A stretch of 64,000 nucleotides of DNA from Ectocarpus siliculosus. Its lineage: Eukaryota; Sar; Phaeophyceae; Ectocarpales; Ectocarpaceae. The stretch covers positions 4,243,546-4,307,545 of the forward strand of contig FN649740.1 of the NCBI GenBank assembly GCA_000310025.1, in the 5' to 3' direction. Made by a program: the position numbers and the translations under genes. Below are positions 1 to 64,000 of this stretch, one piece after another (position 1 is the stretch's first letter; every line of letters starts with the position of its first letter). The notes beneath the pieces are model-generated. The model was not told the DNA's origin, searched no databases, and was given only the letters and a program-made list of their open reading frames with translations.

Positions 1-1089
1 CAAGGAGCAATGAACGACACGCCAGCAGCGGACGGGAGACCGACTGACGACAAGAAGCAGTCACACGTGTACTAATCATGTCCACGTGTGGCGACCTACA
101 CCGTAGTTGTTTTGCCTAGGAAGAGGAGTGGATGGGACGTACTGGAGGGAGGCCAGATCAATCATGTCATGTCATCACGAACACGTACACTGACTCTGCG
201 CGATGAGTTGGATTCGCTAGGCTTTGATCGATCCAAGCCGATTTCCGTGTCTCTCATTTTTGCCTTGCTCTCCTGCAGGCTTGTACCGGTGGGAGTCCCA
301 GCCAGGTGCGTGGGGCTGTTCATGGGACCGTGCATGGAAGACCTGACGTACAAGAGGTGAGACGAGCTACTGTATGTAGGGGACAGGAGGTGAAAAACAT
401 CGTGTCACGGCCACACCGATACCCGAATCACTTTCGACCGGCACGCTGCAAGTCACATCCATACGAAAAGAGACGTCAAGACATCGATTTTTCTGTTGCA
501 ATACGATACCCCTTTTTTCTTGAGCCTGGCGCTGAAGACACGCCTCGTTTCACCTAGGCCCTACCCCACAACGCCACGATCCTGGAACGGACGATTTTTA
601 CCCGTCTCCGACAAACCTGTGGCAGCGCGGAGAATCTCTTGTTCGTGGCGGTCGCTCAAGACACGACTTCCGTTGGAAGCTCCCAAAAGCCGATAACTGC
701 GGTACCCCCGAAACGTGGCACGTGCCTATGCGTATTTTGCCCGACGCGGCCCGAACTCGCATTTACCGAGTGCCAGGGCCAACGTTTTGAGGACTACGGG
801 CGTGCGTGACGATGAGCACGCCCTACTCCCACCCAACCCCTACTTTTCGCGCCACAAAACGCCTCAATCTCGCAGCCAAATACCTGGCAACAACCTCGAA
901 CCAAAGCCCGAAAACAGGGGCAATCGACCTTCCGCTAATATTTGCATGCCCCCCCCTCCCTCCTATCACAGCACGGAACGCCTCTTGTTCGACCCATCGC
1001 TGAGGACGAGCCACGCCCCGGTCTGCCACCGCGCCGCGCTAGAGTGACTGATACTGCCGCCGTCCTTCCTCTGGCCCGCGGGGGTCGCC
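1..1089. other. No gene identified
   Basis: Short open frames on both strands (for example 88-360 and 715-1047 plus) show no recognisable domain, splice pattern or repeat. Confidence 0.5.
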
Positions 1090-1266
1090 GTGAATCCCTA
1101 CGACCCCGACCCCGTCCGAAAGTGCCCCGCCAGCACCGGCGCCGGCGTTGCGCACGCACTGTTGCATACTCACCGGTTGCTGTCACCGACACCGTTGCCG
1201 CGGTTAGCGCTAGGAGAGGAAGGACTCCGTGGTCCTCATTTTTATCCTTTTCCGGATGCCGCGACA

Positions 1267-1298
<32 letters not shown>

Positions 1299-2112
1299 TG
1301 CTACTTGTGGGGTACATTGTTTTCGCGGCGGGAGAAGAGACGAGCTGCCGATTGATGTCGGGCGGAGGCAAGGCCGTGGGGGTGTAGTCTCGTTTGAAGA
1401 GGGTTCCTCTCCTGCTTCGCACCCGTATCCCCCCGGCGGGGAAGAAGACAGCGGCGGCGGCGGCGGCGGCAGCAGCAGTAGCGCCGGAGTCGACCGGAGA
1501 GGTAGCGTACCCCTCCCCTACCAGGGGATGACAGCACGGGCCTCCCTCCCATCATCCCTTTCGACACCTTACCCATGACCCGGTTGCCAACCTGCCGGTG
1601 TTGCTGGCACTCCTGCTGATCGCAACGCTGATCCCGGGAGGGAAAATGCAACTGAAGGGCGATCGGCCGCTCCTCGTCTAGAGCAGCAGCCCATGCCCCG
1701 ACATTCGTACAGCAGTAGCGGTAACGGGGGAGGTCATTTCTTTGGGGCGAGGACGGGCGCCGGTAATCGACGACCGTCGGGTGGTTCCGTCGCATCCGCG
1801 CGTCCTTTTCCGGTGCATCGGTGGGGCGTCGAAGGAAAGGACGAAGGCGGAGCGGATGTAGACAGTAGTGGCAATCTCGACGGCTTGAGAAGACATACGA
1901 GCATCGGGAATGAAGAGAGGCGGAAAGATAGCTTTGGTCCTGATTTTGCCTACGACGAAGCGAGGACAGGAGGGAGGAACAACATCTCGGGAGTCATTCG
2001 GAGGAGGAGGAGGACGAGGACGAGGACGAGGGAGAAGTTTCTGAGTTTTGGCGGGTGGGACGGGGGGATATGTGAATGGAAGGTGGATACCACTCAAGGC
2101 ACGTGCGTTTAG
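1090..2112 (+). other. GC-rich coding-like region, gene model unresolved
   Basis: On the plus strand, one reading frame is open from 1090 to 2112 (341 codons) except for a single TGA at 1576-1578. It contains poly-Ala (about 1266-1297, GCC repeats), then Gly/Ser runs (about 1450-1485) and an Arg/Thr-rich end. Other frames also look coding locally; for example, one reads VANLPVLLALLLIATLIPGG near 1590-1640. High GC keeps several frames open, so this could be exons of a real gene, a pseudogene, or neither. Confidence 0.3.
1266..1297 (+). repeat. (GCC)n microsatellite
   Basis: About ten GCC units; they encode poly-Ala in the frame that is open from 1090. Confidence 0.9.
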
Positions 2113-5100
2113 GGGGTGAGTACGGCAGAGCATCACTCCCAGCGTAGAAGAGTCGTAAACAACAAGCTTGAACAATCCACAAGAAAATCCTTTCCTATGT
2201 GAGGGGGGTGGGCGGATTGCGGCCGGCATTTTCGCTGTTCTATCTGCATTTTGTTTTTGTTATGTTTATTGCTTGCGTTGACGCTGTGTGTTGTTCGTTG
2301 GCTGCCGCTTTTATCGAGTGCGGCCGCGCCGTAACGAGGAATATCGTACACACGCGAACAATAAACACGTTTTCCCCCTCGAGCGAGACTTCGTGCAGCC
2401 GGCTCGGAGAAATATCCTCTCTGGTTACCTTGCTGATCGCCTGCCTCATTGCCTGGTGGGTACTAGGGGGTGGCGGTTCAGTGTTGCGCGTAGAGGGTAT
2501 CGAATCTTCTGAAGGATTCGCAAGGACGTTGGATTTTGGCTTTGAGCACTGCCTTTCGCCCAAACCGTTGCACGAACCCTTTGTGTGGCCCAACACCTGC
2601 CCGTCGGGTCACTTTGTGTAGTTTCCATTTTGTCGAATGTTGGCCGAGCGCTTGGTACTTCATACTCTGGATCCTAGTCCTGTCGACCTGACGGTCACTT
2701 GGGGTTGTTCATCACACGTCGGTGATTGGACTGGCAACGGCCGGACCGTTCAGCCACGACCGGGTCGTTCACGGCCGGCCATATGATGAGCAACAAGTAG
2801 GATCTGTGCATGCTTTAAAAAATGTTTGACCCAGCGTTGTTGTCCATCGAGAGAACGTGTGTTTTGACGTATTCATCGTTAATTTAACCAGTTTGTGCAC
2901 TGCTTGAATCAATAGGACATGTATTTTCGTTGGCACTCTTGGGAGAGGCCCATCTTTGGACGCCCTCGCCCTCGTGCTGCGTCTGCTCCATCAGATCTTT
3001 TGTGGAGGAGCAAGATGACCACTTAGACTAGACCACGAGTTAGCGCTGACTAGTGGTCTAGTGGTAATCGGGCTTCTCAACAATTGACATGCCAACAGCC
3101 GTGTCACGGGCTGATCTCGCCCGCAGGTATGTTGCCTGTCTGTTTTTTTCGCACCCAAAATTACACTGGTGGCGAGAGGCAGGTTGTGGCTAGGTTGGGG
3201 CACCAACTACAACCTGGGGGGGGAGGTTGCGGGAGGTTGCAGCCCAAAGTGTGCACGTTATCCCGCATCTTGGATAGAGGCGTTATTCAATCGATGAAGA
3301 AAGCGGTTTCTTCTGGCTTTCTGCTGTGTTTGTTGTGAGATCCTCTCACGCGCCAAACCCACTTCCCCACACCAAGAGCGGGAAGCCGACAACACAGACA
3401 GCGGCGATGTGCCTGTTTCTTCTCGCAGCCGCACTCTCAACGCCCGGCCGAGAGGGCCAGCAGAGCATTCTGAGAGCTCTGGGAGAGGGAGAAGCTAATG
3501 GGGCTGGCTACACATCACATGCATGGTAATCTTTCTCGCCTGTGATCAACCCACCGCTGGCTGCCGCAGCTACGTAGCTTCCGTTGGAAACAGGTGCTGT
3601 GTCGAGGCCTGCATCTTCAATCCACAGGATCCGGCTCTGGAACATGAGAGAGGACGGCCGTGTTGTGCTGCGATGGTTGGGTCTTGGGCGCGCAGCGCGA
3701 TCTGAGGGCACTCTGGTGGAGGATTATTCTGGTGGTCTGGGGGGGTGGGAGCAAGTGGGAGAGGGGAAAACGTGAGGAGGGTCGTGAACACGTGGATCAT
3801 TTTTATTTTTTTCGAGCCATCCATCGACTGCCGTGCGAAACGGTAAAAATAAGGTTCGCCACCGTCTTGTCGTTGCATGGGTTAGTGTTACGAAAACATT
3901 ATTCCTGCGTCATGATGGGGCATCTGTTTCTGGTTAGAATCGAGATGTGTGCCCGCGCCATGGTGTTTATAAATATGCCATTTTATCTTGCACATGGAAC
4001 AATACTCTGTTGTGCTGAGTGCCACATTCAAATTAAGTGGTCACCGGTTTCGAATCGACCCACTCCTAGTGTACTTTGTTGGTACATACCGCACATAACG
4101 GAAGAACTCGGTAGGAGAACACACTAGGTCAAGAAGAAATACGCGTGCCAACATACTGAGCGATACCACCGCAATTCCTTCACCACAAAACAAATAAATA
4201 TTGCGAGGCCCTACCCCATCGACATGTTGGAGTATAGTCTACGTATTTCTCTTGTCGTGAATGTTGAAGCCTTGTCATTCACCATACCTACTACACAGGA
4301 GTTGAGCCCGCACTTCCGAAACCTGGAGGGCTCAGAAATTCAGGCTATAAAGGAAAACTTGGCAACAAGAACAAGCGCTCACTCGAGGAGTCTACCAGTA
4401 CACCGCATGTAAATATATTCAGCCGGCGTTGGGCTACTCCATAGAATAAGAAGCGAGCCTCGACGAACGAAGATGTTCTTGACTACGGGCGCCAACTGTA
4501 GTCGTCAAGTTTCAAGTAACGTACGGGCAAGTTCGTTGTTGTTACAAGAGAATCTCGTTACATACAGCGGTTCTAAAAAGTTCATAAAGATGGTACTGAT
4601 TCACCTTGACCCTGCCCATGATCGCGAACGTTGACTGCTCACGGCGGTCTGAGCTTGTAGTCCTGTCTTCTCTCTGTATCGCCCCCTCTGTCTCGCTCTT
4701 GAGCTGGTGTCTGGAGGTGGGGTCTTGGCTTGAGTGGAGGTCAGACTAACGAATATTCGGTCTCAATGCGCTGGTATCAGCAGAAGTATCTGCACGTGAT
4801 AGGAAGGACAAGAGGGCAGGCGTAAGTGTAATCGTGGGCGGGCTGCTCTCTCCCAGGTGGTTTTGAGTGAAGATGGATGATGGGCAGAGGCATTAGGACG
4901 AGACCGCCTCCTTGAAGAATCGAAACTGTTGCCTCTTCGTCGAAAGGTGCGGCTTAAGACCAGGGAGAATCGAACCTCTCTGAGTCCCCGTTCTTATGTT
5001 CCTTATGTTTACCCTACTGTAGTATCGTGATCAATGGAGTACGGAATGTCACGTGCTCGGATTCAGCCACGGCATCACCGTACCACACCTGAATATATCC

Positions 5101-6213
5101 ACATATCCACATAGATGCCGCCATGACAAGATAAAAACGGTGGTTAGATTCCTAGAGGGGTTCATCAGCCGTAGTGGGTTAGGAGTCGGGGTGGGCCAAG
5201 AAAGTTTGTTGGTGTTGGTTGCTAGTCCCGCCCCCCCCGTCCCCTAAGAATCCACTCGACCTGCCCGCTCAATCAAGTCGTGAACCCGATGAGTTGGTTT
5301 TAAGTACTCTCTGGCTAAATAAATGAAAGCGTACTTTCGGAGGGGCACGTGAGCCGGATATTTTATCCCTGCTCCCCCGCCCTCGGTGTTTGCCATCGGG
5401 GTTGGGTTTTCGTCGCTTGGCAACGACGTTGTAAAACAAGCCATTTCACTTCGTGAACTCGGCAACCAGGTTACCGGGTATTTTTTTACCTCTGTTTTTT
5501 TTTCTTTGCCGTAACCATAATGGTGGTCGAGTAGATCATGTTGTGCGGGGTCGAGAACCCTCACTCCGCGCAAGGGGGATGATCGCACCACATTGTGTTA
5601 AAATGGTAGAACATCCTCGAGGTAGTTACACAGTGCTTGTGGCTGTCTCTGGAAGTGAAAGCACCAGAAAATAAATTAAGTCATACGCAGCTGTCATCCT
5701 TACGCAAGGAAGTAAGCACAGATGCCAAACACCCTTAGCAGGATGCAGCGCACCCTTCGTGCGACTCGCCGAATACCTCACGGCGCTTCGCGCTTGGTGA
5801 TGTGAGAGCCTGGTCCGGTGAGAACCCGGCGTGCTCCGTCCCGGCTTTGTAGGGATGCGAGGTCAATGGTCTAACGACTACGGCATGCACGACTATGAGT
5901 ACCCCCCCCCCTCCCGCCCCCTCGTGTTTGAGGTTCGAGGATGGATCGGTCGAGGCAGGGTCAGCTCTTGTGGCATGTGGAGCTGTCAGGTTGCTGTACA
6001 GGGCATCGGGGGCTTTTATGTGGTATTTCCTGACAGCTTGTGTTGTGGGCCTCGGTCTTACCTATTGAATATCCGCTCAACACTGGGTAGATAATTAGAA
6101 CGCCCTACAATAGAGCAATAATAACTTACCTGAACTACGTGCGCCATTTGGGGTTTTTCACCTCATGAATACAGACTATATACTATTCCAAGCGTATCAC
6201 ACACGAAGCGGCG
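2113..6213. other. No gene identified; one diverged duplicate segment
   Basis: Only short frames with no recognisable protein are seen. The segment 5826-5905 is a diverged copy of 6403-6482. A G-rich stretch lies near 3217-3240. A tRNA-like T-arm motif on the minus strand near 4955-4985 lacks the rest of a cloverleaf. Confidence 0.5.
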
Positions 6214-6552
6214 ATGTGTTCGCTGTATGTGGCGCGCCTTCTTTGCACGAGCGCGCAATTATCGAAGTCCCTTTCGGTGCTTGGAGCATGGTCGAGCCCC
6301 GTGAAACGATTGGAAGCCGGGATGCCCAATGAACCCAAGGTATATCTGGTTTGGCACAGCAAACGCAAGAATGATGACCAGCTTCTGGCCATCCTCGATG
6401 AAAACCCGGCATATGACTCCGTCCCGGCATTACAGGGATGCGAGGTCAATAGCTCGATGACTACAACATGCGTGTACAGTACCAGGCGAGGGGGTAGACA
6501 ACCCACAGAGTGGGCAAGGTTGCAAAGGAAATACAAGGGGGTGCGATACTGA
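6214..6552 (+). CDS. Unrecognised 112-codon open frame, possible decayed gene
   Basis: The C-terminal 75 residues read like protein (PNEPKVYLVWHSKRKNDDQL, then ILDENPAYDSVPALQGCEVN). The segment 6403-6482 is duplicated, diverged and stop-containing at 5826-5905, so this may be one unit of a decayed repeated gene or mobile element. No domain is recognised and no splice sites clearly flank it. Confidence 0.25.
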   Translation: MCSLYVARLLCTSAQLSKSLSVLGAWSSPVKRLEAGMPNEPKVYLVWHSKRKNDDQLLAILDENPAYDSVPALQGCEVNSSMTTTCVYSTRRGGRQPTEWARLQRKYKGVRY

Positions 6553-7315
6553 CAAACATTTTACGTTGACAACGACAAGTGTGGGGTTCAAGGAGGAAAT
6601 ATCAGATGCTTTTTGGAGAGAGAAAATTGGAATCTACGGGAAAAACTAGTTAAAGGACGGTCTAGAAATCTGGAATGATGAACGAAGGACCAGGGTTCAA
6701 GGAGTATTTGCACCGACCAATGGATGCTGGGACAAAGAAGGCCAACTTGGGACAGGGGACATTGACCTTCTTCGAGAAGATTGACAGAAGGTAGACAAAG
6801 ACGACGGCATGTTCAATTGTGAACGCGGCTCCGAATATGAAGGCCGGTTTCATGTAGATGCAGACTGTCCGTCGTACGAAAAGAGAGAAATACAGATGAC
6901 TGAGGTGCGGTGGGGAAAACAATAAGAAGTTACAGAGAGAAGCTTGAGGCCTGGTACAGCGAGGAAAAGGCGGTAGCTATCAGAGGTTCAGAAGAGGTCA
7001 AAGCCGATGAGAAGTGATACCGACAAGATTGGGAAACATCTTGAGTAGTGCGCACGTCGACTAGCGAGAAGGAACCAACGCTACGCCGGTACAGATCTCT
7101 TGTTCCAAACACGGACACATTGACCGTGTTATAACAGTCACTGTTATGCAACGGGAGTCCCGAATTTACAGGACTGTAAGTAGGGAATGCTACCGACTTC
7201 GCTTCATGAAACGTCAAACATTTCTTTGTTTCGCTACTTGTGACGTCACAGATTCCCTGGGACCCCTCCGCGTTCAACTTCTACAAAGCCAGTCCGATAG
7301 AGTTCGTGCTTTCCC

Positions 7316-7495
7316 ATGTACACGCCGAGCTACCGGTACGAACGAGAAACAGCAGCTTCTGCTTCTGCCACCGCTGCCGCCGCCGCTGAGCGGAGAACAC
7401 AGGCGTGGTGCCTGCCGAAACAGACGCAACAGCAGCAGGATCAACAGAAGCGAAAGCAACAAGAACAACAGAAGTTGAGGAAAGCACGGCGGTAA
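7316..7495 (+). CDS. Possible C-terminal exon with Ala and Gln tracts
   Basis: The plus-strand frame starts MYTPSYRYERETAASASATA, continues into poly-Ala, then KQTQQQQDQQKRKQQEQQKL and stops at TAA (7493-7495). The Gln/Lys-rich end looks like a coiled or disordered tail. An AG at 7300 followed by an in-frame stretch may be its acceptor. The opposite strand holds a 257-codon frame (7274-8047) with a poly-Leu run, which I take as the shadow of this repeat-rich sequence; either could be the real one. Confidence 0.33.
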   Translation: MYTPSYRYERETAASASATAAAAAERRTQAWCLPKQTQQQQDQQKRKQQEQQKLRKARR

Positions 7496-9991
7496 CAACA
7501 TTCGCCACCCTACGCGGCGGCGAGATCGGCTTCCCGATACAATCGGAAAATGTTTTTCCTGCGGCGGGGTGCTCGGAAGCCTCGACGGAGTCCCCTCCGC
7601 TCCCCCTCCGCTGGACGCGGTATTGGTGAGCATTCTACTTGTCGGTCCCGTGATCCTTCTCTTGACGCGCGGGTGAGCGACATGTACAAGATTTGAGAAC
7701 ACTTGAGAAAGCGAGAATATCGTGAAAGGTAGATACAACTGCTGTTGGCACACGTTGTGCTTCTGCCTGTTGTCGCACGGAGGGGGGCAGGGAAGGGGTC
7801 CGTTGCGCCCATCCTCCATCCGAAAAGGCCAGCGCAATATTTCCCCGGCTTTTTTCGCATCTACCTTGCCATGGTGGTTGCCACACTGTTGTAATGCCGT
7901 TTGTTTTTTCTGTTGCTTCCCGGGGAGAGGGTTGCCAACAATCAGAACGCTTGCGATATTATCACCAAACGATAGGGCCATGGCCTCGACTGGCACTTCG
8001 TTGTTGGTAGATATAACAACCCGTAGAGTTCGGACGGCAAGTGACACTTCGAGTGGTGCCCGCTACAGCTGTAGAGAAGAGGGTCGTTAATTATGGTAGT
8101 AGGGTCCCGCCCGTCAATGCTCACCAGGCCCCAAACATCTCTCCTCTCGGTCTCGCGATCAGTTTCTTCTTTAGTTTTGTCCTCCCTGCCACCACGAATT
8201 GATGTCTTTGAATTGCGGAACCCCGCGTGACGATCGTCTCGGCCATAGACTGCGAAGATGGGCCAGATCTACCTTCCATGTTTGCCAATTTCCCACCCAG
8301 GAGGCTCGAACAACATACCTCGTGGGCTGTGCAGAATGACAACGACACCAGCTTGTGCGCCCACCGTTTGCTTCAAGTCGAAAGGCCTCCCGGCAAACGT
8401 CGCTACGCCCCATTAACTTAGGAGTTCAACCAGATCTGCCTCCAAGTCACCGTGTCGTGTGTCTCTCGCAACCAGCGCAGACTGCGAAACAATGGTGAAA
8501 ACTGGCAAAGAGCATCTAGTAGGATGAATTAGTACTGTGTGATCTTGTTTCAGCAGCCCACGTAGGCCCAGGGTGGCGCAAGGTGGGTATGAGTGGGCCA
8601 CACTGCTTGCCCGGGGACGATAGGGGCAACAGCCTCTCATCGGAAAAAAGCCTGAATACTGAGGACCTACAGTGTTCCAACGCGGTTTTCCCTACCCAGA
8701 ACGCCACACACCGTCATTTCCCTTCGTTCCTGGACAAGACAAGGACTGAAACAAGGAGGTGCCTTCATTCGTGACGGTGGTGGGCTTTAGTGGCGACGGT
8801 GCCGGAAAAGGCCGAAAAAAATGAAAGTACAATCATCCGGCAACAATTGCTGTGAATTCCGCTGGACAACTCGTAGATCTGGTGTATGGTTGTCCCTCCC
8901 AGCGCGATGTTGATACTCTTCTTTCCGCGTTTCGCAATGGGCCGTTTGTTTTTGCAGACGACAAAAAAGACTCTTAGCGGGTTGCGGCCGCCGAAGGAAG
9001 GAGGGTCGGGCGAATAAGGCGCGGCTGACGTTGTTTTCGTGAGGAGAACGACCCTTTACGTTTAGTCTAACCTTTGCACAAATGGACATACTCTATATGC
9101 GTGTTTGTTGCGATCTTCGTGGTGAACTTGGAGCGCGCGCGGTCGACAGACGGCTCCGGCCGTAATCTTCCTGAGACCTTCCGCAAGGTATGTTCAAATC
9201 ATTTTTCTACCCGTTCACCACAGGTACACCCCCACAGCGTACGACCGCGTATTCGTTCGCGTTGGCAACAGACTTTGCCGATGAGCTGAGGGTGGACCCT
9301 GGGTTACGACTCGGCTTCAACAGCGCGGGCTCGTCGGCCTCGGAGAACGACGTTCACTTTCAGGCATGTGCGATAAATGCTGCGTCGACGCGTGTGCGGT
9401 AGTCTGCGTTGTGTGTGTGAATGCTGGCCGTTTTCCGTGGACAAAAAGACAGCTCATATTTATAGGCTACGAACGTCTAATAGGGCAGGGGACACTCCGT
9501 CAGCAAAAGCAACCTTTATCTCGTCCCTTCAAGCCATCCATACTTTGCCCCCGAGTTCGGTGACACGCTGGTTTCGATGCTTCATTGTTTTCGGCGGAAA
9601 AACAGGATCTAGGCAGCGATAAGATGCGGAAATAGACTGTTCTTGACAGATTGCACGCCTCTACATGTCAACATGCATTACAAGCCTCTAACCCACAGAT
9701 TTGGCGCACGGAAAGGTGTTTTTCCTTTCAGATAGAGCGTTGTTTGGGGGCATTCGGCACTCGACACGGATCTGCGGAGATGGAGATGTAGGTTTCGTGT
9801 ATCATGGTGATAAATGTTTGTAGAGGGGCGATCCCCCTTCTGCGTGCATGTGCACGCATGCCCTGCGCACTCGTTAATGGTACAAGACCTTAGTCAACCA
9901 TATCTCTCTGCGCTTCTGACTACAAGCTGCCCGCCTCCAAACACGACCGATCGTATTTGGTTGAGGGCAGCAGGTATTAGCGTATGATATA
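7496..9991. other. No confident gene; coding-like patch at 9.07-9.36 kb
   Basis: At 9080-9188 a plus-strand frame reads SICVFVAIFVVNLERARS...PETFRK and ends at a strong donor AAG|GTATGT. At 9226-9357 another frame reads YSFALATDFADELRVDPG...SENDVHF. The phases of the two do not match through the nearest acceptor (9225), so I cannot join them. The rest shows nothing. Confidence 0.4.
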
Positions 9992-10675
9992 TTGTTGCGA
10001 GACGGGGTACTTCCGAGACGTGCTACAGCTAACAACTTGTGTGAAGGGCCGCGTCACTTCCGGAACGGCAGCGTGGGTGGTATTATGTTTGACGCCATGT
10101 CAATTTCGGAACGACCGCATGGTGTATCGTGTGTGTGTGATCATGAACTTCTTCTGGAGCTCGTGCGGCAAGAAGGCCGACGTAAAGCATGGCCGAGCCG
10201 GGGGCAGCCATCCCTGGAGAAGCTACAGGAGGAGAATGAAGGGCTGCGCGCGAGAATCCTGTTTGGTGGCGTTTCGGCGGCAGAAGGCGGGGGGGGGGCG
10301 CGGCGACTGCACCTGGCGCGGGAACTATCGCCGGAGATGACGTACATAGTTTTCCATGCCATGATTCGTGGTGCGTCCCCCCCGATTCTTCTCCCTGCCA
10401 ACCCTCTCCTCGTATCGGTTTGGTGGTTGTTAACGTGCCGTAGTCGATCTGGCATGCGCTACGTCTGCGTCGACGAGACCAGAGCCGGCATCATTTGCAT
10501 GCCACAACTTGAATTCATTACCACATCGCACAAAGGAGCGTTCGAGGTCGTCATCCACGTTGACCTTGAAAATGGTTCCATAGTCAGGGTTTTCGGTGTC
10601 CCAAGTCCCAACGTGATACCGGGCCCCGACTCCGACACCCATGCCTCCCTGGTTGGGATCGCATCAAAAGCATGA
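9992..10675 (+). CDS. Unrecognised open frame with coiled-coil-like segment
   Basis: A 227-codon open frame, one of the longest in the left third of the window. Residues 30-125 look most protein-like: ISERPHGVSCVCDHELLLEL, then a charged heptad-like stretch EKLQEENEGLRARILFGG, then ARELSPEMTYIVFHAMIR. A GTGCGT donor at about 10370 could end the exon; a TAG acceptor at about 10443 keeps an open frame for about 45 further codons. The part after 10590 overlaps degenerate repeats. No start context or family was recognised, and the gene may begin further upstream. Confidence 0.35.
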   Translation: MLRDGVLPRRATANNLCEGPRHFRNGSVGGIMFDAMSISERPHGVSCVCDHELLLELVRQEGRRKAWPSRGQPSLEKLQEENEGLRARILFGGVSAAEGGGGARRLHLARELSPEMTYIVFHAMIRGASPPILLPANPLLVSVWWLLTCRSRSGMRYVCVDETRAGIICMPQLEFITTSHKGAFEVVIHVDLENGSIVRVFGVPSPNVIPGPDSDTHASLVGIASKA

Positions 10676-11790
10676 TACCACGGGGTGGCGTTGCGTAATG
10701 GTACATGTTGCTCTGTCAGCTGCAGAGAGGCTGCCTCGTCGAGGAAATCACTATGCACCTGAAATCTGCGGTTTCAGTAACACACGCTGTTGAAGAGATT
10801 GGTGTGAAGTATTTCGAGAATGATGTGATATTTCAACCGAAAATGGTATAGATCATTAAAGACATTGGGCTCCATGGAAGTGGGCATCGCTAATTTCTTC
10901 ATTCTACCCACGACATTGATAGGCAGGGTTTTAGGTTTCCCAAGTCCGGCGTCCCCACTACCCCCAAAAAGCGGTTTCACTGTCGTAGCCTACGTGAAAG
11001 TGTTCACTCCTTCCATCATGTTCATGGTTTTCTGTGTTCTACCGACGTTAACCCGAGTCCCGACTCTCTCATCATAATGGCATCAACTCATTACCAAAGG
11101 TCTGGTTCACCTCCGGGACAAACCATGACAATTTCGCACTCCACTTGTTTTCACGCATACCCAAGGATATGATATCTATGTCCGAATTCCTGGTGTGAAA
11201 CCGAGTCCTGACTTCCTCAAGCAATGGTTTCACTGCTGATTTCACAATGACAAATTCACAACATTTCAATTCGATGACATTCATGTCTACCTTAGGTATT
11301 CTGGGTTCAGACCCCGTTGTGAACCCCGAGACCCACCTGCCGTACACATGTTTCCCTCGTTGGAGCACAATTGAAAAACAGAATATTACACGGGGACAAA
11401 GATTTGGTTCACTTCCGTGAACACACGTGATAAATTTCATTATTTTTCTTAAAATTCACATCCAGGAATACCTATGTCCGAAGTCCCGGTGTGAACGGAG
11501 TCCACATTCCCAAACACGTGTCTCCAAGGTTTGGATTACATCAGAAGCAAGAATAAAAACTCGGGGTCATCGGTGAAACAGGTGTGGTTCATTTGCGCCT
11601 TGGAAGTGACTTCCTCGTAGGGGGAACCATGTATATGCATCTGACGCCAAATACTCTCCATATTTTGAAACACGACACTGCTGTTGAAGAAATGAAACTG
11701 CTCAAGACTAACGTGACAGTTCAGCACAAATTTGAACCTTTCGGTATTTTCAGGGCTTGGCGGAAACGGGCGTGGCAATTTTCACTCTTA
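10590..11790. repeat. Degenerate repeats in an AT-richer tract
   Basis: A loosely conserved element built around GGTATTCC/GGTTTTCGG...AAGTCCCGGTGTGAACC recurs near 10590, 10930, 11030, 11190, 11295, 11470 and 11745. It is often followed at variable distance by TGGTTCACTTCCG-like words (11101, 11405, 11585). The copies are too diverged to give a consensus by eye. They look like an old tandem or dispersed repeat family, not a gene. Confidence 0.45.
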
Positions 11791-11973
11791 GTGTCCATGG
11801 CAGAGCCGATTCGGCTTTATTCCGAAGCAATGTAGACCTTACGTAATTAATGCCTTTCCGGTTGTCCTTCGGGTTTCGAAAGAGGTCCAAGAACGGACGG
11901 GCCCACACGCGATGTCATGCACGCTAAAAGCTCCAACTTTCCACACGGTAATCAATCGGTGTAGGAACGGTGT

Positions 11974-12078
11974 CTCTTCGACCAGTTGCCTGCGAGTAGA
12001 AAGTCAGCATCGCATTCTGCACCGGAACTCTTCGACCAGTTGTCTGCGAGAAAGTCAGCATCGCATTCTGCACCGGAA
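11974..12078 (+). repeat. Two-copy tandem repeat, 54/51 bp
   Basis: CTCTTCGACCAGTTGCCTGC... at 11974-12027 is repeated at 12028-12078 with a 3-nt deletion (GTA) and two substitutions. Both lengths are multiples of three. It lies at the 3' end of a 225-codon minus-strand open frame (12055-12732) that has no recognised domain. Confidence 0.9.
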
Positions 12079-15000
12079 GCCTGAGGGCTCATCGTGCGCG
12101 TGCGTATTGACTCGTCCTCCGCAGTAGCTGCAGCAGCCGCAGATGCCAACAGGGTCTGCCAGCAGGTTTCGTGCCCATTGAAGTTGTTTCAGGAAAGTTT
12201 CGCGCGATTTCGTGATACATGTATAGCGTATGTACGACACCGCCCAGGTGGTGCTGCGGCATCGGGTTTGGCCGTATCTCCACAACCTCCCGTAACATTG
12301 GGCCGACAAAGGGCTTGCATGGCAGCTGAGAGCCGAGGGAACGCAGTTCATGTGTCCTGGAAGCATTTTTGTGCGACAGCGCGCGCGGAAAAGTCTACAG
12401 TATAGATAATCGAGAACCCTTTCCTTTTCGGTTTCCACTTCACGGCGCACTCGACAACAATGGACTTGGAATACATTTTGCATGTGTGTATCTTCAGCAA
12501 TACTCCGTTGTCCTTCTGTCGTCGACATCGGTATCCTTGGGTGACTGTGGTCTGGAGGAGGCTGTGGCGAATGTTTAGCCTGATTCAGGAAACTCGGAGA
12601 ATCGGCACGTTGTCCAATACTAGGTGCATATGGGCAAGGCGAGCACTCAAAAGAAGGCACCACTCTGCATCGGGTATCGTCGAAATTCAATCTCGTCTGG
12701 GAGAAACCGCCGTGCGACAAGAAACGAATCAATCAGATCTGAGAAAACGCCGTCGGTTCAGGCCCAACACTACTTTATATGTCTGTTCATCAGGGCTCCG
12801 GATATGTTCTCGGCGTGTCTGTTTGAGGCCTACAAGAGCTGTGGCCACAACTGTCTACTAAACCGTAGGTGATCGATACGGCCCTTCGCCGAACTGTGCC
12901 CCACGATATATTCCTGTTCCTGATCTTCAAGAATACAGCCGTGGGAGGTTAAAAATCAGAACGGACGATCGCTTCTCCGACCAATGGGGAAGCGCGGGGG
13001 TTGGTGTTGTTGAGGTACTGTATAATCACGCGTCGGTAGCCAAAACTCTGTCCCGATCGCACTCTCTGAAACTACCTTTCATGAGACCGGTTGCACTGCT
13101 TTCCGGCGTAACCGCAGCCACATTGGCAGTGGTGGCAGCCACGTTGCCCAAAAGGTTTCCAACTCCAACATTCTCTCAAATTTGGCTAACGTATTGTAGC
13201 ACATTTTTCTTCCAAGAAACGGCGCTTTCTACATACAGTATTCTATAGCGAATTTCACATCGTCTGTTCTGCAAGAGAACGGGGTACACACTACACATTG
13301 ACACCCTCAGGAACGCATGAGGTGGCGTCTGATCTGATCGTCGCCACATCACATTACGAATCCGATACTTCGTCTAGATGTACCCTCTCTTTCTCCACGT
13401 CCCCGACGAGGTCCTTGAGACTCTGCCCGCAATGAGCCATCAGAAAATCCCGGCACTTGTTTCGTGTTTCATGCGATACGGGGGTGAGGTAGAGGTGATG
13501 GTCTAAATGTCCACATACCATGGTTGTAGCATGTGGACCACGGGCCCTGGCCGGGGGGGGGGGGGAGGGGGGGGGGAAGGGGGGCGAAAGCGTGCCCAGG
13601 AAACACTTTCCACACGGGACCGAAGAGAAAGCACTGGCGACTGGCGACGCGATGCGGTCGACATACATCAACAAAATGCTGTGTTAACGCGGGCAAGATG
13701 AGCCCCCCGCACGTGAGATGCACGTGTTGAACCGGTTACAGTAGCATGTTCCTGTGATACAAGGGGTTGCCAAAAAATGGTAACTATTGTCCCCTCCACC
13801 AAAACCAGAATCCGATGCCCGAAGGAGAGGCCGCCTCGGTGGGCGGGTAGGGAGGTCGGGGGGTTCGTGGGTTCGTTTCCGGGGTCGTTCAAGGTTGGCT
13901 GATTATTGGGAGACAAATAATACCAGGTCGTGGCGTTGTGTGATTCATTCGTGATTCTGACTCTTTTTATACACAAGCATATTCTTTTGAGGTCCTCCCC
14001 CCCCCCCGTCCCTCCTCTTGACTGTGCGACGTCTTCGACCGCCCTTTCCCATAAGGTGAGCAGAAACACCCCACATCGTGAACCTTTTGTCAAGGGATAC
14101 AAAAACACAATAAACGTCGAGGATACGCACAGCCTGTTTGAGTTGAGGAAGACCTTCCGCCCACTTTACGGAGGGCAGTATTTCTGCTCAAGGTCCGTTA
14201 AATGTCGGGTGACCGGTGTTGCCTCGAGGTCTCGGAATACAGTACATATATCCACTTTTCACATCATGGTTCCAACAACCCTCTCCTTGAGCACGCACAC
14301 ACTCTCGCCATGTGCAGGCATTCATAGCCTTGCGCAACAGAGAACCTCCACCTGAACTCGTGAGCGCCCTCCGAACGCACAAATTTTGCCGGCCTCTCTT
14401 TGTGAGGAACATATGACACACCGTCTGGCCTTCCCAGTTCTTGGGATGTGCGCATGGCCACCCTTGCACACGATGGCCACCTCCGGCCACGAAAATACGA
14501 GCAAATCCGGTGGAGCCCATGCACCGAGTAGAATTCTAAACGACGCTGGGTACAACGAAGTGTAAAAACAACGTGGTACGCCCACCATTTCCATCACGCC
14601 CACCATTTTTATGAAAGCATTATGCAATGATTTGAAATATTGGACACTAAAGCCTTGATGTGTCATTCAAATATGTTATTCCGTATTGCCGTTGCCAAAC
14701 GAAGCACCTCCAGCGACACCAAACAAAACAAAACACACGGATGTCCTCCCAAGAACACACTTTTCGCGTTGACGGAGTCTACGGATGGCATTGTCGGTTT
14801 GGGAAGACTCTTATCCATTCACCAAATACGGAAAGTCACCTGTGGGCAGGTTGGAGGAGAGCTACAGTTCCCGCAGCTCGCTGAGAGGTCAGATCTCGGT
14901 GGGATGTGACCTGCACGCGGAAGCAAAGCTAAGAACTTTAGCGGGGAATAAACACGTTCCAAATACGGCTTCCTTTTCCGCATTCTAGAACCCTTACGGT

Positions 15001-18000
15001 AGTGACAAGCGTTTTTGTTGGATAAATCCTGAAATTTCAGTGGAGAATATCGCCCTACGTGGTGACTCACTACGTGACTCACCGCGTACCTGATGTTGGG
15101 GGGGGAATACTTTTGGCAAAGCGCCTAGACTTCCACGATCTCCGAAAAATAGGGCCTGCAAGCGGCAGACCACACTACCACTCTGCAGAAGAGCCCAAAG
15201 ATCTCTTCAGATTCTAGAACGTACTCAAAAACCTATAGAACTGGAGCATCGGCGGGACACCTTGGAACTTGTTCATCTCGACGACCCTGTGGCTGGTTTC
15301 CTTGCCGGCAAAGCTTCTTTAGTTGCGCCAGGTTTCTGAGCTCCGGCGGAATAGGCCTGGAATAAACGGGGGTCCGATATCAGAAGAGATCTCATCGTAA
15401 TGGGTAGGATCAAATATTGCACAGGGGGGTGAGACGATATTGCAGAAAAGCTCAATACCTCAATGAAATATTTTCAGTAAGGGCTGCTACCAAGAGTCGC
15501 CAACGCAAGTATGAAGTTGTATTCTTCCTGTTGAAGGTCTCTCGCCCACGAGCTTATCGTGTCTCTCTTTTGCCTCGCCAATTTGATCAAGACTCCTTGG
15601 CTATTCGGGGGTCTTCCTGAGCAAGTCGTGCAGGGCAATAGTGTTATGCGTACTCTTCTACGTTGGAGCGATAAGCCATACATGGGCTAGCGACAGTCCA
15701 TGCTACCGACCTTTTCGGAAACCAACCTTTACTGCACCATGTACTACAAACATATCAAGATTTATGAAAGTATTTCTTCTCCGATCCTCCAATTGCAGGA
15801 TCGATCCATCTCTCGTCGTTTTGCTGCTACCAAATTTCATCATTCCCAAAGGCGAAGTCGCTGCCATATGGGCCAAAACCCCCCTTCTTCTTTTCTATGC
15901 ACCCTGTAATGCTGTGATCGTTTCAACTGGCTCGATGCATACAGTTATGAAGTCATCAACTTCAAGCCATGATTATTGTATGAAATATTATTTCACATCT
16001 GGCGGGGGGAGAAAATACTCACCGTTTTGTCTGAAACGTAGGGTCAGACGATCAGGCATGACTTTTTGCATACCTTTCAATGGCGAGACTGTTATTACCT
16101 TACACCTTTTGGCTGTCTGTGTTCTCACGAAATGTTGCCTTCCCACAGATGTGCTTCACCTCCTTACCCTGGGGGGACATAAAGAGTACGTGAAATTTCC
16201 GTAACAAACAGACACGAGCTGATTGAGACACACGTTCCTACGGAAACCAAGAGGGTGCAATGACGAAGACGATCCAACAGAACAAGTTTCAGAAACCATG
16301 GAATGGACCGGATGATCACCTCGCGACGGACCGATCAGGAGGTCATTCTGGTAGAAACAGAATCCGTAGCACCACAGTGTGAAGTATCGACCGGCTGAGG
16401 CGAGGAAAACCAACGCACGAAGCGATGATTGGCGCGTTCACATGGAATCCTGTGAATCCAATTTTTTATGAGAATATACTCTACACCAAGTTTCACGTAC
16501 CTCGACTGCAAACCAATATAGCTAGCGTACTTGTCATTGTCATCGCGTTGTGGTTCTTGTGGTTGTAGCTGTTGCTGTATGTTTCCAATCTAACTCCTTT
16601 CCCCAAAGATGCACTTACCTGGCCCTACCTGGCCTTGCCTGGATGTGCCTAATTTCACTCGGCAAGCCACGAAGATGGGACCTGAGCATTCCCTGCCCGC
16701 AACCTGCTGCTAGGCGTTGCGGTGCATTCGCAGTTCCCCGAGGTTTTCGCCCGTTGGATCGATTTACCTATCAGCCTGGAAGATGCCACCTGGAAATGTC
16801 TCCGATCCTTCCTATGCTGCCCCCCCCAATACCCATTCATCTTCACGGTAATTTTTCATTCTCCACGACATTCACAGCCCAGTCAAGCCGGCCAGCACTC
16901 TGATTTCAAATGAATAGCGCGCCAGGGAAATATTGTCCAGCGGTGCGACATGGTCATCTTTGATTGACGCAAGTTTCGTGGGTCCACGACCACGTAAACT
17001 CTCAAGAGGCTCCCAAAATGGGCTTCTGTATTGCCACAAACCTACCCGTATGATGAATACGTAGGGCGACCGCAGTAGTATCGCAATATGGTTTTCGTGG
17101 CCGCAACGTGAACGCTACTCGTCTCGTCCGAAGACTGCACGCACCTCAGCACGTGAGGATAACATGAGTTTGAAGCTGTTTTGGCGTTCACGGTTTCCGA
17201 GAACCCCGACCCCGCAGAGGGGCCAGTTTCAACGACACACTTCATTCGGTTTCAACAACTTTACTTCGTCGCATAGTCATCTCGAAATGCAGTCGGTGTT
17301 CAAGTCCTACCTTCAATAGGTATTTCAGCAACCGACACTCTTACGTTGAATGGCTTCGGGGTGGGTTGAACCCTGCACATCAACTATGAGAACCTCAGCC
17401 AGCGCGGTGTGTGCGAGCCTGCCCCGTGGGACAACCTCTGAACATATCTTCGTACGTGAGGCTGAGTACTACATAGCTCGGGGATCCCCTCCCCCCAAAT
17501 TGCATAAACTGGACTATTTGTCGAGAAAATATGGCACGTCGAGGAAAATGGTGCAATAACTCACTGCCGCTGCTTGGGAATGAAATCACCCTGTCATTAT
17601 GTTTTTGCTCTTCACTCCTCTTTCATTCAGGAAGTCGTGCGCATCATATGACACGAGGCGTCGCCAGCAGAGCCCACCAATACAGTAAGCGCAGCTTGGC
17701 CGCTGTGGCGTCGAGCTTGGCCGCTGCCTCCACAATCGTGGGGAAGAAGGCCGCCTTGATGGTTGCAAGTGGTAGATCCAGCACATGTTTCCTGCCTTCG
17801 GGTACGTTCTTCAGCAGCAACAGCAGCAAACATCGTCGATAAACATGCGTTAGCTCTATTTTCAAAGAGAAGCGGCTTTTTGCCGCAGTGGCAGCACGAC
17901 CATGCCTTGGCATGTGCAGATTGGTACAGTAGGCACGTAATCGGGCGATACCTGTGGCGAGCAGTCTCGCCGTATATGCTTAACACGCCCCGTGCCGTGT

Positions 18001-18445
18001 AGCCGAACCTGACTCGGGCTTCGAGCGACCCACGACGATCTCCCCGTAAGAAGCGACCGCCACCCTGACACTGGGGTATTTGTGTCCACCAATGGCGATG
18101 GTCCATTGAAGTAGCGAGCACCAAAATAACGGATAGGGATTGTACAGGACGAGGGTTGCAGGGGGCGGAGGAATTGACCGGTACCATGACCGCGTGGAAT
18201 CCATGTTCAGTAGTTGAGTTGGGTTACCCAAGGCGTTGTTTTGGTCCGAGGGCTATCGTATGTTGGAGGGTCGGGATGTGTGGTGTGGATGTACGGGGTG
18301 TCTACAGTACAGAAGGCTTACGACGAGTGTCTACGCAGCCCACGCAGAGGGGTTTCCACAACATGTTTTGGCGTTTGTGTTCGCGCGCGAGAGAGGGAGA
18401 GAGAACGAGAAACACACACACGGTCGCCTTTACACCTCAGTGCTG

Positions 18446-18487
<42 letters not shown>

Positions 18488-18551
18488 GTCTCTCTCCGTT
18501 GCGTGAAGTGCAGTAGTAAACCCTCAGAAACAGAAGGGCCCGAGTCGGTGA
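12079..18551. other. No gene identified; decayed sequence with some long open frames
   Basis: Contains open frames of 225 codons (12055-12732 minus) and 187 codons (15641-16204 plus) with no recognisable domain, a G-rich run at about 13551-13582, and AT-richer sequence from about 14.2 to 16.4 kb. It probably includes old mobile-element remnants, but none can be named. Confidence 0.45.
18449..18486 (+). repeat. (CTG)n microsatellite
   Basis: About twelve CTG units, 65 bp upstream of the FNIP copy 1 start. The run reads poly-Leu, poly-Cys or poly-Ala depending on frame, so the open frames across it are not evidence of coding. Confidence 0.95.
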
Positions 18552-20270
18552 ATGGGCGTGGTCATGAGTCGCCACGCTGTTGATGCTGGTGTCGCGGAAG
18601 AAATGGCGGCACCAGCCTCTCTCCCGCGCGAAGACTTCACCAATCTCGCACCCGTGCCTCAAGCTCCCTCTTCGTCACGATCTCCCTTCAGCCAGCCGCC
18701 CGAATTTCGCTCTGCTCACCATGTCGCCGCCGCAGCGGATGCCGAGAGCATCCCGAAGAAACGCCAAGGTCACCGCCTGGAGCCTGCGCGCGGAGTGGAG
18801 ACCCGCAGTGCTGCCGGTACTGGTAAGCGAGAGGCCGGGACTTCAGCCTACAGCAGTAGTGGGACCGCAGGGCAAGTAGGCAAGCTGCAGTCCTGCCGTG
18901 ACAGTCAAGCCAATCCCACGGGAATGATCCAGATGAAAATAACGTTGATGTTGTTCAGACCAATCTTGCCTGTGAAACGACACCCACACATGCATCTTGT
19001 ATACTGCTGTGAATGTTGAAATTGTGAATTTGGCTGCTCACCAGGTCAGTATCTAGAAACTGTACAGCTCTTGTATCGCAGCACGCTACGTAGCAACACA
19101 CAGACAGCATTTCATAGGAGTTAAGGGTACTGACCATTCATCTGGTCGTTCCTTCCATATCCAGATATCCGCGGGTTGCCACAAAAGTGAAGCGTTGTCG
19201 AGAACTCGGCGAGGTCCTTTATCGCAAAAGCGTCTCTGTGTAGTCACATCACATCCAATTTCTCCGAAATCGTCTCATCAGGTGGACGAGGACGAAAGAG
19301 CGCACGAGCACGACGCAGCAACTCTTCGAAGACAAGTAGAACTGCAACGGACCCTCGCCTGTCCGACGCGTTGAAGATTGTTATGCTCTCCAAGTGGGCT
19401 ACCCTCAAGTCCGTGAAGCAACTGCAGCTCGCGTCACTCTCCATCTGCAGTGAAAGCCGAGCTTGTACCGCGTTTCACTTGAGAGTGGTGAGGCGAACCC
19501 CTAAGCGCCTCTGGACCACCACGAGCTCTACAGGGAAGAGGGTCGGAACTGACGGCGTGCCACCCATGCGCGTTGACTGGCTGACATTCAGGGAGTATTT
19601 CGAGCCCGCTGTGAGGAACGTGGTGTGGCGGGCAGGCCTCAGGAAGATCTCGTTTGGGAAGCATTTCAACCACCCTCTGACTGGGGTTACCTGGCCTGCG
19701 GGCTTGCGGGCAATCGTGTTCGGCTTCCACTTCGATCAGCCCATCGAGTCGGTGGTGTTTCCGCCTGGCCTCGAAGAATTGGAGTTTGGCCCGATGTTCG
19801 ACCAGGATGTCAACAGGGTGAAGTGGTCAATCAATCTGAAGAAACTCGTGTTCGGCTGCCGGTTCAGTCAAGCATTGGAGCTTGCATCGCTTCCCAGAGG
19901 ACTACAGAGGTTGCAGCTGGGCTGCAGCTGGAATCACCCTCTTGCGCCGGTTGCCCTTCCGGAGTCTCTGACCTATCTTCGTTTTGGTTATGACTTCGAC
20001 CACCCACTGGATGAAGTGGCGTGGCCACCAGGGTTGACGCACCTCTTCCTGGACCACTCCTTCAACCAGCCGATCGACGGGATCGCGTGGCCGGCCCCCC
20101 TGCAGCAGATTTCATTCGGCGACGCTTTCGATCAACCAATCGCCGGAGTTGAATGGCCGGCCTCCCTGGAACAGCTATCCTTCGGCTCCAGCTTCAGTCA
20201 ATCTCTTGCCCGAGTCGCGTGGCCAAGGTCGCTACGACGTGTGACGCGTTGCGGAGAAAGCCTGATGTGA
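18552..20270 (+). CDS. FNIP-type repeat protein, copy 1 (2 exons)
   Basis: A 419-residue protein. Exon 1 is 18552-18822 (donor GTAAGC) and exon 2 is 19282-20270 (acceptor TCATCAG), joined in phase 1. About ten repeats of 23 residues fill the C-terminal two thirds, with the form FxQPLxxVxWPxxLxxLxFG (for example FNQPIDGIAWP, FDQPIAGVEWP). This resembles the FNIP repeat family (PF05725) known from Dictyostelium and some giant viruses; FNIP repeats stack like leucine-rich repeats and probably bind proteins. The N-terminal 110 residues are Pro/Ser/Ala-rich, then comes a short conserved module (ALKIVMLS, LKSVKQLQLASLSIC, RTPKRLWT). Copy 2 at 39.4-42.0 kb has the same exon 1/2 split and phase, which is the main support for exon 1. 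Start candidates are ATG 18552 and ATG 18606; the first is given. No membrane segment or signal peptide is seen. Confidence 0.88.
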
Positions 20271-22340
20271 AAGCTGAGGTCTGCCGTGCTTGCTTCCGTG
20301 GTTCCGTTCTCCATCTTTAAAGACGTTCAACCGCAGGAAAGAGAGAAATGTGCGGTTGCCCTTTACGCGGGCACTGGCGTGAAGGTGAACCCATCACGTC
20401 TGCGGCCTGCATCCTGGCCAGCCATCTAGGCGGGTGTCAAAACTCGGCATCAGCGGCCATTCCACTCCACCTGAGAAGCCCTGCATCCACCGGCTGGTCG
20501 CCGCAAGGGCAGTCCATTCTTAGCGGATATCCAGAGCTAGCTAGACTGCAAAGAGGCTGGCACGATCTCTGCAGTGAAAAATGGGTCTACTTGATTAGTC
20601 TCCATGTCGTGGGGTTGGTTGTCGATGATGAACCCACCCAAGCTGCTCCGTTGAAGACAAATGAGGAAGGTATTGGCCTGTTTGAGTTTCGTTCAGGGCC
20701 CATATGCATATTGATGGTTCATCGCCAATAGGTGGGCCATTATCTCGATCTCTCTTTTCTGCGGAGATTATCAGCCGATGCTCAAAGCGGGCGCATGGAG
20801 AGATACAAATTGTGCCGGGAATCGACAACCTCATGATGCCACACCCCAACACGTCCTACTGTTCAAGGTACAATGTGAACGTATTAAACTTCACATTCAA
20901 CGTTCACGACGCCACCAATGAACGCAGAGGACCCCAATTTGCGGGTGTCACCAGCTGTGATCATCGAAAGTGAGAAGGCGGAAGGCCACAACGCACCTAT
21001 GTTGTTCCTCTCCTTGCTTTGAATTTCTTGGGGAGAAGGATTCAGCTCCCCCTACCTCTAGACTTCGAAGTAGCTCTACTTCCACACACATACTCGCGTC
21101 AAGTCAGCCGGACAAGCGTCCTGTACTTGAAGCCATAGTCGACCTTGACAAACGCTGAGAACGCAACAGGCCCGGAGCGAAAATCCAACACTGTATGCTC
21201 GAGTTAACCCTCACGCTAGAGGATTGTCACAGATGCTCACCAATATATGCTTTTGCCATATTGATAGTGAAGAAAAAAAAGCCCAATCTTTGCACAAAAA
21301 CGGCCACGTGCACATATCTTGCGGCGAGCAGATATTGCCGCATCCCACGCAACAGGTGTAATGCTTAATCTTCGTTACATTGTGCAAAATCTGTCGAGCG
21401 TCACGTCGCCTCCAACAAGTGAAATGATTGAAAGCAATCATCCCCTCTAAGACATCAAGGCGTGCCACGGGTAAAAGCCATCCCCGGCCTTCGAAAACAA
21501 ACAGCGCTTGAGCTTCAGACTCGTCTAAGTCTATCGCCGGACCCTCCTACCACATCCACCTCCGCATTGCGCTACAACAAGTGTTGCCAACATCAAAACA
21601 AGCTACGACCATTTTACCCTCAGGACATCGCAAGAACACAAGGTTCGACCCATGCCCGAAAACAAAACAAGAGAACTCTAACATCACCATATAGGAGGGC
21701 GGCTGATGCTTGTTCCCTGCACAAAATACCCAATTGTGTCGTCGTATCTGAGGAAACCCCCGAGTACGCGAAAACCATAGACTCGCGAGAAAAACACTCT
21801 CGAGTATCAGGATACAATCTACGCTTCCCCCCCCCACCCCGCACAATTGAAAAAAAAGAAAACGCTGTCCACTCATTTTATGCCAAGGCACAACCGCCTT
21901 GCCCCCCACCTTCGCTTCTCTCGTTGAGGAGCTCTGTGCGGCTAACAGCGTCCAAACTAACCACTTATGTACAAGAGTCATCTGCATGGTGAGGGTATAC
22001 AACGAGGCCTACCCTCTCCCAACTCAAACCCAATCCAAACACGGTGCGCCGGAGTTTCGGCCAGTTCATGTCTACATCAAACGTACAAGAACTTGTAAGA
22101 AAACATGGATTGTCCAGCGCTTGTCTTCAACTGTCCCGAACCATGATCAACCAGCCACCCTGAACAACCTCAACGACACAAGCTTTTCCTGGAAACTGTG
22201 GCTCAGCAGAGCCGCCGTCCTCGCTCAACAGCCCGAACCCGCCACGCCAACCCCCGCCCGGAAATCCCATGTATTTAGCCTACGAGAGTCCACATATCCC
22301 GGCAAGTTTTCTCACTGGGAATTTCTTTTTCGAATTTGTT
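20271..22340. other. Gap between FNIP copy 1 and SERINC; nothing recognised
   Basis: Intergenic between two genes whose 3' ends face each other. The longest frame is 21462-21992 (plus, 176 codons), Pro/Ser-rich and without a recognised domain. SERINC 3' UTR probably occupies part of the right side. Confidence 0.5.
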
Positions 22341-25300
22341 TTACGAGAAGTCCCGGTCGGGGAACACGAGAGGTGCGACCAGAGTCCACGCGTAGATGAT
22401 GTAGCAGACCCATTGGCCCGTGGTGGTGAGCCACATCGCCGTCCATCCGTTTTTGGGGTCGCTCGACTCGCCGTCCTCGTTGATGTCCCCCCAGTTCGTC
22501 AGCATCATTCCGAAGAACATGGAGATCAGCACCATCACAACGTTGAACCTCCAGCCCTGGTTGCGAGGGGAGAAATTCACAGGGACAAATGCAAGATCAC
22601 CACAAGGGATACAGCGGGGCTGACTCTACCGGCTCTACAACAAAAACGTGGGAAAATGTCTAGTGTGATCATAAACCCACAAGGTCGGAGGTATGGGTTG
22701 CCCTACCGGTCCTGGACACGCTAGAAGCTCGTGGCGAGCAAAGCTTCCCAACCAGGGTCGCGAAAAAAGGAACGACGAGTGAAACAAGAAAAAATGCGCC
22801 GCCCCTGGCGCTTGAATCCCACCAGATAGCCAGGGTCAGCGAGAGCAAATATAATAGGGAGGCGGAAGGCCAAGGAAGACGCGAGGGGTGATAAAAACAA
22901 TAGGCCATACGCAACGCTGGTGGGCGCATGGATTGGGATACGGAGATCGAGCACCCGAGAATGAGTAAATCGAGTTACGGAGAAATCCGAACCATTCAGA
23001 ACCATTCAGAAGTACGCCAGGAAGGATTTATTTGACCCAACAACAAACACGTGTAGTGGGATTTGACCCCTACCTTCAGAATCAATCACGTTGGCGCTGT
23101 GTAGAGCTCTCATGTCCGACTACAGGTGCAGGTTGTTGCTTTCCGTTGTTCGCTTTCTCTTGATTAACGCTTTCCCAAGCCAACTCACACGGATCCCAAG
23201 CACACCCGATCACTATGTCGTAAGCATACTCAACAGAAGGGCACAATCCTCCGCAAAAAGTCCAAATCTTGCATGACGCCACGTCATCGCATCTGACGAC
23301 GCGAGGCAACCATGGTCAAGCACGCTCACATGTCTACGTCCAAATACCTTGACAAATACGTTACCTGAGAAACAGACGATTTGGTCATCGACAGGAATTT
23401 GAGTGTTCGTACCTGGCATGGCCCCTAGTCTACCTTGCCGAGCGCAGCCGGCGGAGTTTCAACCGAGAAACACAGCACACCACCATGATAGAGCATAAGT
23501 CTGAAACCAAGATTGAAAGTATGAAGACTAGAACGACAATATACACAACATACCTCCGGAAGTAGCATGCTAGACGATAGCTCTTGCCAAGACCGAAAAA
23601 TAACAAGATCGGAACGATTCATCTCACCAATCCACCGTCGCTCTGGGCGGCGGAAGGAGTTCCGGCAGACGCCGGGGTGGCAGGTCTCGGCGAAGCCCCA
23701 GCGCCCACGTCCTGGTCTTGGGCGGTAACGGCTCCTTGCACGAACGGCCTGGTCTTGTCACCGCCGCCAGACTCGAGCGGCCCACCTCCGTCTCCGCCTG
23801 GCGCTTGAACCGGGCCCGGGGCCTCTTCGACCTTGAATGCCGAGTTCATCGGTTGCGTTTGGAAAGGCATCCGACCCCCCGTTTGGGGATGAACGAGAAC
23901 AAGGGTCAGTCATGAAGCGCACAAAAAGACACGGCAAGCATGATGGGAAAAAGAAGACGCCACGCTTGTGGAACAAGTATCCGCGATTCTATACAACCAG
24001 AAGGACGCTCGCATGACAGGGGCATCATGCAAACGATACGTGCAAGTATGCACCCACATCAAAAGCGAGAGCGCACGAACAAAACGTTAACGAAAACCGT
24101 GAAGTAGTCACCTCGTTTGCCTGGCCACCTAGCAAGGCGGTCACGGTTCTGGCAGCATTCAGCGTTACCCTGTAGTGCCACGGAGGAAAGAGAGCAGGAC
24201 CAAACAAGGACGAGAAACATTAGGGACCCTAAGCGGGAAATTACGGCTTACAACGATATGCGTCAAACACAAACATGGTGCGGGGGGCGGGGGCGGCAGG
24301 CGTTGCGGGATATATCACATAACTCTCACAGTGCTCCCACACGGCGAAGACCCGGGTAGAAGCCGACGATACGCTATGGGATGGGACTTTGGCCCTTACT
24401 GCTCATGATTTCCCTAACCCACCGCTGCTATTGGGGGGGGTTGCCTCTGAAGCACAGTGGCATCGCCTACAAAGCGGAAACGGGTGTTCTGGGGACTATG
24501 CCCTACCTTGCTAGTTTCGGAGACATCTGGGAAGGTAACACGACTTCATGCTGCGCGGTCGCTACGAGGGCAAGAGTCACGGGAAGGAGGGAGCTCGATA
24601 AAGACCAAAACGGACACAAGAGCGCAAACAGGTCAACACAGCTTTGACCCTGCTGCCCTAAAAAACGCCAGAGAAAAGGCCAGCAAAAAAAAAAAACAGT
24701 GACGCACCAGAAGAGCGACAGCACAGTGAGCGCGATGCCGATGAGCACGACCGTGGTGTTGCTCTCCCCGACGAAGGGGTTGCAGGAAGAGGTTGGCGTT
24801 TTCGAAACGGCCGAGAAGCAGAGGAACGTGGCGTAAGAGGTCACCACCGCCGAGGCGAGCAGGTTTCCCTCGCCCCCCAGCAGCTGGAGAGCGGTAATCG
24901 CCTGTTGCGATCGAAGGCGGAAATTCCGGACAAAAAAAAGCGTAATGGGGCGCGAGCAAAGAAGAGGGGGCGACGCGAGCCGGGCAAAGAGGTTGACAGG
25001 CGAGGGTAGGCAATCACAACCAGTGTTATCGACCCAACCCAAATCCGGAAATAAATCCGGGCGTGACCCAAAAATGACAGCGGTTCAGCCGCGAACATGC
25101 AAGAGCTTCACCTTCCACCCAACCAAACTAACGCAACCTTTGGCAAATATATAGCATGCACCTACACGTACACGTCCCTTCGTCGTAGCAGCTGCAGCAA
25201 CGGCGGCACCGCCACCACCACCACGCCCCAACACACATAAACAACTCACAGAGGCGCTACAGCAACAGGCCAGCTTCGCTTGGAAGACTCACCACCGCGA

Positions 25301-28300
25301 GAATCAGGGTCAGCGACATCACGAGCTCGTTCTCGGCGCACCCCTGGAAGTAGTGGAACATGGCGCCGATGGCACAGAGCGAGCCGGTGTAGAGCACCCC
25401 GCTGGCCGTCAGCAGGGCGCAAAGGTATGGCTTGGCCTCCTCGCTGTCGTCGCCGTGCTCGCTCGCCTTCTCCACCAGACCATCGTTGATCCTGGGTGGG
25501 GGGGGGGGGGGGGTTGATGGTGGTTTCGGCGAATGCGGTGTTTGCTGCTGGTGCGGGATGTTCGAAAAATGACGTCCGTGATCGACAGATATCTCGTGCA
25601 TAGCACACCAGTGACGGAGGCGAGACTGCGAGGCATGTCGTTCACCTCCCGACAACGTATGCATTAGACGTGGATACCTTCGAAGACAATTTAAATAGCA
25701 ATCCGCGCCTACTGCATGATGGGTCAAAGACAAGGTACCGATACCATGCTTCTCTCTGACACATGCCCAGCCACCAAACAGACAGACGAGTCCAAAAAGC
25801 GTTTTACCACCATCCCCACGGCACGGACAAACGATGCCGAATGAGTACGATCAAGAGCAAAAAAATGAACTAACAAAGGCTGGCAATAGCAATGCATGCG
25901 ACCGTCTAGCTGGCCGCAAACCCGAACAAATATATTCACACGCACCGGCCATGACCATCCGCTGTTTCCGACGCCGCCTCTTTAGGCCTATCATTTTCAG
26001 GTGCGGGGTAGCCGGAAGAACGCGCGAAGATATACAAACACCCTCGACAAAACACACCTACCCAATTTTCAGCAAGCACGGACGGACGGACGGACGTACC
26101 TGTAGGCCAGGTCGATGAGGACAATCTGCTGCATTATCGTGAAGATGAAGGCGCCTATCCTCGCCACCCACACGTAACCGCTCGTGTCGAAAACGTCGTT
26201 CGTGATGAACAGCGTCGCGATCATCAGCACCGCCCACAGCATGAACTTGAAACCCCAGAAGCCGTGGTTGAACACCGGAGAGCAGCACGCGCACAGGGCC
26301 ATCAACGCGAAGAACACCTGCGAATGTTCCACCGGCCAACACACGCACCGCGATCGATGGGAGGCGGTACGTGAAACGTCTGTGCCTTTGAGCGCACAAT
26401 GTTTGATGCAGAGCTCACAGCAGTCCCGCCAAATGGCACAGGTCGATCGTCGGCAGCGATATGAAATTTTTCGCAGGCTAGTTACGAGCCCACGCACAGA
26501 CCCAGAGCGACCAACCATCCTACGCTAATATGGCCAATATTTGTCTGAAAACGACACTAGAATCCATCGCGAAAACAAGTTCAGAACACCGACTCCCTAC
26601 CAGAGAGCCTGATTGGGGCCTCATGGTATTGGAGCAACAAGGGGACTGATTCAAATATCGATTTCTCACGGAAAACAGCTCTCAGCCCCGTCGGATCCTC
26701 GGTCCTTTCAACGCATACATGGCTGGGGCACACGCCCTGATACTGAAGCTGATGCATTGGCGCTTCGACTTCGCTGGCCGAATCCATTTGCCTACGGAAG
26801 CCAAATTTGAGAGGTCGGCATTGGTACATGAATTCGTCCGTCACGCCGCCTCAAGAAATTCCGAGCAAAAACAAGATGGACTGATCCTTTCGTCAACACG
26901 TGCTGCTACTTGACTTGTTCAGCCCTCGGTGGAAATAATAAACTCCAGAGGTGGATGTGAGAAGAAATATCGAACCGCAGTGTGACGACTATTCCTCCCT
27001 CCGCAGCCTCTTTAGGGCATCCGCGGACAGCAATCTATCTCACCGCATCCACGAAGCTGACCCGGTAGACGGCGGTGTTTCCGATGCACACGTCCGTGAA
27101 CTCTTCCGAGTAGGCCTCGTCGTCACAACTGCAGGCAGAACGAGACATTTTAGGTGTGACGAGTTCATATTTCGAAGAGGAAAATACATGGTATGGGAGG
27201 AAGAAAAAGAAACGGAATGGTATCTACACAGCTTCTTGTGGGAGCACGCGAACTTGAACCAATCACACTCGGGTATTGTCGGGTCAGCAACTTCGTTTTT
27301 TCCCAACGCGCACGATAACCCCACGGTACCAAACCTTGGGCACGGGGTGGAGCAGAAAACTACCTCCCGCCCGCATTGCTATCGCTGTTGCTTCCTCCTG
27401 CAAAAAGTTATCGATGGAACATCACACCCGTGGCGGTCGAAAACACCGAACTTGCACTAGCCGCTCATGGCCGTTGACATTCGTGCGTCAACACAAAATG
27501 TTTTTCCCGGGGCCTTCGGCAACTCACGGAGGCAGACTTGGGCATTGCCCAACAGCCCATGGCATCGCCTCCTTCCGGATGCCATGCATGAGGCAACTCG
27601 TCTAGTTTCGTCGAGATACCGATGAACACGGTGCCTTCCAATCGAAGCTGGAGAGGGGGTCTACGCGTGTCGTAGGGGTAGGCGTTTGACGCGGATTGGC
27701 GGCGGCGCGAAACTATTGTTCGACTTGTTGCGAGAAAGGTTCGTAAACGTTTGGTCCAGATCGCACGATTTTTGTCAAAAGCAAGAGTATCCAAACTTTT
27801 TGCGCAACTTTTTCCTCTCAGAAGGAGCGTACACGAGAAAAGTTGCGATAAAAAATTGCAAACTTTTAACTTTTCTCGTAACTCTATGCTCCCAAAAATG
27901 CGGTGTTAGGACACACACATGGCGTGCCAGCAAACTGATACCCATGCCCCCGGATAGTGCTGAGAAAGTCAGAGGTTGTGCGAGGCAAGGGGGTTTACTC
28001 GAAGTTCCAAGTATCGATAACCACCACGTACGCCCTAGGCATTAGAGTACTCTGGGACGCGTTGGTCCAACGCTGGCTCAGAGCCGAGGTGAAATAGCGG
28101 CACGCCGCCACCTTCACCATGGCCGCCGTCGACACTGCTTTCACTCTGTTGATCTTGTTCCAACCGCTTTGTCGCGGAAATTGCAGCCTTCATCGCTGTG
28201 GCTATGGTCTCTTGGTGTCCTAAAAAACACATCCCACCACGGGTCCCAACGACAAAAAAAAAAAAAACACGGAATCGGAGTCGAACGCCGCGCTAGAGGC

Positions 28301-30781
28301 AACGTCGTAGCCAGTGCTGGCGGCTGCAGAGTCAGAAAAAAAAAATCTCACCCGTCGTTCCACCAGTCGAAGCCGTCGAATAACTGGTACCACCAGTATT
28401 GCCCCGCCACCGCAAGAACCACGGAGATGAGCATGATGGTGAGCGCCCTCACGCGGCCCACCAGAGGAGCGTTGGCGCCATCGCCGCCCCCGCTGTTCGT
28501 GCAGCTGCCGCACGAGAACGCAACGTACATACGTTGATTAAAAAGTCAAACTGGCACCACAAGGGGAAACACCGCCAGATGAACATATAACACAGAATAT
28601 GGAACAAGTTGTGTATTCTCGAAATGGGATGCAATGATTCCATTGACAAAGACCTGGAGAGAAGATCCAACAAGGAAATCGACCCTCGCCACCGATTCGG
28701 CGCCGGACAGCATGGACGCAATCTACAGCGTGGCCACCGTGGTCAACGATCAGGGTGTCCGCAAGCGGTTTCGGCGCCGGACAGCATGGACGCAATCTAC
28801 AGCGTGGCCACCGTGGTCAACGATCAGGGTGTCCGCAAGCGACTTCCCGGCAAGATTGCCGCAGCCGCTGGGCCGCGCGGGGCGGACACCCTGGCTCTCG
28901 ATGACTGCCTCCGTGTGTCGTACATGCTAACGAACCTGTCGGACCCGGTCGCCCTCGTCAACCGCCGGCACCGGCGGTTGCCGGCGGTTGACGAGCGACC
29001 GGGCCCGACAAGTTCATCGCCTCGGGGCGGTCCGTTAGCATGTGCCAGATACGGAGGCAGCCATCGAAAAGCCAGGGTGTCGGCCCCACGCGGCCCGGCG
29101 GCTGCGGCAATCTTGCCGGGAAGCCGCTTGCGGACACCCTGATCGTTGACCACGGTGGCCACGCTGTAAATTGCGTCCATTCTGTCCGGCGCCGAAGCGG
29201 TGGCGAGGTCGATGTCGAGGAGGGCGCTACTCATGATGCCGAAGAGGGAAGAGCGGAGGAGCGGAGGAGCGGAGAGAAGAAATAGAAGCAGAGAAACCGG
29301 GAAAACACGCTGCTGCTGAACAGAACACGTAGGGAGAAAGGGATACCCACACGAGAGGCGACGTGCGCACCGCCCTGCATGTGCGCTGCGACTGAACGGC
29401 CTCAACCGGTGCTCCCTGTTATCTTTCTGTTTTCCTGTCTTCCTGTCGAAGCAGGGTGCCACAGTGAAAAGTGAGAGCGGACCTCGTCCTCTAATAATGT
29501 TGGCTCTTTGTTGCGCGACATATCTGGAAAGATTGCATCTCTTTCCACCTTGGTTCTTGATAATACAGGTAGGATCGAGGCTCTGAACTTTGTCGATAGC
29601 GCAGGCTCACGACAGCTCTATGCATGCACAAACTGAATCCTCAAAAGTTATTAGTGCTTAGGGCTTGGAATGAAAATGGATACACCAACACAATATGGTG
29701 GTTCCGATAGTTGATGGTGACCCATGTACTGTAGTTACCATGGTCTTCTAGATGTGGAGTGGTGGAACTTGGCCGAAATATTCAGAAAGAATCGCTGCGA
29801 GAATCTCGGGATGATTCCGCCTCACGACCGCAATTTTACGAAAGTCGCCCGGAGGCTCAAGCCAAGACACATGTGATACATGGCGTTTCCGCACAATACA
29901 ACATCGGATCTGGGTACCTGTTGTCATCTTATGTTCTTGAGTTTGCGTATGTAGACTTCTCGGAGGCTCAATGTCTTACCTGTACAGCAGTATTCTCAAG
30001 TCCGTACGTTGAGCGCCTTCTGTACTCACAGGAAAACAAGTACCATCCCATATGCATACACACGCGGTGCAGATGTTTGGTCTAATTGCGTGAGGTGATG
30101 CAAATGTGCATAGAATCATCCTTGGGAGAGGACAAAAGCGAGCAGGCATCTGTAGAAAAATACTTCTTAAAAATAAAAAAATACAAAAATACAGCTCTCT
30201 AAATGATATGTAGACTAGAATTGCTGCCGACTGCTGTAGAATTTCATAATATCTGCCGCACTTTCCTGAGAAGTGTAAACATAGCACGTGCTCATTCGTC
30301 TTTGCGGTAGAGTGTGTACGTTCGAAATTGGGATGCGCTAGCTCCTTGTTCGTGCCCGTCCAACTCCCTCTGGTCGGTGTGGCGCACAGACCTACAGGAG
30401 GAGAGGGTGGTGCGAGAATACAATTAGTTCCCGATACACCAAAATGTCTGCACACGCTGAAAGAAGCATTTCTCCTCGGTCCCGTGCGTTAAACCACGTT
30501 ATTGTGAAAGCTAGAGATCAAATTCCTGGCCCTATTGAGAGCTGCTGTGCGAGTCGTTGGACATGCATTCCGCAGTCTGCTGGTGCCTTCGCTATACATT
30601 CAACGCTGCGGACCGTCCTTGCGATGTGCGCATCTGACATCGGCCCGGTAAACAACCCGGCGGTCTACATCATCATTGTCCGAACCTCAGCAGAGGAAAC
30701 TCACCATCCCAAGCAACTGCAGCAGATGCTGGCGACACTGACGCATGTCTGGCACGCCGCACAGGCGAGACAGGCACCCAT
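22341..30781 (-). CDS. SERINC: SERINC/TMS1-family multipass membrane protein, 9 exons
   Basis: Serine-incorporator family protein (PF03348 type), 467 residues, a normal length. The family has 10-11 membrane segments, sits in plasma or endosomal membrane, and is linked to serine-derived lipids or lipid scrambling. Exons on the minus strand: 30781-30705, 28504-28352, 27128-27044, 26317-26100, 25491-25293, 24901-24708, 24169-24112, 23831-23628, 22556-22341; every junction is phase-consistent. Diagnostic pieces are the Cys-rich start MGACLACAACQTCVSV continuing into CSCLGCCTNS across the first intron, then GNTAVYRVSF, FWGFKFMLW, VLIDLAYR, SKTPTSSCNP, a Pro/Gly/Ala-rich cytosolic loop (exons 7-8), and the C-terminal LTNWG...YAWTLVAPLVFPDRDFS. 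The 77-nt first exon was found from the N-terminal Cys signature and its strong donor GTGAGT. An in-frame ATG at 28530 would give a shorter protein lacking the Cys-rich tip and is judged not to be the start. Confidence 0.95.
27802..27879. repeat. Nested short inverted repeats in SERINC intron 2
   Basis: CGAGAAAAGTT (27834-27844) pairs perfectly with AACTTTTCTCG (27869-27879). GAGAAAAGTTGCG also pairs with an upstream GCGCAAC...CTCTC segment (27802-27819). This makes two alternative hairpins in an AT-rich island within the intron. No gene function is implied. Confidence 0.7.
28674..29220. repeat. Large imperfect palindrome (inverted repeat) in SERINC intron 1
   Basis: The left arm, about 28770-28968, is the near-complement of the right arm, about 28982-29196. 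A short spacer near 28969-28981 separates them, and weaker arm homology extends about 20 bp further on each side. Differences between arms are scattered substitutions and a few indels: the right arm has an extra block of about 17 bp near 29010-29035 and an extra T near 29068. Both arms encode, in outward-to-inward orientation, the peptide DAIYSVATVVNDQGVRKRLP. A transcript of either strand could fold into a long hairpin. No terminal repeats or transposase were seen. Confidence 0.93.
28696..28841 (+). repeat. 72-bp direct duplication at the outer end of the left palindrome arm
   Basis: The block 28696-28767 (starting TTCGGCGCCGGACAGCATGG and ending CCGCAAGCG) is repeated at 28770-28841 with no difference that I can see and a 2-nt gap. 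The right arm carries only one copy, so the duplication is later than, or separate from, the inversion. The near-identity suggests a recent event. Confidence 0.93.
28824..29235 (-). pseudogene. Unrecognised open frame in the right palindrome arm
   Basis: On the minus strand an ATG at about 29235 opens a frame starting MSSALLDIDLATASAPDR and continuing DAIYSVATVVNDQGVRKRLP. It runs through the whole palindrome. The left arm encodes the same peptide on the plus strand and continues as TLALDDCLRVSYMLTNLSD, whereas the right arm has an extra T after TLA and shifts frame there. I read this as a gene fragment present in two opposed copies, at least one of them frameshifted. No family is recognised. 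It lies in SERINC intron 1 in the sense orientation but has no good splice donor, so it is unlikely to be a SERINC exon. Confidence 0.45.
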
Positions 30782-33048
30782 GTTTGCCTCCTGTTTCCGG
30801 TTCTCTCTCGCTCTCCCTCCTCTCTGAGCTTAGCTCGCTCTTGTCTGGGTTTTAGAGCAAGTCCCCGGCCGCTGCTGTCACCGCACCGTCCCTTCCCCCT
30901 TGCAAACCCAGTAGACGGCACCCTTCCGAACCTTTTGGCAGGAACTACACCAGTCAGCAGGTACCAAGATCAGCCAGTCGAGCAGAGTCAACAGCACAGC
31001 ACGCAGCAGCGTAGAAAGAGAGGCAGCGGCTTCAGGAGTACGCCCCAAGGCCCTCAACAACTTGTAAACCGTTTCTCAAAATTTTGGAGAACCGTCTGCA
31101 GATCGATCCGCGTTCGAAATTATTGGTGGGTACCTTGATTATGCGGAACCCCCGCGGCGGCGATGCGCCGAGCGGGTCAGGGGTGGTGCATCAGGTTCTT
31201 GTGCTGCATCAGGTTCTTGATGCAACTCGTCCTTCTTGTGGTGCCTGGCCAGGTAGCAAACCAGGAACGCCATTTTTTCATAAGGTAAGTCGGCGAATAA
31301 GTCGAGGGGGCAGTGCTTGCGGCAGTCCAGCTAGCTGGACGGAAACTACGTTGTAGTCGGGTCAATTTTGCGGAACGTGGACCTTCCTTCGTCTCTGTCT
31401 CTCTTGGCACATGCATGGACTTCATGATATTGTAGCGCACAACAGGGGTTGACACTGATAGATTCGGTAAAGTGTTCTAGCACACCATGAAATGAACCAG
31501 TGGTGCGTCTCCACGGTATCCCTCAAAATCTATGCCCTCTCCCCATTTGTTGTGTTACCGGCGGTTGGGCATCTAGGACGTAGTGCAATGAATAGTTCCA
31601 CCGCCTGTCAGAAATCTGCACAAATGTGAAGTTCATTTCCTGTCACACCTGTGAATCTCTTCTGACAGATGTTGTTGTCGCCCTCACACTCCTTCATTCC
31701 TTCACTACAACTGTTCGACCGTCGAGAGGACTTATTTTATCCCCCGTGTGGGTGTTATCCTCGCCGGCGAATCACAGGAAAATATCAATGATCGTGTATG
31801 CCTCCAAGCATGAGCAATTAAGTTATTTTCTTGTACGCTATCAACGGCGTGTACACGCTCTCTGTGTGACAACTCGAGCGATGGCGCACGGGCGTGGCAT
31901 CATTCGAATTTGCCCCCAGTCACTAGGATACGATAGCACTCCGTAGGGGTGGAACTGTATTTTGATTCATGCGAAGTCCATTACACCCCGTATTGTGCGA
32001 TAGACCCTCGTATCCTCGTATACCATCACGTGCCTGATGGGTGCAGGCACAATCAGGGCCGCAGCTTATGCAGAACCTATATTGTAGTACCGCCGTTCTC
32101 GCCTCTCGAACTGACTCACTTTATTTCCGTTGGGTTCCCCCAATATCCAGAACGTGTGCCCTTGTTTTGAATGTCCCCCGCGAAAATGCGAGAAGGCCAG
32201 GACGTTCACGTCACATGGCTGATATTTGAATGCCATCTCCGACGCTTTGTCGGCAGCATGCCTCTTGACCCGTGACGGCGATGCCCTCAAGTTTGGAACG
32301 CGCATATCGCTTGTCTTCTTTTTGGGATGAAAGTTACACCTTTCGCTCGACCTTGCTGCCGACAGCAGTAGTGGCTTCGTCTGTTGCGGACGGCGAGGGA
32401 TGACACCCACCGCCGCCCATCCGTACGGAGTTTTGCCCTCTCTCCGTTTGATCCGGGTATCATTCGATTCGCAAATTTTTTTCGATGGTGGCATGCACAA
32501 GCACAGCAGGGGACAGGCGAAGCTGGGGGTGCGTTTTGTCCACGGCGGTACTGTGGCTGCGTTTGTGGCAGTGCTTGCACAAGCAGCCACCACGGCTGAA
32601 CGTGGAAATGATTTGACTGGTTGTCACTTGATGGACTGCCCCCTTCGTCATGCCTTTCTCCCGCGTTCCACCCCAAATCGACTCTCTCTTGCAAATATGA
32701 TTCGTAGAACACAACCCTAACCAACCAAAGTACAAATAGGGACCCGCCATCTTCACATAATGGCCCTAGCAGGCCACCGATGTGTTGGCAACCACAATAC
32801 GAGTTGACTGTGCCGCACGAATGGGTTTACCTGGCGCAAGCAGATGCAGGCATGCGTCAAGCTCGGGTCGCGCAACGAGATCCTCCGCGACCTACCTACG
32901 TGGCGATATCTTGCCTGTTTCCCAAAGAGTCTCACCTCCAGCAATTTGCCCATTCCGCCACCGCTTTTTGCCCTCCCAAACATGTAGCACAAACGCCAGG
33001 GCAGGAGGAAGAAGTGCGGGCTAAGAATAAGAGGACGTTGTTAACGCC
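30782..33048. other. Divergent intergenic region between SERINC and the C2 gene
   Basis: This 2.27-kb region should hold the promoters of both genes. No clear TATA box was identified. A 175-codon minus-strand frame (32066-32593), whose second half reads AADKASEMAFKYQPCDVNVL then AFSHFRGGHSKQG, looks somewhat protein-like but has no recognised domain; it may be a gene remnant. Confidence 0.4.
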
Positions 33049-36000
33049 ATGCCGGACCTGAGCGATTTCGGCGGGCTGGGCGGCATTAGCGGGGCCGCCG
33101 GGGGCCTTGGCGCACTCGCGTCTCTCGCGGGGAGCGGCGGTCGTTCGCACGGTGGAGGCGGAGGGCTCGGAAACCTGGGCGGGCTGGGCGCGATGGGACT
33201 GCTCGCAGGTATGGCGGGCGGCGCTGCGGCCGGCGGAGGGCGCCGCAACAACCACCACCACCGGAACAACCACTGCGGCGGTGGGGGATACCACCACGGC
33301 CACGGCGAGTGTTTTACAGTATTCTCTTTTTGTTTGTGTGGTCTCTCCGCTTGCTACGCCGCTCTGCTCTTGTTCCGCTGTTCGAGTCGGATTCTGACCA
33401 CCGTGTCTGCGCTCCTGGTGTTCTTGTTCTGGTTGGTATTGTCTCTATGTTTCAATCCGGGTCCCGTCTCTGCTGGGTATCTTCAAACGTCTGTGCCGGT
33501 CAAACGGACACAGACGCCTTCCACGAGCACAGGGAACATACTCGGAATAGTCAGTCAACTTCATGATGTTCAAAGCAAGAATAAGGTGGGGGCCATGCCT
33601 AACGTAGTGTGTGCTTGCAAATACGGGTTTCGTGGAGGCCTCCTCGATACGGCAAGCACAGGGCACTAAAAGCACGTGCTCAAGCCGTGGAAGCACGCTG
33701 CAATGCTGACGATTGGTCACGAATATTATGCCCGTGGATAAAGATGGAACTGCGAAGCTCGCCGGCTTCATCGTGGTTAGTTTTCCAAGGTCTCAAACTT
33801 CTTGAATCCAAATGGCTCATGCAAGTCCGGCAGCAACGTCTCGGTATCAGAACTTGTGGTTCTAAGCATCGACGCAAGCAGCGAATTTGTCCAGGCAACA
33901 CGGGTAGCCTTGGCTTCGGCCATAGCGGGGGCCAGCACCAGCGGATCGGCGTGCGCGCCGGGGGGTGGGGAGAAACAAAGTAACTCCAGCCAAGAGTTGG
34001 CAAAACACCTCGACCACGAAATCCACACAGCACCAAGGAGTCCGCCTGCAATGCTGGAACAATTCATTGAGATCACGCACGCGCGTCGGGAGAATCGTCC
34101 CAAAACGTTTTAGTAAGACCTCTACCCGTGACTTGCATTCGGGGGACAGGGTGACGACCTGCATGAGTGCGCCGGGGATGTACCACTCCATACAATGTAT
34201 GGCAACAACATAAGGTGGTAGATGCTGTGCTAGTTGGATACTGCAAGAATGATGCTGGGCTTTGTTGTCTATCTTTATGGCCTGTGAGTACTGCAGCATA
34301 TCAGCACGTTCAAAAACAGCTTCACCGTGTAGGCAAATGCCACCAGGCGCACCCACCTAGACGGAGCCACGACTATTAGCAGCACATGTGCATGTATGCA
34401 TGTATGCATGAATGAGGAATACCAGAATACATATGCTGGCCCCCCCAGTCCCTACAATCCTCAAAGCTCACCTGCAGACCAGCTCTGTGTACTTGTTTGC
34501 GCATCGAACGCCACCGCGGTGTGTATGCGGGTGCGGGTTCGCGCGCGCTAATATCATACGCAATCTCTAAACACGACAGGCGGGCACGGGGGTTTCGGTG
34601 GCGGCGGAGGCTTCGGCCACCACGGCGTCGGGGGCGGCTACCACTACGGCCCGGGAGGGTTCGGGGTAGGCCTCGGCGGCATGGGGATGGGAATGGGCGG
34701 CGGTTACGGTATGGGGGGGATGGGCGGGTACCGCGGCTACGGCGGCGGCCACCACGGCTACCGCGGCTCGGCCATGAGGCTGCCTTGGATGGGGGTGCTG
34801 GCGGCGACGGCGGTGGCCGGCGGCGCGGCGGCGGCGTACCCCAGGGGCGCCAGGAGCCAGGTCACGTGGAAGGAGGGGAGCAAGCAGGTGTCCGCGCAGG
34901 TGTGTGGGTGACCTGCCGACGAAATTGACGGGACATTTGTTTTTCGGGGACGGGGGTGTACTGAAGGCTAACGCATGCCGCAGTCGTTAGACCATGGCGA
35001 GGGGTGTGTGTGTTTTTTTTTGTCAATGGGGTTGTCTCTGCTAACTTCAGGACTGGACCGCGGCACAGGGCTTGCGCTCTTTTTGGGTGTCTCTGGAGGT
35101 TGTTGTTTCTCGCCGACACGGAACAACGCCACGCAACACGGGCAGCTCCCGCCAGACCACCACTGGTTCTGTCGCAAGCATGTGTAGCTCGCGCGCCCTG
35201 GTCTACTTGCCACCCTTTTGTCCAATGTCTTCGCTATTCCCTCGCACGCGTGTCTGCGCGCGCGCTTAGGTCGGAGGCTTGACGGTCAACGTGGCCTGTG
35301 CTCAAAACCTGAAGAGCGTGTCGACCATGAGCACCCAAGACCCGTACGTCAAGGCCAAGCTTCTCGTCGACGGATACCAGGTTGGTGACATTTTTGCCGA
35401 GTCGCGGCTGTTCAGGCAACGGAGTGGTTCATTCAAGGTTCATTCAAGGCAATGAATCTGGACACTGTGCTTATATTTTTTGGCTGCAAAGGCGAAGCAA
35501 GGGCTAGTCGAACTGCGACATCTGTGCCGGCAAACTCTATTGTAGAGGCGCATATGACAAGAACTTAACCCCGAGCGGTCGCTCGCACGTTGGAAGTGGC
35601 TCCAAATCGAGACGACGGGGCGGGGTCTCCCCATTCTACCACACGGCAAAAGGTGTCAAGGCAGAGTGTCCGGACTTGTCATATGAACTTGTCCATGTTT
35701 TGCGGACACCCCCCGGCGCGCCTCCTTGTCATCTTATGCCCACCTTTCGCAAAAGATCTCCGAGGTGAAGAGCGGGACGCACAACAACGGCGGCCGGAAC
35801 CCCAGCTGGGCGAGGAGGAACAACTTCTTCACCTTCTACGTGCCTTCGAACGTTCCGCTGCGGAAGCTGGCGGTCGTGCTGGAGATATACGACTACAACA
35901 CCATGTCCGCCGACAAGATGATCGGCACGTGCGGGAAGATTCCTCTCCAGGGGGTGAGTCATCCGTAAGAGAGAAGGGAGATGCGCTATTTGTCTGAGTT

Positions 36001-37011
36001 GCGATCCCTTCGGACCGCTCGGATGCACGTTGTTTTTTGGGTGTTGTTTTGTGTTTCGATTTTTTTTCGGCATTCACTCTGAACGCGCGCGTGCGGGTTC
36101 GATTGTGTTGTACATGTGAGGCACGTTTGCGTGTACCGTTGTTCGTTTTGCTGGAATCTTTCGTTCATTTTGCCAAAACGCCGCCCCTCGACCGCCTGCG
36201 TCTTGCTTTTTTCGTTTCCCAAAGAAAGCGCTTGGCAGCTTCCCGGTCAGGCCACCGCTTCCGCGCCGTCCAATATTTGACAGCTTTATTCTCCCTTCAC
36301 AGGCTAATGTGGCTGTGCCAGTGGAATCGGCCAATGTCCTCCTTGCTTCCCCATCGTGGGCACAGCGCTTGAATGTTTGGTTTTGGTGGAGATATTGGGT
36401 GGGATGATGCGGTAATGTACACAGGGACGAGCATGTCTCGTTCGGCACACGCAAATCAGCTCTGCCCATCTCGACCTTCTTCGGAAACCATCTTCGGGTT
36501 TGACATGTTCTCCCCTCCCCCCCCCCGGGCGTCCATGTTTGTTGCTTTTTCTGGCAGATCGCAGACGGGAAGATGCGGTGGTGGACCGTCACGAGCGGGG
36601 GGCAGCTGCAGGCCTCTGTCTTCTCCGACGTGAAGTTTAACAGCACCAAGGCATCCAAGTCCGGTGGTCAGAAGCAGCACCAGAAGAAGAGCAAGCCCAA
36701 GAAAAAGAAAAAGAGCAAGACCAAGTACCACTACGGCGGCGGCGGCGGCGGAAGCCGGAACGAGTACAACAACTACGTGAGTAGATTTGCTCGCACTGAG
36801 TGTAGCGTTGGTCCTAGCATGCGGCATGGAAGGTCATTCGTGTCGGCTGCGGTTTGTTCCGAAGACGTGTGTACGCGGTACAACGTACGCCGTTTCTTCG
36901 CCTGATTTGCGTCCGAACAGGTAAACGGCATGAACAACGCCGGCCGGAACCACGAGGTGCTGCCGTACGAGGCCTGGGCCAACGGCCGATACAGGGACAA
37001 CCGCAGGAGGG

Positions 37012-37045
<34 letters not shown>

Positions 37046-38020
37046 CAGCAGCAGCGACAGCGACTACGGCTACGGCTACGGCTACGGCCGCAAGCACCAA
37101 TACGGCGGCGGAGGGCGCCAGCATGGCTACGGTGACAACCGCGGGCACACCAATTACGCCGCCCCTGCTGGCAGTAACGCCGGCTACGCACCGCCCACAG
37201 CCCCTCCCCCTTATACCTATGGCGCTGGCGGAACCCCCGCAAACTTTCAGGTCAGCAAACGCTACTGGATGTTGAGGGCCCCAGTTCCTCCGGCTTTGGG
37301 CAAAGTGCAATTCTGTGCGCCTTTTAGATACCCTCCGTTCAAAGCTGATCGCTGCGGCTTATTTATTCCATCGTGGTAGCTTGCCGTAGCCGCAGCTATT
37401 TAGCAAGTTGTCTTTTAGGGAGCGAAGATTCCGCTCTTTCGCTTTGGCCGTGTTGCCTTGTGCCCTATTAGATATCATGCTGACTGCAGGGAGCTTGTTT
37501 TCGGTCTTTGTCGCGGGTATCAAACGGGCCTTGAACGAGTACCCGCGGGCATGCATAACATACGCGGATGACAGCTACATTATGGGCGTTAACCCTGATC
37601 GCTTGAAGCAGAAGTTGGAGGAACACCTCCCAACGTCTGGGTAGTTCACTCCCATCCAGGTTTGTATTCACCACCTTGGGAAACCTATGGACAAAATTTT
37701 GGCGGGATCCTCGATAGTATGTAGCTCCGTGTCAGAGAGGGTTGCATGGTCAATGTGTTGATTTCACTCCCACAATGAAAGAAACCCTCCCGTCCTCCAT
37801 GCTTGAACCGTTCCTGCGTTGCGCCACCCTTGCGGCCTTGCAGTCGCCGGACTACCGCCCCCCCGCAACTGCACCTTCCGCGCCTCCGGTGTACCCGGCG
37901 ACGGCTTACCCGCCGGCTGCGAGTGCACCGGGACAACCGCAGGCTCCGCCACCGTACCCTGGCGCCACCGCGCCGCAACAGGGCGGGGTGTACTACAATC
38001 AGCACGCCAACAAGAGGTAG
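33049..38020 (+). CDS. C2-domain protein with Gly/His-rich N-terminus and Ser/Pro-rich tail, 7 exons
   Basis: A 536-residue protein. Exons: 33049-33304, 34580-34899, 35270-35380, 35756-35953, 36558-36776, 36921-37250, 37844-38020; all junctions are phase-consistent. Residues 1 to about 160 are Gly/His-rich (GGGLGNLGGLG, YHHGHGG), with one short hydrophobic stretch near LPWMGVLAATAVAGG. Exons 3-5 hold a C2 domain: LTVNVACAQNLKSV, QDPYVKAKLLVDG, NPSWARRNNFFTFYV, LEIYDYNTMSADKMIG and WWTVTSGGQLQASVF. C2 domains usually bind membranes, often with calcium. Here the first loop has Ser where an Asp is usual and the third loop lacks a clear DxD, so calcium binding may be weak (inference). Then come a Lys-rich patch, a Ser14 run, YG-rich and Pro/Ala-rich tails ending QHANKR. 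Similar layouts occur in plant and protist C2 proteins; the exact role is unknown. The ATG at 33049 opens directly into the Gly-rich frame. Confidence 0.9.
33305..34579 (+). other. Intron 1 of the C2 gene: GC-AG type
   Basis: Exon 1 ends CACG|GCGAGTG. The donor is GCGAGT, a good GC-type donor, and no GT donor nearby keeps the frame. Joining to the acceptor ACGACAG at 34579 restores a Gly codon in phase 1 and continues the Gly/His-rich sequence. The intron body contains open frames on both strands (for example 33862-34356 minus) but no recognised gene. Confidence 0.75.
37014..37054 (+). repeat. (AGC)n microsatellite coding poly-Ser in the C2 gene
   Basis: A run of AGC codons, with one AGT, in exon 6 of the C2-domain gene encodes about 14 consecutive serines. 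Length variation here would be in frame. Confidence 0.9.
37477..37644 (+). mobile_element. Reverse-transcriptase fragment (non-LTR/LINE-like) in intron 6 of the C2 gene
   Basis: The plus-strand frame reads SLFSVFVAGIKRALNEYP, then ITYADDSYIMG, then LKQKLEEHLP and stops at TAG (37642-37644). YADD is the catalytic palm motif of reverse transcriptases, and the spacing with a preceding hydrophobic helix and following Leu-rich helix fits the RNA-dependent DNA polymerase fold. Only about 55 residues remain; no fingers, endonuclease or flanking repeat is seen. The open frame starts at 37408, but its first part has no recognised domain. This is a dead fragment in the same orientation as the host gene. 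Confidence 0.7.
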
Positions 38021-39429
38021 CCCGGCAGAGTGTCTTGGAGCAAATCCCTTGGCGAAGCGATGGCAAGCGACGAAAGCGATCAACGGGAGTGTAGATGTAT
38101 ATATCTTGAGGCGGGACGTGGGACGGGGCCTCGTGTTGCGGTAGGGGGTCTCTCTTTGTGATATTTTACGGCAGATGTTCTTGAGGAGCTTCAGCTTCTA
38201 TGCTGCCTGAATGGGCGGTCTCGTTGTCACCATTATTGGGTGACCAAGTCAGACCGTTGTTGAGGGCGTCCCCCACATCACCCGCGATAATCCGGTGTTG
38301 AGACCAAGATCGAACCCGTCCGTGGCCCACCCCAGGCCGATACCAGCCTTTTGGAGATGGGTTTTGGTGTTGTTCGTGCCATGTGGGTTGCAGAAGGACA
38401 GCGTAGTCTCTGGTTTTCCATGTATTCTCAAGTTTGTCGACAGGGAAGTTATTGTCTGACCGAATCCCTGCGTGCACCCTTGTGACGTGAAGTACGTTTT
38501 GTTTCGATTGGGGAGTTGTAGCTTTCGGAGAGTAAATAAAACGGTACATGGGCAGATCGGAGGTTGGGGATTTTTAGGAGATAGAAAGGTTACGCTACAA
38601 AGCTGTATTATGTATGGGACAAGCAGAGTGCACGGAAGGCAGGTGGGCATAACACGTTGTAACTACCCCCAGAGCGGCGGGGTTTGCGGCGCAGCCTCGT
38701 CACATTTTTGCCCTTTTATCTGAAATGACGGTGGCCGTGAGGAGAGCATTGGCATTAAGGATTGCCTCCGAGGATTTCTGGTATTCTGTGTGTGCGGTAG
38801 GTTACGTTGTTTGGGGCGGGGTGTGGATTTCGCGACGCTTTTTGTAATGGGCGTATTTACGTTTGCGACCTCTTCCTTTGCGAAAGATGAATATTACAAC
38901 ACCCATATTGCAAATGCTTCAAGTGGTGCTACAGGAGTTGTGTGGGAGACTCTTGGTTGCGTCTCCGGGGCTAATCGTTTCTCCTCATTCTGCGAAACGT
39001 ATTCCTCGCCAACATTGCATCAACCAGGCAAGATTCCATGCCTTCCAATTCCGGGTCTATGTAGGCGACGCCTTGGCGTGCGCTATGGCAACCGCCATGG
39101 GGAGGGCCTGAACGGTTCTTTGCAACTGCGTCGACCGTCCAGTAGCTTGGGACGAATGCCTCTACGCGTGTGTGAATTCTCGTCGACAACATAAAGTTGT
39201 GAGATCGCCTCATTTGGTTTGGAGTCTTCCATGTGTAGAGCGTGTCATGTCTAGCTATTCTTACCAGGCGACGTATCTATTGGGGGGGTGAGTCCCTGAC
39301 CTTCTTTCTCAACGGATGACCACCTGTGTCATGAAAGTTCCACGCATCCATGCACACAGCACCGATCGCTGCATCCGATGCTCTGTACAAATGTATACAA
39401 ATCTCCCCGACGTAACCCCCTAGAACTGC
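38021..39429. other. Intergenic between convergent genes; nothing recognised
   Basis: The region lies between the stop codons of the C2 gene (+) and FNIP copy 2 (-). A 134-codon plus-strand frame (38790-39194) overlaps an 82-codon frame (38863-39111); neither has a recognised domain. Confidence 0.5.
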
Positions 39430-41962
39430 TCAAAAAGGCCATTCGACGGCCTCCGATTCTTCGGACGAGCCGCCCACAACGTGGATAGTCAAGCTCGCCG
39501 GCACATCGATGGAGTCTAGGTCCTCGGAGAAGCTCTGCCCCAAGAAGAGGGATTCCAGCGGCTCCGGCCACTCGTTGATATCAAGCGGGTAATCGAACGA
39601 ATCTCCCAAGTACAGCGCCTTCAGGTTGGCCGGCCATTTCACTTCGTGCAGCGGCTGGTCGAAGCTGTCGCCAAGGTAAACATAGGCGAGGCTAGGAGGA
39701 AAGCGAACCTCGTCTAGCGGCTGATCGAATCCATCACCCAGGCCCAGGAGTTGCAAAGACTCGGGCAAGTCTACCCGTGCAAGAGAGTGGTCCCACAGGC
39801 AGCAGAACTTCAAGACAGCTAGTCCTCGGGGAAGCCGTGTGTGCTCCAAGGTCTTGTTGAACCTGCAGCCGAACTTGAGGTACTCGAGATCTGCGGGCCA
39901 CTTGACACCACCAACATCCTACACGTAAAGACAACACACAAGAAGAGCCGGATAAGGAGGAGTCGAACGAACAATAAGGCGAGAATGACGGCAGGCAAAT
40001 GAGACGATCACAGCCGTTGTCAGAAGAATAGAAATGTTGGCAAGCTATCACATGGGCAGAGGTACACTAGAAATCACCGCTGAGGAAAGAATCCATCTAT
40101 TTACTGTAACACCAAGCACGCCCAACCATTGCTCATCATAGACTACACTACCCTTACCAAGACAAGCTGTTCATGGTACCATGCTCTTTCGCAACCTGAC
40201 ACTCATTCATAACACGTACCTGGTTGAAATTCGCCCCGAACTCCAACCATTGCACAGAGGACGGGAACGCCACCGACTCGATCGGGTGGTCAAACTCTTG
40301 GCTGAACGCGATCTGGCGAAGGCCCTGAGGCCACGATACATCACTGATGGGTTGGTTGAACTCTCTGCCCAACGCCAGTCTCTCGAGACCCACCGGCCAC
40401 TGCACTCCACACACCGGCTGGTCGAAGACACCACCAAGGGCAAGTGTCTGCAGTCCATCGGGAAACTCCACCCCGTCCAACGGCTGGTCAAAGGCCTCGC
40501 CGAGCCCGAGCGACCGTAGCCCGCGAGGGAGCTTCACTCCAGCCAGGGGCTGGTTGAAGCCGCACCCGAAGGCCAGGCTCTCTAAGCCGTCGGGAAACTC
40601 CACTCTGACTAGCGGCTGGTCGAATGAGCACCCGAAACGGACGTGCACCAGCGTCCGTGGCCACTGAACGCCGCTGAGGCTGTTGTCGAATTGCTTGCCG
40701 AAGGCAATCTCCCTCAATCGTTCAGGCCAGCGCATGCCGGTCACTGTTGGGTTGAAGCAATCACTCAGTGTCAGCTGCCTTACGAACACGGGAGGTACCC
40801 CGGGGACTCCTGCCGCTTTCCGGCTGCTTCGTTGACCACGTGCGTCTCGGCTGGCCGTCCAAAGGCGCCGGGGAGTCCGGGAGTTGACGTTGACGTGGAA
40901 TTCGGTCAACTCGCGACAGTCTCCGCAGATCGATGAAGAGGCCAGCTGTAGCTGCTTGATGATCGTGACGGATACCAACTCGGAGAGAAGAACAACCCTC
41001 AAGGCGGCCGAGAGGAGAGGCTGCGTTGGTGTTCTGCTGTTGGTGGTGATGTCAGCATTATCGTCTCTGCCCTCTGAACCGTCTACACCTGGCCCACCTG
41101 CATGCGTGTAAAAATGGCACGGATCTGGCTTTCACTTCCGGCTTGGTCAGATTGGGTGGTGTGTGATTCCGCTGAGCCACCGATGGACACCGGTAACTGC
41201 TCACAGAACGTGACCCTTTGACTCTAGATGGAGAATTTGGAATACATACAGTTGCGTGCACACCGCTTGAAAGCTACAGTGTAGCATGGAAGGGTCGTTG
41301 ACCCTGGAATTTCGTGAATGCTTGAGGGGGTACTGTATGAAGAGGACATTGCAGTGGAAATTGCGCCGCATCGGGGAATCACAGCAAAAGACAGATGTTT
41401 CGTGTGATGGAGAATGGTGTGTGTCAAGGATGCCTTCAGGAGTCTCGGGGATCAGCATCAATAGTTGTGTACATTGGGAGCAGCGTATATCCTGGCATGT
41501 TCGATGCGCTATGCCAGGGCTCGTTCACTCAGCTGAACTTTCCCCGGCCGAGCCCTCACACCGAAGAGCTGACATTCCAGGAGAGAAGTGAAAAGTCACA
41601 TCATCGCGGCTGCCATCCCCTAGACGCAACCGTTAGTAGCAACAGCAGGTTTCAAATGCAGGCAAGGAGACCAGCACTGCTCCTCTTCGAAGACGGAGCA
41701 CCCCTTGGCCGGTGGCAAATCACCCGTGCTTTTCCAGCCCACCCTCACCTACACGTGCGCAGGTCTTCATCCGGCGGCTGGATAGGCGCTGGCTTCTCCT
41801 CCTGTTCTTGAGTGGGATAACCTCCACGCCGGCAGCAGGTGTAACAAGATGGGATGCTGCGAAGTCAGGTGGCTCACAGGAGGAGAAAGACAAGGTCGAT
41901 GCAGATGGAAGCGAAGTGGCATCGTGAGGAAGTGATTCCTTGGCCCCTTGAGTGAAGTCCAT
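39430..41962 (-). CDS. FNIP-type repeat protein, copy 2 (3 exons)
   Basis: A 526-residue paralogue of the gene at 18.55 kb, in opposite orientation. Exons on the minus strand: 41962-41749 (donor GTGAGG), 41097-40220 (donor GTACGT), 39918-39430; joins are phase 1 and phase 0. Exon 1 ends in a stretch alignable with copy 1 (PPDFAASHLV versus PPEFRSAHHV, then IP and basic residues). Exon 2 opens with GGPG, then ALRVVLLS, IIKQLQLASSSIC and RTPRRLWT. About fifteen 23-residue repeats follow (FDQPLDGVEFP, FNQPISDVSWP, FDQPLHEVKWP). The extra intron interrupts a repeat exactly after FNQ; copy 1 has no intron at the aligned place (FDQ|D). The protein ends SSEESEAVEWPF. Role unknown; a protein-interaction scaffold is the likeliest reading. 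Confidence 0.9.
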
Positions 41963-43748
41963 GATGACCTCTTGCTACTTGAAATGCAAGGAGTGAGTTG
42001 CGGTCGCCGGAGCCTTCCTTCTCTCTCTAGGACAGAGATTCTTGCAGGCGACACTAGTTGTCGCAGGTTGAATGTCTGGGGAGAGAGTGGAGATGGAGTG
42101 GAGGGACGAATGAGAGTGAGACCGGAGGGGGGAAGAAGTGCGAGGGAGAGAGGGGGGGACGAGAGAAAGTTTGTGGGAAAATGCCTCTCAAACCAATATT
42201 TGAACTCCCGGTTCGAGTCTGCGTGGTGCAGTCAGTTCGTGACTGTTGTACGTACTTCGGCAGAGATTACCGCTCGCTTTCGAAGGCACGGATGATATGC
42301 CGGTCAATGTGTTGATCACTCTGCCATAGTGTACGTCAGCGACCCTGCAACATGTTGGAATCGAGGTAGAAGCAGCGATACGTACATACCATCGGAAGGG
42401 TCGCTGTGTCTGGGAACTGGGGACGGACCTGCAGCATGACCTTGGCAATCGGACAGGTCTTCCTTTCGGCCCCTTCACATCTTCCACGTAATGCAGCTCT
42501 AAACCACGGAGACGACTTTTGCCGCTGTGTCAAGTCTACAGTAGTCCGCGGTACAGTAGGAACCGTGTGATGCCTCTATTGTACAAGTCGGTTGAATTCC
42601 TGTCGTACGTAGTCACTCACGGCTCGGAGAGCAAGCACATTGCGCCGAATGACGCTTCTTCTGTGGGAAGTGGCTGGACCCCACCTTGAAGATAAGAGTG
42701 CCTATCAGGATGCGGCTTAACCTATGTAGGATCAATAGCACTACCTGTAGCGGTGTACCATGCTCACGTCCGCAGCTCTGGTTTGAATACGTGATACGTG
42801 CTCATTTGCAGGCGAGCCTTTAAGGCTGCTCTCTGCAACCATCTTGCTTGAGAGTCTAGACGAGAGCACGGTCCTTAGCGGGAACCTACCCACATTGGTT
42901 TCTTTAGGAGCTGCGCTCTTGAAACTTTCGCATTGAGTAGCTTTGTGGACGCTTGCGGGGGGGAATGTACTGCAGATGACAGCAGGAGTGAATCGAGATC
43001 GCCCCCGGTCAAGAATACATATTGAAATAAACCTGCTGAGGGTAGTCTCCGACGGGCAAGCGCATGATCTGGTTGCGTCTACACTGATGCAGAAGGGTGC
43101 CGGACCTTGGGCGAAGGCTGGCTGCGCACGGTGAGCCCGCTAATATTGGTTGATAGAATGATTGGAAAACACCGCCGTACATTCCCTTCGGATGCTATTC
43201 CCCAACATTCCGTCAAAGCCCCGGAATGACATCATTTTTTCCCAGGTTTGACGTTTCAATTACAGGGAGACAGCTGAGGGGAGATAGGCCATTGCTGATT
43301 CATTCCTGTATTGCGCAGATACGGGAGAGTGTTTCACAGACAAGAAGGTGGATGCTGATGGGTACGCGCACCCCTGTATTGTAGGCTGCTGAAGCGTCCT
43401 GCGTGCGGTAGCGTAATCGACGTTGCACACTTGTTTACGGCTCTCTCGACCTCGTCGTGGAACTACGACGGTAATGCTGTAGACTTGATCTCCGCCCAAC
43501 ATCATCGGCGTACAGAACTCAACCACTGCCGGTGTCTCGAAGGTCCGATGTTTCGATGCTCAAGTTGCTGCCTGTTTCGACGACGAAGTCACTACCCCAA
43601 CAGGGACAATCCATGACGGCAATAGCTTGCACGACAGAATACTCGCGTTTTGACATCAACTGAGGCGTCTCCATCCTGCAGGCTTGCGCTGAAGGGGCAA
43701 GTGATGAAGGCAGAAACAACGGAGCACGCCCCGGCTGGCATCATAATG
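41963..43748. other. Upstream region of FNIP copy 2; purine/pyrimidine-skewed tract
   Basis: From about 42065 to 42180 the plus strand is very purine-rich (GGAGATGG, GGGGGGACGAGAG), so the minus strand is a long CT-rich tract 100-215 nt upstream of the FNIP copy 2 start. It could be 5' UTR or promoter sequence. No gene is seen in the rest. Confidence 0.4.
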
Positions 43749-45560
43749 TCATTGCAGCCAGGCGTCCTTGGCAAGGTCTTCCTTGGTGTTGAGCATCATG
43801 CCCCACTCAGGCGTTCCCGGGAACGCGAGCGGGGCAGTGACGTACTTGGTCATCACCTAAAAGAGAAAAGAGGCAACATCGAGAACCAACGAAAACAATA
43901 TGACGGGGATCGAACACGCGCGGAGGACGTCGATGCCATTTCACGCGAAGCGATCACGTCACTCATTTCGTGTATGAAGTGGCAATAATGTGCAGTGAGT
44001 GACATCATCTGTAGACCAGGGGTACCAGGTCAGGTCCCCAGATATCTGTTTCGGGTGTGTGACCAAGCCATAGACCTTTCGGCGGCTCCGACTGGGGGCC
44101 TCGGAGCACGGAAGAGGCGGACGAGGCGGAACTACAATCACGGTACGGAGTAATCTAGGCGTTACCCCAACACTCTCGTCATCCTGGCGTATGAAAACCT
44201 CTGATGAAAAATGAATCACTGAAGTCGAGCTTTGCTCCGAAACTACAGGTGAGAGCCCATACCGCAGTCGCCCACTCAAAGGCGTACGACACGATATCGC
44301 CTTTCAACAAAACACCGAAGCGGCATTCCGATATTCCCTCAAAGCAATAGTCGTGAGTGGATGGCACACAGCCATGCTGTCTCAGCTTGCCGCCTTAGCC
44401 GTCCAGGAATTCGATACTGCTGTAATCAAAATCAAGCCTAATCGAGATTGCAGTTTTCCGATGCTTGTGAAAATTCAAACCTCGGATCCACGCAGCAGCA
44501 GGAAGTCAACCGCCTTTACCCTCGACGTCAATTTCTTCACGAATCCTTGAGTTCTACGCATATGCCCAAAAAGACACAGTCTTCCCTGTTTCTCAGGTTG
44601 CCATATTCGTGTACCTTCCCTGCAACGCACCTCCGGGATGGTGCCGCACTCTCTACCGGACTCAATCATCATCCTCCACGGCAGGGTGTCCCTTCCCCTA
44701 ATAGGGTCCTCGGTCGGACAAAAGCCCAGGTGCCTAAAACAATTGGGGAAAGGTCAAAGTATGCACACAGGAGAAGGTGATAGAAAGGAGACAAGGAACA
44801 CGAACATGCTGAAAGGGGGGGCAGTTGGCGAGGTGGAGGGAGAATCATCTGGTGAGGAGATCAAACAAGGAAACGGAACAACAGCGTGGGAAGGTGGAAA
44901 TCTTGGCACCAAGTAATTGCATGACACACGGGCCATGGGGTCAGCACTCTTGGAACCCAAAACGACAACGAGACAGCGGAAGTACGAGATTGACGGAAGC
45001 CGACCGACAACCAACCTGAAATCGAGGCTCAAAGGCCAGTCTGTCCCACACTCTTCATCTCGAATCCAGTTCAAACAACACAATGCAACCGGCTACTTTT
45101 TGGCTCCGTCTAGACTACATACTTCCCACATTTTCCTACCAGTCTCTTCATTTTCTCGCTGCTAGTCTATATTCCTCCTCCTCCTCTCTTTTATCTGCTT
45201 ACCCCCCTTGCGCCCCCCCCTTGTCTCTGCACGCCCCCCTTTGTCTGCTTGTGCTTCTTACCGAACATTCTCGGGCAGGAGAAGACCCTTCACCACCATC
45301 ACCGATGCTACGAGAAGCAGGACGTTGCTTCCGACGCTCCCGACCCCGCTCATTGCAGCAGCGGAAGATGGCCCGTCCTCCTGTCCTCCCTCTTCTGCTC
45401 CGCGTCCCGCCCTTGCACTCAACGCCGTTGCCGTGACACCAGCGGTGGAAGTTTGACGAGCCCCGCCGTCGCGGCTGAGGGTCGAGACCGGGTTCCTTTC
45501 GCTTAAACTGGCAGAAAACGTAAGGGAGGGTGAGCGGATTGTTTGGAGCAAGGGCAACAT
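43749..45560 (-). CDS. Small membrane protein of unknown family, 4 exons (model)
   Basis: Minus-strand exons: 45560-45262 (donor GTAAGA, phase 2), 44733-44631 (acceptor TTTTAG, donor GTGCGT, phase 0), 44337-44263 (acceptor TTTGAG, donor GTATGG, phase 0), 43856-43749 (acceptor CTCTTTTAG after a pyrimidine tract, stop TGA). The product is 194 residues from ATG 45560 or 125 from ATG 45353. The shorter form starts MSGVGSVGSN and enters a hydrophobic helix VLLLVASVMVV, then LLPENVRHLGFCPTED, PWRMMIESG, DIVSYAFEWATA and APLAFPGTPEWGMML, ending DAWLQ. The longer N-terminus is Ser/Arg/Thr-rich and could be a targeting peptide. Exons 1, 2 and 4 are the firmer ones; exon 3 has weaker splice sites and could be skipped without a frameshift. 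No family recognised. Confidence 0.5.
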
Positions 45561-45622
45561 CGTCGTCGCCAATAGGTACAGCTACGCTCGCTGAATCCCT
45601 TTAGATCCGCACGGTATGCGCT

Positions 45623-46194
45623 TCACAGGAGAAATGTCCGGAGGAAGGAAACTGGAAGCTTGTATTCCCTTTCCACTCCGGTGATCCAGAAGCGGAGCTT
45701 CGTGTACACTCCTAGGATAAGGACAGCAACCGGCAGTGATTCGAAAAGCTGTGGACAGAACGGTTCAAACGCGGCGATGTTACCTAATGCACGACGCGGG
45801 TTACAATTGTTCGAAATAGCGACTTCTGCGTTCGTCAGGTTTGCACCGGCGATGGGCGCACTGCTGGAAAATGAGGGACCTCGCCGTCTTCACTGGCGTT
45901 GATTGTCGTCTGGATGGAAACATCACAACACAAAGTGCTGGATACGGTTACCTACTACGCCGTGCCTCGCTCCTGTATTGCGGACATACGTGGTTGTGGT
46001 GCTGAAAGAACGGCAACGCACGTGCAGGTAATGTAGATTGACGACATTGTCAAACGCTCGCCGACAGACGGATCGGTGAGCATCGCGAGGCATGTATCCA
46101 TCGCAAACCGATTCCGATGCCGATGTACTCCGGTTGCCGTACAAAGCTCGCGAGGAGGAACAAACGACGGTGGCACCATCATTTCCCGTCCATA
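45623..46194 (-). CDS. Unrecognised two-exon candidate upstream of the 43.7-45.6 kb gene
   Basis: Minus-strand exons 46194-46022 (donor GTGCGT) and 45860-45623 (acceptor TTCCAGCAG, stop TGA) join in phase 2. Exon 1 reads YGREMMVPPSFVPPRELC and then MLTDPSVGERLTMSSIYITC. Exon 2 opens APIAGANLTNAEVAISNNC, reminiscent of a short pentapeptide-like stretch, then has a hydrophobic segment LPVAVLILGVY and ends SFLRTFLL. The gene ends only about 60 nt before the start proposed for the next gene on the same strand. An 80-codon open frame on the plus strand overlaps exon 2, so strand choice rests on splice phase and the hydrophobic pattern. No start codon is fixed; an upstream exon is likely. Confidence 0.33.
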
Positions 46195-47754
46195 CTTAGG
46201 CACACAACGCAAGGCGAGGGTTACACCAAAACGTAAAACCAGTAGTCAACATCCGTGAAAGAATCCTCGAGAGGGATGAAGGCACAAGTGCACCGGCAGG
46301 GATAGCATCAAAGCATTTCGAAGGCCGTCACGCGTACCCGCTAAGGCCCAACCGGCTCCGGTCCCCCATGACTCCGGCGCGGTGTAGAGAATCGCTTCTC
46401 GACGAGGGGACCACATCGACGACTCTCCCAGCAGGAACAACGAACCCATCAACTGTACCTGTTTCAATGGGGTGGGACAAGGGGACAAACACAAACAGGG
46501 TCGTTCAAAAGCACGGCAGTATTCTACGAGAGGCAGGTTTGCGGCCTGGCATCTCTGATGGTGAATCAAGTCTGGTCCTTCCGCGTCCTTCTCCGGATGG
46601 ACTAATCAAGCCTCCGCGACCGGTAAGTCTACAGTTAAGGAAGCGTGAAATCTTGCTGGGCGGGAGAGGCGTTGCGTGTGTGGTGGCGGCGGCAGCAACG
46701 GCAGCGTCGCAGGTACTGCACCGAGAATAGTTCGGGACATGGAGACGCTCCGTCCTTGCCGCTCTGACACAAACAAATGGCAGCCATGTGTACACACGAA
46801 CAACACAACAAGTACCTTTACCGACAAAGTAGGATTGTTGGCATTTTGGCAACTGTGACCACCATCGGTCCTAACCACCACACCTCATGCACGGCACTGC
46901 AGTTGCTCGTTGCCAAAGGTGGCTACAACATGTAGAACCATGGCACAGACAGCAACAGAGACCTGCTATGCTCCCTTCGTGGGCCAATCATGTTATCTGC
47001 AGATGCGGCCCTTCATCAAGGTTTTCTGCAACGAAATGTATGCATTCACTCCGTTTGTGTGCGCTGCTGCCTGTGGCTGGCTGCGGTAATACTGATGAAC
47101 ACAAAGTAATAGCTAGCCGCCGCCTTTGAGGGCGCACCAGGGACAAAACAAAAAAATCTGGCCTCTGTCCAGTGCTCCATCTTCTCTATTATCGATGCCA
47201 TAGATACGAAGTTCCAGAGTCAGAGAAAAACAAAAAAACCATAATAATTCCGACCAATTGCGAAGAACAACGAGATTCTGCAAGGGCCAGCTGCTCTGAT
47301 GGTTTACTGTAGATATCAACGGGGGGCGATAGTACAAGTAAGAAGTTCGAGAGCCCTCTGCGAGGAAAATGCTGCACCCTTCACGCGCTGTTGTATGAAG
47401 GTGCAGCACAGAGTAGCTGGGAGCTATGCGTGCAACTCCGAATCGGGGCCAATCAGTGAGATGAGCAAGATCGTACAGCAGAAAACGACTGGGAGCGACA
47501 GGTGATGTGCATGGATCAGGTATGGCACGAAGGACGACCATGAGCACATGAGAAGGATGGAGGTCATGTTCATGTGCGTTTGCACAGCAGCAGCGGCTGC
47601 ATTCCCTGATGCGCGATCATGTGCCAGATGACGCTACTAGATCACTCCACCACAGTACCTTCCGCGACTCGTGCGGTTTGAAATACGATGCTGTTGATGC
47701 CTTTGTGATTAGTCCAGTCAGTCTACCACACCATACTACGGGATGCACTCAACG
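46195..47754. other. Coding-like patches, strand unresolved
   Basis: At 46500-46622 a plus-strand frame reads SDGESSLVLPRPSPDGLIKP and ends at a strong donor (GTAAGT at 46623). At 46940-47087 a Cys-rich plus frame (MAQTATETCYAPFVGQSC) ends at CG|GTAATA, while the minus strand there is equally protein-like. At about 47425-47570 a minus frame reads MNMTSILLMCSWSSFVPYLI, strongly hydrophobic. I could not chain these into one gene. Confidence 0.3.
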
Positions 47755-48064
47755 TTACAGCTCCGTAACCTGGATCATCTCCCCCGCCACACCGTCTTGA
47801 GTAATCAACCTGCAAATTTTGCTGTAATGACTGGAGTGTGGTGCACGGGAGCCATTGCAGCCCCCAATAGCCTTAGTCCTGTCGGCGGCGCAAAGCGCAC
47901 ACGGCTTCCTAGTCTCCAGGCCTACCGGCTGCGGGCGGCACAGCAGTCAACGTATGCTTACGATGCATGGTATGCATATCCGATGTGTCTTCAACCGAGA
48001 AAAAATGCAAACCTGGGATAACTGAAGCTAGGCCCAGCCCGAGAGCAGCAACGGCGATCCTCAT
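47755..48064 (-). CDS. Small Cys-containing secreted protein candidate, 2 exons
   Basis: Minus-strand exon 1 (48064-48013) encodes MRIAVAALGLGLASVIP, a textbook signal-peptide core, and ends at donor GTTTGC in phase 1. Exon 2 (47921-47755, acceptor GGTAG) continues GLETRKPCALCAADRTKAIG and has four cysteines before a TAA stop. The product is 72 residues. No family is recognised. A later exon is possible, because a weak donor (GTTACG) lies near the end of exon 2. Support is the signal peptide, the phase match and the Cys spacing only. Confidence 0.37.
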
Positions 48065-50325
48065 ACTATCCGCCGAGGCCTCACTATTCCAAAACGATAG
48101 TCCTCAAGGCACGCACGAGTTGGGCGAGTGGTGTGCTCTCTCTCCATTTGTCTTCATTTCTCCGTCACATGCGGGAAGGGCGTCCCCGGTCTCCTTCGGC
48201 CTTTGCGAACCTTTTGAACACCCCCGTCTACGGTACCACAAGATAATTGCGCCGCGTTTGGTTAGCTGGCTGCGCGGGTGTGATCGTGAACCACCCTTTT
48301 TCCTCGCCGGCGTGGAGAGAAAGGAGGTGCAGAGGGGAACCCAGCTGCTGGTAGATCATCACGTGCTTGTTCGGTGAGAGTCGGGGGCGGAGCTTGGAGA
48401 AGTCCAATCGCCTTCGAAGCTGCTGACGGCGGCGGTTGACCACACCTGTTGGTTGCTGGCTGCCGCTGCTGCTGGAGGACGACCTAAAGCGCGAGCTGGT
48501 TGAGAAGCGTGGGCAGCGAGGCAAAGGTAGGTGGGATGCGGCTTCAGCGGCTATCGCGCTGAGAGAAGGTGCCTGCCGACAGCGAGGGCTCTGAAGGGCT
48601 TGGGTGAGGGTGGGCCGTTAGATGTCGGAGTCGACTGTGGGTATCACAATGCCGCGTCAAGTGGCTGGCGTGCTACGGGCTTTGCCCTTGTGCCTTTCGA
48701 CAACTACATGTGTACGTTGCACGCCACACCCGGCAATTCGGATGGCAAGAGCAGGCTCGGCAACAGCTGAAGTGACCCCTGCAGATGTTAGTCTATAGAG
48801 ATATTAGTCCCTGTAGTTATTTGGGGCGTGCTCTCAATGGTCCTGTAGAGGCAGGAAGGCATCTTCTAAGCACTCGGTCTACACATAGCCAGCGCATGCA
48901 CACACACGCCCTCCGCCCGGCCGAGCTGAAGCACGGCCTGCGATAAGGACACGTACCGTTACATGCACGGTTCGATATCGCTGACCTTAATGAGATGCCG
49001 TGACCCGGTGCTGCGATTAAACTGCCACGCTGCGTGGTGATAAAAGGTGGTGCAGCATATTTGCACACAACTACCTGCCTTTTCAGACCAAACTTACTGC
49101 TGTGTTAGCGGTGCGGCTTCTGTGTGTTGCCCAAACGTCGCCCTGGTCGTCCTAGCGGTAACCTCGAAACCGCTAGTGGCAAAGTCTTGAGTTCGAATCC
49201 CCATGGGGTGAAAAATTTACGACCTTACGGGTGAAAGGGAAGAAAAAGCTGAAAAGATCTCGTGAGTACCAAACTGCGACGTTAGCACCGTCGACGAGGG
49301 AAAAAGGCTTTTGTGTAGACACCTTCTCGCGATGCAAAACAAATATTCAGCACGCACCACAGGAGGAAGGTGGGGCACGAAAATAGAATAAAAAGAGGAC
49401 GAAAGCACAGGTGTTTACCCCCTCCTGTGTGACCCTGGATGTTTGTAGTTGTACCAAAAAGTACACTGAAAAGTGTAGTACTCTACATCCACGAGAGGGA
49501 CTGTCGCCAGAATACATATGACGAAAAAACACACACACACACAAACGGCGCTTGGTGTGTCGTTCGTGAACCATTGATGCCGGCCTGGAACGCTGCTGTG
49601 TGGAAGGAGATTGGAAAAGCGGGCACTAGCAGCAAAGTTTCCGCCTGATGCTGCTTGGCAGACCCTGGCAACTTCTCAGCTACTACCGCTGCCACGCGGA
49701 TGTTATTGGTCGTTGTCTTTGTGCGTCTCTTGTGCAACCCCGCGCCCCCGTTCGTTCGATTCCCATACCCACCCGTTGTTGCCAGCACGAACATCGTTGT
49801 CAGTATTCCTGGGTATAGCGCAGTTTTCTGGCGCATTTCTGTATTCGCGACATTGGGGTTCGCGTGCTTCGTGGAGTCTCTGGTTGTTCCCATCCTCTTG
49901 TTGTATTCTCGCCCACCCGGTTCACGCCTTGGCTGGCGAGAGGACAGGCTTATTGCGGGAAACCCGAATATGATCGGTAACGTCCGGATATAGCCAGGCC
50001 CTACAGGAGCGTTGAGGGCCTTACCACAGGTGGACGAGACGCTATTTAATCACCGTTTTTTCCCAGTGATAATATGGACGGTTGGAAAACATGCAGATGT
50101 CAGTAACCTCCGGGGCGTACACCGGGCTACATCTTTGGCATCACGATTCGATGCTTTCGTGGTTAATCGCGACGGTGGTGATTCTGCTTGCTGCCCCCTC
50201 ACCGGCCAGGAGGCAACAAGGACGCGGGGAAGCAGCAGAAAGCGAAGGAGTAGACGAAACCCTCGAACGACTGCCCTCGCTGCTGTTGATTTGGGCACCA
50301 GACAGCTCCAAGCGCAGTAGTCATC
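48065..50325. other. Upstream of BMS1; no confident gene
   Basis: Contains a minus-strand poly-Ser open frame (48228-48524) and a plus-strand frame (47967-48377) that ends at a GTGAGA donor. Both are plausible, neither recognised. A tRNA-like segment lies at 49141-49208. The 5' UTR and promoter of BMS1 should lie just left of 50326. Confidence 0.35.
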
Positions 50326-53300
50326 ATGTCGGACGCACTGTCTCTCACGAAGGATGCCAAGAAGCCGCACCGCACGTCCAAGTCCGGCGCCAAGGCCAAC
50401 AAAAAGAAGGAGAAGGGGGGAAAGGTTTGTAAACTACATGCCTTGTTTGTATCCCAAAGACGTCACACCTTGCGCTGGGTATTTTTTACCATCCCTCTCT
50501 AGATACTACTTCGCCATTCGTGTCTTACAACACTGCTCCGTACGATTCTAGTTGCGTCTGTCTAGACGGTAGAGGCCTTCCGCCGTGTATTCTGCTGAGC
50601 TCTGCTCTACAGTAGTACTTCCCGACTCTTGCGGTCTGCTTCGCGTCTTACAGCACTGCCCTGCTCGCGCCAGTGGCTGCCAAAGGGGTAGAACGATCAC
50701 TGCACTGAGCTCCGCTGAGCTCTGTCTTGGTGCCGCCCTGCACCTGCTGCCATCTACGGTACCGCGCTGTGCGCTGTGCCGATGTCCCTCTGCTTTGAAA
50801 AATGTTGGGAATATCAGGTGGAGAGGCACAACCCTCGGGCGTTCTCCGTGTCGAAGATCGGCAAGACCCGCAAGACACAGCAGAGGAACCTCGACCGTGC
50901 ACAGCGGAAGGAGGTCGTCCCGCAGGTGAGAGGGTGACTGGATCTGCGGCAAATGTCGGTTGTTAGGTACGCTGAACGATTGCACGCCTTAGTTTGACGG
51001 TGGTCGTCTACCGAGTAGCATCAGGGGCGGGAAGCTTGCTTGGTCACAAATATTTCGTCGATGGAGGTTTCGGAGGGGTATCCTTATCCCTCTATTCCTC
51101 TACCCCCCAGCCCCCCAGCAAAAGCTTCTCCATATTATTCATACACAATTGCGTTTTTCAGACGTGCGCACATGCCGTTTTTGCCGTTCTCCATGTTTCC
51201 CTGAATTTCACCCCCACCCCGGTCTTGTCTGGTCTTGTGCTCGTATTCTCTACTGCAAGTGTGCAGCGCCGATCCCGGTTCTCAAACGAAACAGCTAAAA
51301 ATAGACGTTACATGTCGCTCCCCAAAACTATGAAATTTGAGCTTTGAGCCATTTTCTATGCCAGCAGCAGACGCAATACGCAGCGGCGCGCGTTCGGCGT
51401 TTTTTTTTTTTTGCGAACAGGTTGACCGCGCGGAAGAAGTCCCGCCGCCCGTGATGGTCGTCGTCATGGGACCCCGAGGATCCGGCAAGACTACCCTCAT
51501 TCGGTCTCTGATTAAGCTTTACACGGGTGAGGGATGCACACCGCCACGCCGGGGTTCCGCAGGGGCTTCGTGCTGACTAAGGGGAAGGGTACCAGCGGGG
51601 GGGGGAGGGGCGTTGAAGCGGTTGGTCGGGGCGTTGCCGCGCTTCCGCCGCCTAGTGCGGAAGGTTATTGTGCTGGGTTCCGCGTTTTCTGTCGCTCGCG
51701 TGTTTTGAGTCGAGAGCACCTCGTTGGTTTACCCGCTGTGCGAACAAGCTTCTTTTCCGATATTGCGCTCGTGCGAAGGCGAAGAGGACCGGTGATTGTT
51801 GGAGCCTAAGGATGCAGGGGGTTAGGAGCGTTAGCGGGAGAACGGGGACGGTTGGTCCTTTCATGACCGTCTATTTCGACGCGGTTATCGCTCTCTCTCT
51901 CTCTCTCTCTCGAACTGTTCATCGCACGGCGTCGCTGATTGGTGGCGGGGTGTCGGGGAACGGGGAATCTCGGCGGGGCGAGGCGTGTAGGATCCTCTAG
52001 CGCCGACCGCGCATGTCGGTCAACACCCCCCGGTATTCTTCCTCATTTGCCTGCACCAAGGCGTCCGGTGCTTAGCACCACGCTCTACCATTTGACTAAT
52101 AGTAGTGTTGGTGGTCGGGGGGGTTCTCGCGCGCTCGTTCGCAGGGCATAACCTGAAGGAGTCGACGGGTCCGATCACGGTGGTGAGCGGCAAGAACAGG
52201 AGGATAACCTTCCAGGAGTGCCCCGACGACCTCTGCGGCATGGTGGACCTCGCCAAGGTGGCGGACCTCGTTCTCCTCGTCGTGGATGGCAGGTGAGCGG
52301 AGCAGAAGAAGCGCGCAGTAACACACCTCATGGTGATACGAAACGACACGCTGAACTTTTTCGCGGACGGACACCACACCGGTGTTGCTACAGTAGTCGT
52401 CCGGTGGCCTTGGTTCGTCGGCGTCATGGTCGCAAGTAGTAGAAGTGGTCGTTTGTTGTTGCTGGCGTCGGTGGCGGTGGTGAAGTTCGATAGTCGACTG
52501 GACGGGAGGGGCGAGCGCACAGCTAGCAGGAGTTGTTGGCGTGTCATTCGCTAGTGTTGCGGTCGGGATGGGTTGAGGTGTGCATATGTACTGCGTTGTC
52601 TGCGCTGCGAAGGTGCCTGGGCTCTTTGACAACGCATGGTGGGGTTGGTATTTCGAGCGAACGAGCGAATAGAGCGATTAATGCAGTCTTGTGCCTACGC
52701 CGTGTGGAGCAGGAACGATGGTTGTGAGCTTGAATGAAGAAGCAGGTGTGTTGTATGTCCTTCTCGCAACCGCCCCAGGAACCTCCTAAGGCTGGCTATA
52801 CCTTCTAGCTCGCCTCTTTACCTTGGGTGCCGTTTTCAGCCGAGTCTTGCTCGTTCAGGTTGTGGTAAAGCCTTCCAGCAGGCGTTGACGAAATGGCGGC
52901 GGAATTCAGCGCAACAGCAGCAGCGGTGGCGGCCGCACCAATGCCGGCATTTGGCCATACCCGTGTGCTCACGCCGTCTTCCTTCCACGGCCCTTTGTCG
53001 TCACCTCTCTCTTTCTCTCTCTCTCTCGACAGCTTCGGGTTCGAGATGGAGACGTTCGAGTTCCTCAACATACTGCAAGTGCACGGGTTTCCCAAGGTGA
53101 TGTGCGTCCTCACCCACCTGGACCGCTTCGACAACGTCAAGGCTCTCCGGGCCACCAAGAAAAAACTCAAGACGAGGTTCTGGACCGAGGTTGGTGCTGC
53201 TGTTGCCTGTGTTTTGTCGTCGTTGTTGCGCAGCAACAAAATATCGTGGGTGTTATTTACTTCTTGTTCCGTGATTCGATGCTCGTCTCCTTGGTGGGGT

Positions 53301-53574
53301 CTCTCGTGTCACTCACGTCGAAGGGCGCGGAGACACCTTCTTTGTGTGTACCTCTTTTTGTCCTACGCACGAAAGCTGCCCTCGTCTACCGTGACGACGA
53401 CGTGTGTAGCTTCCTTATCTCGAGCGCCCAGGCGTGACCGTTACGGCGGTGTTGTTGGTGTGTTGAAGCCTCACGGAGAATAGGATGCACGCGTCCGTTC
53501 GACCACAGGTGTACAACGGGGCAAAGGTGTTCGGAATGGGCGGCGAGATAAACGGAAAGTACCCCAAGACAGAG
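50326..53574 (+). other. BMS1 exons 1-6 (N-terminus and GTPase domain)
   Basis: Exons: 50326-50424, 50818-50925, 51421-51526, 52145-52292, 53033-53189, 53509-53574. Donors are GTTTGT, GTGAGA, GTGAGG, GTGAGC, GTTGGT and GTGTGT. Acceptors are ATCAG, AACAG, CGCAG, GACAG and CACAG. Phases are 0, 0, 1, 2, 0, 0. The exon 5 acceptor follows a CT-dinucleotide tract at about 53005-53028, and the exon 3 acceptor follows a T run at about 51400-51412, both serving as polypyrimidine tracts. The introns between hold no further gene that I can see; the short frames in them are intronic. Confidence 0.93.
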
Positions 53575-56500
53575 GTGTGTCCACGTCCGGTTTGTCCGTT
53601 TTCGTCATCGCGGAAGTGTTGCGAGTATGCATGGGTCAAATGCGAAAGGGTGGGGTGTTGCGAAAATGTCAGTGCGGAAGTGTTCCAAGACTATCCCACC
53701 AGTCTTGACCTTTCTATGATGAGTGTGAGGATCACGCCTGCTAGCGGTTGTTGGCGTTTGTTAGCTAGCCGGTCGGTCTGGTTCAAGGAAACAACATGCC
53801 GATGGCATAGGGAAACGCTAGCGTCAATATCCGTTGACACGTCTCCCCTAAGGGTTTCGACTCGTGTGGGCATGTTTCGGACGACGCGAGTGTCAGGTGT
53901 TGCCGTACGTGTCCATTGATCACGTGGTAGGAGAACCGAAAATTATTGGCTTTAGTGGTCGCTTGATGTTGTGATTCGTTTCGCTTCCTCACCCGATCTT
54001 CCCTACCGACCCTCTCCCCGCCATCGCACCCCCCCTCCTACCACGCACTCACCCAGTCAGACTGCGTCCTGTCTTTAACGACTTCCTCTCTCTTCGCCCT
54101 TGTGGCCGCGCCCCGTGTTTCGTGCTCGCCACCACAAGGTGCGGAACATCGCGCTGTACCTGTCTCGCACCAAGTTCCGACCCTTGCGCTGGCGCAACAC
54201 ACACCCTTACGTGGTCGTCGACCGCTACGAGGACATCACTTACCCTCAGAAGGTTCGTTACTTACCCTTCAGAGCGTTCGTTGGTTACCCTCAGAAGGTT
54301 CGTTACTTACCCTTCAGAGCGTTCGTTGGTTACCCTCAGAAGGTGCGTTGCTTACCCTCAGAAGATTCGTTACTTACCCTCAGAAGGTTCGTTTTTCGTT
54401 CGTTTTTGCGGCGATGGTGGTCTCGACCTTGTGTGTGCTGCTGGACGAGTCGGGCGAATACTCAGAGCAAGGAAGCTTCTCGGAGAAAAAAACGTTTCTA
54501 TGCATTTGTTCCGTGCGTGCAACAGCCCGAAGGCGTAGGAGGTGGACAGGAGGTTATCGCGGGGGGACCGCTGGCACGTTGAGTTCCGTCGTAAATGTGT
54601 ACTCATAGTTTGTTTGTTTTTGTTTCCGTTTTTTGTTTTGTTTCGGGAAGGACTCAACGACGTTGTTTGCCGCCGCGAAAAACACCGTGTGTACTTCATT
54701 TTTTTGTATTTTTCTATTTACTTTGTCGGGGTAGTCGCGGCGTTCGTAGGTACGCTCACAGAGGTTTGGAGAGCACGGTGAAAGTGGTGACGGGAGGTCG
54801 GTCGACGGGTTGACAATCCCAAAGTACGTGGGTGCTATGTACGACAGCACGGAAAAGGGGGAGTGGCTGGCACCGGTGGCTACGGATTCGAGACATGCGG
54901 GGTTCGTGTGCGACAATAAGCCGCATGAAGAGCAAGGACGCTTCCAGTTCGAGCACAGGGAAGATTGTATTCTTCCCGTTTTCCCCGCACCCAGCGGGGT
55001 CTCTTAACGCACACGGCTGTCCCGTCGTACCTTGTTTTGTGTTTTTTCTCGGCAGGTTTTGGAGGATCCGACTTGCGATCGAGAAGTCGCCGTGTTTGGC
55101 TACGTGAGGGGCACACACCTCAAGGCCGGGCAGCGCGTGCACGTGATTGGCGCGGGCGACTTCGGCATGGCGGAGGTGTCCGCCCTCCAGGACCCCTGCC
55201 CCCTCCCTACCAAGGAGAAGGTGGCGAACCGGTAAGCGCGCTGTTGTTCTCCTTCTTCGGTGGAATCTGGGGTTTTCTGTGCGAGCCGTCGCCTGGGGGC
55301 GTGTCTATCTGTTCTTCGTCTGTGTCGTCTTTCTTTGCTCGTATTCGTGGTTGATGTATTGGTCGGCGCTTTTTCTTCCATGGTTTGTGTTTGTTGGGAA
55401 AGGCGATGGTGAACAGATAGGGCGGGACCTCGTGCTGGGACCCGGTAGCTGCTAGCAACACCTTCCATCCGCCCGCCCTAACGCCCACATGCGCCCCCCC
55501 AAAAATGTGCGGCGAAAAACTACGGCATGGCGTCACAGGAGCCTGAACAAGAAGGAGAGCCAGCTGTACGCGCCGCTGGCAAACATCGGCTCCGTCGTGA
55601 TCGACCAAGACGCCATGTACATCGACATCGGGAGGGCCAACTACACGCGCAAGGAGAACCTCCTGCTGGAGGACGGGGCGGCGGAGGCGGCGGGAGGGGG
55701 GGGTGGCAGCGGCAGCGAGGAGGAGGAAGAGGATGATGGCGACGATGAATATGAGGAGGGGGTGAGAGACATGCAGCTATGCGAGCGTTGAGTCGTTCTG
55801 AGCTTGTGTCGGGGAGTTGTTTGCTGTCGTTTGGAGTGTTTTTTCTCACAGTAAACACCATCTCTCGTCATGGTTGGGGCGGGGAGTGGTAGCGTGAAGA
55901 GAAGAAGCGGTGTGCTCGTCGTGTGGCCTTGGTTGTTCTGTTCAGATGAAGCGGGCCAGTGGTTTGGAAGCCAAGGTCGCTTGCTAATTTTGCACCCTGG
56001 CGTGGAAGTTTTGATCATGATACATTCGCATCTCCTTGGTCAGCAATACGCGCTTGAGGGACCCCAAAACAGACCGGGCCAATCCATAGTTCCGCCGTCT
56101 CCTGTTTGGGGAGCTTCTACACGACGAGGAATGCAATGGTCATGACAGCCCCTGTTCTTTCTCCGACCCTTGCACGCTTTCTGCGCGTCGTGCTTTTTTT
56201 TTTTGTCTCGGTAACCCCCCCCCCCCGCCCACATCGAACGTGTTGCCGCAGGGGGGAGGAGACTTCGACGCGAAAGACTCTTCGAGACTGCTGCGCGAGC
56301 TACAGGACGTGAGGTCGGCCGTTGACGAAAAGATGGGGGCGAGCGAGCTCAAGCTGTTCGGCGGGAGGAAGGGCGGGCGGAAGGGCGTCTCCGGGGAGGA
56401 GGCTAGCATGGCAGCGGCTAGAGCTGCTGCTGCCGCCGCGGCGGAGGAGGAGGAGGCTGACGACGGTGGTGATGGCTCGGAGGAAGAGAGCTCCGAAGAC

Positions 56501-56853
56501 GAGGATGAGGGGGAAGAAAGCTCTGGGGAGGAAGAAAGCTCTGAGGAAAGTTCTGAGGAGGGTTCCGACGGAAGTTCTGACGGCGGCGCCATGTCTGTCG
56601 ACGAAGACGAGGGCAACGGCGTCAAGAAGCGGAAGAATATCAAGATGCCGAGGGAGGAGAGGGTGGCTGCGTCCCCCGGAGGGTCGGGGGGCGGCAGGAC
56701 TCGTCGAAGGGCGCTATTCGACGACGATGACGTCACAGGGCGCGGAGAGGACGGCCGCGACGAAGAAGGTGTGTTTGCGTCAGCACTCCTTGCGCTCTGT
56801 GCAATAGATTAGGTATTTTTTAAAGATTAGAGAATAATCTGTTTCTCTCTCTG

Positions 56854-56907
<54 letters not shown>

Positions 56908-59900
56908 GTCTCTCTTCATTTTTTCCCTGAAAGAAGAAATACATTGAGTGTTTGTTGGGGTACAGTTATTTGTCGTTGGGAATCGTGCCGTGATGAGGGA
57001 GGTGCAGTAGACGGGGTCCCGGCCTGGTTTGGGGCACGAGGACGGCGGTATGGAACAGGCGTGCGAAGAGGAAGGGGCGAGAAAGTGTGCGTAGGACAAC
57101 ACGTACTATGTCGCAAACACTTAGCCCGCCCCTCGTTTGTGACTCTTTGCGTAGCAGGCCCTTAGCACGTCGAGAACCCAGCTCGGTTTTCACCTTTTTC
57201 ATGGTGGAGTCCGATGTGTTGTTTGTAGGTGCACTTCTGTCTTGGAGTGGGTTTAATGCGGAAGCAGCTTGCAGGGGGCGATCATGAAGGCGTGAAGGAA
57301 AAAAAAACGAACTTACGCGCACGGAACGTTTGATGTGAAAACGTAGCAACAACATGAGAGGACGTTCGTTGTTGTTTGTTGGCAGGAAAACAATGCGTCG
57401 GAAACGTCGAGGTGCACATCCACAAATCAATATTTTGCAAGAGGAGGCCCGTGGTTGCACAATCCAACGATTGACGCCGTTGTATTCCCCCCGTCTTCGG
57501 AAGTGGTCGATCCCTTCCCCCCTTTGCCCCTACGCTGCGGCGTTTCAATCTGCGTTCGTCCTCTAGTTCATCCAGCCCCCGTCCCCCTGCCGCCCCCACA
57601 TATCACTGCCGGGGCCTCGCGATTGTGTTGTACGTGAAAATGAGGAGCAGTTTTTTTTCGTGGCGATGTCGATGTCGGTAGAGGGGACACACCAGTGGAT
57701 GCGATCGGTTCACACACGCCATTGCACGTGTGCGTGCCTTCGTTCACCCCCACGCGCTTGCTCTGTTCCTCTTTGTGGTATCAGACGACTCCGACGGCTC
57801 CATGTCTGAGGACGATGACGATGTAGACGAGAACGGTGGCGTGAGCCAGGCGTGGAAGAGCGGCATGGCGACGAGAGCGGCGGAGAGGTTCTTGCAGAGG
57901 AAGTCCCAGAACGTGAACCTCCAAGACCTGGTGTACGGCAGGCCGGGGAGAGGCGGCCAGGACAACGCGGCCAAGGTGCACAGCTGTTGTTGCATGTTGC
58001 TTTCTTGTTGCTGCTTACTGTTGTTGTTGCTTGTTTGTTGCTGCTTACTGTTGTTGTTGTTGTTGTTGTTGTTGTTAGAGGATGCGGTTGTTGACGTTGG
58101 TGCTTCTTGCTATTGCTTCTTACGTTCTCGTGGTCGTCGTCATCGTCATTTTTTGTTGTTGTTTTTTTACGACTGAGGTTGGATTGGGTGTCTCGTGTGT
58201 GCCAACGCAGCTACAGCCAGACATGGATAAGACCGTTCGGTTCCGCCCAAACGTCAGGACCGAACTCACGTTAGGCACAGTCGGCACCCGCGCCAGCCCA
58301 GTAGCGCAGCGTATCCCTGGATGACAGCGTGACGCCGCATTGTTGACGCTCGTTCGGGACACACAACCCGTACCTAAAACAAACAAAACCTTCTCCTATG
58401 TTCCGCAGGAAGGGGAGGACTCGGCATCCGAGGAAGAAGGCGGAGATCAGGAGCAAGACGATGACTTCTTCACCATACGCGGCGGTGGGAACAAGGGTAG
58501 CAAGAGGCGAGGCCATTCTTCCTCCGGTGGGGGCGACGCCGAATCGGAGGATGACGACGACGACGAGGACGGGGGGGGTGGCGTCGGGGGCGGGGACCGG
58601 TCCAAGTTTTACCCGGACCGGGAGGCGTTGGACGACTGGGAGGGGACCGGGGACGACTGCGCGATCGAAGCTATACGAAACAAGTGAGATTGGGCGTGTT
58701 GGTTGTTGCGTTCCCTGGCCGAGCACGCTGAGCAGTACTGGGATTGTCGCTTTGGTGTTTCGTCAGGATGCGCGTGCTTCGCCTCACAGGTAACAATGGT
58801 AGAGCTGAGGTTGTCGTTACTCTCTTGGCGGGGAACGGAAAAAGGCCAGAGATGCAGCCTTTTGGAGCCGTGAGCTGAACAAACATCGAAGATGTCCACG
58901 TCCCCAATCGTTAGCGACAACAGAAACGACGTCCCCAACTTGCGGCAGAGAATACGACGGCCACCGCCGCCACTGCCACAGCGTTGGTGGTTCAGGTCCG
59001 GATGATCATCTTTCCTGACTGTCGTGCACCGCCAAACCTCTCGACGAAGAGGATAAGCACCCAAGAGCGATCACAAGAACGGCCATTTTTTTTGTCTCTT
59101 TTTGTGCAGATTCGTCACCGGTGACTGGGGGTCCGGGGCCGGAGCGAACGGTGCCGGAGGCGGCGGGGCAGGCGACGGAGACGATGGCGACGGCGACGAC
59201 GACGACTCCGAGGTCTACGGAGATTTCGAGGATCTGCAGACCGGGTAGGTGGAAGTTGTTATTGTTTTGTTGGTCAGGGAGGAGGAGGAGTTACGAGGTA
59301 GGGGGGGTCGTTTTTGTTATCTAAGCCCAGAGGGGCCGCAATGACGCCGTCCGGTGGTAGCGGTGGTAGCGGTGCAAGCACGTACGTGAACGTGTAACCG
59401 GGGGGGGGGAGAGAGAAATATTATATATATTAGCGAGAGAGACAGAGAGACAGAGAGACAGAGAGAGACACAGAGAGAGAGAGAGAGACAGAGAGAGACA
59501 GAGAGACCGAGGGGTGAAAAGGTGAGTATCCGCGGCAATTCGGACAAGTGTCGGACAGGGGTAGCCCCCCCCCCTTGCATTGGAACAGTTGAGCCCTATC
59601 GAATGTCTTGCTCAATCAACGTTCATGTGCCGTCATCCACAGGGACAAGTTCGGACCCGGTGCTGAAGACAGCGATGACAGCGATGACGATGACGACGGA
59701 GACGAGGAGAATGGTATGGAGACCGAGCGTGAGAAGAACGCTCGACTGAAAGCCGAAGCAATGGCCTCCAAGGACGAGGTGGGTGCGGTGGGTTCTGTTG
59801 CTGTCGTTGGCGCTGGCGCTGTAGTTTGCAGATGCCAATGCCTCCTTCTTCCGTGTTTTTATGGTAATTTGGATTTACCTGCAGGTTGCCGGTTTGGTTG

Positions 59901-62900
59901 AAGCGAAACGTTAACGTTTCGCCCGCGACGAACCGATACTTTTTTTTGTCCAACCCAACTCACCATTTTTTTTTTATTTCAGCGTCGGGTGCCTGCTCTG
60001 GATAGTTTTTTCGGGGTTATGTTTGGCCTTCGACCCCATCGTACTCTCAACTTTCACAGAGATCTTGCGGCGGTGCTATTAGTCTACTTGTGTATCCTTC
60101 ATGTGTGCCCTCGTTGCCCGCCTTGCACACAACCCATTCACTTTTAACTTGCATTCGCACGACCCCTTTTGTGCGGAAATGCTTCTGCCCCCCCTCCCCT
60201 GTCAACATCTCGCGCTTCGACTAGCTCCGGGTATCGTCGGAATGCCCGTAACTCTCCAACTCCCTCCTGAATACGTTGTCTTTTTTCGCAATGAACCAGG
60301 GTGAGGAGGGCGACGAGGACGAAGAGGGAGGAGGAGGGGGAGGAGAGAAGAAGAAGAGGCTGGACGCCAACGGGGAGGAAATCGAAGACGACGACGAGTT
60401 CCTGAGAGAAGCCACCAAGCGCAGGGAGGATCAACAGGTAGGCGTTTTCCTCCGCCGCCGCCGCCGCCGCCGCGGCCGCCGCGATCGTCGTCGTCGTTAT
60501 CGTCGTTGTCGTTGGTGTGTTTGAGTCCCGAACTATGTGTCGAAATCTGTGTGTGTGCTGATGAGCGTGTCTGCTATGTTGAGAGTTTGATGATGAACGC
60601 ACAAGGTCGAGGATCCGCTTTGATGTGCTCATTTCGGTACCGATGTCGACGGTGGTGTGTGTGAGGGGGCGGAACACTTTTAGACTTTTTGTGGGAATCC
60701 GCGCCGAGAAGGTCGTGTCTGTGACGCCACCCCTGCCTTGTGATAGACACACACGGGGGGCCTCAGGCAGGCAGAGAGACGGTACCAGCAGCCGCTCGAC
60801 TTGACGTTTTTTTCGCGCTTTGCGCGTCCCATTCTGTGTCGGCCATTTTGCTCGCAATTCATAGCCCGTGCCCTCCATTCCGCGTAACCCCCCGCCGCCC
60901 TAATTGTTTTTGTCTGTCGCGTCGGACCAGACCCGAAACCGCAAAGAGTTCGAGGACATGGGGGACGCGGCGCAACTCCGAATCAGGGGTTTTCCACAGG
61001 GGCGTTACGTGCGGATCCGGTTCAAAGCCCTACCCGCAGAGTTCGTCACCAACTTCAGGTGTGTTGCCATGCGTGGGGAGGGGTGTTTTCCCTCCGATGG
61101 CCCTTGCTGTAAGGCTGCGGCAGTGCAGGACGAAGGCCAACAACGTTTCCATAGGCTGTTCCGCACCACATCTTGCATACGAAAGCCACACACCCAAAGC
61201 AATGGACTTGCCAAGGCAGTTGAGGGGCTCCGCGACTCGAAACTTGAGCGTGACATTACTGCTTCCGCTCCCCGGCTCAACTTGTTGATTTCGCATGTCA
61301 CAACTGACCTGGATTTTTTTTTTCCAACCCACACCCAAATCCCGATTTGCGACTTGGCTCGCAACTGACCTCTTTTCCAATCTATACCCGAACCCGACCC
61401 GAACCGACGCGATTCGAACGGACATATCCCGATCGAACCGACATACCCAAAGGCCGGAGAACCCCGTGATCGTCGGGGGCCTGATGGCGGCGGAGGAGGG
61501 CCTGGCCATGGTGCGGACGCGGGCGAAGCGGCACCGGTGGCACGGCAAGACCCTCAAGAGCAACGACCCCCTGGTCGTGTCGGCCGGGTGGAGGAGGTTC
61601 CAGACGCAGCCGGTCTTCGCCACCGAGGACCCCAACGAGCGACAACGGTAATTTATCATGCGTGCTTGTGTTTGTGTGTGTGTGTTTGGTTTCTTTTTTT
61701 TTGCACGTTTTTCTTTTTTTTTGCACGGTTGTCGATGGAGGTGTGTTTTTGATACGATTTCGGTGTTTGTTTTCATGCGATTTTCTCTTGTTTTGAGGTG
61801 AGGGTGGGTGGTTATAGATTCTGGGCCTTGGCGGTATTTTCTGTGTTGTGTGGATGGTACACGCAAATCTGGCTCCTTCTATGCTATTTCATGCATGCGT
61901 TCCGCGCACGGTGCCGGCAACAAGCACTGCAGCATTCAGGGGGTCGGCGACGGTGGGTTCGGCCCCACGCCTGGGCGTGGCGGCCTTGTATGGCAGCCGA
62001 GGATGCCACAGCAGTGGACACCACGGGACGGGGCAAAACATTACTTTTATTTGAGCCCGTTAGAGCGAAGGAAGCCTTCTCCGCTGTGGGTTTTTCTCGA
62101 GAGTGCTGGCGTCGAGGTCGGCAAAAGCCGTGTTGCTGTCGTTGGCGGGCTTCCGTGTCGCTTCCGTGGGATTCTCCGTTCTCGAGAGGTTGTGGTCCGT
62201 TGGGCTCTACTGCCAGGAGGGGCAACCGGGTAGAGCAGAGGGCAGAGTTGAAGCCTCTTAGTTAAGGGGGTCTTGACACATGACAGCACCTTGGTTTTCG
62301 TTGGCTCTGGTTCCTCTTCACGCGACGACGTTCCAGTTTTTTTTTTCTTGCACGCAGTAACTCGTGACCAGGCGCTTGTGTTCGGGAGTTTTTCTGGAGT
62401 TGACTCGTGCATGTGTGTTTAAGTTTCGTGCCGTCTGTCTTGTGCCCTCCTGCCCCGAACGAATCGTTTCGAAGGTACCTCAAGTACACTCCCGAGCACA
62501 TGCACTGCTTCTGTTACTTTTACGGACCGATCATCCCGCAAAACACGGGCATCATGGCCTTCCAGAGCATGGGGAACACCGCAACAGGTGAGAGTCGCAG
62601 ACGGGGGTTGTCCTTGGGGTGTAACTAACTGTTGTTTTTTTGGGGGGTTGTGATTGTGCCGTGCGCTGCTCTCAGCCCGAGCGCTTTTGCTGCGTGGCGC
62701 CTTTCTTATCTTTGTGCACTTTTTTGTTGGGTCTACATGTAGAATGCCCCGCCAGAAAACGAGCATGGGTAGAGCAGGCATGGCACGTTGTTGAACATGG
62801 GGGTATCAGACTCTGATGAATGCGGGGAGGTCGATGACGAACAATCTGGCGTCGAGCGTACGAGGGGTGCGACTAGAGAACGCCGCCACACGCAAGTGTG

Positions 62901-64000
62901 GTATCAGTCAGGCCAAATAAGAACGTGCAAGAAGTGTACCACCGTGTGAGCCAAAGCTCAACCATTTTGTTTATTTTCTGTTGTATTATTATTGTTCATT
63001 TTGTGTTCCGCCTCACAGCGTCCCGTCCGACCCTTCCTCAGTACATCCAAGAGACCCGTTTGTTGCGGCCATAATGTTTTTTTCATGATCGACTACCACA
63101 GCACGACGGCGGCTGATGCAACAAATATGTATGGTAGTTGTTTAAGGTGCGTGCCACTTGGCTTGAATGATGTTTGCTGACGCTCCGAATCGGACTGCCT
63201 CGCGTTCTCGATCAACCGATTTAGGGTTCCGAGTAGCCCTGACTGGCACCGCCCTCGAGCTTGACGCCAAGTTTGAGGTGGTGAAGAAGCTCAAGCTCGT
63301 GGGGTACCCGGACAAGATCTTCAAGAAGACGGCCTTCATCAAGGGCATGTTCAACTCGGACCTGGAGGTACCGCAGCCTAGGCAATGCTTTCGCACGCCC
63401 TCGAGTAGTCGTTTCACACTTTTCGTGGTCTGTGTTGTCGAGTAACATGTGCATCCGCTTTTGGTTTCGGTTTTGTGTTGTTTTTCCCTCTTCAACTCTC
63501 ACGCTTTCGTGTGCTCAAACGTGTGTTTGGGTTTGATCTATTTATGCTTGTGCTCTGTGTTGCCCCGCTCCCTTATCTGGGGCTTTTCCCCCACAGTGTT
63601 GGTCCGGGTCTACTTCATTGCGATTGGGAGGCTCGTCTTGTAGCGTCATCCTCACGCCGTGCTACGTCGGCTAGCCAGGCTCGGCGCCGCTTGCGGATAC
63701 ACCGCTCCTAGGTGTTCCCTCGACTACGAACCCGACCTTTTCGCTGGGAGAAAAAAAAAAAAACCGTCCGCGTGCAACGTCGCTCCCGGCTCCGCCCCGA
63801 CCCCCTGCAACCCGTCTTGTCTCTGTCTCCCTCCGTCCCATCCCACTGCCGCCCCCCCCCGCCCCCCCCCCGCTTTTTTTTTGTCTGTTTGAATTCGACG
63901 GTATTGTGGCGGCGCCAGGTTGCCAAGTTCGAAGGTGCGGCGGTGAGAACCGTGAGCGGGATCAGGGGGCAGCTGAAGAAGTCGGCCAAGGGGGACGAGC
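50326..64000 (+). CDS. BMS1: BMS1 ribosome biogenesis GTPase, 20 exons, 3' end beyond window
   Basis: Encodes the nucleolar GTPase that, with Rcl1 and U3 snoRNP, drives 18S rRNA processing and 40S assembly (family knowledge). About 1,083 residues are visible; family members are usually near 1,200. Exon 1 starts MSDALSLTKDAKKPHR and is Lys-rich. Exon 3 has the Walker A motif GPRGSGKTT. Exon 4 has the LLVVDG segment and exon 5 THLD in place of NKxD, both typical of BMS1/TSR1. Exons 7-8 form the AARP2CN-type region (LYLSRTKFRPLRWRNTHPY, then FGYVRGTHLKAGQRVHV). Exon 10 is an acidic/Ser-rich linker. Exons 16-20 form the conserved C-terminal domain (YVRIRFKALPAEFVTNF, GWRRFQTQPVF, FIKGMFNSDLE, RTVSGIRGQLKK). 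All 19 internal junctions are phase-consistent. The ATG at 50326 is chosen because its frame enters exon 1 directly. Identification is very sure; exact ends of the low-complexity exons are slightly less so. Confidence 0.97.
54240..54392 (+). repeat. Tandem repeat spanning the BMS1 exon 7 splice donor
   Basis: A 45-bp unit starting at TACCCTCAGAAG|GTTCGTTAC is repeated: the donor-like junction occurs at 54253, 54298 and 54343, exactly 45 nt apart. Two shorter degenerate copies follow at about 54365 (GT mutated to AT) and 54387. The first copy contains the last 12 nt of exon 7. Because 45 is a multiple of three and the frame is open, use of the second or third donor would insert 15 or 30 residues without a frameshift. 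Confidence 0.9.
56856..56904 (+). repeat. (CT)n microsatellite in BMS1 intron 10
   Basis: About 24 CT units followed by CTGCAG. It looks like an acceptor tract, but the frame after it does not continue BMS1; the real acceptor is at 57784. Confidence 0.95.
58011..58077 (+). repeat. TTG/TTGTTGC repeats in BMS1 intron 11
   Basis: Irregular TTG, TTGC and CTG repeats lie just after exon 11. They keep the plus frame open past the exon end (poly-Leu/Cys), which is an artefact of the repeat. Confidence 0.9.
59432..59516 (+). repeat. (GA)n / GACA microsatellite in BMS1 intron 13
   Basis: A long AGAGACAGAGAG-type purine tract between exons 13 and 14. Confidence 0.95.
59643..64000 (+). other. BMS1 exons 14-20 (C-terminal domain, incomplete)
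   Basis: Exons: 59643-59778, 60300-60437, 60931-61058, 61453-61647, 62475-62587, 63225-63367, 63919-64000 (continues past the window). Phases at the ends are 0, 0, 2, 2, 1, 0. Exons 16-20 match the conserved RIBIOP_C/DUF663 half of BMS1/TSR1 proteins, with short motifs GGLMAAEEG, KYTPEHMHC, PIIPQNTG and KLKLVGYPDKIFKKT. The stop codon is not in the window. A 5'-partial gene starting just right of position 64000 should be read as the remainder of this one. Confidence 0.93.
60450..60483 (+). repeat. (GCC)n microsatellite in BMS1 intron 15
   Basis: GCC units directly after the exon 15 donor (GTAGGC at 60438), followed by CGTCGT repeats. Confidence 0.9.

Follow-up and report, generated by a model that had tools for sequence, protein, structure and literature searches.

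Mu killer of maize duplicates part of a transposon gene in inverted orientation and lies beside a host gene (PMC3440606). In the parts of that report on which we draw, short antisense transcripts accompanied silencing, and sense read-through from the flanking gene was observed in plants in which silencing failed (PMC3440606). For Ectocarpus, sections of a recent survey by Dinatale et al. (2025; PMC12477816) that cover its PAT-like families describe intronic transposable elements (TEs) as common and degraded, small RNAs as favoring particular TE families, and TE control as largely unknown. The lineage is also reported to have no cytosine methylation and to carry one Argonaute. The DIRS retrotransposons of this alga include an ALOG-DIRS element of little over 9 kb, for which 159-bp terminal direct repeats and an inactive adenine methylase have been noted (Iyer and Aravind 2012; PMC3537659). 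A methyltransferase-like domain is listed elsewhere as a feature of PAT-like DIRS that is absent from Ngaro (PMC4157794).

The locus described here lies in a 64,000-nucleotide stretch of Ectocarpus siliculosus DNA, hereafter the window. Like Mu killer, it consists of an incomplete inverted duplicate of a transposon gene, with a host gene at its side that might transcribe it. However, its arms measure about 0.25 kb, derive from ORF1 of a retrotransposon, sit within an intron, and are diverged and old. Its hairpin also differs in having only one relic target found in the assembly. We consider it likely that the insert is the decayed 5' remnant of a PAT-like DIRS (tyrosine-recombinase) retrotransposon, oriented like the SERINC gene that hosts it and bearing a fold-back inverted duplication for which no dedicated function is needed. 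No title or abstract among the papers listed in our literature searches describes this locus, and TE annotations may well already list it as a DIRS fragment.

The palindrome is genuine and well outside what chance would give. With gaps allowed, its outer edges fall at about 28675 and 29216, so the extent of 28674..29220 proposed in an earlier sequence-only reading holds for the palindrome itself and misses the A1 terminal repeat located just outside. The repeat finder places inverted arms where that reading had put them, chiefly as a 127-nt pair with 95% identity (28770-28896 and 29070-29196) and an 89-nt pair with 96% identity (28684-28772 and 29120-29208). Shorter pairs extend inward at 28898-28936 and 29029-29067 (85%) and at 28932-28952 and 28995-29015 (90%). 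At the center is a perfect 17-bp pair (28954-28970 and 28979-28995) whose 8-nt spacer replaces the 13-bp gap previously given between the arms.

The sense arm (28984..29234, minus strand) corresponds to the N-terminus of a gag-like ORF1 (MSSALLDIDLATASAPDRMDAIYSVATVVNDQGVRKRLPGK...) and is palindromic from 29216 inward. The antisense arm (28675..28974, plus strand) is an inverted partial copy of the same ORF1 that begins about six codons past its ATG, with 93.9% identity over the outer 98 columns and further matching segments. When each arm is translated on its own strand, both yield the same peptide, as had been claimed. The arms had been described as diverged by substitutions and indels, which are indeed present, and several details had escaped notice. 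These include a 74-bp tandem duplication inside the plus-strand arm (28696-28769 and 28770-28843, 97% between copies), the loss from that arm of 18 nt that the minus-strand arm retains, and a 1-nt frameshift in the minus-strand arm, relative to the other, after ...GADTLA. The duplication at 28696-28843 adds about 74 nt that would be looped out of the hairpin.

The predicted fold of the minus-strand RNA spanning 28660-29240 has an energy of -480 kcal/mol, compared with a mean of -255.5 kcal/mol (standard deviation 6.35) for 100 dinucleotide shuffles, none of which folds as low (z of -35). This fold contains 243 pairs, 12 of them G-U, and one uninterrupted helix extends for 83 bp. The strong hairpin potential suspected from the sequence is thus borne out, and it is fair to predict a hairpin RNA. 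For the 64-kb window, a listing of inverted repeats (at least 40 nt, within 3 kb, 12-base seed) otherwise consists of simple-sequence or low-complexity pairs. Among them, a CT-rich repeat at 56838-56905 and an AG-rich repeat at 59436-59530, about 2.5 kb apart, pair as inverted repeats. We also checked 71 sequences, mostly picked for TE similarity and totaling 355,584 letters including overlaps, for inverted pairs of at least 80 nt and at least 75% identity within 1 kb. None was found in 53 sequences, and 17 positives represent the palindrome locus itself (the window plus 16 overlapping loci). The one other positive is a tandem-repeat inverted pair.

The sequence-only reading had stated that no transposase or terminal repeats were visible, and this statement proved incorrect with respect to the repeats. 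On the minus strand, 29562-29389 forms the 5' end of the insert and matches A1, a terminal (split direct) repeat, in the PAT-like DIRS copy located on contig C10, with 78% identity over 176 columns. Read in the minus-strand direction, A1 is followed by a leader, the ATG at 29234, ORF1 up to the center at about 28975, and then the inverted copy, which reaches about 28675 and whose similarity ends before the ATG, about six codons away from it. Between 29568 and 28987, the insert can be aligned with the C10 copy (604 columns, 79%), including the non-coding part ahead of the ORF, and the sense arm peptide is 82% identical to the C10 counterpart over 55 amino acids. The flanks match nothing else in the assembly, as judged from the 186 bases at the insert edge and acceptor (28505-28690) and from the region between about 29579 and 30000, and we therefore place the insert at about 28675-29568, with the 3' part of the element missing. 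No B repeat was found in the window. As A1 lies upstream of the hairpin in the direction of SERINC, it is a candidate promoter for the hairpin or for SERINC.

The window copy thus has the A1 repeat and ensuing gag-like ORF expected of PAT-like DIRS elements, and its relatives display the A1...B1-A2-B2 order of repeats together with reverse transcriptase (RT) and ALOG-type recombinase ORFs. In contrast to such elements, it is a 5' fragment that has no RT, recombinase, or 3' repeats and that carries an added inverted copy of the start of ORF1. As the window copy has neither an RT nor a recombinase domain of its own, its assignment to DIRS relies on the homology of A1 and ORF1 through the C10 copy. 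A Pfam search with the ORF1 pieces returned nothing.

The gene glimpsed in the arms had been expected to lead to a parent locus. It proves to be the N-terminus of the gag-like ORF1, and the search of the assembly (189 Mb in 492 contigs, with only the best candidates scored) gave the C10 relic and no other source. Specifically, a query with half of the palindrome matched only its own locus and C10:732961-733095 (89%), and the peptide query likewise returned only these two places with E values up to 10. Several other identities were considered. A MITE or other terminal-inverted-repeat DNA transposon was rejected, as the arms are coding ORF1 sequence and the arm was matched only at the palindrome locus and on C10, whose copy showed no inverted pair. 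An LTR retrotransposon and a Helitron carrying captured gene fragments were both dropped once the A1...B1-A2-B2 repeats appeared. No host gene was found to be the parent of the peptide, whose matches are confined to C15 and C10 with E values up to 10.

The C10 copy (locus L004, 4591-6684) carries split direct repeats in the order A1...B1-A2-B2, beginning at 4591, 6239, 6310, and 6611, respectively. It is a 2.1-kb, non-autonomous, frameshifted element, and its insertion must be old given that A1 and A2 are only 89% identical. Its ORF1 is broken, such that the start and the next piece are in different frames. A search with this next piece gave 19 further genomic matches with E values up to 1, and its best match is an ORF on C6 (41% identity, E of 1.7e-8) that lies beside A- and B-type repeats. 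A-type repeats were matched also on C464, C18, C16, and C30.

The differences between the arms bear on the age and origin of the palindrome. With one tandem copy omitted from the plus-strand arm in these alignments, the arms differ from each other in 19 of 218 aligned columns, 3 of which are in doubtful flank or center positions. The plus-strand arm differs from C10 in 29 of 222 columns and the minus-strand arm in 25 of 233. When C10 is used as an outgroup, six substitutions are specific to the plus-strand arm and seven to the minus-strand arm, with one of each in the doubtful flank. A further 15 differences from C10 are common to both arms and may have arisen either there or on C10, and one position differs three ways. 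Both arms carry an 18-nt segment that is missing in C10, whereas the plus-strand arm is without a stretch of 18 nt that the minus-strand arm and C10 both carry.

A fold-back read artefact is unlikely because the arms differ by substitutions and indels, and this divergence likewise upholds the earlier view that the structure is old and not an assembly artefact of one molecule. Palindromes are a known artefact of long-read libraries, which is the reason to consider such an origin, or an error of assembly, at all. Nevertheless, the arms differ not only by substitutions but also by the 18-bp deletion and the 74-bp tandem duplication, and the flanks are continuous with the SERINC gene, making an artefact extremely improbable.

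The same divergence might instead suggest that the arms are independent, head-to-head insertions of related elements, with no fold-back duplication involved. Against this explanation, the 18-nt segment missing from C10 and the 15 differences from C10 are all common to both arms. Moreover, A1 is missing from the plus-strand arm, which begins within the ORF, and at the center the 17-bp palindrome is perfect and has a spacer of 8 nt. We therefore regard two separate insertions as improbable.

In the preferred reading, a DIRS element would have inserted into intron 1 of SERINC and then lost its 3' part. The broken end might, perhaps in this order, have paired with itself at a short, GC-rich inverted repeat and been copied to give the palindrome, and a 74-bp segment of one arm would also have been tandemly duplicated. 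It is only the shape of the junction that suggests this fold-back origin, and neither an intermediate nor an unoccupied site was encountered. A few arm differences also carry a weak hint of coding constraint, which would be unexpected under pure decay. Within the stretch that keeps the reading frame, 5 of 8 differences are synonymous, compared with an expected fraction of 0.26-0.29 (p of about 0.04, a hand estimate), and 7 of the 8 fall at codon position 3. These 8 are drawn from 18 rows of differences, of which the 10 outside the intact frame or its alignment were omitted, and they are too few to support a claim.

The host gene, SERINC, lies on the minus strand, where 26072-26320 matches the Serinc family (PF03348) with an E value of 2.5e-16 in a Pfam profile search. 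The exon at 28352-28504, with a proposed acceptor of GGCAG/C, poses a question regarding the start of the gene. An ATG at 28530 is preceded by an in-frame TGA, and no AG occurs between the two. Thus, either the gene starts at 28530 or the exon is entered by internal splicing. To find an upstream exon, we scanned the upstream minus strand to 38000 for segments running from an ATG to a donor in one splice phase, which gave 54 candidates, of which the scan reported the 8 with an MG start or at least three cysteines. The candidate at 30781-30705, chosen among the 54 for its MG start and cysteine content, codes for MGACLACAACQTCVSVASICCSCLG plus 2 nt and ends at a GTGAGT donor. Joined to exon 2 through the GGCAG/C acceptor, it reads ...CSCLGCCTNSGGG....

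Including this exon lifts the human SERINC3 match from 31.1 to 37.9 bits and lets it begin at residue 11 of the chain, and the match to the Serinc profile rises from 88.1 to 90.1 bits while its start on the profile moves from position 19 to position 4. A match to fly TMS1d, which scored 31.6 bits in the shorter form, is no longer among the matches listed. A start at the ATG at 28530 with no upstream exon was set aside because 30705-30781 supplies a cysteine-rich N-terminus and better matches to SERINC3 and the Serinc family. Intron 1 is therefore most likely 30704-28505 (2,200 nt, GT...AG, with splice sites predicted from the sequence), and it contains the palindrome, in agreement with the earlier placement of the palindrome in the first intron of a minus-strand SERINC gene. 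Unspliced SERINC RNA could fold into a long double-stranded hairpin, which would be removed with the intron. A fraction of this hairpin may be diced to 21-nt RNAs, although no dedicated function need be invoked.

The position of the palindrome, whose outer edge is separated from the proposed 3' splice site by only about 170 nt, invites the alternative that its stable 243-pair structure acts in cis on SERINC, either by influencing splicing as intronic double-stranded RNA or by serving as a miRNA-like precursor of recent origin. Ectocarpus miRNAs, as presented in portions of one report, are mostly intronic, lie on the host-gene strand, and perhaps derive from intronic hairpins (PMC4513859), and the window hairpin shares both its intronic location and its strand with these loci. 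However, it is far longer, forms a near-perfect helix, and derives from a TE. A continuous helix of 83 bp is atypical of miRNA precursors, and a search of 28400-30900 against Rfam at gathering scores gave no match. Furthermore, the intronic TE load in Ectocarpus is reported, in the sections concerned, to have little effect on expression (PMC12477816). An effect in cis thus seems very unlikely.

A different alternative is that the locus works in the manner of Mu killer, such that read-through transcription from SERINC or from A1 yields a gag hairpin whose siRNAs silence the parent PAT-like DIRS subfamily in trans. The anatomy agrees with this proposal, as both loci are partial inverted duplications of a transposon gene beside a host gene, and the sense arm comes first on the SERINC strand. 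The assembly has two RNase III matches and, in one place, six Piwi-domain matches that fall in a single 5-kb stretch of contig C2, and Dicer, AGO, and RDR homologues are reported for Ectocarpus (PMC4513859). Parts of the TE survey report 21-nt small RNAs on Ectocarpus TEs, with higher levels on PAT-like than on Ngaro DIRS (6.38 versus 1.81 log2CPM; PMC12477816). In addition, no autonomous source of the ORF1 start was found in the assembly, as if it had been lost or silenced.

Several observations dampen our enthusiasm for this proposal. In the relevant portions of published accounts, few TEs changed expression in ago mutants (PMC12867755), and even in the case of Mu killer, a model in which flanking genes supply antisense read-through has since been rejected (PMC3440606). 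The 10 transition differences between the arms divide into 7 that still permit a G-U pair in the minus-strand RNA and 3 that rule it out, a split that, counted by hand on too few changes, is not significant. The C10 relic is also the only substantial match found in the assembly. Of the 539 21-mers of the hairpin, 23 match this relic perfectly, 114 do so with at most one mismatch, and 228 with at most two, whereas at nine other related loci the closest hairpin 21-mer has four or five mismatches. The only substantial target found is thus a decayed copy, and no active target element with the hairpin sequence was found in the assembly. One 21-mer, searched in the assembly with up to three mismatches, occurs at nine places (six forward, three reverse), compared with four plus three for the reversed control; three of the nine are on C15 with no mismatch, C10 has one mismatch, and the other five have two or three. 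Short near-matches are thus about as frequent as those of the reversed control.

On balance, silencing in trans by a locus of this type appears unlikely. We are somewhat more doubtful of the full scenario in which an ORF1 duplication in the intron of SERINC, a conserved gene for a membrane protein, supplies the single Argonaute with 21-nt siRNAs and contributed to the extinction of its parent subfamily. The preferred reading remains a decayed fragment that is transcribed with SERINC, possibly diced, and probably without a dedicated function. If the hairpin is diced, it would show how an accident of local repair within a transcribed intron can create a trigger for silencing a tyrosine-recombinase retrotransposon. 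If it is not, the locus is an ordinary decayed TE fragment, and intronic palindromes that look coding call for caution because they can be TE debris.

The genome also contains more distant relatives of the insert. At the loci L053 (C25) and L054 (C3), A1 and A2 are 100% identical over 159 and 162 nt, respectively, and B1 and B2 are also 100% identical. This full identity makes the L053 element look recently inserted. The group shares B-type repeats with C10, and none of the hairpin 21-mers occurs in it with three or fewer mismatches. It is, by these sequence comparisons, related to the window subfamily and distinct from it. Pfam searches of the L053 ORFs gave matches to RVT_1 (E of 4.3e-9) and ALOG (E of 1.9e-9), as well as a Phage_integrase match below the cut-off (0.024). 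The gag-like ORF had no Pfam match, and no Pfam methyltransferase match was obtained for the RT ORF. In its size, repeats, and ALOG domain, L053 fits the published Ectocarpus ALOG-DIRS element, and the ALOG domain lies in the recombinase ORF (894-2480, minus strand) of this approximately 9-kb element.
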